From Candidatus Desulfolinea nitratireducens (GTDB taxonomy: Bacteria > Chloroflexota > Anaerolineae > Anaerolineales > Villigracilaceae): a stretch of DNA of 35,550 nucleotides. Shown piece after piece: positions 1 to 35,550 of this stretch (positions are counted from its first letter, which is position 1; each line of letters starts with the position of its first letter). A program made the translations under genes and the position numbers. Location: contig JACNJN010000212.1 of NCBI GenBank assembly GCA_014382535.1, positions 1-35,550 on the forward strand. The letters are read 5' to 3'. The notes under the pieces are model-generated. The model saw only the letters and a program-made list of their open reading frames with translations. It was not told where the DNA came from and searched no databases.

Positions 1-110
1 CAGTCCAGGAATTGCTCGGACACAAAGACGTCAAAACCACCATGATCTACACCCATGTTCTCAATCGCGGAAAGCTTGCCGTAAAATCCCCCCTGGATGA
101 CATCCCCTGA
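1..110 (+). CDS. intI: Integron-type tyrosine recombinase, C-terminal 35 residues only
   Basis: The reading frame enters from outside the window (first full codon at base 3) and ends with TGA at 108-110. It encodes the last 35 residues of a tyrosine recombinase. Visible are the LLGHKD box, with the conserved His of the catalytic set, and IYTHV, with the nucleophilic Tyr. The tail VLNRG...KSPLDDI matches the C-terminus typical of integron integrases better than that of XerC/XerD. If it is an IntI, its attI site and any gene cassettes would lie beyond its 5' end, outside this window. Functionality of the missing part cannot be judged. A chromosomal integrase of another subfamily is the alternative. 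Confidence 0.75.
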
Positions 111-190
111 TTGCCCGTCGATCATCGGGATATGTTTTTCGGGATCCCTAAGCCACTGAAACAAAATATAAAGGCGGCCACAATCTCCCG

Positions 191-302
191 CAGCCACCTT
201 CAACCTTCAACTTTCACCTTTCCAACCTCCCAAACTCCCAACCTTCAACCTTCCAACTTTCCAACCTTCAGACCTCCCCACCTCCCAACGTTCACCCCTC
301 CA
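191..302. repeat. Pyrimidine-rich short-word repeat
   Basis: About 110 bp built from degenerate 7-9 bp words such as CAACCTTC, CAACTTTC and CCAACCTCC, almost purely C/T with AA spacers on the plus strand. It fills the gap between the integrase end and the acyl-CoA dehydrogenase end, two genes that converge here. There is no conserved repeat/spacer structure, so it is not CRISPR. The open reading frames crossing it are low-complexity and not credible as genes. Confidence 0.7.
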
Positions 303-1440
303 ACAAATGCCTCGCGATCACCATTCTTTGGATCTCGCTCGTCCCCTCGCCGATCGTCATCAGGCGGGCATCGCAGTAGATCCGTTCGACGGGATATTCG
401 CGGCTGTAGCCATACCCGCCGTGGATCTGGATCGCGTTCCGCGCCACCCGTTCTGCCATTTCGGTTGCGAAGAGCTTCCCCATCGCGGCCTGATGTTTGA
501 AGGGGCGACCAACATCATGCAGCCAGGCAGCCTGGCGCATCATCAGACGCGCCGCTTCGATCTCGGTCGCCGCGTCAGCCAGCATCCACTGGATGGCCTG
601 CTTTGCTGCGATCGGCTTCCCAAAGGCTTCACGCTGCTTGGCATAGGCCAACCCTTCTTCAAAAGCCGCCTGCGCCAAGCCGACCGACAGAGAACCGATG
701 CTGATCCGGCCGGCATCCAGGGTCTCGAGGGCTTGTTGGAAACCGCGACCCTCCTCGCCAAGAAGATGATCGAGGGGGACGCGCACATCGTCATAGCTTA
801 GCGCGTTTGTTTGGGAGGCGTGCAACCCCATTTTCTTCTCCGGGGGGTGGATCGTCAGTCCGGGCGAATCTGTCGGGACAATGATCATGCTCATAGAATC
901 AGATCCAGTTCCGGGCTCCGTCCGCACCAGGGTGATCACATAGGATGCCACGCTCGGATTTGTGATCCACATTTTTGAGCCGTTGATTACCCACTCATCC
1001 CCCTCTTTTTCAGCTTTTGTCCGCACTCCGCCTTTCAGATCAGATCCCGCTCCTGCTTCAGTCAGGGCCAGCGCGGCGAGTTTCCCCTCTCCGTTGGCAA
1101 TTGGCTCCAGGAATTTTTTCTTTTGCGCATCTGTGCCATAGTTGGCGAGGGGCGCACAGCCAAGCTCGGTATGTGCAGCAATCGCAAGCGCGGTGCTTCC
1201 GCAGGCCCAGCCCAATTCTTCGATCGCAACTGACATCGCAACTGTGCCAACCTCTGAGCCGCCATACTCTTCCGGGATCATCATTCCCAGCAATCCAACC
1301 GGGGCCATCTTGTGGACGGCATCCCAGTTGAATTCACCGCTTTCGCTGATCTCGTGAGCCCTGGGTTTGACTTCTGCACTAACAAAATCGTGGACGATCT
1401 TTTGCCACATTCGCTCTTCTTCGGTTAGATCAAAATCCAT
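292..1440 (-). CDS. Acyl-CoA dehydrogenase
   Basis: Flavoprotein of 382 aa predicted to catalyse alpha,beta-dehydrogenation of an acyl-CoA, passing electrons to an electron-transfer flavoprotein. The start is placed at 1440 (MDFDLTEEE) because AGGAGAGG precedes it; a longer frame to 1548 would overlap the upstream gene and adds unrelated residues. Family marks are the [10 protein letters not shown] flavin/substrate signature, the IHGGYGY motif, and the C-terminal GEGTSEIQ with the catalytic Glu near residue 365. The length is normal for short/medium-chain members. It is the last gene of a tight minus-strand trio, 10 nt behind the DUF2007 gene. Chain-length preference (butyryl, isovaleryl or other) cannot be read from the sequence alone. 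Confidence 0.93.
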
Positions 1441-1450
1441 CAACCTCTCC

Positions 1451-1687
1451 TTAATTCTGGGGGGCGTTATTATAGCCATCCAGCCATGCTGACGCTTCCT
1501 TAACCTTTTCTTTTGGAACAAAAATATGCACCTTTGCAAATTTCCCAAAACTTACCGGGATCGTTCCCCCCACGCTTTCTTGCGCCAATTCCACTGGGAT
1601 TTCCAGGGCTTCGAGGGCCGATTTCATCATTTCGGCCTCGATACGGTCATAAACTTCGGTCAGTAATTCCCAGGTCATTGCAGACAT
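1451..1687 (-). CDS. DUF2007-family small protein
   Basis: 78-aa soluble protein resembling the DUF2007 family (putative signal-transducing or substrate-sensing domain, function not established). The sequence begins [21 protein letters not shown], continues with IPVELAQES, and ends with the [13 protein letters not shown] helix typical of this ferredoxin-like fold. GGAG lies 8 nt before the ATG. The start is 1 nt after the stop of the upstream YwiC-like gene and the end is 10 nt before the acyl-CoA dehydrogenase start, so the three are probably cotranscribed. No catalytic residues are evident. Confidence 0.75.
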
Positions 1688-1688
1688 T

Positions 1689-2507
1689 TTATATTCTCCA
1701 ATAAAGTATAAATAAAACAGTAAAGAGGATGCTCACAGCCAATTGACGAAAACCCACTGCGGTCGGTTTTATTTTTATGGCCGGATTGAATGTCCACCAC
1801 AGGGTTTCTGCCAATTGCAGGAGGAAGGGGATGAAGATGTATTGCGGTAGCCAGCCGATTATGCCTAACAATAGGGTGGCCACAAAATTAAAGGAGGTAT
1901 ATAGAATGGCGCGCTTTCCGATTTTATATTGGCCGGAACGCCCCGGGATCTCGGGCAGGCTTCGGTGTTCCAGGCGCATATAGGCGTGGACAATGGATGC
2001 CGCTGACTGAAACCAGACCAGGATCCACAGGATCCAGCCAGTTGCATCGTAACTTCCTTTTCCCACCCATAAGGCGGCAGGAGCGGCGAGGGCCAAAGCA
2101 CCGCTGGCGACAATCTCCAGCCCCGCCTGTCTTCTTTCGTCACGCTTGCTAACAAGGCGTAGATGCCAAACGAAAATTGCAATCCCCGGTATGGCTAAAT
2201 AAAAAATATCTGTAAAACCTCGTATGGAGAGACCGATCAGCATCACCAGGGCGATTCCGCCATAGACCAATATCCAGAAGCGTGCGGCAGGCAGGTCGCT
2301 GCGCGGCCGGCGCCCCGCGTAGGCTTTGGTTGCAATCGTCACCGGTTGGCGGATTAAAAAAGCAGCCATGGCTGCGATGATCAGGTAAACGGACGTTGTG
2401 GAAAAGCCTCCGCCCACGAAGAAGCCGATCACGAGGGGGCTCAGGATAAATACCCAGGAACCGTGATCCTGGGGTACTGCGATTGTTTTTCGAAAGGTTG
2501 ATCTCAT
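1689..2507 (-). CDS. YwiC-like integral membrane protein
   Basis: 272-aa polytopic membrane protein with roughly eight hydrophobic segments. The N-terminal motif PQDHGSWVFILSPLVIGF is characteristic of the YwiC-like family, whose biochemical role is unknown; it resembles UbiA-type prenyltransferases only loosely. A positively charged loop follows the second membrane segment (AYAGRRPR). It is the first gene of the trio with the DUF2007 gene and the acyl-CoA dehydrogenase; its stop is 1 nt from the next start. Upstream lies a 340-bp gap of repeats. Confidence 0.75.
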   Translation of the reverse strand: MRSTFRKTIAVPQDHGSWVFILSPLVIGFFVGGGFSTTSVYLIIAAMAAFLIRQPVTIATKAYAGRRPRSDLPAARFWILVYGGIALVMLIGLSIRGFTDIFYLAIPGIAIFVWHLRLVSKRDERRQAGLEIVASGALALAAPAALWVGKGSYDATGWILWILVWFQSAASIVHAYMRLEHRSLPEIPGRSGQYKIGKRAILYTSFNFVATLLLGIIGWLPQYIFIPFLLQLAETLWWTFNPAIKIKPTAVGFRQLAVSILFTVLFILYWRI

Positions 2508-2738
2508 AGGTGGATTATATCAAATTTGCTTCCCAAGAATATGTTGGATTATCCCAAGGATAACCTTAGGCAGTTCCTCCCGAAGGATACCGGGACGGTT
2601 GGAGCGGAATGGCGAATGATTATGAGCCTGAAGTCGCCTGTGCTCGACAGAGCGAAGGGCAGGGATTGCGGAAAACCACTCTTCGCCAATTTGATCACAA
2701 ACGACCGTGCTATGTTAAAATTCTCAGCTATAAATCAA
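2508..2738. other. Intergenic stretch without a credible gene
   Basis: Divergent gap between the YwiC-like gene (minus) and the small coiled-coil gene (plus). Frames across it have no recognisable protein character. It presumably contains the promoter of the minus-strand trio near 2508-2560, but no convincing -35/-10 pair could be picked. Its right half is a copy of a dispersed repeat, and the MITE-like element starts at 2739. Confidence 0.5.
2599..2660 (+). repeat. Dispersed palindromic repeat, copy 1
   Basis: Contains GGCGAATGATTATGA followed by AGTCGCCTGTGCTCGACAG and AGCGAAG. The same core recurs at 22749-22775 on the plus strand and, reverse-complemented, at about 27568-27610. It is noncoding and only seen between genes here. 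Confidence 0.65.
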
Positions 2739-2850
2739 TAATCCTCTTGTACATGTGCTCCCGGCGGCGTCCCCGCCGCCGCCCTAAAGGATGCTACGCA
2801 AAGGACGTCGGCTAGAGCAATGTCAAAAAGGGAGTTTTGCCGGTAGTCTA
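2739..2850 (+). repeat. 112-bp MITE-like element, copy A
   Basis: Same length and orientation as copy B at 6297-6408, and estimated by eye at about 85-90 % identical. The shared body includes CCTCTTGTA, TGTGCTCCCGGCGGCGTCCC, CGCCGCCGCCCTAAAGGATGC, GGCTAGAGCA and GTCAAAAAG. Inside is a 7-bp GC hairpin (GGCGGCG/CGCCGCC). The terminal inverted repeats are weaker than in copy B. It ends one base before the ATG of the small gene at 2851. It encodes nothing and could only be mobilised in trans. Confidence 0.75.
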
Positions 2851-3039
2851 ATGATGAAATTGGATCAACAAAAGATGAAAAAAGTACGCATCAAAGAACT
2901 CGAAGAAAAAATAAATGAACTAAAAGAACGCTGGCCCGCTCATTCCACCCCACCGGCGATGCTTCAGGAGCTGGATGATCTCGAAGAGGCCCTGGCTCTG
3001 GAAATTGACAAACTTGATCAGAAGGGAGCCGATGCCTAG
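2851..3039 (+). CDS. Small charged coiled-coil protein
   Basis: About 62 aa, rich in Lys and Glu, with heptad-like helices (KELEEKINELKERW, then LQELDDLEEALALEIDKL) separated by a Pro-containing turn (PAHSTPPAM). I believe similar small hypothetical proteins occur in Chloroflexota, but I know no function. The start is uncertain: ATG codons exist at 2851, 2854 and 2875 and none has a well-spaced ribosome binding site. The element 2739-2850 abuts the first of them and may have displaced the original leader. Its end overlaps the ferredoxin gene start by 8 nt, implying translational coupling. Confidence 0.6.
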   Translation: MMKLDQQKMKKVRIKELEEKINELKERWPAHSTPPAMLQELDDLEEALALEIDKLDQKGADA

Positions 3040-3238
3040 AAAAACAGTTGCTGTAAATTATCGGGCCTGTGAACCGGAGAAATGCGAAGATGGGATCTGT
3101 CTGGCTGCCCTGGTCTGCGAGAAGAATATCCTCATTCAGGAAGCGCCCTATGAAATGCCGGATACCAAAGCCTCGTCATGTCTGAGCTGTGCCATCTGCG
3201 TCCAGGCTTGTCCCCAAGATGCAGTCCTCGTTATGTGA
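3032..3238 (+). CDS. Ferredoxin-like 4Fe-4S protein
   Basis: 68 aa; the start is at 3032 (GGGAG precedes, ATG overlaps the stop of the previous gene). The C-terminal half has a standard cluster motif CLSCAICVQACP for one [4Fe-4S]. The N-terminal half (NYRACEPEKCEDGICLAALVC) recalls the RLI/ABCE1 N-terminal iron-sulfur domain, with Cys spacing C-x4-C-x4-C-x5-C and no CP ending, so a second cluster is possible but atypical. It probably acts as a small cytosolic electron carrier; the partner is unknown. It is coupled to the coiled-coil gene upstream. Confidence 0.8.
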   Translation: MPRKTVAVNYRACEPEKCEDGICLAALVCEKNILIQEAPYEMPDTKASSCLSCAICVQACPQDAVLVM

Positions 3239-3328
3239 GTCCCATGATGTTTGAGCGCAGAGATAAGAATAATATATGAGTCACCAAATCTGACAAACTC
3301 TGTCTGAATTTGGTGTAGAATTGAACCC

Positions 3329-4177
3329 ATGATGAAAAAGAAACCAGTAGTCCTGTCTGTTTTGGCCCACCCCGATGACGAATCTTTTGGGATGGGGGGA
3401 ACTCTGGCCCTCTATGCAGAACGTGGAGCCGAGGTGCACCTCGTTTGCGCAACCCGTGGGGAAGTGGGCGAGATGGACGAAAAATATATGCAGGGTTTTG
3501 ACTCGATCGCTGCTCGCCGGGAATCTGAATTGCGTTGCGCAGCCGGGATCCTGGATCTCACCGGTGTACACTTTCTCGATTACCGAGATTCGGGGATGCC
3601 CGGCTCTGTCGATAATGAACATCCCCGCGCCCTTTTCGCACAACCTTTGGAAGAGGTCGCAGAGAATATTGTCTGCTATATCCGCGATCTGAAACCGGAT
3701 GTCGTGCTGACCTTTGATCCCATTGGCGGATACCGCCATCCTGACCATATCGCCATCCATGATGCGACCGTGATGGCATTCGAGCGCGCAGACGACGCCT
3801 CTTTCGCTCCCCAGTCAGGCGCACCCTTTAAACCGGAAAAACTTTATTTTCATACTTTTTCGCGCGCATTTTTACGGGTAACCGTTAGGGTAATGCGCCT
3901 CTTTGGGCAGGATCCAACCAAATTTGGCAAAAATAAGGATATCGATATTGAATCCCTGGCGAAAGTTGATTTCCCCATTCATGCGCGAATTAATATTCGT
4001 TCTGTCCTGAAAAAGAAGGAGGCGGCTGGGCGCTGTCATGCCAGCCAGGGAGGCGGTCAAATGCAAAAAGGCGTTCGCGGAATTCTCTCGCGGCTCTTCA
4101 ACGGCACAGAGATGTATATGCAGGCCTGGCCGCCGGTAGAAGGAAAATTCAAAGTTCGTCACGATTTATTGGGGTGA
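3329..4177 (+). CDS. PIG-L/LmbE-family deacetylase
   Basis: 282-aa zinc-dependent N-deacetylase family protein. The zinc/catalytic motif AHPDDE sits at residues about 13-18, HPDH near 140 supplies further ligands, and HASQ near 240 is the family's C-terminal motif. Members remove acetyl groups from GlcNAc-containing conjugates (GlcNAc-PI, mycothiol or bacillithiol precursors, chitooligosaccharides); the substrate here cannot be assigned. It starts ATGATG at 3329/3332 with no Shine-Dalgarno, and a TAGAAT box lies 7 nt upstream, so the message may be leaderless. It converges with the end of the aromatic operon. Confidence 0.88.
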   Translation: MMKKKPVVLSVLAHPDDESFGMGGTLALYAERGAEVHLVCATRGEVGEMDEKYMQGFDSIAARRESELRCAAGILDLTGVHFLDYRDSGMPGSVDNEHPRALFAQPLEEVAENIVCYIRDLKPDVVLTFDPIGGYRHPDHIAIHDATVMAFERADDASFAPQSGAPFKPEKLYFHTFSRAFLRVTVRVMRLFGQDPTKFGKNKDIDIESLAKVDFPIHARINIRSVLKKKEAAGRCHASQGGGQMQKGVRGILSRLFNGTEMYMQAWPPVEGKFKVRHDLLG

Positions 4178-4188
4178 ATAAGCTGAGG

Positions 4189-4216
4189 CTGCATTGCACT
4201 TAAAAGTGCGTTGCAG
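4189..4216. terminator. Hairpin between convergent genes
   Basis: CTGCA-tt-GCACTT-aa-AAGTGC-gt-TGCAG forms an 11-bp stem with a 2x2 internal loop. It lies between the deacetylase (plus) and pheA (minus) stop codons, so it can serve as a bidirectional terminator. There is no strong U tail, so termination efficiency is uncertain. Confidence 0.5.
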
Positions 4217-4243
4217 CTGATTTCTACAGAATCAAGCCGTTTA

Positions 4244-5086
4244 CTACCAGTCTTTTTCTTCGCGGGGGTAGGAACCAAAGACTCGGATAAAGGGTGCGAT
4301 CTCGCGCAAATGGTTCAGCGCAGCATCCGCTGGTTTTCTATCCTGATGCCCGATGAAATCAATATAAAAGAGATACTCCCAGGGTTTCCCTGCCAGGGGG
4401 CGAGATTCGATCTTTGTCAGGTCGATTTCTCTCAGCGCAAAAATGCTCAGGGCCTTGAAAAGGCTTCCAGGTTTATTTTCCAGGCTGAAAACGATCGATG
4501 TTTTATAGCTGAGATCATCAGTATTTTCCTGTCCATATTGCTCGGGGGAAAGCGCCAAAAAACGCGTGTAGTTGGCAGGATCATCTTCCATATTTTCCTG
4601 CAGGATAGTCAATCCATAAACCTTTGCGGCCAGACGGGAAGCGATTGCAGCCGATCTATGATCATTCTCCTCCTTGAGAGCCCTGGCGCTGCCAGCGGTA
4701 TCGCCAGCCACAATTCCCGGCAAATTGAGTTTTCGCAGGCTCTCCTCACATTGCGCCAAAGCTTGCGGATGCGAATACACGCGTTCGATTTCTTCAAGCC
4801 TCACACCGGGCAACGCCATCAGGCAGTGACTGACCCGCAAATGATGCTCGCCAGTAATATGAAGTTGATTGCGGAGTAAAAGGTCATAATTCCGGTGAAT
4901 GCTGCCGGCCAGGGAATTCTCGATCGGCGCTATGCCGCGCATGGCTTTCCCCTCACTGACTGCCTCGAAAAGTTTGTCAAAGCTTTTACAGGGTAGTGTT
5001 TTGATTTCTTTACCAAAATGCTCATAAGCTGCGGCCTCGCTGTACGCGCCTGCCTCACCCTGGAACGCAACGATTTTCTCTCTCAT
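4244..5086 (-). CDS. pheA: Prephenate dehydratase with ACT domain
   Basis: 280 aa; converts prephenate to phenylpyruvate, the committed step to Phe. The periplasmic-binding-like catalytic domain spans about residues 1-185, with AFQGEAGAYSE at the start, PIENSLAGSI and the catalytic NYTRF motif. A C-terminal ACT domain (about 195-275) follows, with the ESRP motif that binds Phe in this family, predicting feedback inhibition. It is monofunctional; chorismate mutase is encoded separately by aroH. Its ATG overlaps the aminotransferase stop by 4 nt (ATGA), and GGAGG lies just upstream. It is the last gene of the aromatic operon. Confidence 0.95.
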   Translation of the reverse strand: MREKIVAFQGEAGAYSEAAAYEHFGKEIKTLPCKSFDKLFEAVSEGKAMRGIAPIENSLAGSIHRNYDLLLRNQLHITGEHHLRVSHCLMALPGVRLEEIERVYSHPQALAQCEESLRKLNLPGIVAGDTAGSARALKEENDHRSAAIASRLAAKVYGLTILQENMEDDPANYTRFLALSPEQYGQENTDDLSYKTSIVFSLENKPGSLFKALSIFALREIDLTKIESRPLAGKPWEYLFYIDFIGHQDRKPADAALNHLREIAPFIRVFGSYPREEKDW

Positions 5087-6234
5087 TTATTTTCCTCCCA
5101 CCAGTCACTTATCCGCCTGATCGCTTCCACGATCTTCTCTTTTGGTTGCGTGATCGAGATCCGGAAAAATCCCTCGCCTTCCGATCCGAAAACGGTCCCT
5201 GGCGCAACGCTGACACCCGCCTCCTTGAGTAAACTCATCGCAAATTGATCGGATTTCCAGCCCTCAGGAATTGGTGTCCAAATATAAAGCGATGCTTGAG
5301 GACTTGCGACGGATATCCCCAACTGACGGAGACCGTTGATAATGAGATCCCGGCGTTGACGGTAAACCCCGTTCCGCTCGTGGACCCAGGCTTGATCCAT
5401 CCCCATTGCGTGTCTGGCCGCCTCAAGGATTGGCCGGAAATGTCCGCTATCGGCATTTGTTTTCAATTTGAGCAGAGTCTCCAAAACGGCAGCATTCCCG
5501 ACCGCCGCACCGACCCGCCATCCAGCCATATTGTGCGACTTGGAAAGTGAGTTGAATTCTATCGCTACATCCTTCGCGCCCTCAACCTGCAGGATGCTCG
5601 GGAGAGGTCCCTCACCATAGTAAACCTGGGTATACGCCGCATCGGCGCAAATAAAAATGTTATTCTTCTTCGCAAACCGGACGAGTTTCTCATAAAACTC
5701 AAGCGGAGCAGTTGCCCCGAGAGGGTTATTTGGGTAATTGATCCAGATCAACTTTGCTTTCTTTGCCACCTCAGCAGGGATCCCCTCCAAATCGGGCAGA
5801 TAATCATTCTCAACACGCAGGGGTAACAAATAGGGCTCTCCGCCTGCAAGTTCGGTCCCGCGGATATAGGTCGGGTAATATGGATTTGGGATCAGCGCAA
5901 TATCGCCCGCTTTGATAAAGGCCTGGCTTAAGTGAAAGATGCCCTCCTTTGTTCCAAGCAGGGGGATGATCTCCTTCTCCGGGTCAAGCCTGACGTTGAA
6001 GACCCGTTCATACATCCCCGCCCAGGCCTCCCGGTAGGAGAGTGGTCCCACATGCATCTGATAGCCATGTGTATTTGGGCGGGATGCTGCCAGGCTGAGC
6101 GCCTCGATCACCTCGGGGTGTGGGGGAAGATCGGGCGAGCCAATATCCAGTCGAATGGTCTCGATACCCCTGGCTTTCAGGATTTCAATTGTTTCGTCAA
6201 GTTGAGCAAAGAAGTGTTTTTTTATTGAGGTCAT
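5083..6234 (-). CDS. Class I/II aminotransferase, probably aromatic
   Basis: 383-aa fold-type I PLP enzyme. Visible are the N-terminal IRLDIGSPDLPPHPEV, the substrate-binding NYPNNPLGA, ADAAY, and the PLP-lysine motif SLSKSHNMAGWR. Overall it resembles LL-diaminopimelate/aspartate-type aminotransferases. The location between aroQ and pheA (4-nt overlap with pheA) suggests it transaminates phenylpyruvate and 4-hydroxyphenylpyruvate as the last step to Phe and Tyr. A DapL role or prephenate transamination are alternatives that sequence alone cannot exclude. A 207-bp gap containing a MITE-like element separates it from aroQ. Confidence 0.88.
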   Translation of the reverse strand: MTSIKKHFFAQLDETIEILKARGIETIRLDIGSPDLPPHPEVIEALSLAASRPNTHGYQMHVGPLSYREAWAGMYERVFNVRLDPEKEIIPLLGTKEGIFHLSQAFIKAGDIALIPNPYYPTYIRGTELAGGEPYLLPLRVENDYLPDLEGIPAEVAKKAKLIWINYPNNPLGATAPLEFYEKLVRFAKKNNIFICADAAYTQVYYGEGPLPSILQVEGAKDVAIEFNSLSKSHNMAGWRVGAAVGNAAVLETLLKLKTNADSGHFRPILEAARHAMGMDQAWVHERNGVYRQRRDLIINGLRQLGISVASPQASLYIWTPIPEGWKSDQFAMSLLKEAGVSVAPGTVFGSEGEGFFRISITQPKEKIVEAIRRISDWWEENK

Positions 6235-6296
6235 TTTATTCTCGAAAATTAGTACGCGAATTTTACGGATCGAGCGGATTTTCAGAGGTCAGATAA

Positions 6297-6408
6297 TAGA
6301 CCTCTTGTATCTGTGCTCCCGGCGGCGTCCCCGCCGCCGCCCTAAAGGATGCTGCGCGAAGGACGGCGGCTAGAGCAGTGTCAAAAAGAGACTTTTGCAT
6401 GAAGTCTA
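6297..6408 (+). repeat. 112-bp MITE-like element, copy B, inside the aro operon
   Basis: Second copy of the element at 2739-2850, same length and orientation. Its ends are imperfect inverted repeats: TAGACCTCTTGTA on the left (6297-6309) and TGCATGAAGTCTA on the right (6396-6408), 10 of 13 matching when one is reverse-complemented. The GC-rich hairpin GGCGGCG/CGCCGCC lies inside. It occupies most of the aroQ-aminotransferase gap and would be transcribed as part of the operon mRNA. Confidence 0.8.
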
Positions 6409-6441
6409 CTAAAAGAATCTGTGAGAATCCCAAAATCATTG

Positions 6442-6873
6442 TTATCCGCGTTCTATTAAAGCCTCTAGTGCCAATCTATACGACATCCATCCAAAGCCAG
6501 TAATTTTTCCCAGGCAAACCGGGGCGATCAATGATTGCTTGCGGAACTCCTCCCGGGCGTAGACATTGGAGAGATGTACCTCAATTACCGGAATGCCAAT
6601 TGCAGCGACCGCATCTCGCAGCGCAACAGATGTGTGCGTATATCCAGCAGGATTGAAGATCACGCCATCCGCTTTTTTTGCAGCCTCCTGCAGGGCATCC
6701 ACCAATGCCCCCTCGCTATTGGATTGGATGCTGTAAATCTCCACATCCTTTGCGGATGCGGCTTCGGCTAATTTCTGATCGATCTCAGCCAGGGTCAAGT
6801 CGCCATAGATCTCAGGTTCGCGGGTACCGAGTAAATTTAAATTGGGTCCGTGTAAAACGAGTAGGGTGGTCAT
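6442..6873 (-). CDS. aroQ: 3-dehydroquinate dehydratase, type II
   Basis: 143 aa; dehydrates 3-dehydroquinate to 3-dehydroshikimate in the shikimate pathway. Type II hallmarks: [18 protein letters not shown] with the active-site Arg and Tyr, the [10 protein letters not shown] motif, [15 protein letters not shown] with Asn and His, and [14 protein letters not shown]. The length matches the dodecameric type II family. AAGGAG precedes the ATG by 5 nt. It sits between aroK-aroB and the aminotransferase in the operon. Confidence 0.97.
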
Positions 6874-6888
6874 TTTTTCTCCTTTATA

Positions 6889-6946
6889 GCCCTCTCCTGC
6901 GAAGCGGGAGAGGAAAGTCCGAGCGCAGCAAGGACAGGTGAGGGCA
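6889..6946. repeat. REP-like palindrome in the aroQ-aroKB gap
   Basis: CCTCTCC (6891-6897) pairs with GGAGAGG (6907-6913) around a short loop, followed by GCGCAGCAAGGACAGGTGAGGGC. It has the look of a generic GC-rich bacterial REP. It fills essentially the whole 76-bp intergenic space and is cotranscribed. Confidence 0.55.
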
Positions 6947-6949
6947 ACG

Positions 6950-8476
6950 CTAAAGCTCCTCTAACAACCTTTCCAAATCCTTAATTTCTACTCCCACGCG
7001 CATCTCACCAATTTTGACTGGCAAGGCAAACTTCACCACCCCTTTTGACTTCTTCTTATCGGTCTGCATTGCCGCGACCAACGCCGAAGGGTGTATCCCA
7101 TTAGGGATGGCAACGGGCAAGCCGAGGGTGACGAGCGTCGCGGCAATTTCATCTGCCAGGCCTGCTTCGGCGATCCCCAATTTCTCCGCCAGACGCGCCT
7201 CAACGACCATCCCGACCCCGACTGCTTCGCCATGGCGCAGGCCATATTGGGTCAGTGATTCGATCCCGTGTCCGATCGTATGTCCAAAATTGAGCGCGGC
7301 GCGGATGCCACCTTCGAATGGATCGGCCTCGATGATCCTGATCTTCACACCCATTGCCCGCGTGATCAATTGATGCCAATTCTCGCTCAACTTCTCAATT
7401 CCCTGTCCACAAAGGGAAAATAGTTCAGGATCGTCGATGACACCATGCTTGACTACCTCGGCCAACCCATTCCGGATCTCAGCTTCGGGCAGCGTGCGCA
7501 ATGTGGCAGGGTCAGCCAGAACGAGTTTGGGCGGGTAAAATGCCCCCACCAGATTTTTGCCTTCAGGGAGATTTGCACCCGTTTTTCCACCCAGGCTGGC
7601 ATCCACCATCGAAAGCAATGAGGTTGGGATGCTGACCCACGCCACCCCGCGCATAATGGTTGCAGCGGCAAAGCCGGCCATATCGTTGACGACCCCACCG
7701 CCAATGGCAAGGATCGTCCCGCCGCGCTCCATGCCAGCGTTGAGCAGATCACGCCAGAGCTGGGTCATCGTATCGATGGTTTTATTTTTTTCGCCGGCTG
7801 GGAAGATCACTGTCGTTGCATCCAATTTTCGGGCAAGTGCTTTAGCATAGAGCGGTGCGGTATTGCTGTCACTGACGATAAAGAAGGGCGGATGGCATCC
7901 ATTTTCAACCAGCAAGGCATCCAGATCATTCAGGCCATTATTTTCAACGCGCGCCGTGTAGCCCTTTCCCATTCCGCGCAGATAAAATCGCCCCAGGCGG
8001 TATTGAATGACCTCCGCGCTTTCTTCAGGGGTTAGATTATCGGTTTCAACCTGGATCGCGAAAGAATGATAATGATCACTGCGTGTATCCAGTAATTCTT
8101 TGAGTGAATTTCCCTGAAGAAGAGGACGTTGATCTTTGCCTCTTTGCAGACGCTCAGCTAAGGTTTTGGATGGGGCCTGCAGGCAGATCACCTCTCCGAT
8201 TTTTTCTGCGTGATTTCGGTTTGCCCGGTCCAAAAGGGCGCCGCCTCCCAAGGCAACAATGGAGGCCTTCCGAGGGCTCTTTAACGCGGTGCTTTCTCTC
8301 TCTCGAAAGCCAGCTTCGCCCTCCTTTTCAAATATATCCGGGATGGAGAGGCCTGCGGACCTTTCAATTGCACCATCCAAATCCACAAAGGGGAGGTTTA
8401 GCTTAGCAGCCAGAAATTTGCCTGTCGTCGATTTGCCCACTCCGGGTGGGCCATAGAGGTAGATGGTTGAGGTCAT
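6950..8476 (-). CDS. aroKB: Shikimate kinase / 3-dehydroquinate synthase fusion
   Basis: 508-aa bifunctional enzyme. The N-terminal shikimate kinase (about residues 1-165) has the P-loop GPPGVGKST at 9-17, the DLD shikimate-binding Asp pair and the GGGALL motif. The C-terminal dehydroquinate synthase (about 175-508) has the NAD-binding [28 protein letters not shown], and zinc ligands in [17 protein letters not shown] and LRHGEAV. It catalyses steps 5 and 2 of the pathway. The start at 8476 is chosen for AAGGAAATC-ATG and because [12 protein letters not shown] begins the kinase; a frame to 8584 would translate a palindromic repeat. aroK-aroB fusions are known in some other bacteria. Confidence 0.95.
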
Positions 8477-8496
8477 GATTTCCTTAATCACTAAAC

Positions 8497-8590
8497 ACGT
8501 CACTGCGAGGAGCAAGTCTTTGCGACGTGGCAGTCTCCAAAAGGTGAAGGAGATTGCCGTGTTGGGCTGACGCCCTCCTCGCAATGACGT
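8497..8590. repeat. 94-bp inverted-repeat element in the aroKB-aroC gap
   Basis: ACGTCACTGCGAGGAG at 8497-8512 is the reverse complement, bar one base, of CTCCTCGCAATGACGT at 8575-8590. The inside holds GGAGATTGCCGTG. It belongs to the widespread GTCATTGCGAGG-type palindromes; related copies are at 28873-28958 and, more diverged, 12926-13006. Confidence 0.8.
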
Positions 8591-8596
8591 AATTAA

Positions 8597-9763
8597 TTAC
8601 CAAAATTTATGCGGCTGGTTATCCAGCTTAATATCGCTCAGTTTTGCCTGTTTTAATGCCGCAAAGCGAGGAAGCATCTCAGCAAGCGAGTCGCCGCCGA
8701 GTTTTTCGAGCAGGGCATCTGCCAGAACAAAGGCAGTCACTGCCTCAATGATCGGTACGGCCCGTGGGACGGGGCAAAAATCGGAACGCTCATATGTCGT
8801 GACAGTTTCTTCTCCGCTGAAGATGTCAACGGTCTCTTGCGGTGTCAGGGTCGAGGCGATCGGTTTCATGGCTGCCCGAATGATTATTGGCTCCCCATTT
8901 GTTATCCCACCCTCGATCCCCCCGGCACGATTTGTTTTGCGAACGAGCTTCTCGCCTTCGCGGAAGATCTGGTCCTGGGCTTCGGTTCCTCGCAAACGGG
9001 CATTCTCAAAAGCGGGGCCAAACTCCACCCCTTTGATCGCCTGGATTCCAAGAATCGCAGCGCCCAATCGGGATTCGAGTTTTCGGTCCCATTGAACGTG
9101 GGAGCCTAATCCCGGCGGTAATCCCATCGCAACAACCTCGATCACACCGCCAAGGGTATTTTTCCCCTTGATTGCGGACTCGATCTCTGCGATCATTTCT
9201 TGAGCAGCACCCTCGTTTGGACAACGAACCTCAGATTCTTCGGCCCGTACGCTGCGGTCAGGGAGATTCATATCGAATAGATCGGCTTTAACCTTGCCAA
9301 TCGAGACCACATAGCCTCCAATTTGTACCCCAAATTCTTCGAGCAGGTGTTTACAAATGGCACCCACCGCAACCCGAGCGGATGTTTCTCTGGCGGAAGC
9401 ACGTTCAAGGGAAGGGCGTAGATCCTCATATCCATATTTGATCGCACCGACCAGGTCGGCATGTCCCGGACGTGGCGCAGTCATTGGCGGGATGTCTTTA
9501 TTTTTCCACTTTTCGTGATCGGCGTTGATGATACTCAGGGAAATCGGCGCGCCGGTCGTTTTCCCTTCGAGAATCCCGCTTTGGATGATGGCTTGATCTT
9601 TTTCGAGCTTCATCCGCGGACCGGCGCCATAGCCGCGTTGACGCCGTTGAAGTTCATGGTCGATCACATTGGGGGTAATTTTCAACCCGGCAGGCATTCC
9701 TTCAAGTATGGCGAGCATGGCGGGGCCATGGGATTCTCCCGCAGTTAGAAAGCGAAGTGGCAT
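8597..9763 (-). CDS. aroC: Chorismate synthase
   Basis: 388 aa; makes chorismate from EPSP using reduced FMN. Motifs: GESHGPAMLAILEGMPAG at the N-terminus, RRQRGYGAGPRM, RPGHADL, ERASARETSARVA, GGIEGGITNG and ERSDFCPVPRA. Length and motif order are those of the bacterial family. AAGGAG lies 7 nt before the ATG; the start is 9 nt after the aroE stop. It is the seventh step of the common pathway within the operon. Confidence 0.97.
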   Translation of the reverse strand: MPLRFLTAGESHGPAMLAILEGMPAGLKITPNVIDHELQRRQRGYGAGPRMKLEKDQAIIQSGILEGKTTGAPISLSIINADHEKWKNKDIPPMTAPRPGHADLVGAIKYGYEDLRPSLERASARETSARVAVGAICKHLLEEFGVQIGGYVVSIGKVKADLFDMNLPDRSVRAEESEVRCPNEGAAQEMIAEIESAIKGKNTLGGVIEVVAMGLPPGLGSHVQWDRKLESRLGAAILGIQAIKGVEFGPAFENARLRGTEAQDQIFREGEKLVRKTNRAGGIEGGITNGEPIIIRAAMKPIASTLTPQETVDIFSGEETVTTYERSDFCPVPRAVPIIEAVTAFVLADALLEKLGGDSLAEMLPRFAALKQAKLSDIKLDNQPHKFW

Positions 9764-9772
9764 AATTTCTCC

Positions 9773-10630
9773 TTACTGCCTTGTATGTTGGATTGCATCC
9801 AGATATGCTTGAAGCATCTTTTGAGTAGATGGTTTTTTTCCTGTCCAGATCCTGAATGAGAGCGCGGCCTGTTCGATCAGCATCCCGATCCCGCCGCGAA
9901 TGGGCAACCCAGCTACTTCTGCGTCTGCCATCAGCTGTGTTTTCGCAGGAGTATAGATCAGGTCGTAAAGGGCTGTGCCACCCGGGAGAGGGAGATCCTC
10001 AGGCCATGGGGAACCTTGCAGATGAGACAACATCCCGACCGGGGTTGTGTTGACGATCAGGGTGGACGATAGATCTGCAAGCCCATGTATATCCAATTTT
10101 AACGCACTTAGCTGCTCGATATTAGATGAGAAATAATTCTTAAGCGCTTGCGCCTGATCGGGACGCCGGGCAGCAATGATCACCTCCCAGCCCTCAGAGA
10201 GGAGCGCATAGGTAACCGCTCGAGCCGATCCGCCTGCGCCAAGGATGAGAGCTTTCCTCACAGAAGATGTCTTTTCTGATAAGTGTACTAAATCATTCAA
10301 AAATCCCTGCGCATCGGTATTATCACCAAATAATTGCCTATTTTTCATTGAAATCGTATTTACCGCGCCGATTGCATTTGCGGTCTCACTCAACTTATCC
10401 AAAAGAGGGATGACTGCCTGCTTATGCGGAATGGTCACATTTAAGCCTCGTAATTCTCTCTTTCGAACGCGGGCGAGCATCTCTGCTAGAGCTTCCGGGT
10501 CATCTGGTGGAATTGGGTAAAGTTGATAATCACCCTGTAGCCCGGAATCATTTAACGCAGCGCGATGGAGTTGAGGCGAGAAACTGGCCTTGATTGGGTA
10601 GCCGAGGAGTCCGAGATTGAATGTTGACAT
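9773..10630 (-). CDS. aroE: Shikimate dehydrogenase (NADP+)
   Basis: 285 aa; reduces 3-dehydroshikimate to shikimate. Shikimate-binding ASFSPQLH with Ser16/Ser18, catalytic Lys70 in NVTIPHK, NTDAQGF with the catalytic Asp, dinucleotide-binding GAGGSARAV, INTTPVGM-like VNTTPVGM, and the C-terminal GGIGMLIEQAA are all present. The segment IIAARRPDQAQ after the glycine loop has the basic residues expected for NADP. No clear Shine-Dalgarno is seen. Tightly followed by aroC. Confidence 0.96.
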   Translation of the reverse strand: MSTFNLGLLGYPIKASFSPQLHRAALNDSGLQGDYQLYPIPPDDPEALAEMLARVRKRELRGLNVTIPHKQAVIPLLDKLSETANAIGAVNTISMKNRQLFGDNTDAQGFLNDLVHLSEKTSSVRKALILGAGGSARAVTYALLSEGWEVIIAARRPDQAQALKNYFSSNIEQLSALKLDIHGLADLSSTLIVNTTPVGMLSHLQGSPWPEDLPLPGGTALYDLIYTPAKTQLMADAEVAGLPIRGGIGMLIEQAALSFRIWTGKKPSTQKMLQAYLDAIQHTRQ

Positions 10631-10649
10631 GTTCTGAAATTTGGTTTAT

Positions 10650-10716
10650 CTAAACACAAAGGTCACGAAGGAACACTAAGAAATACTTTGTGACTCTTAG
10701 TCTTCCTTGTGTTTAG
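10650..10716. repeat. Inverted repeat in the aroE-aroA gap
   Basis: CTAAACACAA (10650-10659) and TTGTGTTTAG (10707-10716) are perfect inverted repeats, with further imperfect pairing inside (GAAGGAACACTAAG against CTTAGTCTTCC). A related fragment with AACACGAAGATTTTTTGTGG occurs, reversed, in the next gap around 12010-12035. It is noncoding and within the operon transcript. Confidence 0.65.
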
Positions 10717-10719
10717 TCC

Positions 10720-11991
10720 TTACATTCTAAGTTCTTCCAATACGTCAAAAAAATTCGGAAATGTCTTTGATACGCAGGCGGGGTTTTCTATCTGCACACC
10801 TTCCACCCGCAGTCCAATCAATGAAAAGGCCATTGCCATCCGATGGTCATTATACGTTCGAATCGTTGCCGGTTGAATATTTTCGCAGGGATATATTTTC
10901 ATTCCATCATCGTATTCTTCAACCGTTATCCCTAAACGGGCCAGCTCTGTGCAAACAGCCGAGACGCGGTCCGTTTCCTTGACGCGTGCCGAGGCGATCC
11001 CACGGATCCGAGTCGGGGAGGAGGCAAAGGGCGCTATTGCCGAGAGGGTTTGGGCTGTATCAGGGATGTCACGCATATCCACATCTATACCGCGGAGATT
11101 GGCGTTTCCAGTAACTTCGATTGCGGTATCAATTTCCTTAATTTCGCAGCCCATTTCCCTGAGGATATCCAGAAAGTTGATATCGCCCTGGACTGAACCG
11201 CGTGAAATATTTTCTACGCGGGCGGTCCCGCCGCAGATGGCGGGTGCTGCGAAGAAATAGGAAGCAGCAGAAGCATCAGATTCTATGGAATAATTTGAAA
11301 CAGGAAGGTAGCGAGCAGGCTGAATCCTGAATCGCTGATACTGGTCCCGTTCCACATCCACGCCAAAATCGCGCATGATCGAGATGGTCATGTCGATATA
11401 GGGTTTTGAGCTGAGGGCTGTGCTGACTTCGATCTCCACGGGTGATTGAGAATAGGGTGCGATCATCAGCAATGCTGAAAGATATTGGGATGAAATATTC
11501 CCTGCGATTTCCGTCTTGCCACCACTCAGTCCGGATGCAGTAATATTTACAGGCGGACAATTATTATTTGCTTCCAACTTTGCGCCCAACTTTCTGAGCG
11601 CTGCCAGCAAATCGCCGATTGGCCTTTCGCGCATCCGTGGCTCACCGTCAATTGAATACTCACCTTTGCCAAGTGTTAAAAAGGCAGTTAGAAAACGGGC
11701 TGTTGTGCCTGAATTGCCAATAAAAAGCTCTGCGCTGGTAGCGGGGATATTCCCACCCAGGCCCCGAACACCGATCTCTTTGCGCTCAGGGTTAAGTTCA
11801 ACTTCAAAGCCTAAATTTTGAAGGGCCTTCGCAAAGTAATCAGAATCGTCTGAAAAAAGGGCGTTTCGAAGCGTGGTTTTCCCCTCGGCCAGGGCAGCCA
11901 TCAGCAAAGCGCGGTTGGTCAGGGATTTTGAGCCCGGCACGCGTACGCTGGCATTCAGGGGATGGGTGATGGGGTGAATGGTTTTTGTCAT
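10720..11991 (-). CDS. aroA: 3-phosphoshikimate 1-carboxyvinyltransferase (EPSP synthase)
   Basis: 423 aa; joins PEP to shikimate-3-phosphate. Visible motifs: VPGSKSLTNRALL, NSGTTARFL in the PEP-binding loop, GEPRMRERPIGDLL, SSQYLSALL, SDASAASYFF, and the C-terminal RVKETDRVSAV and YNDHRMAMAFSL. The loop sequence NSGTT rather than NAGTA departs from the classic enteric form, so inhibitor sensitivity should not be assumed. The ribosome binding site is weak (GAGC). The gap to tyrA is short and carries a fragment of the inverted repeat seen on its other side. Confidence 0.96.
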   Translation of the reverse strand: MTKTIHPITHPLNASVRVPGSKSLTNRALLMAALAEGKTTLRNALFSDDSDYFAKALQNLGFEVELNPERKEIGVRGLGGNIPATSAELFIGNSGTTARFLTAFLTLGKGEYSIDGEPRMRERPIGDLLAALRKLGAKLEANNNCPPVNITASGLSGGKTEIAGNISSQYLSALLMIAPYSQSPVEIEVSTALSSKPYIDMTISIMRDFGVDVERDQYQRFRIQPARYLPVSNYSIESDASAASYFFAAPAICGGTARVENISRGSVQGDINFLDILREMGCEIKEIDTAIEVTGNANLRGIDVDMRDIPDTAQTLSAIAPFASSPTRIRGIASARVKETDRVSAVCTELARLGITVEEYDDGMKIYPCENIQPATIRTYNDHRMAMAFSLIGLRVEGVQIENPACVSKTFPNFFDVLEELRM

Positions 11992-12049
11992 TTTTTGCTC
12001 TTTGTGACCACAAAAAATCTTCGTGTTCTTTGTGACTCTGTGATGATTT

Positions 12050-12910
12050 TTATGCTTTGCGCATCATCTCTTCACGTTTATTTTTACTCGCATCCAGCAA
12101 AATCTCCAGATTTACCTCGTCTCCAGCTTTCATGAGCGCCAGGATCTTATCAATCTCGGTTTTGACTTTTTCCAGCGCCTCGATCGTGTTATCAGCATTT
12201 GTCATCACCATCGAGAGCATCATGCTCGTGGGGGTTGAGGCCAGCCGGGTTGCACTGGAAAAACCTCCTCCGCTGAGACGGGCATATTTTTTCTCTGTTG
12301 CATGCGTGAGAGCCACCGAAAGAAGATGAGGAGCGTGACTCGTTGCCGCGAGAGTGCGATCGTGTTCTTTGGCATCAATCCAGAGCGGGGTGGCGCCAAT
12401 CGCATCCACAAGTTGAGCAGCGAGAGTTTTTGTCCGCTCCGATGTCCGCCCGGAGGGCGTCAGCGTATAGATGCAGCCTTCGAGCATTTCTTTTTCGGCA
12501 TTGGAAATTCCAAGTGTTTCCTTGCCACAAATGGGATGCCCTCCAATAATATCGAAATTGGACGGGAGGGATTCAAGCGCGCACATGATCTCGATTTTTG
12601 TGGACGTAAGGTCCGTGACGATCAGCTTGCCTCCGTTATGGATGCGAGGTAACTCGGCGATGATCTCGAGGGCTGCTGCCACCGGTGTGGCTATGATCAG
12701 TATATCCGCTTCCGGCAGGACTTGGCGAAGATCTGTCGAAGCTGAATCCACCACTCCTTTAGCGAGGGCAATCTGACAGGTCTCCGGATCGCTGTCTGCG
12801 CCAAGTAGGCTATTGCAATGACCGCGCAGTCCCATCGCCAGGGAGGCACCCATCAATCCCAATCCGAGAATGGCAATATTTTGATCGTGTAAGAAGTTAC
12901 TTTCTTCCAT
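12050..12910 (-). CDS. tyrA: Prephenate dehydrogenase
   Basis: 286 aa; oxidatively decarboxylates prephenate (or arogenate) toward tyrosine. NAD-binding GLGLMGASLA at the N-terminus, IIATPVAAALE, the active-site motif GGHPICGKE, and SHAPHLLSVAL in the helical domain identify the TyrA family. There is no ACT or chorismate-mutase domain, so feedback control may rest on other enzymes or on the operon attenuator. Prephenate is favoured over arogenate because pheA and a late aminotransferase are in the same operon, but specificity is an inference. Confidence 0.94.
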   Translation of the reverse strand: MEESNFLHDQNIAILGLGLMGASLAMGLRGHCNSLLGADSDPETCQIALAKGVVDSASTDLRQVLPEADILIIATPVAAALEIIAELPRIHNGGKLIVTDLTSTKIEIMCALESLPSNFDIIGGHPICGKETLGISNAEKEMLEGCIYTLTPSGRTSERTKTLAAQLVDAIGATPLWIDAKEHDRTLAATSHAPHLLSVALTHATEKKYARLSGGGFSSATRLASTPTSMMLSMVMTNADNTIEALEKVKTEIDKILALMKAGDEVNLEILLDASKNKREEMMRKA

Positions 12911-12925
12911 TTTTTATTGAGTGAT

Positions 12926-13006
12926 GATGAATTTGCGAGCGGAGCGACACGTGCGCCGCTCTGAGTTTGTTGCAGTGCAGGCGAGCAATCTCCTCGCAAA
13001 ATCATC
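12926..13006. repeat. Diverged palindromic element in the tyrA-aroF gap
   Basis: GATGAATTTGCGAG (12926-12939) matches CTCGCAAAATCATC (12993-13006) as an inverted repeat, 13 of 14 positions. The inside holds GCAATCTCC, shared with the element at 8497-8590. It occupies most of the 103-bp gap. Confidence 0.65.
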
Positions 13007-13013
13007 TTCTAAG

Positions 13014-14048
13014 TTATTGAAGGGGATTGGTGGAGATTTCTGCCATTTTTAGCGCGTCTGCGATGGCGTTGACCTGTTTGACAAGGGTTGTGAAGCGTTT
13101 TGGCTTGAGCGATTGTTCGCCATCTGACAAAGCATTGGCAGGGTCAGGATGGACCTCGACAATAATCCCATCAGCGCCCGCGGCAATACCCGAGCGGGCG
13201 AGGGCGGAGACGTATTCCCAGTGCCCCGTGCTGTGGCTGGGATCAAGGATAACGGGGAGGTGGGTTAGGGCCTGCAGGACGGGGATCGCATTGATATCGG
13301 TTGTATTGCGGGTAGCGGTTTCAAAGGTACGGATGCCTCGCTCGCAGAGAATCACATTTTGGTTGCCTTTTGAAAGGATATATTCAGCAGCCATTAGTAA
13401 ATCGTTAATGGTAGCGCTCATCCCGCGCTTGAGTAAAACAGTGCGATTGCTGATACCAGCAGCTTTGAGCAGGGCATAATTCTGCATATTTCTTGCGCCG
13501 ATCTGGAGAACCTCGGCATAATCGGCGACCAGGGGAACCAATTCGGGAGAGGTAACCTCGGTGACAATGGGCAGGCCTGTTAGATCACGCGCTTCAGCGA
13601 GAAGTTTTAATCCTTCTTCGCCCATCCCCTGAAACGAGTAAGGAGATGTGCGCGGTTTGAAGGCACCGCCTCGTAAGGCGTGCGCGCCTGCAGCTTTGAT
13701 GCTTTGCGCCACTTCAAGAATTTGCTCGCGACTCTCTACTGCGCAGGGACCGCCAATGATAATGGGTGTCCCGTTTCCGACGACGTGCTCTCCGATGGGG
13801 ATGAGCGTGTTTTCGGGGTAAAACTCACGTGATGCCAATTTGTAGGGCTTTGAGATGGGGATCACACTGGCAACCCCCGGCAGCCGGATAAAGGCGGTCG
13901 GTTCGACCGGACGACCATCTCCTACGACGCCGATCACATTGCGTTCTGATCCGGCAATTCTGTGAGGATGGAGGTTGAGGTCTTTGACCCGCTGAAGAAC
14001 ATGGCGTACCTCAGCTTTTGTTGCGGTAGTTTTCATTATGATCATCAT
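13014..14048 (-). CDS. aroF: DAHP synthase, second tandem copy
   Basis: 344-aa type I-beta 3-deoxy-D-arabino-heptulosonate-7-phosphate synthase, the entry step of the pathway. An N-terminal ferredoxin-like regulatory domain (about 1-70) precedes a TIM barrel. Barrel motifs: GGPCAVE with metal-ligand Cys102, [34 protein letters not shown] and EVHPDP. In Thermotoga-type enzymes the N-terminal domain mediates Tyr/Phe inhibition. AGGAG precedes the ATG. It is exactly as long as its neighbour at 14099-15133, with a near-identical barrel but a diverged N-terminus. Confidence 0.95.
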
Positions 14049-14098
14049 GGTAAAGCTCCTTTTGAATTACGAATAAATGCGAAGATAACTATTTTCTT

Positions 14099-15133
14099 TT
14101 ATTGCCGGGGCGTCGTTGGAATGTTTGCCGACTTGAGCACATCTGCAATGGCGTTGGCCTCTTTGACAAGCTCGGTAAACCGTTTTGGTTTTAGTGATTG
14201 GGCACCATCCGAAAGAGCATTGACGGGGTCCGGGTGTACTTCAACGATCAGCCCATCGGCTCCGGCGGCTATACCGGCACGGGCAAGGGCAGAGACCAAA
14301 CGCCAATCACCTGTGCTATGACTTGGGTCGAGAATGACGGGAAGGTGAGTAAGAATTTTTAAAACAGGAATTGCGTTGATATCCGTGGTATTCCTTGTGG
14401 CGGTCTCAAAGGTGCGGATGCCTCGCTCACAAAGAATTATATTTTTATTGCCCTTGGAGAGAATATATTCAGCAGCCATAAGGAAATCGTTGATGGTGGC
14501 ACTCATACCGCGCTTGAGCAAAACTGTACGCTTGCTGAGTCCAACAGCTTTTAGCAGGGCGTAGTTTTGCATATTACGGGCACCGATCTGGAGAACATCT
14601 GCATAATCAGCAACAAGGCCCACCAGTTCCGGAGATGTCACTTCAGTAACGATCGGCAGACCGGTTAGGTCGCGCGCTTCCGCAAGGAGCTTCAATCCCT
14701 CCTCTCCCATTCCCTGGAAAGAGTAGGGAGAGGTGCGGGGCTTGAAGGCGCCTCCGCGCAAAGCCTGGGCTCCGGCATCTTTTACAGCTAGAGCGGATTC
14801 GAGAATCTGCTCCCGGTTCTCGACGGCGCAAGGTCCACCAATGATGACGCGACTGCCATTCCCAACAAGATGCTCACCAATCGGGACTAGAGAGTTTTCA
14901 GGATAAAATTCCCTGGATGCCAGTTTATAGGGCTTGGAGATGGGGACAACGCTATCCACACCGGGAAGGCGGACGAAATGGGACACTTCCACCGGGCGGC
15001 CATCACCAACCACGCCGATCACGGTTCTCTCAGCCCCGTCAGAGAGATGGGCATCCAGCTCGAGAGATTTTATCCTGGAAATGACATTTTCAACTTCTTC
15101 CCTGCTTGCGCTCGCGCGCATGATGATCATCAT
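14099..15133 (-). CDS. aroF: DAHP synthase, first tandem copy
   Basis: Type I-beta DAHP synthase of 344 aa. The start is taken at 15133 ([10 protein letters not shown]), with GAGG 8 nt upstream; this equals the length and start of the paralogue. A longer frame to 15160 would overlap aroH. It has the same Cys102, [16 protein letters not shown] and EVHPDP metal and substrate motifs as the paralogue. Residues 6-37 share only about 12 of 32 positions with it, while long stretches of the barrel are identical, suggesting two isozymes with different allosteric behaviour. It starts 10 nt after the aroH stop. Confidence 0.95.
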
Positions 15134-15143
15134 TTGATATACC

Positions 15144-15518
15144 TCATGTCTGGCTTTCAATTAAGTCAGGTCGCAGGTTTCTTGCTCCTTTGATGTAAAT
15201 ATGCCTGATTTCATCCTGCCTGAGATCAGTATTCCAGAGAAGCAAAACCCGAATGCAATACGGAGTACTTCCTTCAACCGGGATTTCCTGGGCGCATATT
15301 CTGGGGACATTACGCCACCCATTTTTCTCTGCAGCGCGGGCCGGAAACGCGGAGCGGATGTCGGAGGTAACGGTAAAGAACGCGCTGGCGATGTCCTCAG
15401 GCTGGAGGCTTGGATTTGCAACCCGGATCTCTTCCAATATCTCCACGGTGGCCTCGAGAACCTCGGTCTCAGTATCCTGGCTGATGGTAGTTGCACCTCG
15501 TATTCCTCGAACTGGCAT
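15144..15518 (-). CDS. aroH: Chorismate mutase, AroH type
   Basis: 124 aa; rearranges chorismate to prephenate. It matches the trimeric Bacillus-type AroH fold: N-terminal [10 protein letters not shown] with the active-site Arg, [15 protein letters not shown] (the equivalent of the TxDLxxAFPA motif), an EIPVEGS strand, [10 protein letters not shown], and a C-terminal [12 protein letters not shown]. The start is ATG 15518, 7 nt after AGGAG; a TTG at 15545 in the same frame lies in the terminator tail and is rejected. It is the first gene of the operon, 81 nt after the leader-peptide stop. Confidence 0.95.
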
Positions 15519-15543
15519 CTTTTGCTCCTTTTGGGTTTTAAGC

Positions 15544-15576
15544 AAAAAAGCGTGAGACCAATTGGTCTCACGCTTT
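15544..15576 (-). terminator. Intrinsic terminator of the Phe/Tyr attenuator
   Basis: On the minus strand AAAGCGTGAGACCAA is followed immediately by its perfect complement TTGGTCTCACGCTTT. The stem is self-complementary over 15 bases per arm, in practice about 13 bp with a 4-nt loop, and is followed by a run of T (six in all, overlapping the stem base). It lies between the leader peptide and the aroH ribosome binding site. It would stop transcription before aroH when aromatic amino acids are plentiful. Confidence 0.93.
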
Positions 15577-15606
15577 AAGGTTTAGGGTTAGATTTCCTTT
15601 TAAACG
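15571..15606 (-). promoter_or_regulatory. Candidate antiterminator pairing
   Basis: CGTTTAAAAGG (15606 down to 15596) can pair with CCTTAAAGCG (15580 down to 15571): about nine base pairs with a small internal loop, and a 15-nt apical loop. The downstream arm includes the first six bases of the terminator stem, so the two structures are mutually exclusive. The upstream arm contains the leader stop codon TAA and can alternatively pair through GGCGTT with AACGCC (15656-15651), the codons just before the Phe/Tyr run. The pairing is inferred by eye; energies were not computed. Confidence 0.6.
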
Positions 15607-15677
15607 CCGCCATTGGTTTCCGGGGTGCGGAAGCCAAAATAAAAATAAAAGGCGTTGAAGGATTTATTATTCATCAT
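15600..15677 (-). CDS. Phe/Tyr-rich attenuator leader peptide
   Basis: 25 codons plus TAA, starting ATGATG at 15677. Residues 7-16 are FNAFYFYFGF: five Phe and two Tyr codons in ten positions, followed by RTPETNGGV and the stop. The peptide sits about 13 nt downstream of the predicted transcription start and directly before the intrinsic terminator in front of aroH. Stalling at the aromatic codons would free the segment at 15596-15608 to form the antiterminator; translation to the stop would cover it and allow termination. The ribosome binding site is weak (GGAT 5 nt before the ATG). It is far too short for routine gene callers. Confidence 0.88.
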   Translation of the reverse strand: MMNNKSFNAFYFYFGFRTPETNGGV

Positions 15678-15697
15678 ATTTATCCGAGATTGGCGCA

Positions 15698-15726
15698 AGT
15701 TTACAGCAAGGGAAGGGATGTGTCAA
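15698..15726 (-). promoter_or_regulatory. Promoter of the aromatic operon
   Basis: A perfect -35 box TTGACA (15726-15721), a 17-nt spacer and a -10 box TAAACT (15703-15698; 4 of 6 to consensus). Transcription would begin near 15690, giving a leader of about 170 nt before aroH. It is divergent from the VOC gene promoter at 15766-15794. Confidence 0.8.
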
Positions 15727-15765
15727 GGGATTTGTGGCTCATAAGGCAAACCTATTAAGGATGAC

Positions 15766-15794
15766 TTGCATAAATAGAAACAATGTTCTATAAT
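15766..15794 (+). promoter_or_regulatory. VOC gene promoter with palindromic operator
   Basis: -35-like TTGCAT (15766-15771), a 17-nt spacer and a perfect -10 TATAAT (15789-15794). The spacer carries TAGAAACAATGTTCTA (15775-15790), which matches 13 of 16 positions of the operator at 16282-16297 and lies at the same distance from the -35 box. A shared repressor is inferred. Confidence 0.75.
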
Positions 15795-15820
15795 AGAAAT
15801 CCGCCAAAAAAGGAGTAAAA

Positions 15821-16183
15821 ATGACAAAAAGAAATATTGTCCACATCGAAATCCCGACCAGTGATGCAGCTGAATCAGGGAAATTTTATGCCGATCTTTT
15901 CGGCTGGAAGATCGAATCCATGCCCGAGATGGATTACACCATGTTTGAGCCAACCGAGGGTCCTGGGGGAGGCTTCACGCCTGTCAGCGCTGAGAACCCG
16001 GTCGGAAATGTGGTGGTCTATGTCGACAGCCCCGATATCGATGCCGATCTCAAGAAAGCTGAATCGCTGGGTGGAAAGACCGTGGTTCCGAAATCTGAAA
16101 TTCCCAATATGGGCTGGTTCGCCATCTTAAAGGACCCAACAGGCAACCAGATCGCTCTTTTCACCAGTCTGAATTCTGAGTAG
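15821..16183 (+). CDS. VOC-superfamily (glyoxalase-like) protein
   Basis: 120-aa single-module protein of the vicinal-oxygen-chelate superfamily. VHIEIPTSDAAESGKFYADLFGW at the N-terminus and GWFAILKDPTGNQIALF at the C-terminus are the two beta-alpha-beta-beta-beta halves typical of bleomycin-resistance/glyoxalase-like folds. It probably acts as a cytosolic dimer; substrate and metal requirement cannot be inferred. AGGAG precedes the ATG by 7 nt. It is a monocistronic unit with its own promoter and two terminator hairpins downstream. The operator in its promoter hints at stress-linked regulation. Confidence 0.85.
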   Translation: MTKRNIVHIEIPTSDAAESGKFYADLFGWKIESMPEMDYTMFEPTEGPGGGFTPVSAENPVGNVVVYVDSPDIDADLKKAESLGGKTVVPKSEIPNMGWFAILKDPTGNQIALFTSLNSE

Positions 16184-16202
16184 GGCAGGTGAATAGGTTT
16201 TT

Positions 16203-16226
16203 CTCTTCAAAGAAGAGCATATTTTT
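16203..16226 (+). terminator. First hairpin after the VOC gene
   Basis: TCTCTTC-AAA-GAAGAG hairpin followed by CATATTTTT, 20 nt after the VOC stop codon. It is a short but plausible intrinsic terminator. Confidence 0.55.
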
Positions 16227-16232
16227 CTCTTT

Positions 16233-16262
16233 GAGCTTATCCCATTTGGGATGAGCTCTTTT
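16233..16262 (+). terminator. Second hairpin after the VOC gene
   Basis: GAGCTTATCCC-ATTT-GGGATGAGCTC (one mispair) followed by TTTT. It is a stronger intrinsic terminator than the preceding one and ends 10 nt before the -35 box of the next gene, insulating the two promoters. Confidence 0.75.
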
Positions 16263-16272
16263 ATTATAGCTC

Positions 16273-16301
16273 TTGACAAAATAGAACAAGTGTTCTACTA
16301 T
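16273..16301 (+). promoter_or_regulatory. Promoter with LexA-box-like operator
   Basis: A perfect -35 TTGACA (16273-16278), a 17-nt spacer and -10 TACTAT (16296-16301). The spacer contains TAGAACAAGTGTTCTA (16282-16297). Its core GAACAAGTGTTC fits the Gram-positive LexA consensus GAAC-RNRY-GTTC exactly, and both arms are perfect 7-bp inverted repeats. An operator between -35 and -10 is a classic repressor position. LexA is the best guess; another dimeric repressor remains possible. Confidence 0.78.
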
Positions 16302-16361
16302 AGTGAAGTCTATCCAACCATTGCTGTTGATACAGCAAAACAAGCCAGAAAGGAGGCTTTT

Positions 16362-17078
16362 ATGTCCAAATCGACTTCATTCAACCTGTTGTCGACTTTC
16401 CAGAAAGCTGGCTTGCGGCGCGGATCCATGTTTGGGCTGATTTTGCTCTCCGCACTGCTGGCTTTTGAAATCTTTAATTTCTCTACAACCGACTTTGCCC
16501 TCACCGATCTCCTCGGTAATGAATTGAAATTTATCGGGGTTCGCTGGACCACTATTCTCGCCTTTGCCTTTTGCGGGATCGACTTTGCAGGGGTGGCACG
16601 TTTGTTTACGCCAGAGCAGGGAGCAGCCGAACCTGCGGAGGTTTGGTATCTCTTTGGAGCCTGGTTGCTGGCGGCTGTAATGAATGCCATGCTGACGTGG
16701 TGGGGCGTTTCTGTGGCCATCCTTGATCACTCTGCACAGGGCAGCGTTCTGGTCAGCCAGAGCGCAATGACAAAGGCGATTCCGATCTTTGTCGCCTTGA
16801 TGGTTTGGCTGGTGCGTGTGCTTATTATTGGAACCTTCTCCATGGCTGGAGAGCGACTTTTCAATATGGATGCTGTGGTCGGAACGAAGCCATCTCTTTC
16901 AAACCAAATACAGCGTCCAACCACGCGGGCACCCGCCCGGGCAACACCGCGAAGCTCGGCACGCTCCGCACCCAGAGTTGCTTCCACTTCGAGGCGCGGC
17001 ACGCGTTCTGATCCGAGCTATCATCCTGTTGGGATATCAGCCTCACCAAACAGTGAAGATACCGAGCGCTGGCTTTAG
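16362..17078 (+). CDS. Four-TM membrane protein with basic tail, unknown family
   Basis: 238 aa; the start at 16362 follows AAAGGAGG. I do not recognise the family. About four hydrophobic segments are visible: GSMFGLILLSALLAFEIF, TTILAFAFCGIDFAGVA, VWYLFGAWLLAAVMNAMLTWWG and a later IPIFVALMVWLVRVLIIG. The last 60 residues form a disordered, strongly basic tail rich in Arg, Ser, Pro and Thr (SARSAPRVASTSRRGTRS), presumably cytoplasmic and able to bind acidic partners or nucleic acid. The promoter contains a LexA-like box, so induction upon DNA damage is a testable guess. It converges with the YitT gene. Confidence 0.7.
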   Translation: MSKSTSFNLLSTFQKAGLRRGSMFGLILLSALLAFEIFNFSTTDFALTDLLGNELKFIGVRWTTILAFAFCGIDFAGVARLFTPEQGAAEPAEVWYLFGAWLLAAVMNAMLTWWGVSVAILDHSAQGSVLVSQSAMTKAIPIFVALMVWLVRVLIIGTFSMAGERLFNMDAVVGTKPSLSNQIQRPTTRAPARATPRSSARSAPRVASTSRRGTRSDPSYHPVGISASPNSEDTERWL

Positions 17079-17105
17079 ATTTTCCTCCATGAATAACTAA
17101 AAATC

Positions 17106-17138
17106 AAGGTCCCGTTCCCTTCAAGGGAACGGGACCTT
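17106..17138. terminator. Strong bidirectional hairpin, repeat copy 1
   Basis: AAGGTCCCGTTCCC-TTCAA-GGGAACGGGACCTT: a perfect 14-bp GC-rich stem between the convergent stops of the membrane protein (plus) and YitT (minus). In the minus direction the stem is followed by GATTTTTAG. A near-identical hairpin sits at 20381-20414 in an equivalent setting. Confidence 0.8.
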
Positions 17139-17192
17139 CTATGTTCTGGCGTAATTTCTAGATAGGCAATGATTTTATACGTCTTTTGAGGT

Positions 17193-18092
17193 TTATTGCA
17201 TTTGTTTATAGGTGCCACCCACGGTATGATGACCCTGCGCAATGACGATAAAGGCAAGGGGATCAGCCTCCAAAACTACGGATTTTAGGACATCTACCTT
17301 CGGGCGGCTGACTGCGAAAAACAAGACGGTGTGGTTTTTTTCGGTGTACAAGCCCTGAGCTGGCCAGGAAGTAATTCCCAGGCGTAAATGACTAAATACA
17401 GCTTCGCTGACATCTTTTGGGCGGTCGGTAATAATCGTAGCAGTACGCACCACACTGGGACCCTCCAGGATCTGATCTGCGGCAATTCCCCAAATAAACA
17501 GGGTAACCAATGCGTAGAGAGCCTTATCCCAACCGAAAACAAGGCCGGCCAGAAATACAATGAATCCATCGGTGTATAGATATAGTTGGCTAATAGGAAG
17601 CCCGGTTTTGAATTGTAAAACTCGCCCAAGTATGCCCGTTCCACCACCCGTCCCCTGGCCGCGGTAGATAAGACCAGTCCCAATTCCACCAACAACAGCT
17701 CCATAGAGCGCATTTAACATTAAATCATCGACAATCCCTTCTGCTGGGAATATGGGCGCCAGGAAGTCCACCGCCAAACTGGATACCAGTACAACATAAA
17801 AAGTGCGAATTAAAAAATTAAATCTCCCTAAATATTTGAAACCAATAAACATGAGAGGGAGATTCATCACCAGGATCATAAACCCAATTGGCCATGCTGT
17901 GAATTTATTAATGACAATTGCCAATCCTGAAAGCCCACTAGGGGCAATTTCCCATGGAATTAAAAAAAGGTTTAGGTTAATAGCCGAGATCAGGCTTCCC
18001 CCGGTCAGAAGTAAAAAACTACGCAGCGTTAAGCGCCAATCCAGCTCATTGAGCAGCAAACGTAAATTATTAATTTTCACTGCTATTTGCAT
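17193..18092 (-). CDS. YitT-family membrane protein
   Basis: 299 aa. The N-terminal two-thirds contains about six membrane segments of the YitT/DUF161 type, with the diagnostic glycine-rich GQGTGGGTGILGRVLQ and the N-terminal NLFLIPWEIAPSGLSG. The C-terminal 85 residues form a soluble DUF2179 domain (TATIITDRPKDVSEAV, then YTEKNHTVLFFAV). It is probably a small-solute transporter or sensor in the inner membrane, with no established substrate. AAAGG lies 8 nt before the ATG. It is transcribed alone and ends at a bidirectional terminator. Confidence 0.88.
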   Translation of the reverse strand: MQIAVKINNLRLLLNELDWRLTLRSFLLLTGGSLISAINLNLFLIPWEIAPSGLSGLAIVINKFTAWPIGFMILVMNLPLMFIGFKYLGRFNFLIRTFYVVLVSSLAVDFLAPIFPAEGIVDDLMLNALYGAVVGGIGTGLIYRGQGTGGGTGILGRVLQFKTGLPISQLYLYTDGFIVFLAGLVFGWDKALYALVTLFIWGIAADQILEGPSVVRTATIITDRPKDVSEAVFSHLRLGITSWPAQGLYTEKNHTVLFFAVSRPKVDVLKSVVLEADPLAFIVIAQGHHTVGGTYKQMQ

Positions 18093-18242
18093 CTTTGGTA
18101 CCTTTCTTTCTATTATGGGTCGACATAAGTATCCCTCTCAAGTGCTGTTATTTGCCGAGCATTATATCAAAAAAAGGTGCTAAATTTTAACGAGTAATTT
18201 TGGCGCGAATATTTCATAAATAGATCTTCCATCTATGGCCAA

Positions 18243-18279
18243 AACAGCCCCCGTTTCAGGCAGAATAACGGAGGCTGTT
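18243..18279 (-). terminator. Terminator of the alcohol dehydrogenase gene
   Basis: On the minus strand AACAGCC-t-CCGTT pairs with AACGG-g-GGCTGTT (7 plus 5 bp around one mismatch), followed by TTGG with a short T run inside the stem end. It lies about 60 nt downstream of the dehydrogenase stop. Confidence 0.6.
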
Positions 18280-18336
18280 CTTTAAGTAATTATGTAAATT
18301 TTGAAAATAGTGAAATTATGTCAGGACAATAATCCA

Positions 18337-19377
18337 TCAAAACTGAGTGATCACAACCACTCCTGGTTCGGAAAATTCGCCCATGCTTTCCAGGACCTTG
18401 ATACCCTCTTCCAGGGAAACCCTTCGGGTGATCATCTTGCCGGGATGTAATTTGCCAGTTGTGATCATATCCAGCATGGGACCAAAGGCGTGGGCCTGCA
18501 TCCCGTGGCTACCAATCAATTCCAATTCGTTGAACATAACCATCCCCATGGGAATGGGCGTCTCGGCATCATCATCGGCCATCACCCCAATTTGTACATG
18601 GCGACCCCGTTTGCGCAGACTCAGGAGGGAGTTCAGGCAGGTTTCATTACTCCCCAATGCATCAATAGAGACCTGAGCGCCGCCTTTGGTAATTTCGCGG
18701 ATGGCTTCAATCAGATTTGGCCCCTTTCTGGGATTAAGAGTAACTGCTGCCCCAAGTAATTTTGCCAAATTCAGGGCTTCATCCTTGATGTCCACGCCGA
18801 TTACCTGTGCCCCTATCGCGTTTGCAATCATGATCGCCGAGAGTCCGATCCCTCCACAGCCATGGACCACAACCCATTCTCCGGGAGCCACTCTCCCCTG
18901 CGCAACAATCGCCCGAAAGGAGGTAATGAATCGACATCCCAAACTGGCCGCATCTTCAAAATCGAGACTCTCCGGTAACTTGACCAGATTCGTATCGGCG
19001 TAGCGAATGCCAACATATTCGGCAAAGGAACCCCAGGCAGTAAAACCCGGTTGGAAATAATTATCGCAGACCTGGTGATTGCCAGAGAGGCATTCTCTGC
19101 AGCTTCCACAGCCACAGGCAAAGGGCAGGGTGACGCGATCCCCGATTTGCCATTTGGTGACATTCTTGCCAACAGCCTCAACAATGCCAGCCAGCTCATG
19201 ACCAGGGACGTGGGGAAGACGAACGTCGCCATCATGCCCCATCCAGCCGTGCCAATCACTGCGACAAATCCCGTTCGCCTGGACGCGGATCACGACCCCA
19301 TCCTTGTGGGGAGTGGGGTCAGGGAGCTCCTCGATTGTAATTGCTTGCCCAAATTCTTTGTAAAGCGCCGCTTTCAT
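18337..19377 (-). CDS. Zinc-dependent alcohol dehydrogenase (MDR family)
   Basis: 346 aa; predicted NAD(P)-linked oxidation of an alcohol to an aldehyde or ketone. Catalytic-zinc residues appear in NGICRSDWHG (Cys38, His43) and GHELAG. The structural-zinc lobe has CGSCRECLSGNHQVC. The Rossmann loop is HGCGGIGLSA, and the downstream VIGVDIKDEAL places an Asp after beta-2, favouring NAD over NADP. GAGGAG precedes the ATG. The substrate is not predictable. A 9-bp inverted repeat lies 55-95 nt upstream and may be an operator or leader hairpin. Confidence 0.92.
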   Translation of the reverse strand: MKAALYKEFGQAITIEELPDPTPHKDGVVIRVQANGICRSDWHGWMGHDGDVRLPHVPGHELAGIVEAVGKNVTKWQIGDRVTLPFACGCGSCRECLSGNHQVCDNYFQPGFTAWGSFAEYVGIRYADTNLVKLPESLDFEDAASLGCRFITSFRAIVAQGRVAPGEWVVVHGCGGIGLSAIMIANAIGAQVIGVDIKDEALNLAKLLGAAVTLNPRKGPNLIEAIREITKGGAQVSIDALGSNETCLNSLLSLRKRGRHVQIGVMADDDAETPIPMGMVMFNELELIGSHGMQAHAFGPMLDMITTGKLHPGKMITRRVSLEEGIKVLESMGEFSEPGVVVITQF

Positions 19378-19431
19378 AGTATCTCCTCATAAACCTTTTT
19401 CATGGATAAATGATTTCTTTTGTGGAGACTG

Positions 19432-19472
19432 CTCTGGATTGGCAGTCTGTGGAAATCAATTGGAATCCAGAG
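19432..19472. repeat. Inverted repeat upstream of the alcohol dehydrogenase
   Basis: CTCTGGATT (19432-19440) and AATCCAGAG (19464-19472) are perfect 9-bp inverted repeats around 23 nt, centred about 75 nt before the dehydrogenase start. It could be an operator for a dimeric regulator or an mRNA hairpin. Confidence 0.55.
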
Positions 19473-19499
19473 GATGAGTTTAGTCGAAAGCCTCCTGGA

Positions 19500-19718
19500 T
19501 GTCGATAGTTTCTAGCCTAATGCTTCAAATAAACCTACTACTCACATGTACAATTTGCGCTGTTGAAACTTTTACGCTGGTTGCCGCACCTTTATTCGGG
19601 GTGCAGGTGGCTTTCATACCCTGTGGGGCAACTTGAATTGAGGGAGGACTTTCGCGCCGCATTTTGTAGGGCAAGTCCGCACAGAAAATTGGGCAGCGAT
19701 TGTCGATAGTTTCTCGCC
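19500..19718 (+). repeat. Direct-repeat pair TGTCGATAGTTTCT
   Basis: TGTCGATAGTTTCT followed by A/C and GCC occurs at 19500-19517 and again at 19701-19718, bounding about 185 bp of noncoding DNA. It may be a residue of a duplication or an insertion footprint. Confidence 0.5.
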
Positions 19719-19762
19719 AGTCTTTGAGAGAGATTGGGAGCGTTAACCCTTATAAATGCCCT

Positions 19763-20269
19763 ATGAATACAAAAGGGCGTTTGTTCCGGATCAGGAGCAT
19801 CCTGATATTCTTTGTTCTCGCTTTGGGATTTAGCGGTCTTACGGCCATTCCCTTGCGGTTTGAATTGAATATTCTCAACTCAATTGCAGGAGAGGGGACA
19901 AATATTGAGGCGATAGCCCCGTCATTATCCCATTGGATTTCACTCGTTCAACATGCGATTGAAGATCAATATCAGAATCATGCCTTCCTGGCATATGGAT
20001 ACGATTGGCTGGCATTTGGTCATTTTGTAATTGCAATTGCCTTTATCGGCGCGGTCAAGGACCCAATTCAAAATCGATGGGTGATAGAGTTTGGGATGAT
20101 AGCCTGTGTGCTGATCATCCCCTATGCCCTCATCCTGGGTCATTTTCGCGGAATTCCAATGCTCTGGCGGATGATCGATATGTTATTTGGCATCCTTGGA
20201 ATCATCCCACTATACTTTGCGCGAAAGATGACGCTCGAATTGGAATCCGAATTCATATCAGCTGGATGA
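19763..20269 (+). CDS. Small integral membrane protein, unknown
   Basis: 168 aa from ATG 19763 (MNTKGRLFRIRS). Four hydrophobic segments are visible: ILIFFVLALGFSGLTAIPL, a central WLAFGHFVIAIAFIGAV, FGMIACVLIIPYALILG, and a C-terminal MLFGILGIIPLYFARKM. A roughly 50-residue loop follows the first segment. I do not recognise the family. A longer frame begins at 19700 but would translate the direct repeat. There is no Shine-Dalgarno; TATAAA lies 6 nt before the ATG, suggesting a possible leaderless mRNA. It converges with the histidine phosphatase gene. Confidence 0.65.
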   Translation: MNTKGRLFRIRSILIFFVLALGFSGLTAIPLRFELNILNSIAGEGTNIEAIAPSLSHWISLVQHAIEDQYQNHAFLAYGYDWLAFGHFVIAIAFIGAVKDPIQNRWVIEFGMIACVLIIPYALILGHFRGIPMLWRMIDMLFGILGIIPLYFARKMTLELESEFISAG

Positions 20270-20380
20270 GATAATAAAACATAATCTTTCAAGCAATCCT
20301 ATTCGGCTGGTAGCCTCGTCTATCTGGGAAGATAAGGAACACTGGTTACACCTATTTTCTTTGATGAAAATTATTAAATC

Positions 20381-20414
20381 AAGGTCCCGGTCCCTCCAAG
20401 GGAACGGGACCTTT
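20381..20414. terminator. Bidirectional hairpin, repeat copy 2
   Basis: AAGGTCCCGGTCCC-TCCAA-GGGAACGGGACCTT, 13 of 14 pairs, followed by TT in the plus direction. The sequence is nearly the same as 17106-17138, including the flanking AAATC. It again lies between two convergent genes. Confidence 0.78.
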
Positions 20415-20452
20415 TGGTGCCATAATTAATTTAATTTTTCCGAATAAATTTC

Positions 20453-21103
20453 TCACTTCTCTTTCTTCTCCCTCTTTTTCTTTTTTGGCGGCATCGGCAA
20501 TTCAAAGGGCGGCGTCAGATTCATTTTCATCAGGTGAGCGCTCATCTCGTTGACCCAAAGCACCGAGGTGGAGCCAGTGCTGATTCCCAGCCGTTGAAAT
20601 CGATCCAGGGGCAGGCCAAGATAATGGCAGATGACCAGCTTGATCGGGTCGGCGTGAAAAACGATCGCGACGATATCTCTGGGTTTATGCGCGGCAGCAA
20701 TCTTCTCCACAGCTGCAACAAGACGTGTCTGGGCGTCCAGAAAGGATTCTCCTTCGGGGAAGGTGAAGCGAGACGGAGCCTGCTGGACAATTCTCCAGAC
20801 CTTGGAGCGGCTGAGCACCTTCCACGAACGTCCCTGCCATTTGCCGATATCGATATCCATCAGGTCCGGGATCTGGGTGATCTTTAGTTTATGGGAATCC
20901 GCCAGGGGTTGGGCTGTTTCGACGGCACGTTCAAGGGGACTGGCATATATCGCTTTTAACGGAAGCGGGCCGAGGGCATTGGCGAGCGCGGCAGCTTGTT
21001 CCTTTCCACGTTCATTCAAGTGGACTCCGGGCAAGCGTCCGGCCATTTTATTGGTTTTGACAAAATCATTTTCGCCATGTCTGATCAGCAGCAAAGTGGT
21101 CAT
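20453..21103 (-). CDS. Histidine phosphatase (phosphoglycerate mutase-like)
   Basis: 216 aa from ATG 21103. The phosphate-pocket motif LIRHGEND (RHG at residues 8-10) and the paired Arg in ASPLERAVETAQPL mark the histidine phosphatase superfamily, with ESFLDAQTR and the second catalytic His in VFHADPIK. That last motif departs from the usual VSHG form. The C-terminus ends in an unusual PPKKKKREKKEK basic tail. Candidate roles include a cofactor-dependent phosphoglycerate mutase relative or a phosphatase for small phosphoesters such as alpha-ribazole phosphate. No clustered cobalamin genes support the latter. Confidence 0.85.
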   Translation of the reverse strand: MTTLLLIRHGENDFVKTNKMAGRLPGVHLNERGKEQAAALANALGPLPLKAIYASPLERAVETAQPLADSHKLKITQIPDLMDIDIGKWQGRSWKVLSRSKVWRIVQQAPSRFTFPEGESFLDAQTRLVAAVEKIAAAHKPRDIVAIVFHADPIKLVICHYLGLPLDRFQRLGISTGSTSVLWVNEMSAHLMKMNLTPPFELPMPPKKKKREKKEK

Positions 21104-21140
21104 TTTGGAGCTTCCTTTGTGAGTAATACCTTCTAATTGC

Positions 21141-21186
21141 AATGCTCTGCGTTGCAATTTTTCGCAATGTTCCAACGCGGAGCATT
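21141..21186. repeat. Inverted repeat between rarA and the phosphatase gene
   Basis: AATGCTCTGCGTTG (21141-21154) and CAACGCGGAGCATT (21173-21186) pair at 13 of 14 positions around an 18-nt loop. It lies in the 120-bp gap upstream of the phosphatase start and would form a hairpin in a readthrough transcript from rarA. Confidence 0.65.
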
Positions 21187-21223
21187 GGAACCAGCATTAT
21201 AAAAAACGGGGTAGCACTGAATG

Positions 21224-22636
21224 CTAACTGGAACTCATCCCGCGCTTGATCGTCTTGATCTTTTCCTCGCTCAGCTCGGGCGCCATTTGATATTCTTCAA
21301 TGCCCAGTGCTTTGCGCTGCGCCTCGCGCCACATCTCGAGTCTATCGACAATTTCCGCTTCGTAACCCTGTTTTGAGGGCGCGTAAAAATAGGTCCCGAG
21401 CAGGCGTTTGGGGAGATATTGTTGGGGGGTAAAATGGCCCTCATCGTCGTGGGGATAAAGATAACCTTTGCCATGTCCCAGCGCGTCCGCATCGCGGTTG
21501 CCATCCTTGAGATGGTTCGGGACGGATACCTGTCCCTGTTCCTCGAGCCTTTTGAGAGCCTTGAAATATGCGCCGGCGCTATTCGATTTTGGTGCCGTCG
21601 CCAGATAAAGGGTTGCTTCCACGATCGAGTAAATTCCTTCGGGCATCCCCACGAACTCAAATGCTTGAACCGCGGCATTGGCGACAACCAACCCCATCGG
21701 GTCAGCCAGGCCGATATCCTCTCCCGCCAGGATCAGAAGCCTCCGCAAAATAAAACGCGGGTCCTCACCGGCATAGATCATCTTTGCCAGCCAATAGAGC
21801 GCGGCATCCGGGTCTGAGCCGCGCATCGATTTGATAAAGGCCGAAACCGTATCATAATGCGAATCGCCATCCTTATCGTAAAGTACGGCCCGACGCTGGA
21901 TCGATTCCTGGGCCACATCAAGGGTGATCTGGATGATGCCTTGCTCGTCTGCCTGCGTGGATTCGACAGCCAATTCGAGGGCATTTAGTGCATTGCGCGC
22001 ATCCCCCGTTGCGATCTCGACGAGGTGCTTGCGGGCGTTATCATGGAAGTTGATCTGGCGAGAACCATATCCCCGTTCAACGTCGGCCAGGGCGCGGTCC
22101 AGCAAAACGCCGCATTCCTCCTGGTTCAATCCCCGCAACTGAAAGACACGTGAGCGGGAGACGAGGGCCCCGATCACCTCGAAGAAAGGATTCTCGGTCG
22201 TCGCCCCGATCAGACGGATGGCGCCATTTTCAACGTGAGGAAGCAACGCATCCTGCTGGGCTTTGTTCCAGCGATGGACTTCGTCCACAAAGAGGATCGT
22301 CGCTTTATTATAAAGTTTACGCCGCTCGAGGGCCTCCTGGACCACTTCGCGCAGACGTGGTTTTCCATCCAAAACAGCGGAGAGGGTCTCGAAATGTGAT
22401 TCGGTCTGGTTGGCGATGATCTGGGCGAGCGTCGTTTTCCCCGTCCCTGGCGGCCCCCAGAGCAGGATCGAGGAAAAAAGCCTGTCCGCTTCGATGGCTC
22501 GCCGGAGCAATTTACCTTCCCCTACGATATGCTCCTGCCCAACATATTCATCCAGGGTGCGAGGACGCATTCGTGCTGCGAGGGGGGCTTCCTTTTTCAG
22601 GTTTTCCTGCATTTTATGGTCAAAGAGATCGGTCAT
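21224..22636 (-). CDS. rarA: Replication-associated recombination ATPase RarA/MgsA
   Basis: 470-aa AAA+ ATPase related to clamp loaders and eukaryotic WRNIP1, acting at stalled replication forks. Early motif APLAARMRPRTLDEYVGQ, Walker A GPPGTGKTT, Walker B ILFVDEVHRW, sensor-1 IGATTENPFFEV, arginine-finger/box region LVSRSRVFQL, and sensor-2 GDARNALNALE are all seen. The C-terminal oligomerisation domain includes IKSMRGSDPDAALYWLA and ILAGEDIGLADP. There is no Shine-Dalgarno; a TATAAT box ends 8 nt before the ATG, implying a leaderless message. Confidence 0.95.
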   Translation of the reverse strand: MTDLFDHKMQENLKKEAPLAARMRPRTLDEYVGQEHIVGEGKLLRRAIEADRLFSSILLWGPPGTGKTTLAQIIANQTESHFETLSAVLDGKPRLREVVQEALERRKLYNKATILFVDEVHRWNKAQQDALLPHVENGAIRLIGATTENPFFEVIGALVSRSRVFQLRGLNQEECGVLLDRALADVERGYGSRQINFHDNARKHLVEIATGDARNALNALELAVESTQADEQGIIQITLDVAQESIQRRAVLYDKDGDSHYDTVSAFIKSMRGSDPDAALYWLAKMIYAGEDPRFILRRLLILAGEDIGLADPMGLVVANAAVQAFEFVGMPEGIYSIVEATLYLATAPKSNSAGAYFKALKRLEEQGQVSVPNHLKDGNRDADALGHGKGYLYPHDDEGHFTPQQYLPKRLLGTYFYAPSKQGYEAEIVDRLEMWREAQRKALGIEEYQMAPELSEEKIKTIKRGMSSS

Positions 22637-22643
22637 AAAGGAT

Positions 22644-22674
22644 ATTATAACGGGTAAAAAAATAGAGCTGTAAA
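22644..22674 (-). promoter_or_regulatory. rarA promoter, probably leaderless
   Basis: -10 TATAAT (22649-22644) is separated from the rarA ATG by only ATCCTTT, so transcription should begin at or next to the start codon. A -35-like TTTACA lies at 22674-22669 with a longish 19-nt spacer, inside the loop of the preceding terminator. Confidence 0.6.
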
Positions 22675-22685
22675 TGCAGCTCTAT
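22655..22685 (-). terminator. Intrinsic terminator before rarA
   Basis: On the minus strand ATAGAGCTG-CATTTA-CAGCTCTAT is a 9-bp perfect stem followed by TTTTTTT. It ends transcription from the membrane protein gene at 22933-23994 just before the rarA promoter. Confidence 0.88.
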
Positions 22686-22718
22686 CAAAGCAAGCACCTC
22701 TATTTCACTATTAAATCT

Positions 22719-22844
22719 AAATGCAGTCTCTGAGCGGAGCGAAGCGTAGTCGCCTGTACCCGACAGGGTGAAGAGCGATTTTCAGAATATCGTCCTTCGA
22801 CTACAGGCTCAAAAGCTGTCGCCTTCCGCTCAGGAACTGCATTT
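22719..22844 (+). repeat. Dispersed palindromic repeat, copy 2
   Basis: 126-bp element bounded by imperfect inverted repeats: AAATGCAGTCTCTGAGCGGA on the left and TCCGCTCAGGAACTGCATTT on the right (18 of 20 matching). It contains the core AGTCGCCTGTACCCGACAG shared with 2599-2660 and 27507-27630. It lies in the gap between rarA and the membrane protein gene. Confidence 0.75.
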
Positions 22845-22932
22845 GTTCTGGATAACATTGCATTTTCTCAAATAATATTTTTGAATTTGAAGCGATTATC
22901 CTGGTAGCCCTATTATTCTAGAAAATGCTGAC

Positions 22933-23994
22933 TTACCCAACAGCCTCAACAGGGGGAGTGGGCGGTGGTGCCGCAGGAGGCGGCTCGATATTCTGATTTG
23001 ATTTGCCACTGATATGAAGGATCTTTTTGAGCATATCATACCAGAAAGGAGCACCTTGCATGGCGGCTACTGCGCTGAAAAGCAAACCCAGGAACTTCGC
23101 TATCCAGCCCCAACCATCATTCATCGCGGGGAGTGCGGTCAGCATTTCGCACTGACCCGCTTTCATGATGCCGGGTTGTACGTTTCTCCCTGGAAGCCAG
23201 CCACAGTCTGCGAGTGAATCGGCGGTTTCCGTTGTCCAGCCAACCGGAAGGGCGAGATCCTCGTATTTTTCTTCGAGTGCTGCGACTGAATTAATTTCAC
23301 CTTCCACATCGGCATTTTGTGCCTGAGCAATTAAGGATTGCCTTAATGTGGGTTCACGCCATAGCTGTTGGGTAATACCGATGGTGTCGATATTAATAAT
23401 GAGTGCAAGCACAAGGCCGATAAAGAAGGAGATCGTATTGTTCTTTTCCTTAAACCAATACGAGGCCTTGGTCATCGACTCATCAAACCAGCCTTCAGCA
23501 TTGGCCTTAAATTCAGTTGCCTTCTCTTCGGCTGTTTGAATTTTGGCAAATACCTCTGTCCCATCAAATTTTGGCAGAACACGTTTTATCGTATAGCCGA
23601 GATCCGGATTTTCCTGATTGATCTTTTCGATCCTGGACATGATCTTCTGGATCGAAACGTGATCATCCCCAACGTTTTCTTCGTCAATGCCCAGATTTAC
23701 AAAAATATCGAGGGCGGCTTCTGCAAAAACTTTGCTGGGAATATAGCCTGGTTTTTTTTTCTTGCCAAAAGCACCTTTTACATAAAGCGCTTTAACTGCC
23801 GGATGTTTATAAAATTCTTCAACAAAACTCTTCTCATCGCGGAACATATCAAGAATGGATTGTTCTAGAAATTTTGCACGCGTATTAAATAATTTGCCAA
23901 TGATAGTTTGGACTTCCATCGTGGCAACACTTAATATGAGCCAGGCAAAGACGAGGCCGATAGCAACTTCGAGAATGGCATCCAGATTATTCAT
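22933..23994 (-). CDS. Conserved membrane protein of unknown function
   Basis: 353 aa. A membrane segment at about 7-27 (ILEVAIGLVFAWLILSVATMEVQTI), a large soluble region with coiled-coil-like helices, a second segment near 190-210 (ISFFIGLVLALIINIDTIG), and a third near 300-320 (IAKFLGLLFSAVAAMQGAPFWYDMLKK). The QGAPFWYD signature next to the last segment is one I associate with a widespread but uncharacterised bacterial membrane family. The C-terminus is a Pro-rich tail. Four Cys/Trp-rich residues occur in the extracytoplasmic-looking segment before the third helix. It is monocistronic, with a terminator downstream. No function is proposed. Confidence 0.72.
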   Translation of the reverse strand: MNNLDAILEVAIGLVFAWLILSVATMEVQTIIGKLFNTRAKFLEQSILDMFRDEKSFVEEFYKHPAVKALYVKGAFGKKKKPGYIPSKVFAEAALDIFVNLGIDEENVGDDHVSIQKIMSRIEKINQENPDLGYTIKRVLPKFDGTEVFAKIQTAEEKATEFKANAEGWFDESMTKASYWFKEKNNTISFFIGLVLALIINIDTIGITQQLWREPTLRQSLIAQAQNADVEGEINSVAALEEKYEDLALPVGWTTETADSLADCGWLPGRNVQPGIMKAGQCEMLTALPAMNDGWGWIAKFLGLLFSAVAAMQGAPFWYDMLKKILHISGKSNQNIEPPPAAPPPTPPVEAVG

Positions 23995-24052
23995 GTGATT
24001 CTCCTTTTACGTAAGGTACGTGGGTCAAGTATATGAAAAAACAGGGGGTAAG

Positions 24053-24979
24053 TCAATCAGTTCTATGGTCGGGTTTATCGGATTTTTGATGATATGCGCG
24101 ATTAACAAGGAAAATACCGGTCAGGGCGATGGCCCCTCCCAAAAGTTGAATGGGCCGGGGGATTTCACCCAACAATGGAATGGCGAGGATCGTGGTCATG
24201 ATCGGTTGCCCGACCATGGTTGGCGCGACTACCGAAGCAGGGAGATGGCCCATGGCAAACGATATGGAAATATAACCGATGATCTGGGATACCAATGCTG
24301 TTGCGCCGAAGACCAGCCAGGTTTCCTTTGAGTAGCCACCAAGAGAATGTCCCAAACCAAGATTGATCAGGGCCAGGCTGACGCTCGCGATTACACCCAT
24401 CAACCAGACATAAGAGATGGAATCAAAATGCTGACGTCCTCGTTGAGTGGCAAGATAATATCCGCCGTAGAAAACTCCAGCTGCTGCGGCCATCAGATCA
24501 CCAATCCCGAGACGCGGATGAATAAAAAAATCTGAGCCAACAATCAGGACGGCTCCAGCCATCGCTAGAGCGAGACCAAACCAAAAGTTGCCTGTTAACT
24601 TTTCACGAAAAATTAACCAGGCCCCCAAAGAAACCCAGAGAGGGGCTGTATTTCCAAGCAGAGTAGAGTTTGCGGCTGAAGTATAAAAGACAGATGTGCT
24701 CCAGAAAGCCAGATCCAGTGCGAGCAGGATTCCACCGAGAAAAGGGAATATTATGGTCTTTTTGTTGAGAGAAGATTTATTATGACTGCTACGGCGAATA
24801 AAAAATGGGGTCAGGAAAATAGTGGATAAAAATAGTCTATAGAAACCTGTTACAGGTCCGGGAGCATCGGCCCAGCGAACAAATATTGCAGACATACCCA
24901 GAGCCAGGATCCCGATCCCCAAGCCAATATAGGGAAGTGATTTGGATTGCAGCCATGATGTTGCGTCGTGGTTGGTCAT
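24053..24979 (-). CDS. EamA-family (DMT) exporter
   Basis: 308 aa with ten predicted membrane helices in two EamA repeats. The first repeat has LGMSAIFVRWADAPGPVTGFYRLFLS; the second ends ASVVAPTMVGQPIMTTILAIPLLGEIP. The family exports amino acids or other metabolites by proton-coupled antiport; the substrate is unknown. The start is at 24979 (MTNHDATSW); the longer frame to 25126 overlaps the HAD gene and is not credible. No clear ribosome binding site. It is the third gene of a unit with the 53-residue membrane protein and the HAD hydrolase, 35 nt after the latter. Confidence 0.88.
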   Translation of the reverse strand: MTNHDATSWLQSKSLPYIGLGIGILALGMSAIFVRWADAPGPVTGFYRLFLSTIFLTPFFIRRSSHNKSSLNKKTIIFPFLGGILLALDLAFWSTSVFYTSAANSTLLGNTAPLWVSLGAWLIFREKLTGNFWFGLALAMAGAVLIVGSDFFIHPRLGIGDLMAAAAGVFYGGYYLATQRGRQHFDSISYVWLMGVIASVSLALINLGLGHSLGGYSKETWLVFGATALVSQIIGYISISFAMGHLPASVVAPTMVGQPIMTTILAIPLLGEIPRPIQLLGGAIALTGIFLVNRAYHQKSDKPDHRTD

Positions 24980-25014
24980 ATTTATATGAATTTGTTGGTG
25001 GATTCCAGGTAGCT

Positions 25015-25755
25015 TCAGGAAATTTCGCGTAAAAGATTGGGAAGTTCTCCCAGAGTCTGAACTACCGATTTGGGGCGAATGTCGATCAGCGTTTTGGTAT
25101 CTTTGTTTACGTGGCGATTGATCCATATGCTGTAGATCCCCAATTTATTTGCCCCCTTGATATCTGCATTGAGGGTGTCACCGACCATCGCGCATTGCTC
25201 GGAGGAAAGGTTTAGGAAGCTTAGCGCTTCTTCAAACATATGCGGGTGGGGTTTTCGATACCCGGAAGCTGCCGAAGAGCGGATAAAACTAAAGTATTGG
25301 CGAAGGTTGTGGGTATCAACAAGAGTTTGAACATCAGGATCGTCTGCTGCATTAGATATTATTGCAAGTTTGTAATCAATATTTTTTAGAGCTTCCAAAG
25401 TTGAGATTGTATCAGCCTCGAGCGCCCAATTGGATTGCGTGATGGCGTATTTCGCATCCAGCGTAGAACGCAGGATGTGAGGGGGGATGTCCCGGAATCC
25501 CTTTTCGGCGAGCAGGTCCCGGAGCATCTTGAGCGTTGTCGTCTCACGCATCGTCTCTTCGCGATCAGCATAATAATTATTCAGTCGATCAATAAATTCG
25601 TAGGGAAAAGTTTTGAGATTGATATCAATATCATGGGAGACGAGAGAATCGGTCAGCGCCTTGGTAGAGCGCGCAAGGACGGATTGCCAGGAGTTTATAG
25701 GGTAAAGAAGAGTTTTGCCGAGGTCAAAAAAAACGGCGCGAATAGTTGTCTTCAT
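25015..25755 (-). CDS. HAD-superfamily hydrolase
   Basis: 246 aa from ATG 25755. HAD motifs in order: nucleophile Asp in FFDLGKTLL, Ser in IISNAADD, Lys in GYRKPHPHMFEEAL, and acidic pair region MVGDTLNADIKGA. A helical cap lies between motifs I and II, as in subfamily I phosphatases and dehalogenases. The usual second Asp of motif I is replaced by Gly, a variant also seen in real phosphatases. The substrate is unknown. Its start codon overlaps the stop of the upstream small gene (ATGA), showing translational coupling. Confidence 0.88.
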   Translation of the reverse strand: MKTTIRAVFFDLGKTLLYPINSWQSVLARSTKALTDSLVSHDIDINLKTFPYEFIDRLNNYYADREETMRETTTLKMLRDLLAEKGFRDIPPHILRSTLDAKYAITQSNWALEADTISTLEALKNIDYKLAIISNAADDPDVQTLVDTHNLRQYFSFIRSSAASGYRKPHPHMFEEALSFLNLSSEQCAMVGDTLNADIKGANKLGIYSIWINRHVNKDTKTLIDIRPKSVVQTLGELPNLLREIS

Positions 25756-25913
25756 TTGTTCATTAGGGTAATGAATGCGGCGAGTACGATCAGGGACAGT
25801 AAGATCCAAATGGCAAAAGTATTCCCCCATTCTGCAGCATTATATAACAGCGCTGAGGCAATCACGATCAACCCAAAGGCGAGGCTTTGACGGGAAAATT
25901 TCTTCTGTAACAT
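25752..25913 (-). CDS. 53-residue two-helix membrane protein
   Basis: Small open reading frame starting ATG TTA CAG AAG AAA at 25913 and ending TGA at 25752, overlapping the HAD start by 4 nt. It has a short basic N-terminus (MLQKKFSRQ) and two hydrophobic stretches, LAFGLIVIASALLY and FAIWILLSLIVLAAFITL, separated by NAAEWGNT. The pattern (basic start, two helices, ATGA coupling) argues for a real gene rather than chance. I do not recognise a family. No strong Shine-Dalgarno is seen. Confidence 0.65.
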   Translation of the reverse strand: MLQKKFSRQSLAFGLIVIASALLYNAAEWGNTFAIWILLSLIVLAAFITLMNK

Positions 25914-25965
25914 AATCTAAGTGTACCGCAACGCGTAAGAAAAGCGAACCAGCTTTATAAAGGAT

Positions 25966-27498
25966 TTAGAAGTAAATTGCAAAAACCGTCAGCAGGCCAA
26001 TAAATAGAACCAAGCCGCCGCCATAGCCGATCACAGCTCGCATTACTTCTCCCTCTTTTCCTTCCATGCCCGCCGTGCTGGCACCGACGATCAATTTTGC
26101 GGGCGCAACAACTGAGGCCAGCGCTGCACCAGATGTTTGCGCAGCCAATATGATTGGGACACTAAAGCCCAATAATTCTGCTGTCCTCATTTGCAACGCG
26201 GCAAAGATCACATTTGAATTTGTATTTGAGCCGGTTATAAAGGACCCGATCGCCCCGATCCAGGAGGCGACGAGAGGATATGCAGCACCAACGCTATCAG
26301 CCAATCCCTGCGCCAGCGCTTCGGTCATCCCGGATTGCTGCATGACCACCGCCATCGCAACCATTAAGGCAATACTCAGGCTCGATGAGACCATTTTTCG
26401 CACCGTGTCATTCAAAATCTTTTTTCCAACACCTTCCGCATAATACCCGGCCCGTTTGTAAATCACAAAGGCCGCTGCAGAGGCGTAAAGCAGGATCGCG
26501 CCGGCATGCTTGAAAATATAGATGGGCTTGTTGGTCCCGGCGGGGGAGCGATACCCCAGATCGGTGATCGTTTCAGGAAAGTTAATTTTAATGGAGATCT
26601 GACCAAGGGCATCCTTGAGAGGATTTACTGATGGAAAAAGCAGGATTGAAACGGTAACAAATATGAGTACAAGATAGGCTGATAAGGCGATCAGAAGGGG
26701 CTTCGCCTCGATTTGCTTTCCGGACTTTGGGCTTGCCTCGCCCCAACGAACGATCGTCACCCCGACGATAAGCCCTGCCAGCCCGCCTGCAAACGCTCCC
26801 ATATTCCAAAGTCCCAAATTTGCAGCGACGAAATATTGCACGCCTCCCATGACTCCACCAATGATCAACGCTTTGACAAAAAGCCTTTTGACGCCATTCC
26901 ATCCATCCGCTACGTGAACGACCATCAAGCCGGTAGGCAGAGCTGCCAATCCCAGAAATAAAGCAGATGAGGGCGCGAGAAGCTCGGCCTCAAGACCGGT
27001 CGTTGAGATCAGCGCATTAAATGATGAACCCAATGAACCGAAAGTTACTGCCCAGCCATGGCCAATTGTGGGGATAACAACAGCTGCCAAGGGGGTAAAA
27101 CCCAGCCCAACCAGCAGCGGTGCAGTGACAGCCACAGGGACACCGAATCCGCCCGTACCTTGAAGGAATGATGCGAAGACCCACCCAATCAGGATGGCCT
27201 GCATCCCCTTATCGCTGGTTAATTGGCGTAATGCTTCACCAATGGTTTTGATCGCCCCTGCTTCATCAGAGACACGATAGAGTAAATATGCGGCCCAAAT
27301 GATAAATAGAACATCAAAGGTGAGCAGAATTGCCTTTGTATGCACATAGGCAAGAACATTGACATTCGCACCAAAATATGTGATCGCTACGAATAGTGCA
27401 GAAATATACCCGGCTGCACCAGCGCGGGCTGCCCCCCAACGGTAACCGACCATCAGGATGAGGATGATAATAATGGGGAGGGTGGCAAGGAGTGGCAT
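25966..27498 (-). CDS. lctP: L-lactate permease family transporter
   Basis: 510 aa with about 13 membrane segments, matching the LctP/GlcA lactate-glycolate permease family in length and sequence. Signature regions are FLQGTGGFGVPVAVTAPLL, IPTIGHGWAVTFGSLG, the C-terminal GSFITGSNTNSNVIFAALQ, and QTSGAALASVVAPAKLIV. It probably imports L-lactate or glycolate with protons. A GGAT sits 6 nt before the ATG. No lactate dehydrogenase is adjacent, so the physiological substrate is open. A copy of a dispersed repeat lies immediately upstream. Confidence 0.92.
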   Translation of the reverse strand: MPLLATLPIIIILILMVGYRWGAARAGAAGYISALFVAITYFGANVNVLAYVHTKAILLTFDVLFIIWAAYLLYRVSDEAGAIKTIGEALRQLTSDKGMQAILIGWVFASFLQGTGGFGVPVAVTAPLLVGLGFTPLAAVVIPTIGHGWAVTFGSLGSSFNALISTTGLEAELLAPSSALFLGLAALPTGLMVVHVADGWNGVKRLFVKALIIGGVMGGVQYFVAANLGLWNMGAFAGGLAGLIVGVTIVRWGEASPKSGKQIEAKPLLIALSAYLVLIFVTVSILLFPSVNPLKDALGQISIKINFPETITDLGYRSPAGTNKPIYIFKHAGAILLYASAAAFVIYKRAGYYAEGVGKKILNDTVRKMVSSSLSIALMVAMAVVMQQSGMTEALAQGLADSVGAAYPLVASWIGAIGSFITGSNTNSNVIFAALQMRTAELLGFSVPIILAAQTSGAALASVVAPAKLIVGASTAGMEGKEGEVMRAVIGYGGGLVLFIGLLTVFAIYF

Positions 27499-27506
27499 AA
27501 ATATCC

Positions 27507-27630
27507 AGTCTTTGAGCGGCGACCGAAGGGACGAGGGCAGTCGTAGAGGAGATATTCCAGCTCCCCGTCGTTCACTCTGTCGAGTACAGGCGACTGCAGA
27601 TCATCTCATTCGCCCTCCGCTTAGGAATTT
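27507..27630 (-). repeat. Dispersed palindromic repeat, copy 3
   Basis: In reverse complement this reads GCGGAGGGCGAATGAGATGA, then AGTCGCCTGTACTCGACAG and AGTGAACG, closely matching copy 1 (2599-2660) and the core of copy 2 (22719-22844). The ends carry imperfect TGAGCGG/CCGCTTA inverted repeats. It fills the gap between the permease and the CPBP protease. Confidence 0.7.
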
Positions 27631-27631
27631 A

Positions 27632-28516
27632 TTAGTATTCTTTTCGCGTGTAGAGATAAATTAATCCGGCTCCCAGAGCTAATGCAGGGATGAGTATCAA
27701 TCCGGCCTCGGGGCCAAATGCACCACCGGTCCAGAGCTCAGGGCCATTCACGCTGATATGGGTTAGCCGGTACAGGTCCAGGCCGCTGACGGGGAAGCCA
27801 AAGATGACTCCCTCGAAGAAGTTCCAGCCAATATGTAATCCGATCGGAAGCCAAAGTTGCCTGGTGCTGGTATAACCATATGCCAAAAAGAGACCCGCGA
27901 GAAAAATGCCTGCTGCGCTGAGCCAGGTTGCATTGGGGTTGCCAAGATGTAATAATCCAAAGATGGCAGAGGAGATCAATATACCCCAGCGGAGGTTTAT
28001 TCCGTCAGCCAGATTTTGAAGCTGGTAGCCGCGGCTGAGGAGCTCCTCGTTCCATCCGACCAGAGTAAAGGCAAATAAAATGCCGAGCAAGTTCAGGGTC
28101 ACGGATGAGGCGGATTCTGTCTGCCACGCGAATCCCTCAAAAGTGATCCATCCCAGAGCCCATTCAACAAGGAAAATAAATCCCATCATTAGAAACGTAA
28201 TCGCGATTCCAGCAAACAGATCGATCCACACCTTTTTATCCAGTTTGAGACCCAGACTGGAAAAGCTGCGTTTGTCAACCCAGCGGCGGGCAATATAGAT
28301 GGAGAGCGTCAGCACAATCAGATTGCCTAATTGTCCTGCAAGCATGCCACCACCTGTCGGAAAGGGGAGGAAAGACGCTATGAAATTAAGTGCCAGGCCT
28401 ACTATAAAAACGAGACCGAGATGAACTAAAAGACGCCACCCCGCTCGCAGTCGGGGTTCGTTTGGGGAGATGAATATCCGGATAAAGAATGATCGCGATT
28501 TGGTTTCTGTGGTCAT
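27632..28516 (-). CDS. CPBP-family intramembrane metalloprotease
   Basis: 294 aa, about eight membrane helices. The three CPBP (CAAX protease and bacteriocin-processing) motifs are present: EELLSRGYQLQ with the catalytic Glu pair, FGLLHLGNP with a His, and HIGWNFFEG with a second His. The family includes Rce1-like proteases, immunity proteins and membrane-stress factors; the client is unknown. AAAGGAG lies 7 nt before the ATG. It follows the PspC gene on the same strand, but a hairpin separates them. Confidence 0.88.
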   Translation of the reverse strand: MTTETKSRSFFIRIFISPNEPRLRAGWRLLVHLGLVFIVGLALNFIASFLPFPTGGGMLAGQLGNLIVLTLSIYIARRWVDKRSFSSLGLKLDKKVWIDLFAGIAITFLMMGFIFLVEWALGWITFEGFAWQTESASSVTLNLLGILFAFTLVGWNEELLSRGYQLQNLADGINLRWGILISSAIFGLLHLGNPNATWLSAAGIFLAGLFLAYGYTSTRQLWLPIGLHIGWNFFEGVIFGFPVSGLDLYRLTHISVNGPELWTGGAFGPEAGLILIPALALGAGLIYLYTRKEY

Positions 28517-28593
28517 TATTTTCTCCTTTGGTTAAATTCTCATTTCCTTGGTTTTAGGAAGGATTTCCTCCATAATTTTACTTTATGGATAGC

Positions 28594-28645
28594 GTCCCGC
28601 AGGTTTGCCCTAAAAGCAAAATTGAACAATGAGAACCTGCGGGAC
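28594..28645 (-). terminator. Long-stem hairpin between pspC and the CPBP gene
   Basis: GTCCCGCAGGTT (28594-28605) and AACCTGCGGGAC (28634-28645) form a perfect 12-bp stem around 28 nt. There is no U run in the minus direction, so it may attenuate, protect or merely separate the two genes. Confidence 0.55.
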
Positions 28646-28652
28646 GGTGCTG

Positions 28653-28856
28653 TTAATTGGCTTTTGGGACAATAAACCAAAAGATCAAATAGGCAGCGAT
28701 CCCTGGTACACCTCCGGGCAAAGTGGCGATGAAGAAAGCCAGGCGAAACCAGAAGGCACTAATCCCGTAGAATTCGGCCAAACCGCCACATACACCAGCG
28801 AAAACACGGTTTCGTCGCGAACGGCGCAGCGGGGGACGTTGTTGTTCAATGGTCAT
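28653..28856 (-). CDS. PspC-domain membrane protein
   Basis: 67 aa consisting essentially of one PspC domain: basic LRRSRRNRVFAGVCGGLAEFYGI, then FWFRLAFFIATLPGGVPGIAAYLIFWFIVPK with membrane-spanning helices. PspC proteins sense inner-membrane stress; this minimal form has no partner PspA or PspB in the window. AAGGAG precedes the ATG with the same local sequence (AGGAGAAAATAATGAC) as the next gene, the CPBP protease, suggesting related expression. Confidence 0.92.
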   Translation of the reverse strand: MTIEQQRPPLRRSRRNRVFAGVCGGLAEFYGISAFWFRLAFFIATLPGGVPGIAAYLIFWFIVPKAN

Positions 28857-28872
28857 TATTTTCTCCTTGTGC

Positions 28873-28958
28873 TGTCATTGCGTAAGAGTGGAGCGACTGC
28901 GGCAATCTCAAAATTGTCAGGGAAGGAGATTGCTTCGGGGTATCGCCCTCGCAATGAC
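28873..28958. repeat. GTCATTGCG-type inverted-repeat element
   Basis: GTCATTGCG (28873-28881) and CGCAATGAC (28950-28958) are perfect inverted repeats. Inside are GCGGCAATCTC and GGAGATTGC. Same family as 8497-8590. It occupies the gap between the CoA-transferase subunit B stop and the pspC start. Confidence 0.8.
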
Positions 28959-29013
28959 AAAATCAATAAAATATTTCACTTGATATACGTTACTGGGGAT
29001 CAACAGGTTGTGA

Positions 29014-29790
29014 TTATGCCCGCTTTAAATATAACCCATCAGGGTCGAGTTCATCATAGAGGATGCGCAGCTCCTCATCGCTGGGCGGCTCTGTGCTTTT
29101 TAGATCTGCTGCGACTTGTAAATCCCAGCCTGTATTTTCAATGGCCGCCTCAGCCGTACGCTCAGGATGGAGCGCTGTGAGGGTCAATTCACCATTTTCG
29201 TCTGGCTCCAGTAAACCGAGGTCAGTGATGATCGCTAGCGGACCGCCACCACGTACACCAGTGGCATCACGTTCCGAGCGGCCATTCAGAAAACCCGCGG
29301 AGGTGATAAAGTCCACTTTTTCGGGAAAACGACGTTTTTGATGAGGGGTCATGATATAGCAGCGATTGGCCCAGGCCGAGATCAGCTCTGCGCCACCGGA
29401 TCCGGGTAATCTGACTTTTGGATGCGCGTAGCCATTATTACCAATAACCGTAGCGTTGATATTCCCAAAACGATCAATTTGTGCGCCGCCGAGGAATCCC
29501 ACATCCACATTGCCGCGTTGGAGATAGTTGGCGAAAATATCATACATGGAGCAGATTGATAATGCTCCACTGACCAGGGTTGGATCACCAATGGAAAGGG
29601 GCAGGCGAGAGGGCTCAGCACCAATGACGCCAGCCTCGTAGATCATCGTCAGGTTGGGGGCGTGGGTGCGCTTGGCGAGGTTACAGGCCAGATTTGGCTG
29701 CCCTACGCCCACGAAGACCACGTCGCCATCGCGTAACATGCGGGCAGAGTTGACAATCATCAGTTCTGCAGAAGAAAATGTCGAAGTCAT
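29014..29790 (-). CDS. CoA-transferase subunit B (glutaconate/3-oxoacid type)
   Basis: 258 aa. It resembles the beta subunit of family I CoA-transferases such as GctB: VGVGQPNLACNLAKRTHAPNL, the active-site Glu region MIYEAGVIGAEP, and the glycine-rich FLGGAQIDRFGNINA with GSGGAE. It would transfer CoA between a carboxylate and an acyl-CoA together with subunit A encoded at 30667-31569. Substrates cannot be read from the sequence. It is unusually separated from its partner gene by an alpha/beta hydrolase. A palindromic repeat follows its stop. Confidence 0.86.
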   Translation of the reverse strand: MTSTFSSAELMIVNSARMLRDGDVVFVGVGQPNLACNLAKRTHAPNLTMIYEAGVIGAEPSRLPLSIGDPTLVSGALSICSMYDIFANYLQRGNVDVGFLGGAQIDRFGNINATVIGNNGYAHPKVRLPGSGGAELISAWANRCYIMTPHQKRRFPEKVDFITSAGFLNGRSERDATGVRGGGPLAIITDLGLLEPDENGELTLTALHPERTAEAAIENTGWDLQVAADLKSTEPPSDEELRILYDELDPDGLYLKRA

Positions 29791-29802
29791 ATCGGTTCCT
29801 TG

Positions 29803-30651
29803 TTAAAGGGTGCTTAAGAATTTCTGAATTTCATCTTTTACTGCCTCAGGCTTTTCCATTGGTAAAAGATGGGTGCTTTTTTCAATATTTACAACCTTGG
29901 CTGAAGGTAGTTTTTTAGTTACAAGCCGCCCGGTGCTTTCAAAGAAAGTGTCGGATTCTGCGCCGCGAATGATCAGCAGAGGGACTTCCAGTTTTGGGAG
30001 CTTTTTCCAGAGCTCCAAATCCCGCCAGACCCCGGTACTATAAATTTGGACCTCCCATTCCGGGCTGTAGCAGAGCTTGAAGCTTCCATCTTCAAGGGGA
30101 CAGGTGATTCCATCAATGGTTGCCTCAAGCGCCTCATCGCTGAAATATTTAAATACGGATTTTCTGCGATAGCTTACAGTGAGCGATTGGCGACTTTTGA
30201 AAACCCTTCGCCGTCTTCGGGCTGCCGGAATCAGGGGATGGATATAATCGATCAATTTAAGAATCCGGAGAATATTCCACAGGCGAATAAAATATGGTGG
30301 AAACAAGACCGGGTCAATCAGGATGAGACTGGAAAAGCGTTGAGGTTCACGCAGGGCAGCCCGCAGCAGGGCGATCCCACCCAGGGAATGCCCAATTCCG
30401 TTGACCTGATCCATTTCTTCCGCATTCATAAAATGCAGGAGATCATCTGTGAGGGGATTCCAATCATCGATATCTTGAGGCTTGCTATCTTCCCAAAGAG
30501 GACGCTGGTGAATCGCAGAAATCTGATAGTTATTGAGCAATTTAAATAGCGGACTATAGCAATCGGGCGGATAGCCGTTGGCATGGGCAAAAAGAAGCTG
30601 CGAGCCCTCCTTATGTGAGCCCTGATTATATGTGGTGAATGGAATCTTCAC
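29803..30651 (-). CDS. Alpha/beta hydrolase
   Basis: 282 aa from a GTG start at 30651, 15 nt after the CoA-transferase A stop. Oxyanion-hole region LLFAHANGYPPDCY, nucleophile elbow GIGHSLGGIALL with the catalytic Ser, a late acidic residue in IIRGAESDTFF, and the catalytic His in EKSTHLLPMEKPE define the fold. The lid region carries a very basic patch (PAARRRRRVFKSRQ). The position between two CoA-transferase subunits suggests hydrolysis of a related thioester or lactone, but that is inference. It ends 12 nt before the subunit B start. Confidence 0.85.
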   Translation of the reverse strand: MKIPFTTYNQGSHKEGSQLLFAHANGYPPDCYSPLFKLLNNYQISAIHQRPLWEDSKPQDIDDWNPLTDDLLHFMNAEEMDQVNGIGHSLGGIALLRAALREPQRFSSLILIDPVLFPPYFIRLWNILRILKLIDYIHPLIPAARRRRRVFKSRQSLTVSYRRKSVFKYFSDEALEATIDGITCPLEDGSFKLCYSPEWEVQIYSTGVWRDLELWKKLPKLEVPLLIIRGAESDTFFESTGRLVTKKLPSAKVVNIEKSTHLLPMEKPEAVKDEIQKFLSTL

Positions 30652-30666
30652 TGAAATTTCTTTTAC

Positions 30667-31569
30667 CTAGTATTTTCCATAATTAATTGGGGCGCTTAGT
30701 AATTCTTCAACCTCAAGGTTTTTATGCTTTTCTTTACCAAGCTTTTCCCAATACTCTGCGTGGTCCCTGGTCCCGTAGACCCACTCATCCAGCCAGGACT
30801 GGACACTTTCCTGGCTTTTGCTGATCTCATCCCAGCCCATATAGAAAGCGTTATCGCGGTCGTAATAACCCTGTGCATAGGATGGATGGCAGGCGTGCGG
30901 AACATGGCAGACAGCATCGACAATAAAACCGGGAATCAATGTTCGATTTGGATCTGATCGGATGACAGATTCATCCACGATTTCTTCGGCGGTCACAATC
31001 ACTTTTTCGGCAGCAAAGGCGGCTTCTTTTTGCTCACCAATAATGCCCCAGAGATGGGAATTTCCGTTGATATCTGCTCGTTGCACGTGGATGATGGCCA
31101 CATCAGGGTTTAGAGCGGGGACAGCGATCAACTCATTCCCGGAATAAGGATCGACAACACGTTTGATCCTGGAGTTCGCTTTTTCGAGATCAGTGGCGCC
31201 AGTGGGCATGATCGGCATAAAGGGCAGTCCCGCTGCACCTGCCTGGAGACAGGAGATCATGCCGAAATGAGAATATTCTTCCCATTCAATTTCGCCGCGC
31301 TCAATGGCCCCGCGTACAATCCGCAATGAACCAACACCGGGGTTACCCATATAGGAAAAAGTGATCTTTTTTGCACAACCGGCGGCAACCATTTGGTCAT
31401 AGATCAAGTCCGGGGTGGCCCGAGCAAGCTCAAGGTCGCGTTTGCCCTGGCGAATGATCTCATGCCCGGCTGCAAAAGGGATCAAATGAGTGAATCCCGC
31501 GGCATATAAACTCTCGCCATCTTGCATAAATTTTGAAATTGCTTCAGAAAGGGGTATTAGTTTACTCAT
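30667..31569 (-). CDS. CoA-transferase subunit A (glutaconate type)
   Basis: 300 aa from ATG 31569 (MSKLIPLSEAI), with AAGGAT upstream; a frame to 31692 would overlap the preceding small gene. It resembles the GctA-like alpha subunit: GESLYAAGFTHLIPFAAGHEI, KITFSYMGNPGVGSL, GAIERGEIEWEEYSHF, and the AIIHVQRADINGNSHLWG motif typical of family I. The C-terminal HPSYAQGYYDRDNAFYMGWDE is also found in such subunits. It forms one unit with the hydrolase and subunit B genes. The acyl substrate is unknown; a dicarboxyl or ring-degradation intermediate is possible. Confidence 0.86.
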   Translation of the reverse strand: MSKLIPLSEAISKFMQDGESLYAAGFTHLIPFAAGHEIIRQGKRDLELARATPDLIYDQMVAAGCAKKITFSYMGNPGVGSLRIVRGAIERGEIEWEEYSHFGMISCLQAGAAGLPFMPIMPTGATDLEKANSRIKRVVDPYSGNELIAVPALNPDVAIIHVQRADINGNSHLWGIIGEQKEAAFAAEKVIVTAEEIVDESVIRSDPNRTLIPGFIVDAVCHVPHACHPSYAQGYYDRDNAFYMGWDEISKSQESVQSWLDEWVYGTRDHAEYWEKLGKEKHKNLEVEELLSAPINYGKY

Positions 31570-31597
31570 AAAATCCTTTATCGTTGTTTCAGGAAAT

Positions 31598-31834
31598 TTA
31601 ATCTTTCTTCTCTTTGTCACGCATTTTTTTGAACAAAGAGAAACGATTTGTTGGAGGTGGCGGGGCGGCTTTGCGGCGCATAAAAAACCCAATTACCGCG
31701 AGAAATATCCCGATAAACAGATAATCGAAGTAGTTTTTTTCAGTAGGGTTGGAAATGGCGAATAGGAGAAAAAAGCCAATACTCATTATGATAAAGAATG
31801 TACCTATCCGAGGAATGATATCTTTGTCATCCAT
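31598..31834 (-). CDS. Small two-TM membrane protein
   Basis: 78 aa with two hydrophobic segments, IGTFFIIMSIGFFLLFAI and YLFIGIFLAVIGFFM, and a charged cytoplasmic tail (RRKAAPPPPTNRF, then KKMRDKEKKD). It resembles many unclassified small bacterial membrane proteins. There is no clear ribosome binding site, so the start is the first ATG. It is 28 nt upstream of the CoA-transferase A start, and may be cotranscribed with it. No function is proposed. Confidence 0.65.
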   Translation of the reverse strand: MDDKDIIPRIGTFFIIMSIGFFLLFAISNPTEKNYFDYLFIGIFLAVIGFFMRRKAAPPPPTNRFSLFKKMRDKEKKD

Positions 31835-31845
31835 GTCTAAATGAT

Positions 31846-31876
31846 AATCCCCTTCCTGTTTGGGGGGAAGGGGATT
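31846..31876 (-). terminator. Terminator of the aldehyde dehydrogenase gene
   Basis: AATCCCCTTCC and GGAAGGGGATT form a perfect 11-bp stem around 9 nt. In the minus direction the stem is followed by ATCATTT. It lies 32 nt past the aldehyde dehydrogenase stop and just before the next small gene. Confidence 0.7.
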
Positions 31877-31907
31877 AAGTTACTCATTCTGATATTACGA
31901 TTGTTAT

Positions 31908-33482
31908 TTATTTGATCAGGGTCTGGATCTGTTCATGCATGTATAACTGAACGTAATAATGTCCGCCTGCGTTCTTACCGCTTGAGCCAGAGCCTTTCCA
32001 GCCACCGAAGGGTTGGAAACCAGGCCAGGCGCCTGTGCTTGCGCCTTGTGGACGGTTTGCGTAGACCACACCTGCCTCGATTTTATCGAAGAACCACTCC
32101 ACTTCCTCATCGTTGCCGTAAAATCCTGCAGTTAGACCATAATCCACATCATTGGCAATTTCCATGGCCTCATCGAGACTCTTCACTTTGGCGATGGTTG
32201 TGATAGGTAGAAAGAGCTCTTCTTTCCAGATCCGATGCGTTAATGGCAGATCGGTGACCAGTGTTGGTTCACAATAAAACCCTTTTGAGAGATCACCCTC
32301 AGTCCTGACGTTGCCACCTGTGATGAACTTTGCCCCTGCTTCTGAAATTTCTTCAGTGAAAATCTTGAAATCATGATAGGCTGATTTGTTGATTACCGGG
32401 CCGAGGTAAGTCTCCTTTGATGATGGGTCGCCGATGACCAGTTTTTCAGTCAATTCTTTTACGCGGCTTAGCAATTCTTCATAGACTGGCTCCTCCACAA
32501 TAACCCGTGAGCAGGCAGAGCATTTTTGGCCTTGCAGGCCAAAGGCAGAGCGAACAATTCCGAGCGCGGCACGCTCGAGATCAGCATTGCGCGAGACAAT
32601 GGCAGGATTTTTGCCGCCCAGCTCCAAAATAGTTGGGCGAACATATTTTCCGCCGCCAAAGTCGCGGTAGATATTCATACCCACATTTAAAGAGCCAGTA
32701 AAGGTGACCCCGTCAATATCGGGGCTGTCAACCAGCGCCTGTCCCAGGGTTCGCCCTGGCCCAGTGACAAAGTTGACCACGCCTTTGGGAAACCCTGCAT
32801 CCACAAAACAATCCACCAGAAGGCGAACGATCCAGGGAGTATCCGAAGAAGGTTTAACGATAACTGTATTTCCAGCAGCCAGGGCCGCGCCCGCAGGCCC
32901 GCCAGTGAGTGCAAAGGGGAAATTAAATGGACTGATCACCAGCCAGACACCATAGGGACGTAGCCTGGAGATATTACGGGCTTTGTAACCCACAAGCGGA
33001 TCTTTGCCCATCTCAACCACAAAACCCTTATTTTCCTCAACCTGATCGCAGGAATATCGGATTAATTCTGCTGTTTCGGCGACATCACCGAGAGCTTCCA
33101 TCCGGTTTTTTCCGACTTCAAGGGTCATTGCTGCCCCTAAATCAAAAATACGTTTATCGATTAGATCGGCAGCTTTTCTCAGCAGTTTAATGCGCTCCTG
33201 CCAGGGTGTGCGAGACCAGGTAGGGAAAGCATCTCGGGCAGCTTCAATCGCTGCCTGTGCGTGAGTCTCATCCCCTTTTTGCATGATCGCCAGTTTCATA
33301 CCCACATCTATGGGCGAATAATCCTCCATCTTTTCATCTGAAAGAATTATTCTTCCATCAATAAGCATTCCATATTCGCGGCCCAGATTCGCTTTTTGTT
33401 TGGCAATTGCTTTATCAAAACCTGTGTGCAATTCTGCGGGTGGATCAAACATGGTTGCATAGGTTAGTTTAAAATCCGTCAT
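31908..33482 (-). CDS. Aldehyde dehydrogenase, L-glutamate-gamma-semialdehyde (P5C) type
   Basis: 524 aa; NAD-dependent aldehyde oxidation. Motifs: VISPFNFPFAL with the catalytic Asn, ELGGKNPAIV with the general-base Glu, GQKCSACSR with the nucleophilic Cys, and EELFLPITTI. The long N-terminus and the NRPQGASTGAWPGFQPFGGW near the end resemble the RocA/PruA branch that oxidises glutamate-gamma-semialdehyde from proline catabolism. No PutA proline dehydrogenase domain is attached. A DAO-type flavoenzyme gene on the same strand lies 780 bp upstream and could feed it. AGGAG precedes the ATG. Confidence 0.88.
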   Translation of the reverse strand: MTDFKLTYATMFDPPAELHTGFDKAIAKQKANLGREYGMLIDGRIILSDEKMEDYSPIDVGMKLAIMQKGDETHAQAAIEAARDAFPTWSRTPWQERIKLLRKAADLIDKRIFDLGAAMTLEVGKNRMEALGDVAETAELIRYSCDQVEENKGFVVEMGKDPLVGYKARNISRLRPYGVWLVISPFNFPFALTGGPAGAALAAGNTVIVKPSSDTPWIVRLLVDCFVDAGFPKGVVNFVTGPGRTLGQALVDSPDIDGVTFTGSLNVGMNIYRDFGGGKYVRPTILELGGKNPAIVSRNADLERAALGIVRSAFGLQGQKCSACSRVIVEEPVYEELLSRVKELTEKLVIGDPSSKETYLGPVINKSAYHDFKIFTEEISEAGAKFITGGNVRTEGDLSKGFYCEPTLVTDLPLTHRIWKEELFLPITTIAKVKSLDEAMEIANDVDYGLTAGFYGNDEEVEWFFDKIEAGVVYANRPQGASTGAWPGFQPFGGWKGSGSSGKNAGGHYYVQLYMHEQIQTLIK

Positions 33483-33609
33483 AAAAATCTCCTGATTAAT
33501 TAATCTTTCTGTAATAATTATCTAGTATAGTATTCTGGACTGATGTTATCATATTTAGGCGATAATATCCCACGACTGATATAAGAAGTGTCTTAGAAAT
33601 GGAGATAAT

Positions 33610-34176
33610 TTGAATCGAAAAATTCCCTTGACCCTGGGCTTGCTGGCCGTCTTTTTTCTATCGGCTTGCACCCCAAGCGCATCCGCACCCCCACCGACGC
33701 TTGTACCAGAGCCTGCTCCACCAGTGATTACTCCCACCGCGTTTGTTCCGGCCCCGACTGTAGAAGATGTTGGAGCTCCTGCTCCGACGGAAATTCCACC
33801 AACCGATATTCCGCCAACCGAAACTCCGGTTATTGTGCCTACCTCACGAGGAAATCAATTGGTAGCGACTGATCCTGTAACTGTTAACATCGCCTCAGGG
33901 CAGCCGCAATTAATCGAATTCTTTGCTTTTTGGTGAAGCACCTGCCGAACTATGGCGCCCGTCGTGCACGGGCTTGAATCAAAATATTTTGGAAAAGTTG
34001 ATTTTACATACCTTGATATTGATGATGCTGCAAATGCTGAATATAAAAGGCAATTCAATTTTCGGTACCAGCCGCAGTTCTTCCTGGTTGATGGAAGTGG
34101 TGTCATTCATAAAGAATGGATCGGTTATGTTCCAGACTTTGAGCTTGAAGCCGAATTTGCAAAATTGATTAACTAG
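33610..34176 (+). CDS. Lipoprotein thioredoxin with in-frame TGA (putative selenocysteine, UxxC)
   Basis: 188 codons from TTG 33610 (GGAG five nt upstream), read through an in-frame TGA at 33934-33936. Residues 1-20 are a lipoprotein signal (lipobox LSAC, Cys20). A Pro/Thr-rich linker follows (about 24-80), then a thioredoxin-like domain: IEFFAFW-U-STC-RTMAPVV, with the TGA at residue 109 exactly where the first Cys of the CxxC motif belongs and Cys112 intact. The fold continues through FTYLDIDDAANAEYKRQF and the cis-Pro region YQPQFFLVDGSG (Pro155) to a normal stop. Conservation of frame and domain on both sides, and a hairpin just downstream, favour selenocysteine insertion over decay. It is probably membrane-anchored outside the cytoplasm. 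A nonsense mutation is the alternative. Confidence 0.8.
33957..33973 (+). promoter_or_regulatory. Candidate bacterial SECIS hairpin
   Basis: GCCCGT-CGTGC-ACGGGC: a 6-bp stem with a 5-nt loop beginning 20 nt after the TGA. The apical loop starts about 26 nt from the TGA, within the known bacterial range of roughly 16-37 nt, and has G as its second base, as the bacterial SECIS consensus requires. It lies inside the reading frame, as bacterial SECIS elements must. Base pairing was assessed by eye only. Confidence 0.6.
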
Positions 34177-34199
34177 GATATATCGTAGAACCCAAAAAT

Positions 34200-34235
34200 A
34201 ATAGAGCCGCCAAACAATTATATAGCGGCTCTATT
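34200..34235. terminator. Bidirectional terminator between thioredoxin and DAO genes
   Basis: AATAGAGCCGC and GCGGCTCTATT form a perfect 11-bp stem around 14 nt. In the plus direction it is followed by TATGTTTG and in the minus direction by ATTTTTGGG. It separates two convergent genes. Confidence 0.85.
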
Positions 34236-34261
34236 TATGTTTGCACCTATTCTTCGAAAAG

Positions 34262-35440
34262 TTACACCAATTTCCCATGCCCCTCGAAAACAGGTTTATT
34301 CCCAAATATTCGTTGCGGTGAAAAGATGGAGAGATCAAGTTTGTGGGGATTGCCAAGAATTAACTCTGCCAGATATCGTCCAACAGCATGGCATTGTTGA
34401 AAGCCGTGGCCGGAAAATCCATTGGCGAGAATGAAGCCTTTCAGGGTCGGCCACTCGCCCAGGATAGCATTCCCGTCAAAGGTGTTGACCGCATAAAGCC
34501 CAGCCCACGCTCCGGTAATTTTGAGCCTGTCAAATGCAGGCGCGTACCCGACCAATTCCTCCCAGAGAAATTCTGTAAATCTTTCACGATTGGTTGAAAA
34601 GTCAAATCCAATCAGATCATCATCCATGGACTTGCTGATCATAAAGCGATTCTCATGCTCCTGAATGAGATATAGGCCGGAAGGGAATACTGTGAGGGGA
34701 TAGATTTCTTCAGGCTGGGCGGCAATTTCGACAATGAAAACCTGACGCATAATGGGATCAATTGGCAGCTCGATCCCAACAGTTTGAGCCAATCTGGTCG
34801 CCCAGGCCCCCGCGCTATTGAGTACATATTTTGCCTTGATTATCTCCCCCGAACTGAGTTTGACGCCTGTTATTTGCCCAGCTGATTGTGTAAATTCAGT
34901 AATTTCGGCCTCGATGAAGGTTGCACCGAGATCAATAGCCTTATTTTTGAAACCCATCAGCACGGCATGCGAATCCATGGTGCCATCCAAAGGCCCAAAA
35001 GTGCCACCTGCAAAACTCTCTTTATTGTAGAGGGGAAATCGATCAGAGATTTCATCTGGCGTGAGCCACTCCACGTTGCAGCCGAGGCTTTGCTGCATGG
35101 CCAGGCCCGCTTGTGCGTTTTTGATATTGTCCTGATCGCTAAGAAAAAGATTCCCCTCCTGCCGAAAGCCGATCCGTGCTTTGATTCCGTCCACTGCCAT
35201 CTCTTCGCTAAAGGTTGTTAATTTATCCAGGCCATATTGGGAAATCTGAATATTTTCCTTTAGATTGAATTGAAGTCTTGTGTTCCCGTCTGAAAGAACT
35301 GTGGAGTTCTTTTCATAGGTAGAATCCATCTCTATGATTGCCACTTTGAGGGTAGGATCAGATCGGAGAAGATAAAAAGCTGTGGCACAGCCCATCACAC
35401 CTCCGCCAGCCATAATTACATCGTATGATTTATCGTTCAT
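34262..35440 (-). CDS. FAD-dependent oxidoreductase, DAO family
   Basis: 392 aa. The N-terminal Rossmann motif VIMAGGGVMGCATAFYLL followed by VAIIEMD binds FAD; NSAGAWATRLA and the C-terminal GLYAVNTFDGNAILGEWP and ANGFSGHGFQQCHAVG are typical of the D-amino-acid/sarcosine/proline oxidase (DAO) family. It oxidises an amine or amino acid; sarcosine, glycine-betaine derivatives, proline or hydroxyproline are possibilities. AAGGGA precedes the ATG. It may supply the semialdehyde/P5C-type dehydrogenase encoded downstream on the same strand, although the thioredoxin gene intervenes on the other strand. Confidence 0.87.
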   Translation of the reverse strand: MNDKSYDVIMAGGGVMGCATAFYLLRSDPTLKVAIIEMDSTYEKNSTVLSDGNTRLQFNLKENIQISQYGLDKLTTFSEEMAVDGIKARIGFRQEGNLFLSDQDNIKNAQAGLAMQQSLGCNVEWLTPDEISDRFPLYNKESFAGGTFGPLDGTMDSHAVLMGFKNKAIDLGATFIEAEITEFTQSAGQITGVKLSSGEIIKAKYVLNSAGAWATRLAQTVGIELPIDPIMRQVFIVEIAAQPEEIYPLTVFPSGLYLIQEHENRFMISKSMDDDLIGFDFSTNRERFTEFLWEELVGYAPAFDRLKITGAWAGLYAVNTFDGNAILGEWPTLKGFILANGFSGHGFQQCHAVGRYLAELILGNPHKLDLSIFSPQRIFGNKPVFEGHGKLV

Positions 35441-35496
35441 CTGTTTTTCCCTTATCTAAATATTCCAGAATTTCAAAATTATATCGTATCTGTGGG

Positions 35497-35502
35497 TATA
35501 AT
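35497..35502 (+). promoter_or_regulatory. -10 box of tgt, leaderless layout
   Basis: TATAAT followed by seven bases (ACTCTCC) and the ATG, the same spacing as rarA. No good -35 and no Shine-Dalgarno are visible, which predicts transcription starting at or beside the start codon. Confidence 0.6.
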
Positions 35503-35509
35503 ACTCTCC

Positions 35510-35550
35510 ATGTTTGAATACGAACTTCAGGCCAATGAAGGCCGCGCCCG
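35510..35550 (+). CDS. tgt: tRNA-guanine transglycosylase, first codons
   Basis: The gene runs off the window. The visible residues MFEYELQANEGRAR closely resemble the N-terminus of bacterial Tgt (queuine/preQ1 tRNA-ribosyltransferase), which exchanges G34 of certain tRNAs for a queuosine precursor. Only 13-14 residues can be read, so the assignment rests on this short match and the appropriate start. It diverges from the DAO gene. Confidence 0.6.
   Translation, partial: MFEYELQANEGRA

Follow-up and report, generated by a model that had tools for sequence, protein, structure and literature searches.

A TGA codon at 33934–33936 splits a frame that is otherwise open, which raises the question of whether the locus is a damaged gene or one in which UGA is decoded as selenocysteine (Sec). 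The codon lies in a stretch of 35,550 nucleotides from Candidatus Desulfolinea nitratireducens, referred to here in its entirety as the window. The frame (33610–34176, forward strand) comprises 188 codons from a TTG start to a TAG stop. Both halves are in the same frame and the TGA, within FAFW-[TGA]-STC, is the sole interruption, in agreement with a preliminary description of this DNA, which had taken the two halves as one lipoprotein-linker-thioredoxin protein. TTG is a fitting start codon, because a relative from the same genus (L025) has ATG at that place, and a Shine-Dalgarno-like GGAG (33601–33604, forward strand; read directly from the sequence) lies 5 nt upstream. From the sequence and its relatives, we put the probability that this gene encodes a Sec-decoded thioredoxin lipoprotein, its exact role aside, at roughly 0.9.

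The predicted protein has three parts. The N-terminal segment (33610–33669) reads as a lipoprotein signal peptide with the lipobox LSAC, assigned by pattern only, in which Cys20 would be the lipid-bearing residue; the lipobox pattern recurs in 33 of 36 homologues, and the remaining three are truncated by contig ends. The protein is thus very probably a surface lipoprotein. A linker of 66 residues follows (33670–33867), rich in Pro, Ala, Thr and Glu (79% P/A/T/S/E/V, 29% Pro); its length across 33 homologues has a median of 59 residues (24–139), and the thioredoxin domain as aligned (33853–34173) begins before the linker ends. This domain contains the UxxC and a motif YQP with a probable cis-Pro. 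Downstream of the stop codon, RNA folding gave an 11-bp hairpin (34200–34235, forward strand), a possible terminator. The promoter and terminator scan reported no terminator, and the loop of this hairpin exceeds what the scan permits.

The domain assignment is clear. The whole protein matched PF00085 (Thioredoxin) with an E-value of 4.3e-12 and 46.4 bits, against a gathering score of 23.5, and the AlphaFold2 model of the domain, built from 33 aligned sequences, adopts the thioredoxin fold with a mean pLDDT of 96. The closest solved structures by fold are classical thioredoxins (Foldseek 1.6e-9 to the S. aureus thioredoxin). By sequence profile, the PDI-type Thioredoxin domain-containing protein 5 ranks first among solved structures (3.2e-16), ahead of bacterial thioredoxins and reconstructed ancestral ones, and classical thioredoxins make up most of the best 60 profile matches. 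The protein alignment of the family holds the TGA-form rows of 33 genomes less three (L024, L038 and L052). The TGA corresponds to the first catalytic position of U-S-T-C, that is, the codon of the nucleophilic Cys, as had been proposed.

We then asked what relatives carry at this codon. A strong match (E below 1e-20) whose TGA falls on this codon was present in 33 of the 60 genomes searched (the source genome and 59 relatives), and two others (G043 and G056) have an uninterrupted Cys form. The homologues therefore show TGA or Cys here, rather than neither, the outcome that the preliminary description had held to speak against a selenoprotein. No match at E below 1e-20 was found in 24 of the 60 genomes. 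The gene is dispensable, because 18 of these 24 possess SelB. G049 was rejected as a Cys form and excluded from both the TGA-form and the Cys-form counts: its DNA (L055) has the UGA in a neighboring frame, together with the hairpin described below and apparent frame shifts on either side, which may reflect an assembly error or decay. Another genome, G040 (L051), encodes the Sec thioredoxin lipoprotein twice in tandem, with UxxC in both copies.

The search of 396 genomes from the class gave 54 matches at E ≤ 1.3e-30, and 53 of them have an in-frame TGA; codon-by-codon reading covers 32 of these 53. The sole exception, G339, is a Cys form. A thioredoxin-domain scan of genome contigs returned one relative, which belongs to 'Chloroflexi bacterium isolate TC_195' and is likewise a Cys form; its protein is identical to G339:C181, and the two were counted as one genome. 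Outside the class, 15 matching genomes were found among 400 drawn from the phylum. All were weak (at most 67.5 bits), TGA was present in only 2 of the 15, and they were excluded as family members.

The source genome (3.65 Mb in 223 contigs, completeness 97.9%) possesses the machinery for Sec insertion. The tRNA-Sec scored 65.2 bits against a cut-off of 47, with ARAGORN in agreement, SelA (540.8 bits) is encoded on the same contig as the tRNA-Sec, SelB scored 325.6 bits, and SelD scored 245 bits in a match spanning positions 1–214 of 311. All four of selA, selB, selC and selD are accordingly present, among them selB and selC, whose absence was to have been decisive against the proposal. The SelD gene also contains an in-frame UGA, within U-A-S-K; UxxK is the motif that the inventory PMC13188914 lists for SelD. 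Among 14 control genomes, the cut-offs were passed by 5 for the tRNA-Sec model, 2 for SelB, 1 for SelA and 2 for SelD, so that the tRNA-Sec model is less specific than any of the other three.

The presence of SelB follows the form of the gene. SelB exceeded the cut-off in 31 of the 33 TGA-form genomes and in 21 of 25 further TGA-form genomes hand-picked from the class search, giving 52 of 58, compared with none of seven Cys-form genomes (G043, G056, G339, G321, G211, G062 and G343; Fisher p = 2.5e-6, kinship ignored). These seven were chosen by us from a larger number, and the last four match less well and are possibly not orthologues. Six Sec-form genomes were under the SelB cut-off (G008, G053, G166, G253, G365 and G259). 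G053 has a piece of SelB at a contig edge, and G166, G253 and G365 are less than 90% complete; incomplete assemblies may account for the missing SelB in the six.

A SECIS-like hairpin lies within the coding sequence at 33957–33973 (forward strand), starting 20 nt past the UGA and overlying the codons for A-P-V-V-H-G-L. The Fig. 2 legend of PMC13188914 gives, for bacterial SECIS elements, a loop of 3–9 nt with G in positions 1–2, a stem of 4–16 bp, a distance of 16–37 nt from UGA to loop, and a minimum free energy of at most −7.5. The hairpin falls inside these limits, with the loop CGUGC (G second), 6 bp, 26 nt from UGA to loop and −14.1 kcal/mol for the UGA plus 54 nt. The latter segment folded alone was of ordinary stability (z = −0.70; 44 of 200 shuffles as stable). 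Rfam gave no match at gathering thresholds over the whole window, and a permissive Rfam search around the UGA gave no SECIS match and three weak unrelated ones. The earlier claim of a SECIS-compatible hairpin at the right distance stands, although the single-sequence fold lends it no support; we accept the hairpin because of its covariation in relatives, not because of single-sequence folding.

Covariation was evaluated in two sets of Sec-form rows. In the first, one row from each of the 33 TGA-form genomes (without the second G040 copy and the Cys forms), all 198 of 198 stem cells were paired, and three pairs had changes on both sides. The second set added 27 class rows and L106, L131, L132, L134 and L136, drawn from 40 regions fetched; it excludes L133 and L135, which are weaker Sec forms, and all Cys forms. 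In these 65 rows, 382 of 390 cells were paired, with one unpaired stem position in each of eight rows, and five of the six pairs had changes on both sides; the loop dinucleotide GU (columns 31–32) was invariant in 65 of 65. The paired fraction (97.9% vs 89.6% in shuffles), the number of doubly changed cells (44 vs 12.3) and the covariation score (0.352 vs 0.181) were each as high in 0 of 500 shuffles, and the number of doubly changed pairs was attained by 1 of 500. The remaining one of the five measures, further pair types, did not stand out: 8 vs 7.7 in shuffles, with 336 of 500 as high in the 65-row set and 137 of 500 in the 33-row set. Sliding the 3′ partners by 1–3 columns left at most 48.7% paired. 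In seven Cys-form rows from six genomes (L053, L054, L121–L123, L125 and L126), 2 to 5 of the 6 pairs were kept (a visual count); L121 and L126 did best, with five of six, which puts them level with the eight imperfect Sec-form rows.

Shared ancestry was taken into account with a poorly resolved tree built without the stem residues, from few columns and with 20 of 62 inner branches well supported. On this tree, pair 28–36 underwent at least 12 changes on one side and at least 14 on the other, and among six supported independent pairs the two sides changed in the same direction in 5.7 on average and in opposite directions in none (sign test, median p = 0.031, range 0.031–0.125). Pairs 27–37, 24–40, 25–39 and 29–35 never changed in opposite directions on the same tree, yet did not reach 0.05, and on an earlier tree no more than four independent pairs had support (p = 0.125). 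Some of the stem changes are synonymous: His CAC/CAT tracks Val versus Met/Ile, and Leu TTA/CTN tracks the codon preceding the stem. Selection on a SECIS hairpin in this lineage is supported by these comparisons. In L050 and L052, Gly is replaced by Arg while the hairpin pair stays intact, which suggests that the P-x-V-H-G-L-E motif may reflect an RNA signal shaping the protein sequence.

These results bear on two other explanations of the TGA. One is that the locus is a pseudogene or an error, in which a nonsense change or a miscalled TGC or TGT hit an ordinary Cys thioredoxin lipoprotein; the division of the source assembly into 223 contigs would leave room for such an error. However, a read error is untenable because the same TGA is found in 33 genomes; in addition, an in-frame TGA occurs in 53 of the 54 matches from the class, the hairpin covaries and the frame downstream of the TGA shows no decay. 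We regard this explanation as scarcely credible, and the chance nonsense mutation that had been dismissed as a coincidence is indeed implausible. The other is that UGA is recoded as a different amino acid, such as Trp, by read-through or a changed code. Read-through of UGA is possible in principle, but TGA terminates 9 of 31 window genes (listed by eye), so the code is not changed genome-wide. In addition, the codon occupies the nucleophilic Cys position of thioredoxins, the Cys-form genomes tested were without SelB, and the genome's own SelD has UGA in its UxxK motif, all of which make such recoding highly improbable. Taken together, the comparison of homologues indicates that UGA 33934–33936 is almost certainly decoded as Sec.

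How new is this protein? The preliminary description had called it a probable new selenoprotein, which is tenable at the level of the family but not of the kind, since Sec thioredoxins with UxxC are already listed: PMC13188914, an inventory of 2026, includes Sec thioredoxin (PF00085, UxxC) as experimentally verified, and similar kinds of selenoprotein are listed in PMC9312934. The window protein resembles Sec thioredoxin in having Sec at the first catalytic position of a thioredoxin domain, and differs in its lipobox and long linker tether and in falling short of the thioredoxin equivalog TIGR01068 (45.6 vs 96.8 bits). Nor is a location outside the membrane, which had been called unusual, new for a bacterial selenoprotein, because NCBIfam has a family of the '(seleno)lipoprotein' type, NF041057 (the Rcas_1661 family), which by its name is a thioredoxin-like lipoprotein with Sec and for which UxxC is listed. 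The name Rcas_1661 presumably points to Roseiflexus castenholzii, a Chloroflexi. NF041057 appears as 'DsbG-like' in a table of PMC13188914, the main text of which contains no word starting with 'chloroflex' or 'lipoprotein'. The window protein, with its PF00085 domain of about 105 residues, scored 22.8 against the NF041057 cut-off of 190 bits, and NF041057-like proteins occur separately in the same genome, one of them with U-P-F-C and 140.8 bits, also under the cut-off. Because this cut-off is missed, we call the window protein a new family among the already known Sec thioredoxins and (seleno)lipoproteins. TlpA, ResA and DsbE likewise have a thioredoxin fold outside the cytoplasm, whereas the window protein is under the dsbE (28.6 vs 123.15 bits) and ResA (14.4 vs 170) cut-offs; these families are often CcdA-linked and, to our knowledge, consist of Cys proteins. 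We did not find the family described in the open-access literature, subscription papers and preprints being outside the scope of the search, and three selenoproteins had been counted in Chloroflexi as of 2006 (PMC1794560). Gene callers that stop at UGA would report a short 'lipoprotein' and a separate orphan piece in place of this protein, and a family of many genomes in one class can go unseen for this reason.

The combination of Sec at the nucleophile, a lipobox and a tether points to a thioredoxin that works at the membrane's outer face; its role is probably that of an extracytoplasmic disulfide reductase. SelB with Sec-tRNA-Sec would bind the hairpin loop through its invariant GU, and Sec would be inserted; the pre-protein would then be exported and lipidated at Cys20, and the Pro/Ala/Thr/Glu-rich linker would tether the domain on the outside of the membrane. 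There the selenolate may attack exported proteins at their disulfides (or at sulfenic or peroxide groups), and Cys112 would resolve the intermediate. The resulting selenenylsulfide might be re-reduced by electrons crossing the membrane via the genome's own CcdA/DsbD-type protein, although this recharging by CcdA is a tentative proposal. The genome encodes both a DsbD_TM/CcdA protein (73.9 bits) and a VKOR (103.4 bits), so that reducing and oxidizing partners both exist.

No constant partner gene was found across 20 neighborhoods compared, including the window, and the function consequently rests on fold and location. Since the domain is a plain thioredoxin, we lean, by a modest margin over even odds, towards a disulfide reductase rather than an oxidase or isomerase. 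The alternative that the protein oxidizes thiols or isomerizes disulfides of exported proteins, with VKOR recharging it, would draw on the presence of VKOR, on a DsbA-like U-P-F-C protein encoded on the VKOR contig and on the PDI-type protein that tops the profile matches to solved structures; we judge it unlikely, as the nearest folds and most of the best 60 profile matches are classical thioredoxins and the domain is itself a plain one. Sec also favors nucleophilic reduction, a point of general chemistry that runs against oxidation. Less likely still is a dedicated role in copper or cytochrome maturation outside the membrane, of the TlpA or Sco type, instead of general reduction. In the order-level relatives L089 and L092, the gene is flanked by an LGT-like/TlpA-like pair on one side and CsoR-like/CopA-like genes on the other (Pfam identified LGT in L092; the other neighbors were named by eye), but this context was seen in just 2 of the 20 neighborhoods, and the neighbor in the window, as in several relatives, is instead a divergently oriented cluster of aldehyde dehydrogenase and CoA-transferase genes. 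Elsewhere in the window, two similar adjacent frames (13014–15160), which by eye we take to resemble tandem DAHP synthases, lie within a run at about 4244–15545 of what are presumably aromatic amino acid genes.

The searches returned further Sec candidates with thioredoxin-like motifs. Eight relatives (L056, L117, L134 and L139–L143), seven among the class-search matches listed and one from the 60-genome set, have two in-frame TGAs; all eight read UxxU, and a lipobox was recognized by eye in seven. Each has one SECIS-like stretch, 20 nt past the first UGA and 11 nt past the second, and a diselenide thioredoxin is possible. A diselenide family with UxxU, SelL, was reportedly described by Shchedrina in 2007. 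UxxU is shared between relatives of the window family and known UxxU selenoproteins, which are mostly Prx-like (a Prx-like family with UxxU is reported in PMC2398784), while the window protein itself has UxxC in a thioredoxin domain. Eleven other thioredoxin loci (L057–L063 and L065–L068) combine hydrophobic N-terminal segments with (F/L)QSP(Y/F)UxxC, in the forms FQSP(Y/F)U or LQSPYU. The motif P-(V/I)-V-x-(G/R)-(L/I/V) comes next, and its codons make up a hairpin like that of the window gene. One member searched against NCBIfam passed no cut-off. We treat these loci, a candidate second Sec family, and the UxxU relatives as leads that stand apart from our conclusion on the window gene.

These candidates may together belong to an overlooked, class-wide extracytoplasmic network of selenium-based disulfide chemistry in Chloroflexota, comprising UxxC and UxxU lipoproteins (the latter possibly diselenides, with one hairpin for two UGAs), membrane-anchored (F/L)QSP(Y/F)UxxC proteins and a DsbA-like U-P-F-C protein, an idea to which we give a little less than even odds. 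Sec formate dehydrogenases occur in Chloroflexi (PMC5736913, PMC4959059), and Anaerolinea thermophila is reported to encode the Sec elongation factor with no dehydrogenase annotated as containing Sec (PMC4959059). If the network is real, it could explain SelB where a Sec formate dehydrogenase is missing, and Sec thioredoxins of the window kind are a candidate answer to the A. thermophila puzzle. The window family itself ties selenium to extramembrane disulfide chemistry in a large bacterial group. The DsbA-like candidate (L096), related to NF041057 but under its cut-off, lies on contig 42 of the source genome, together with VKOR, and has a foldable stretch past its UGA. L064, a lipoprotein-like frame with DASWUPSC, is another thioredoxin-like Sec candidate.
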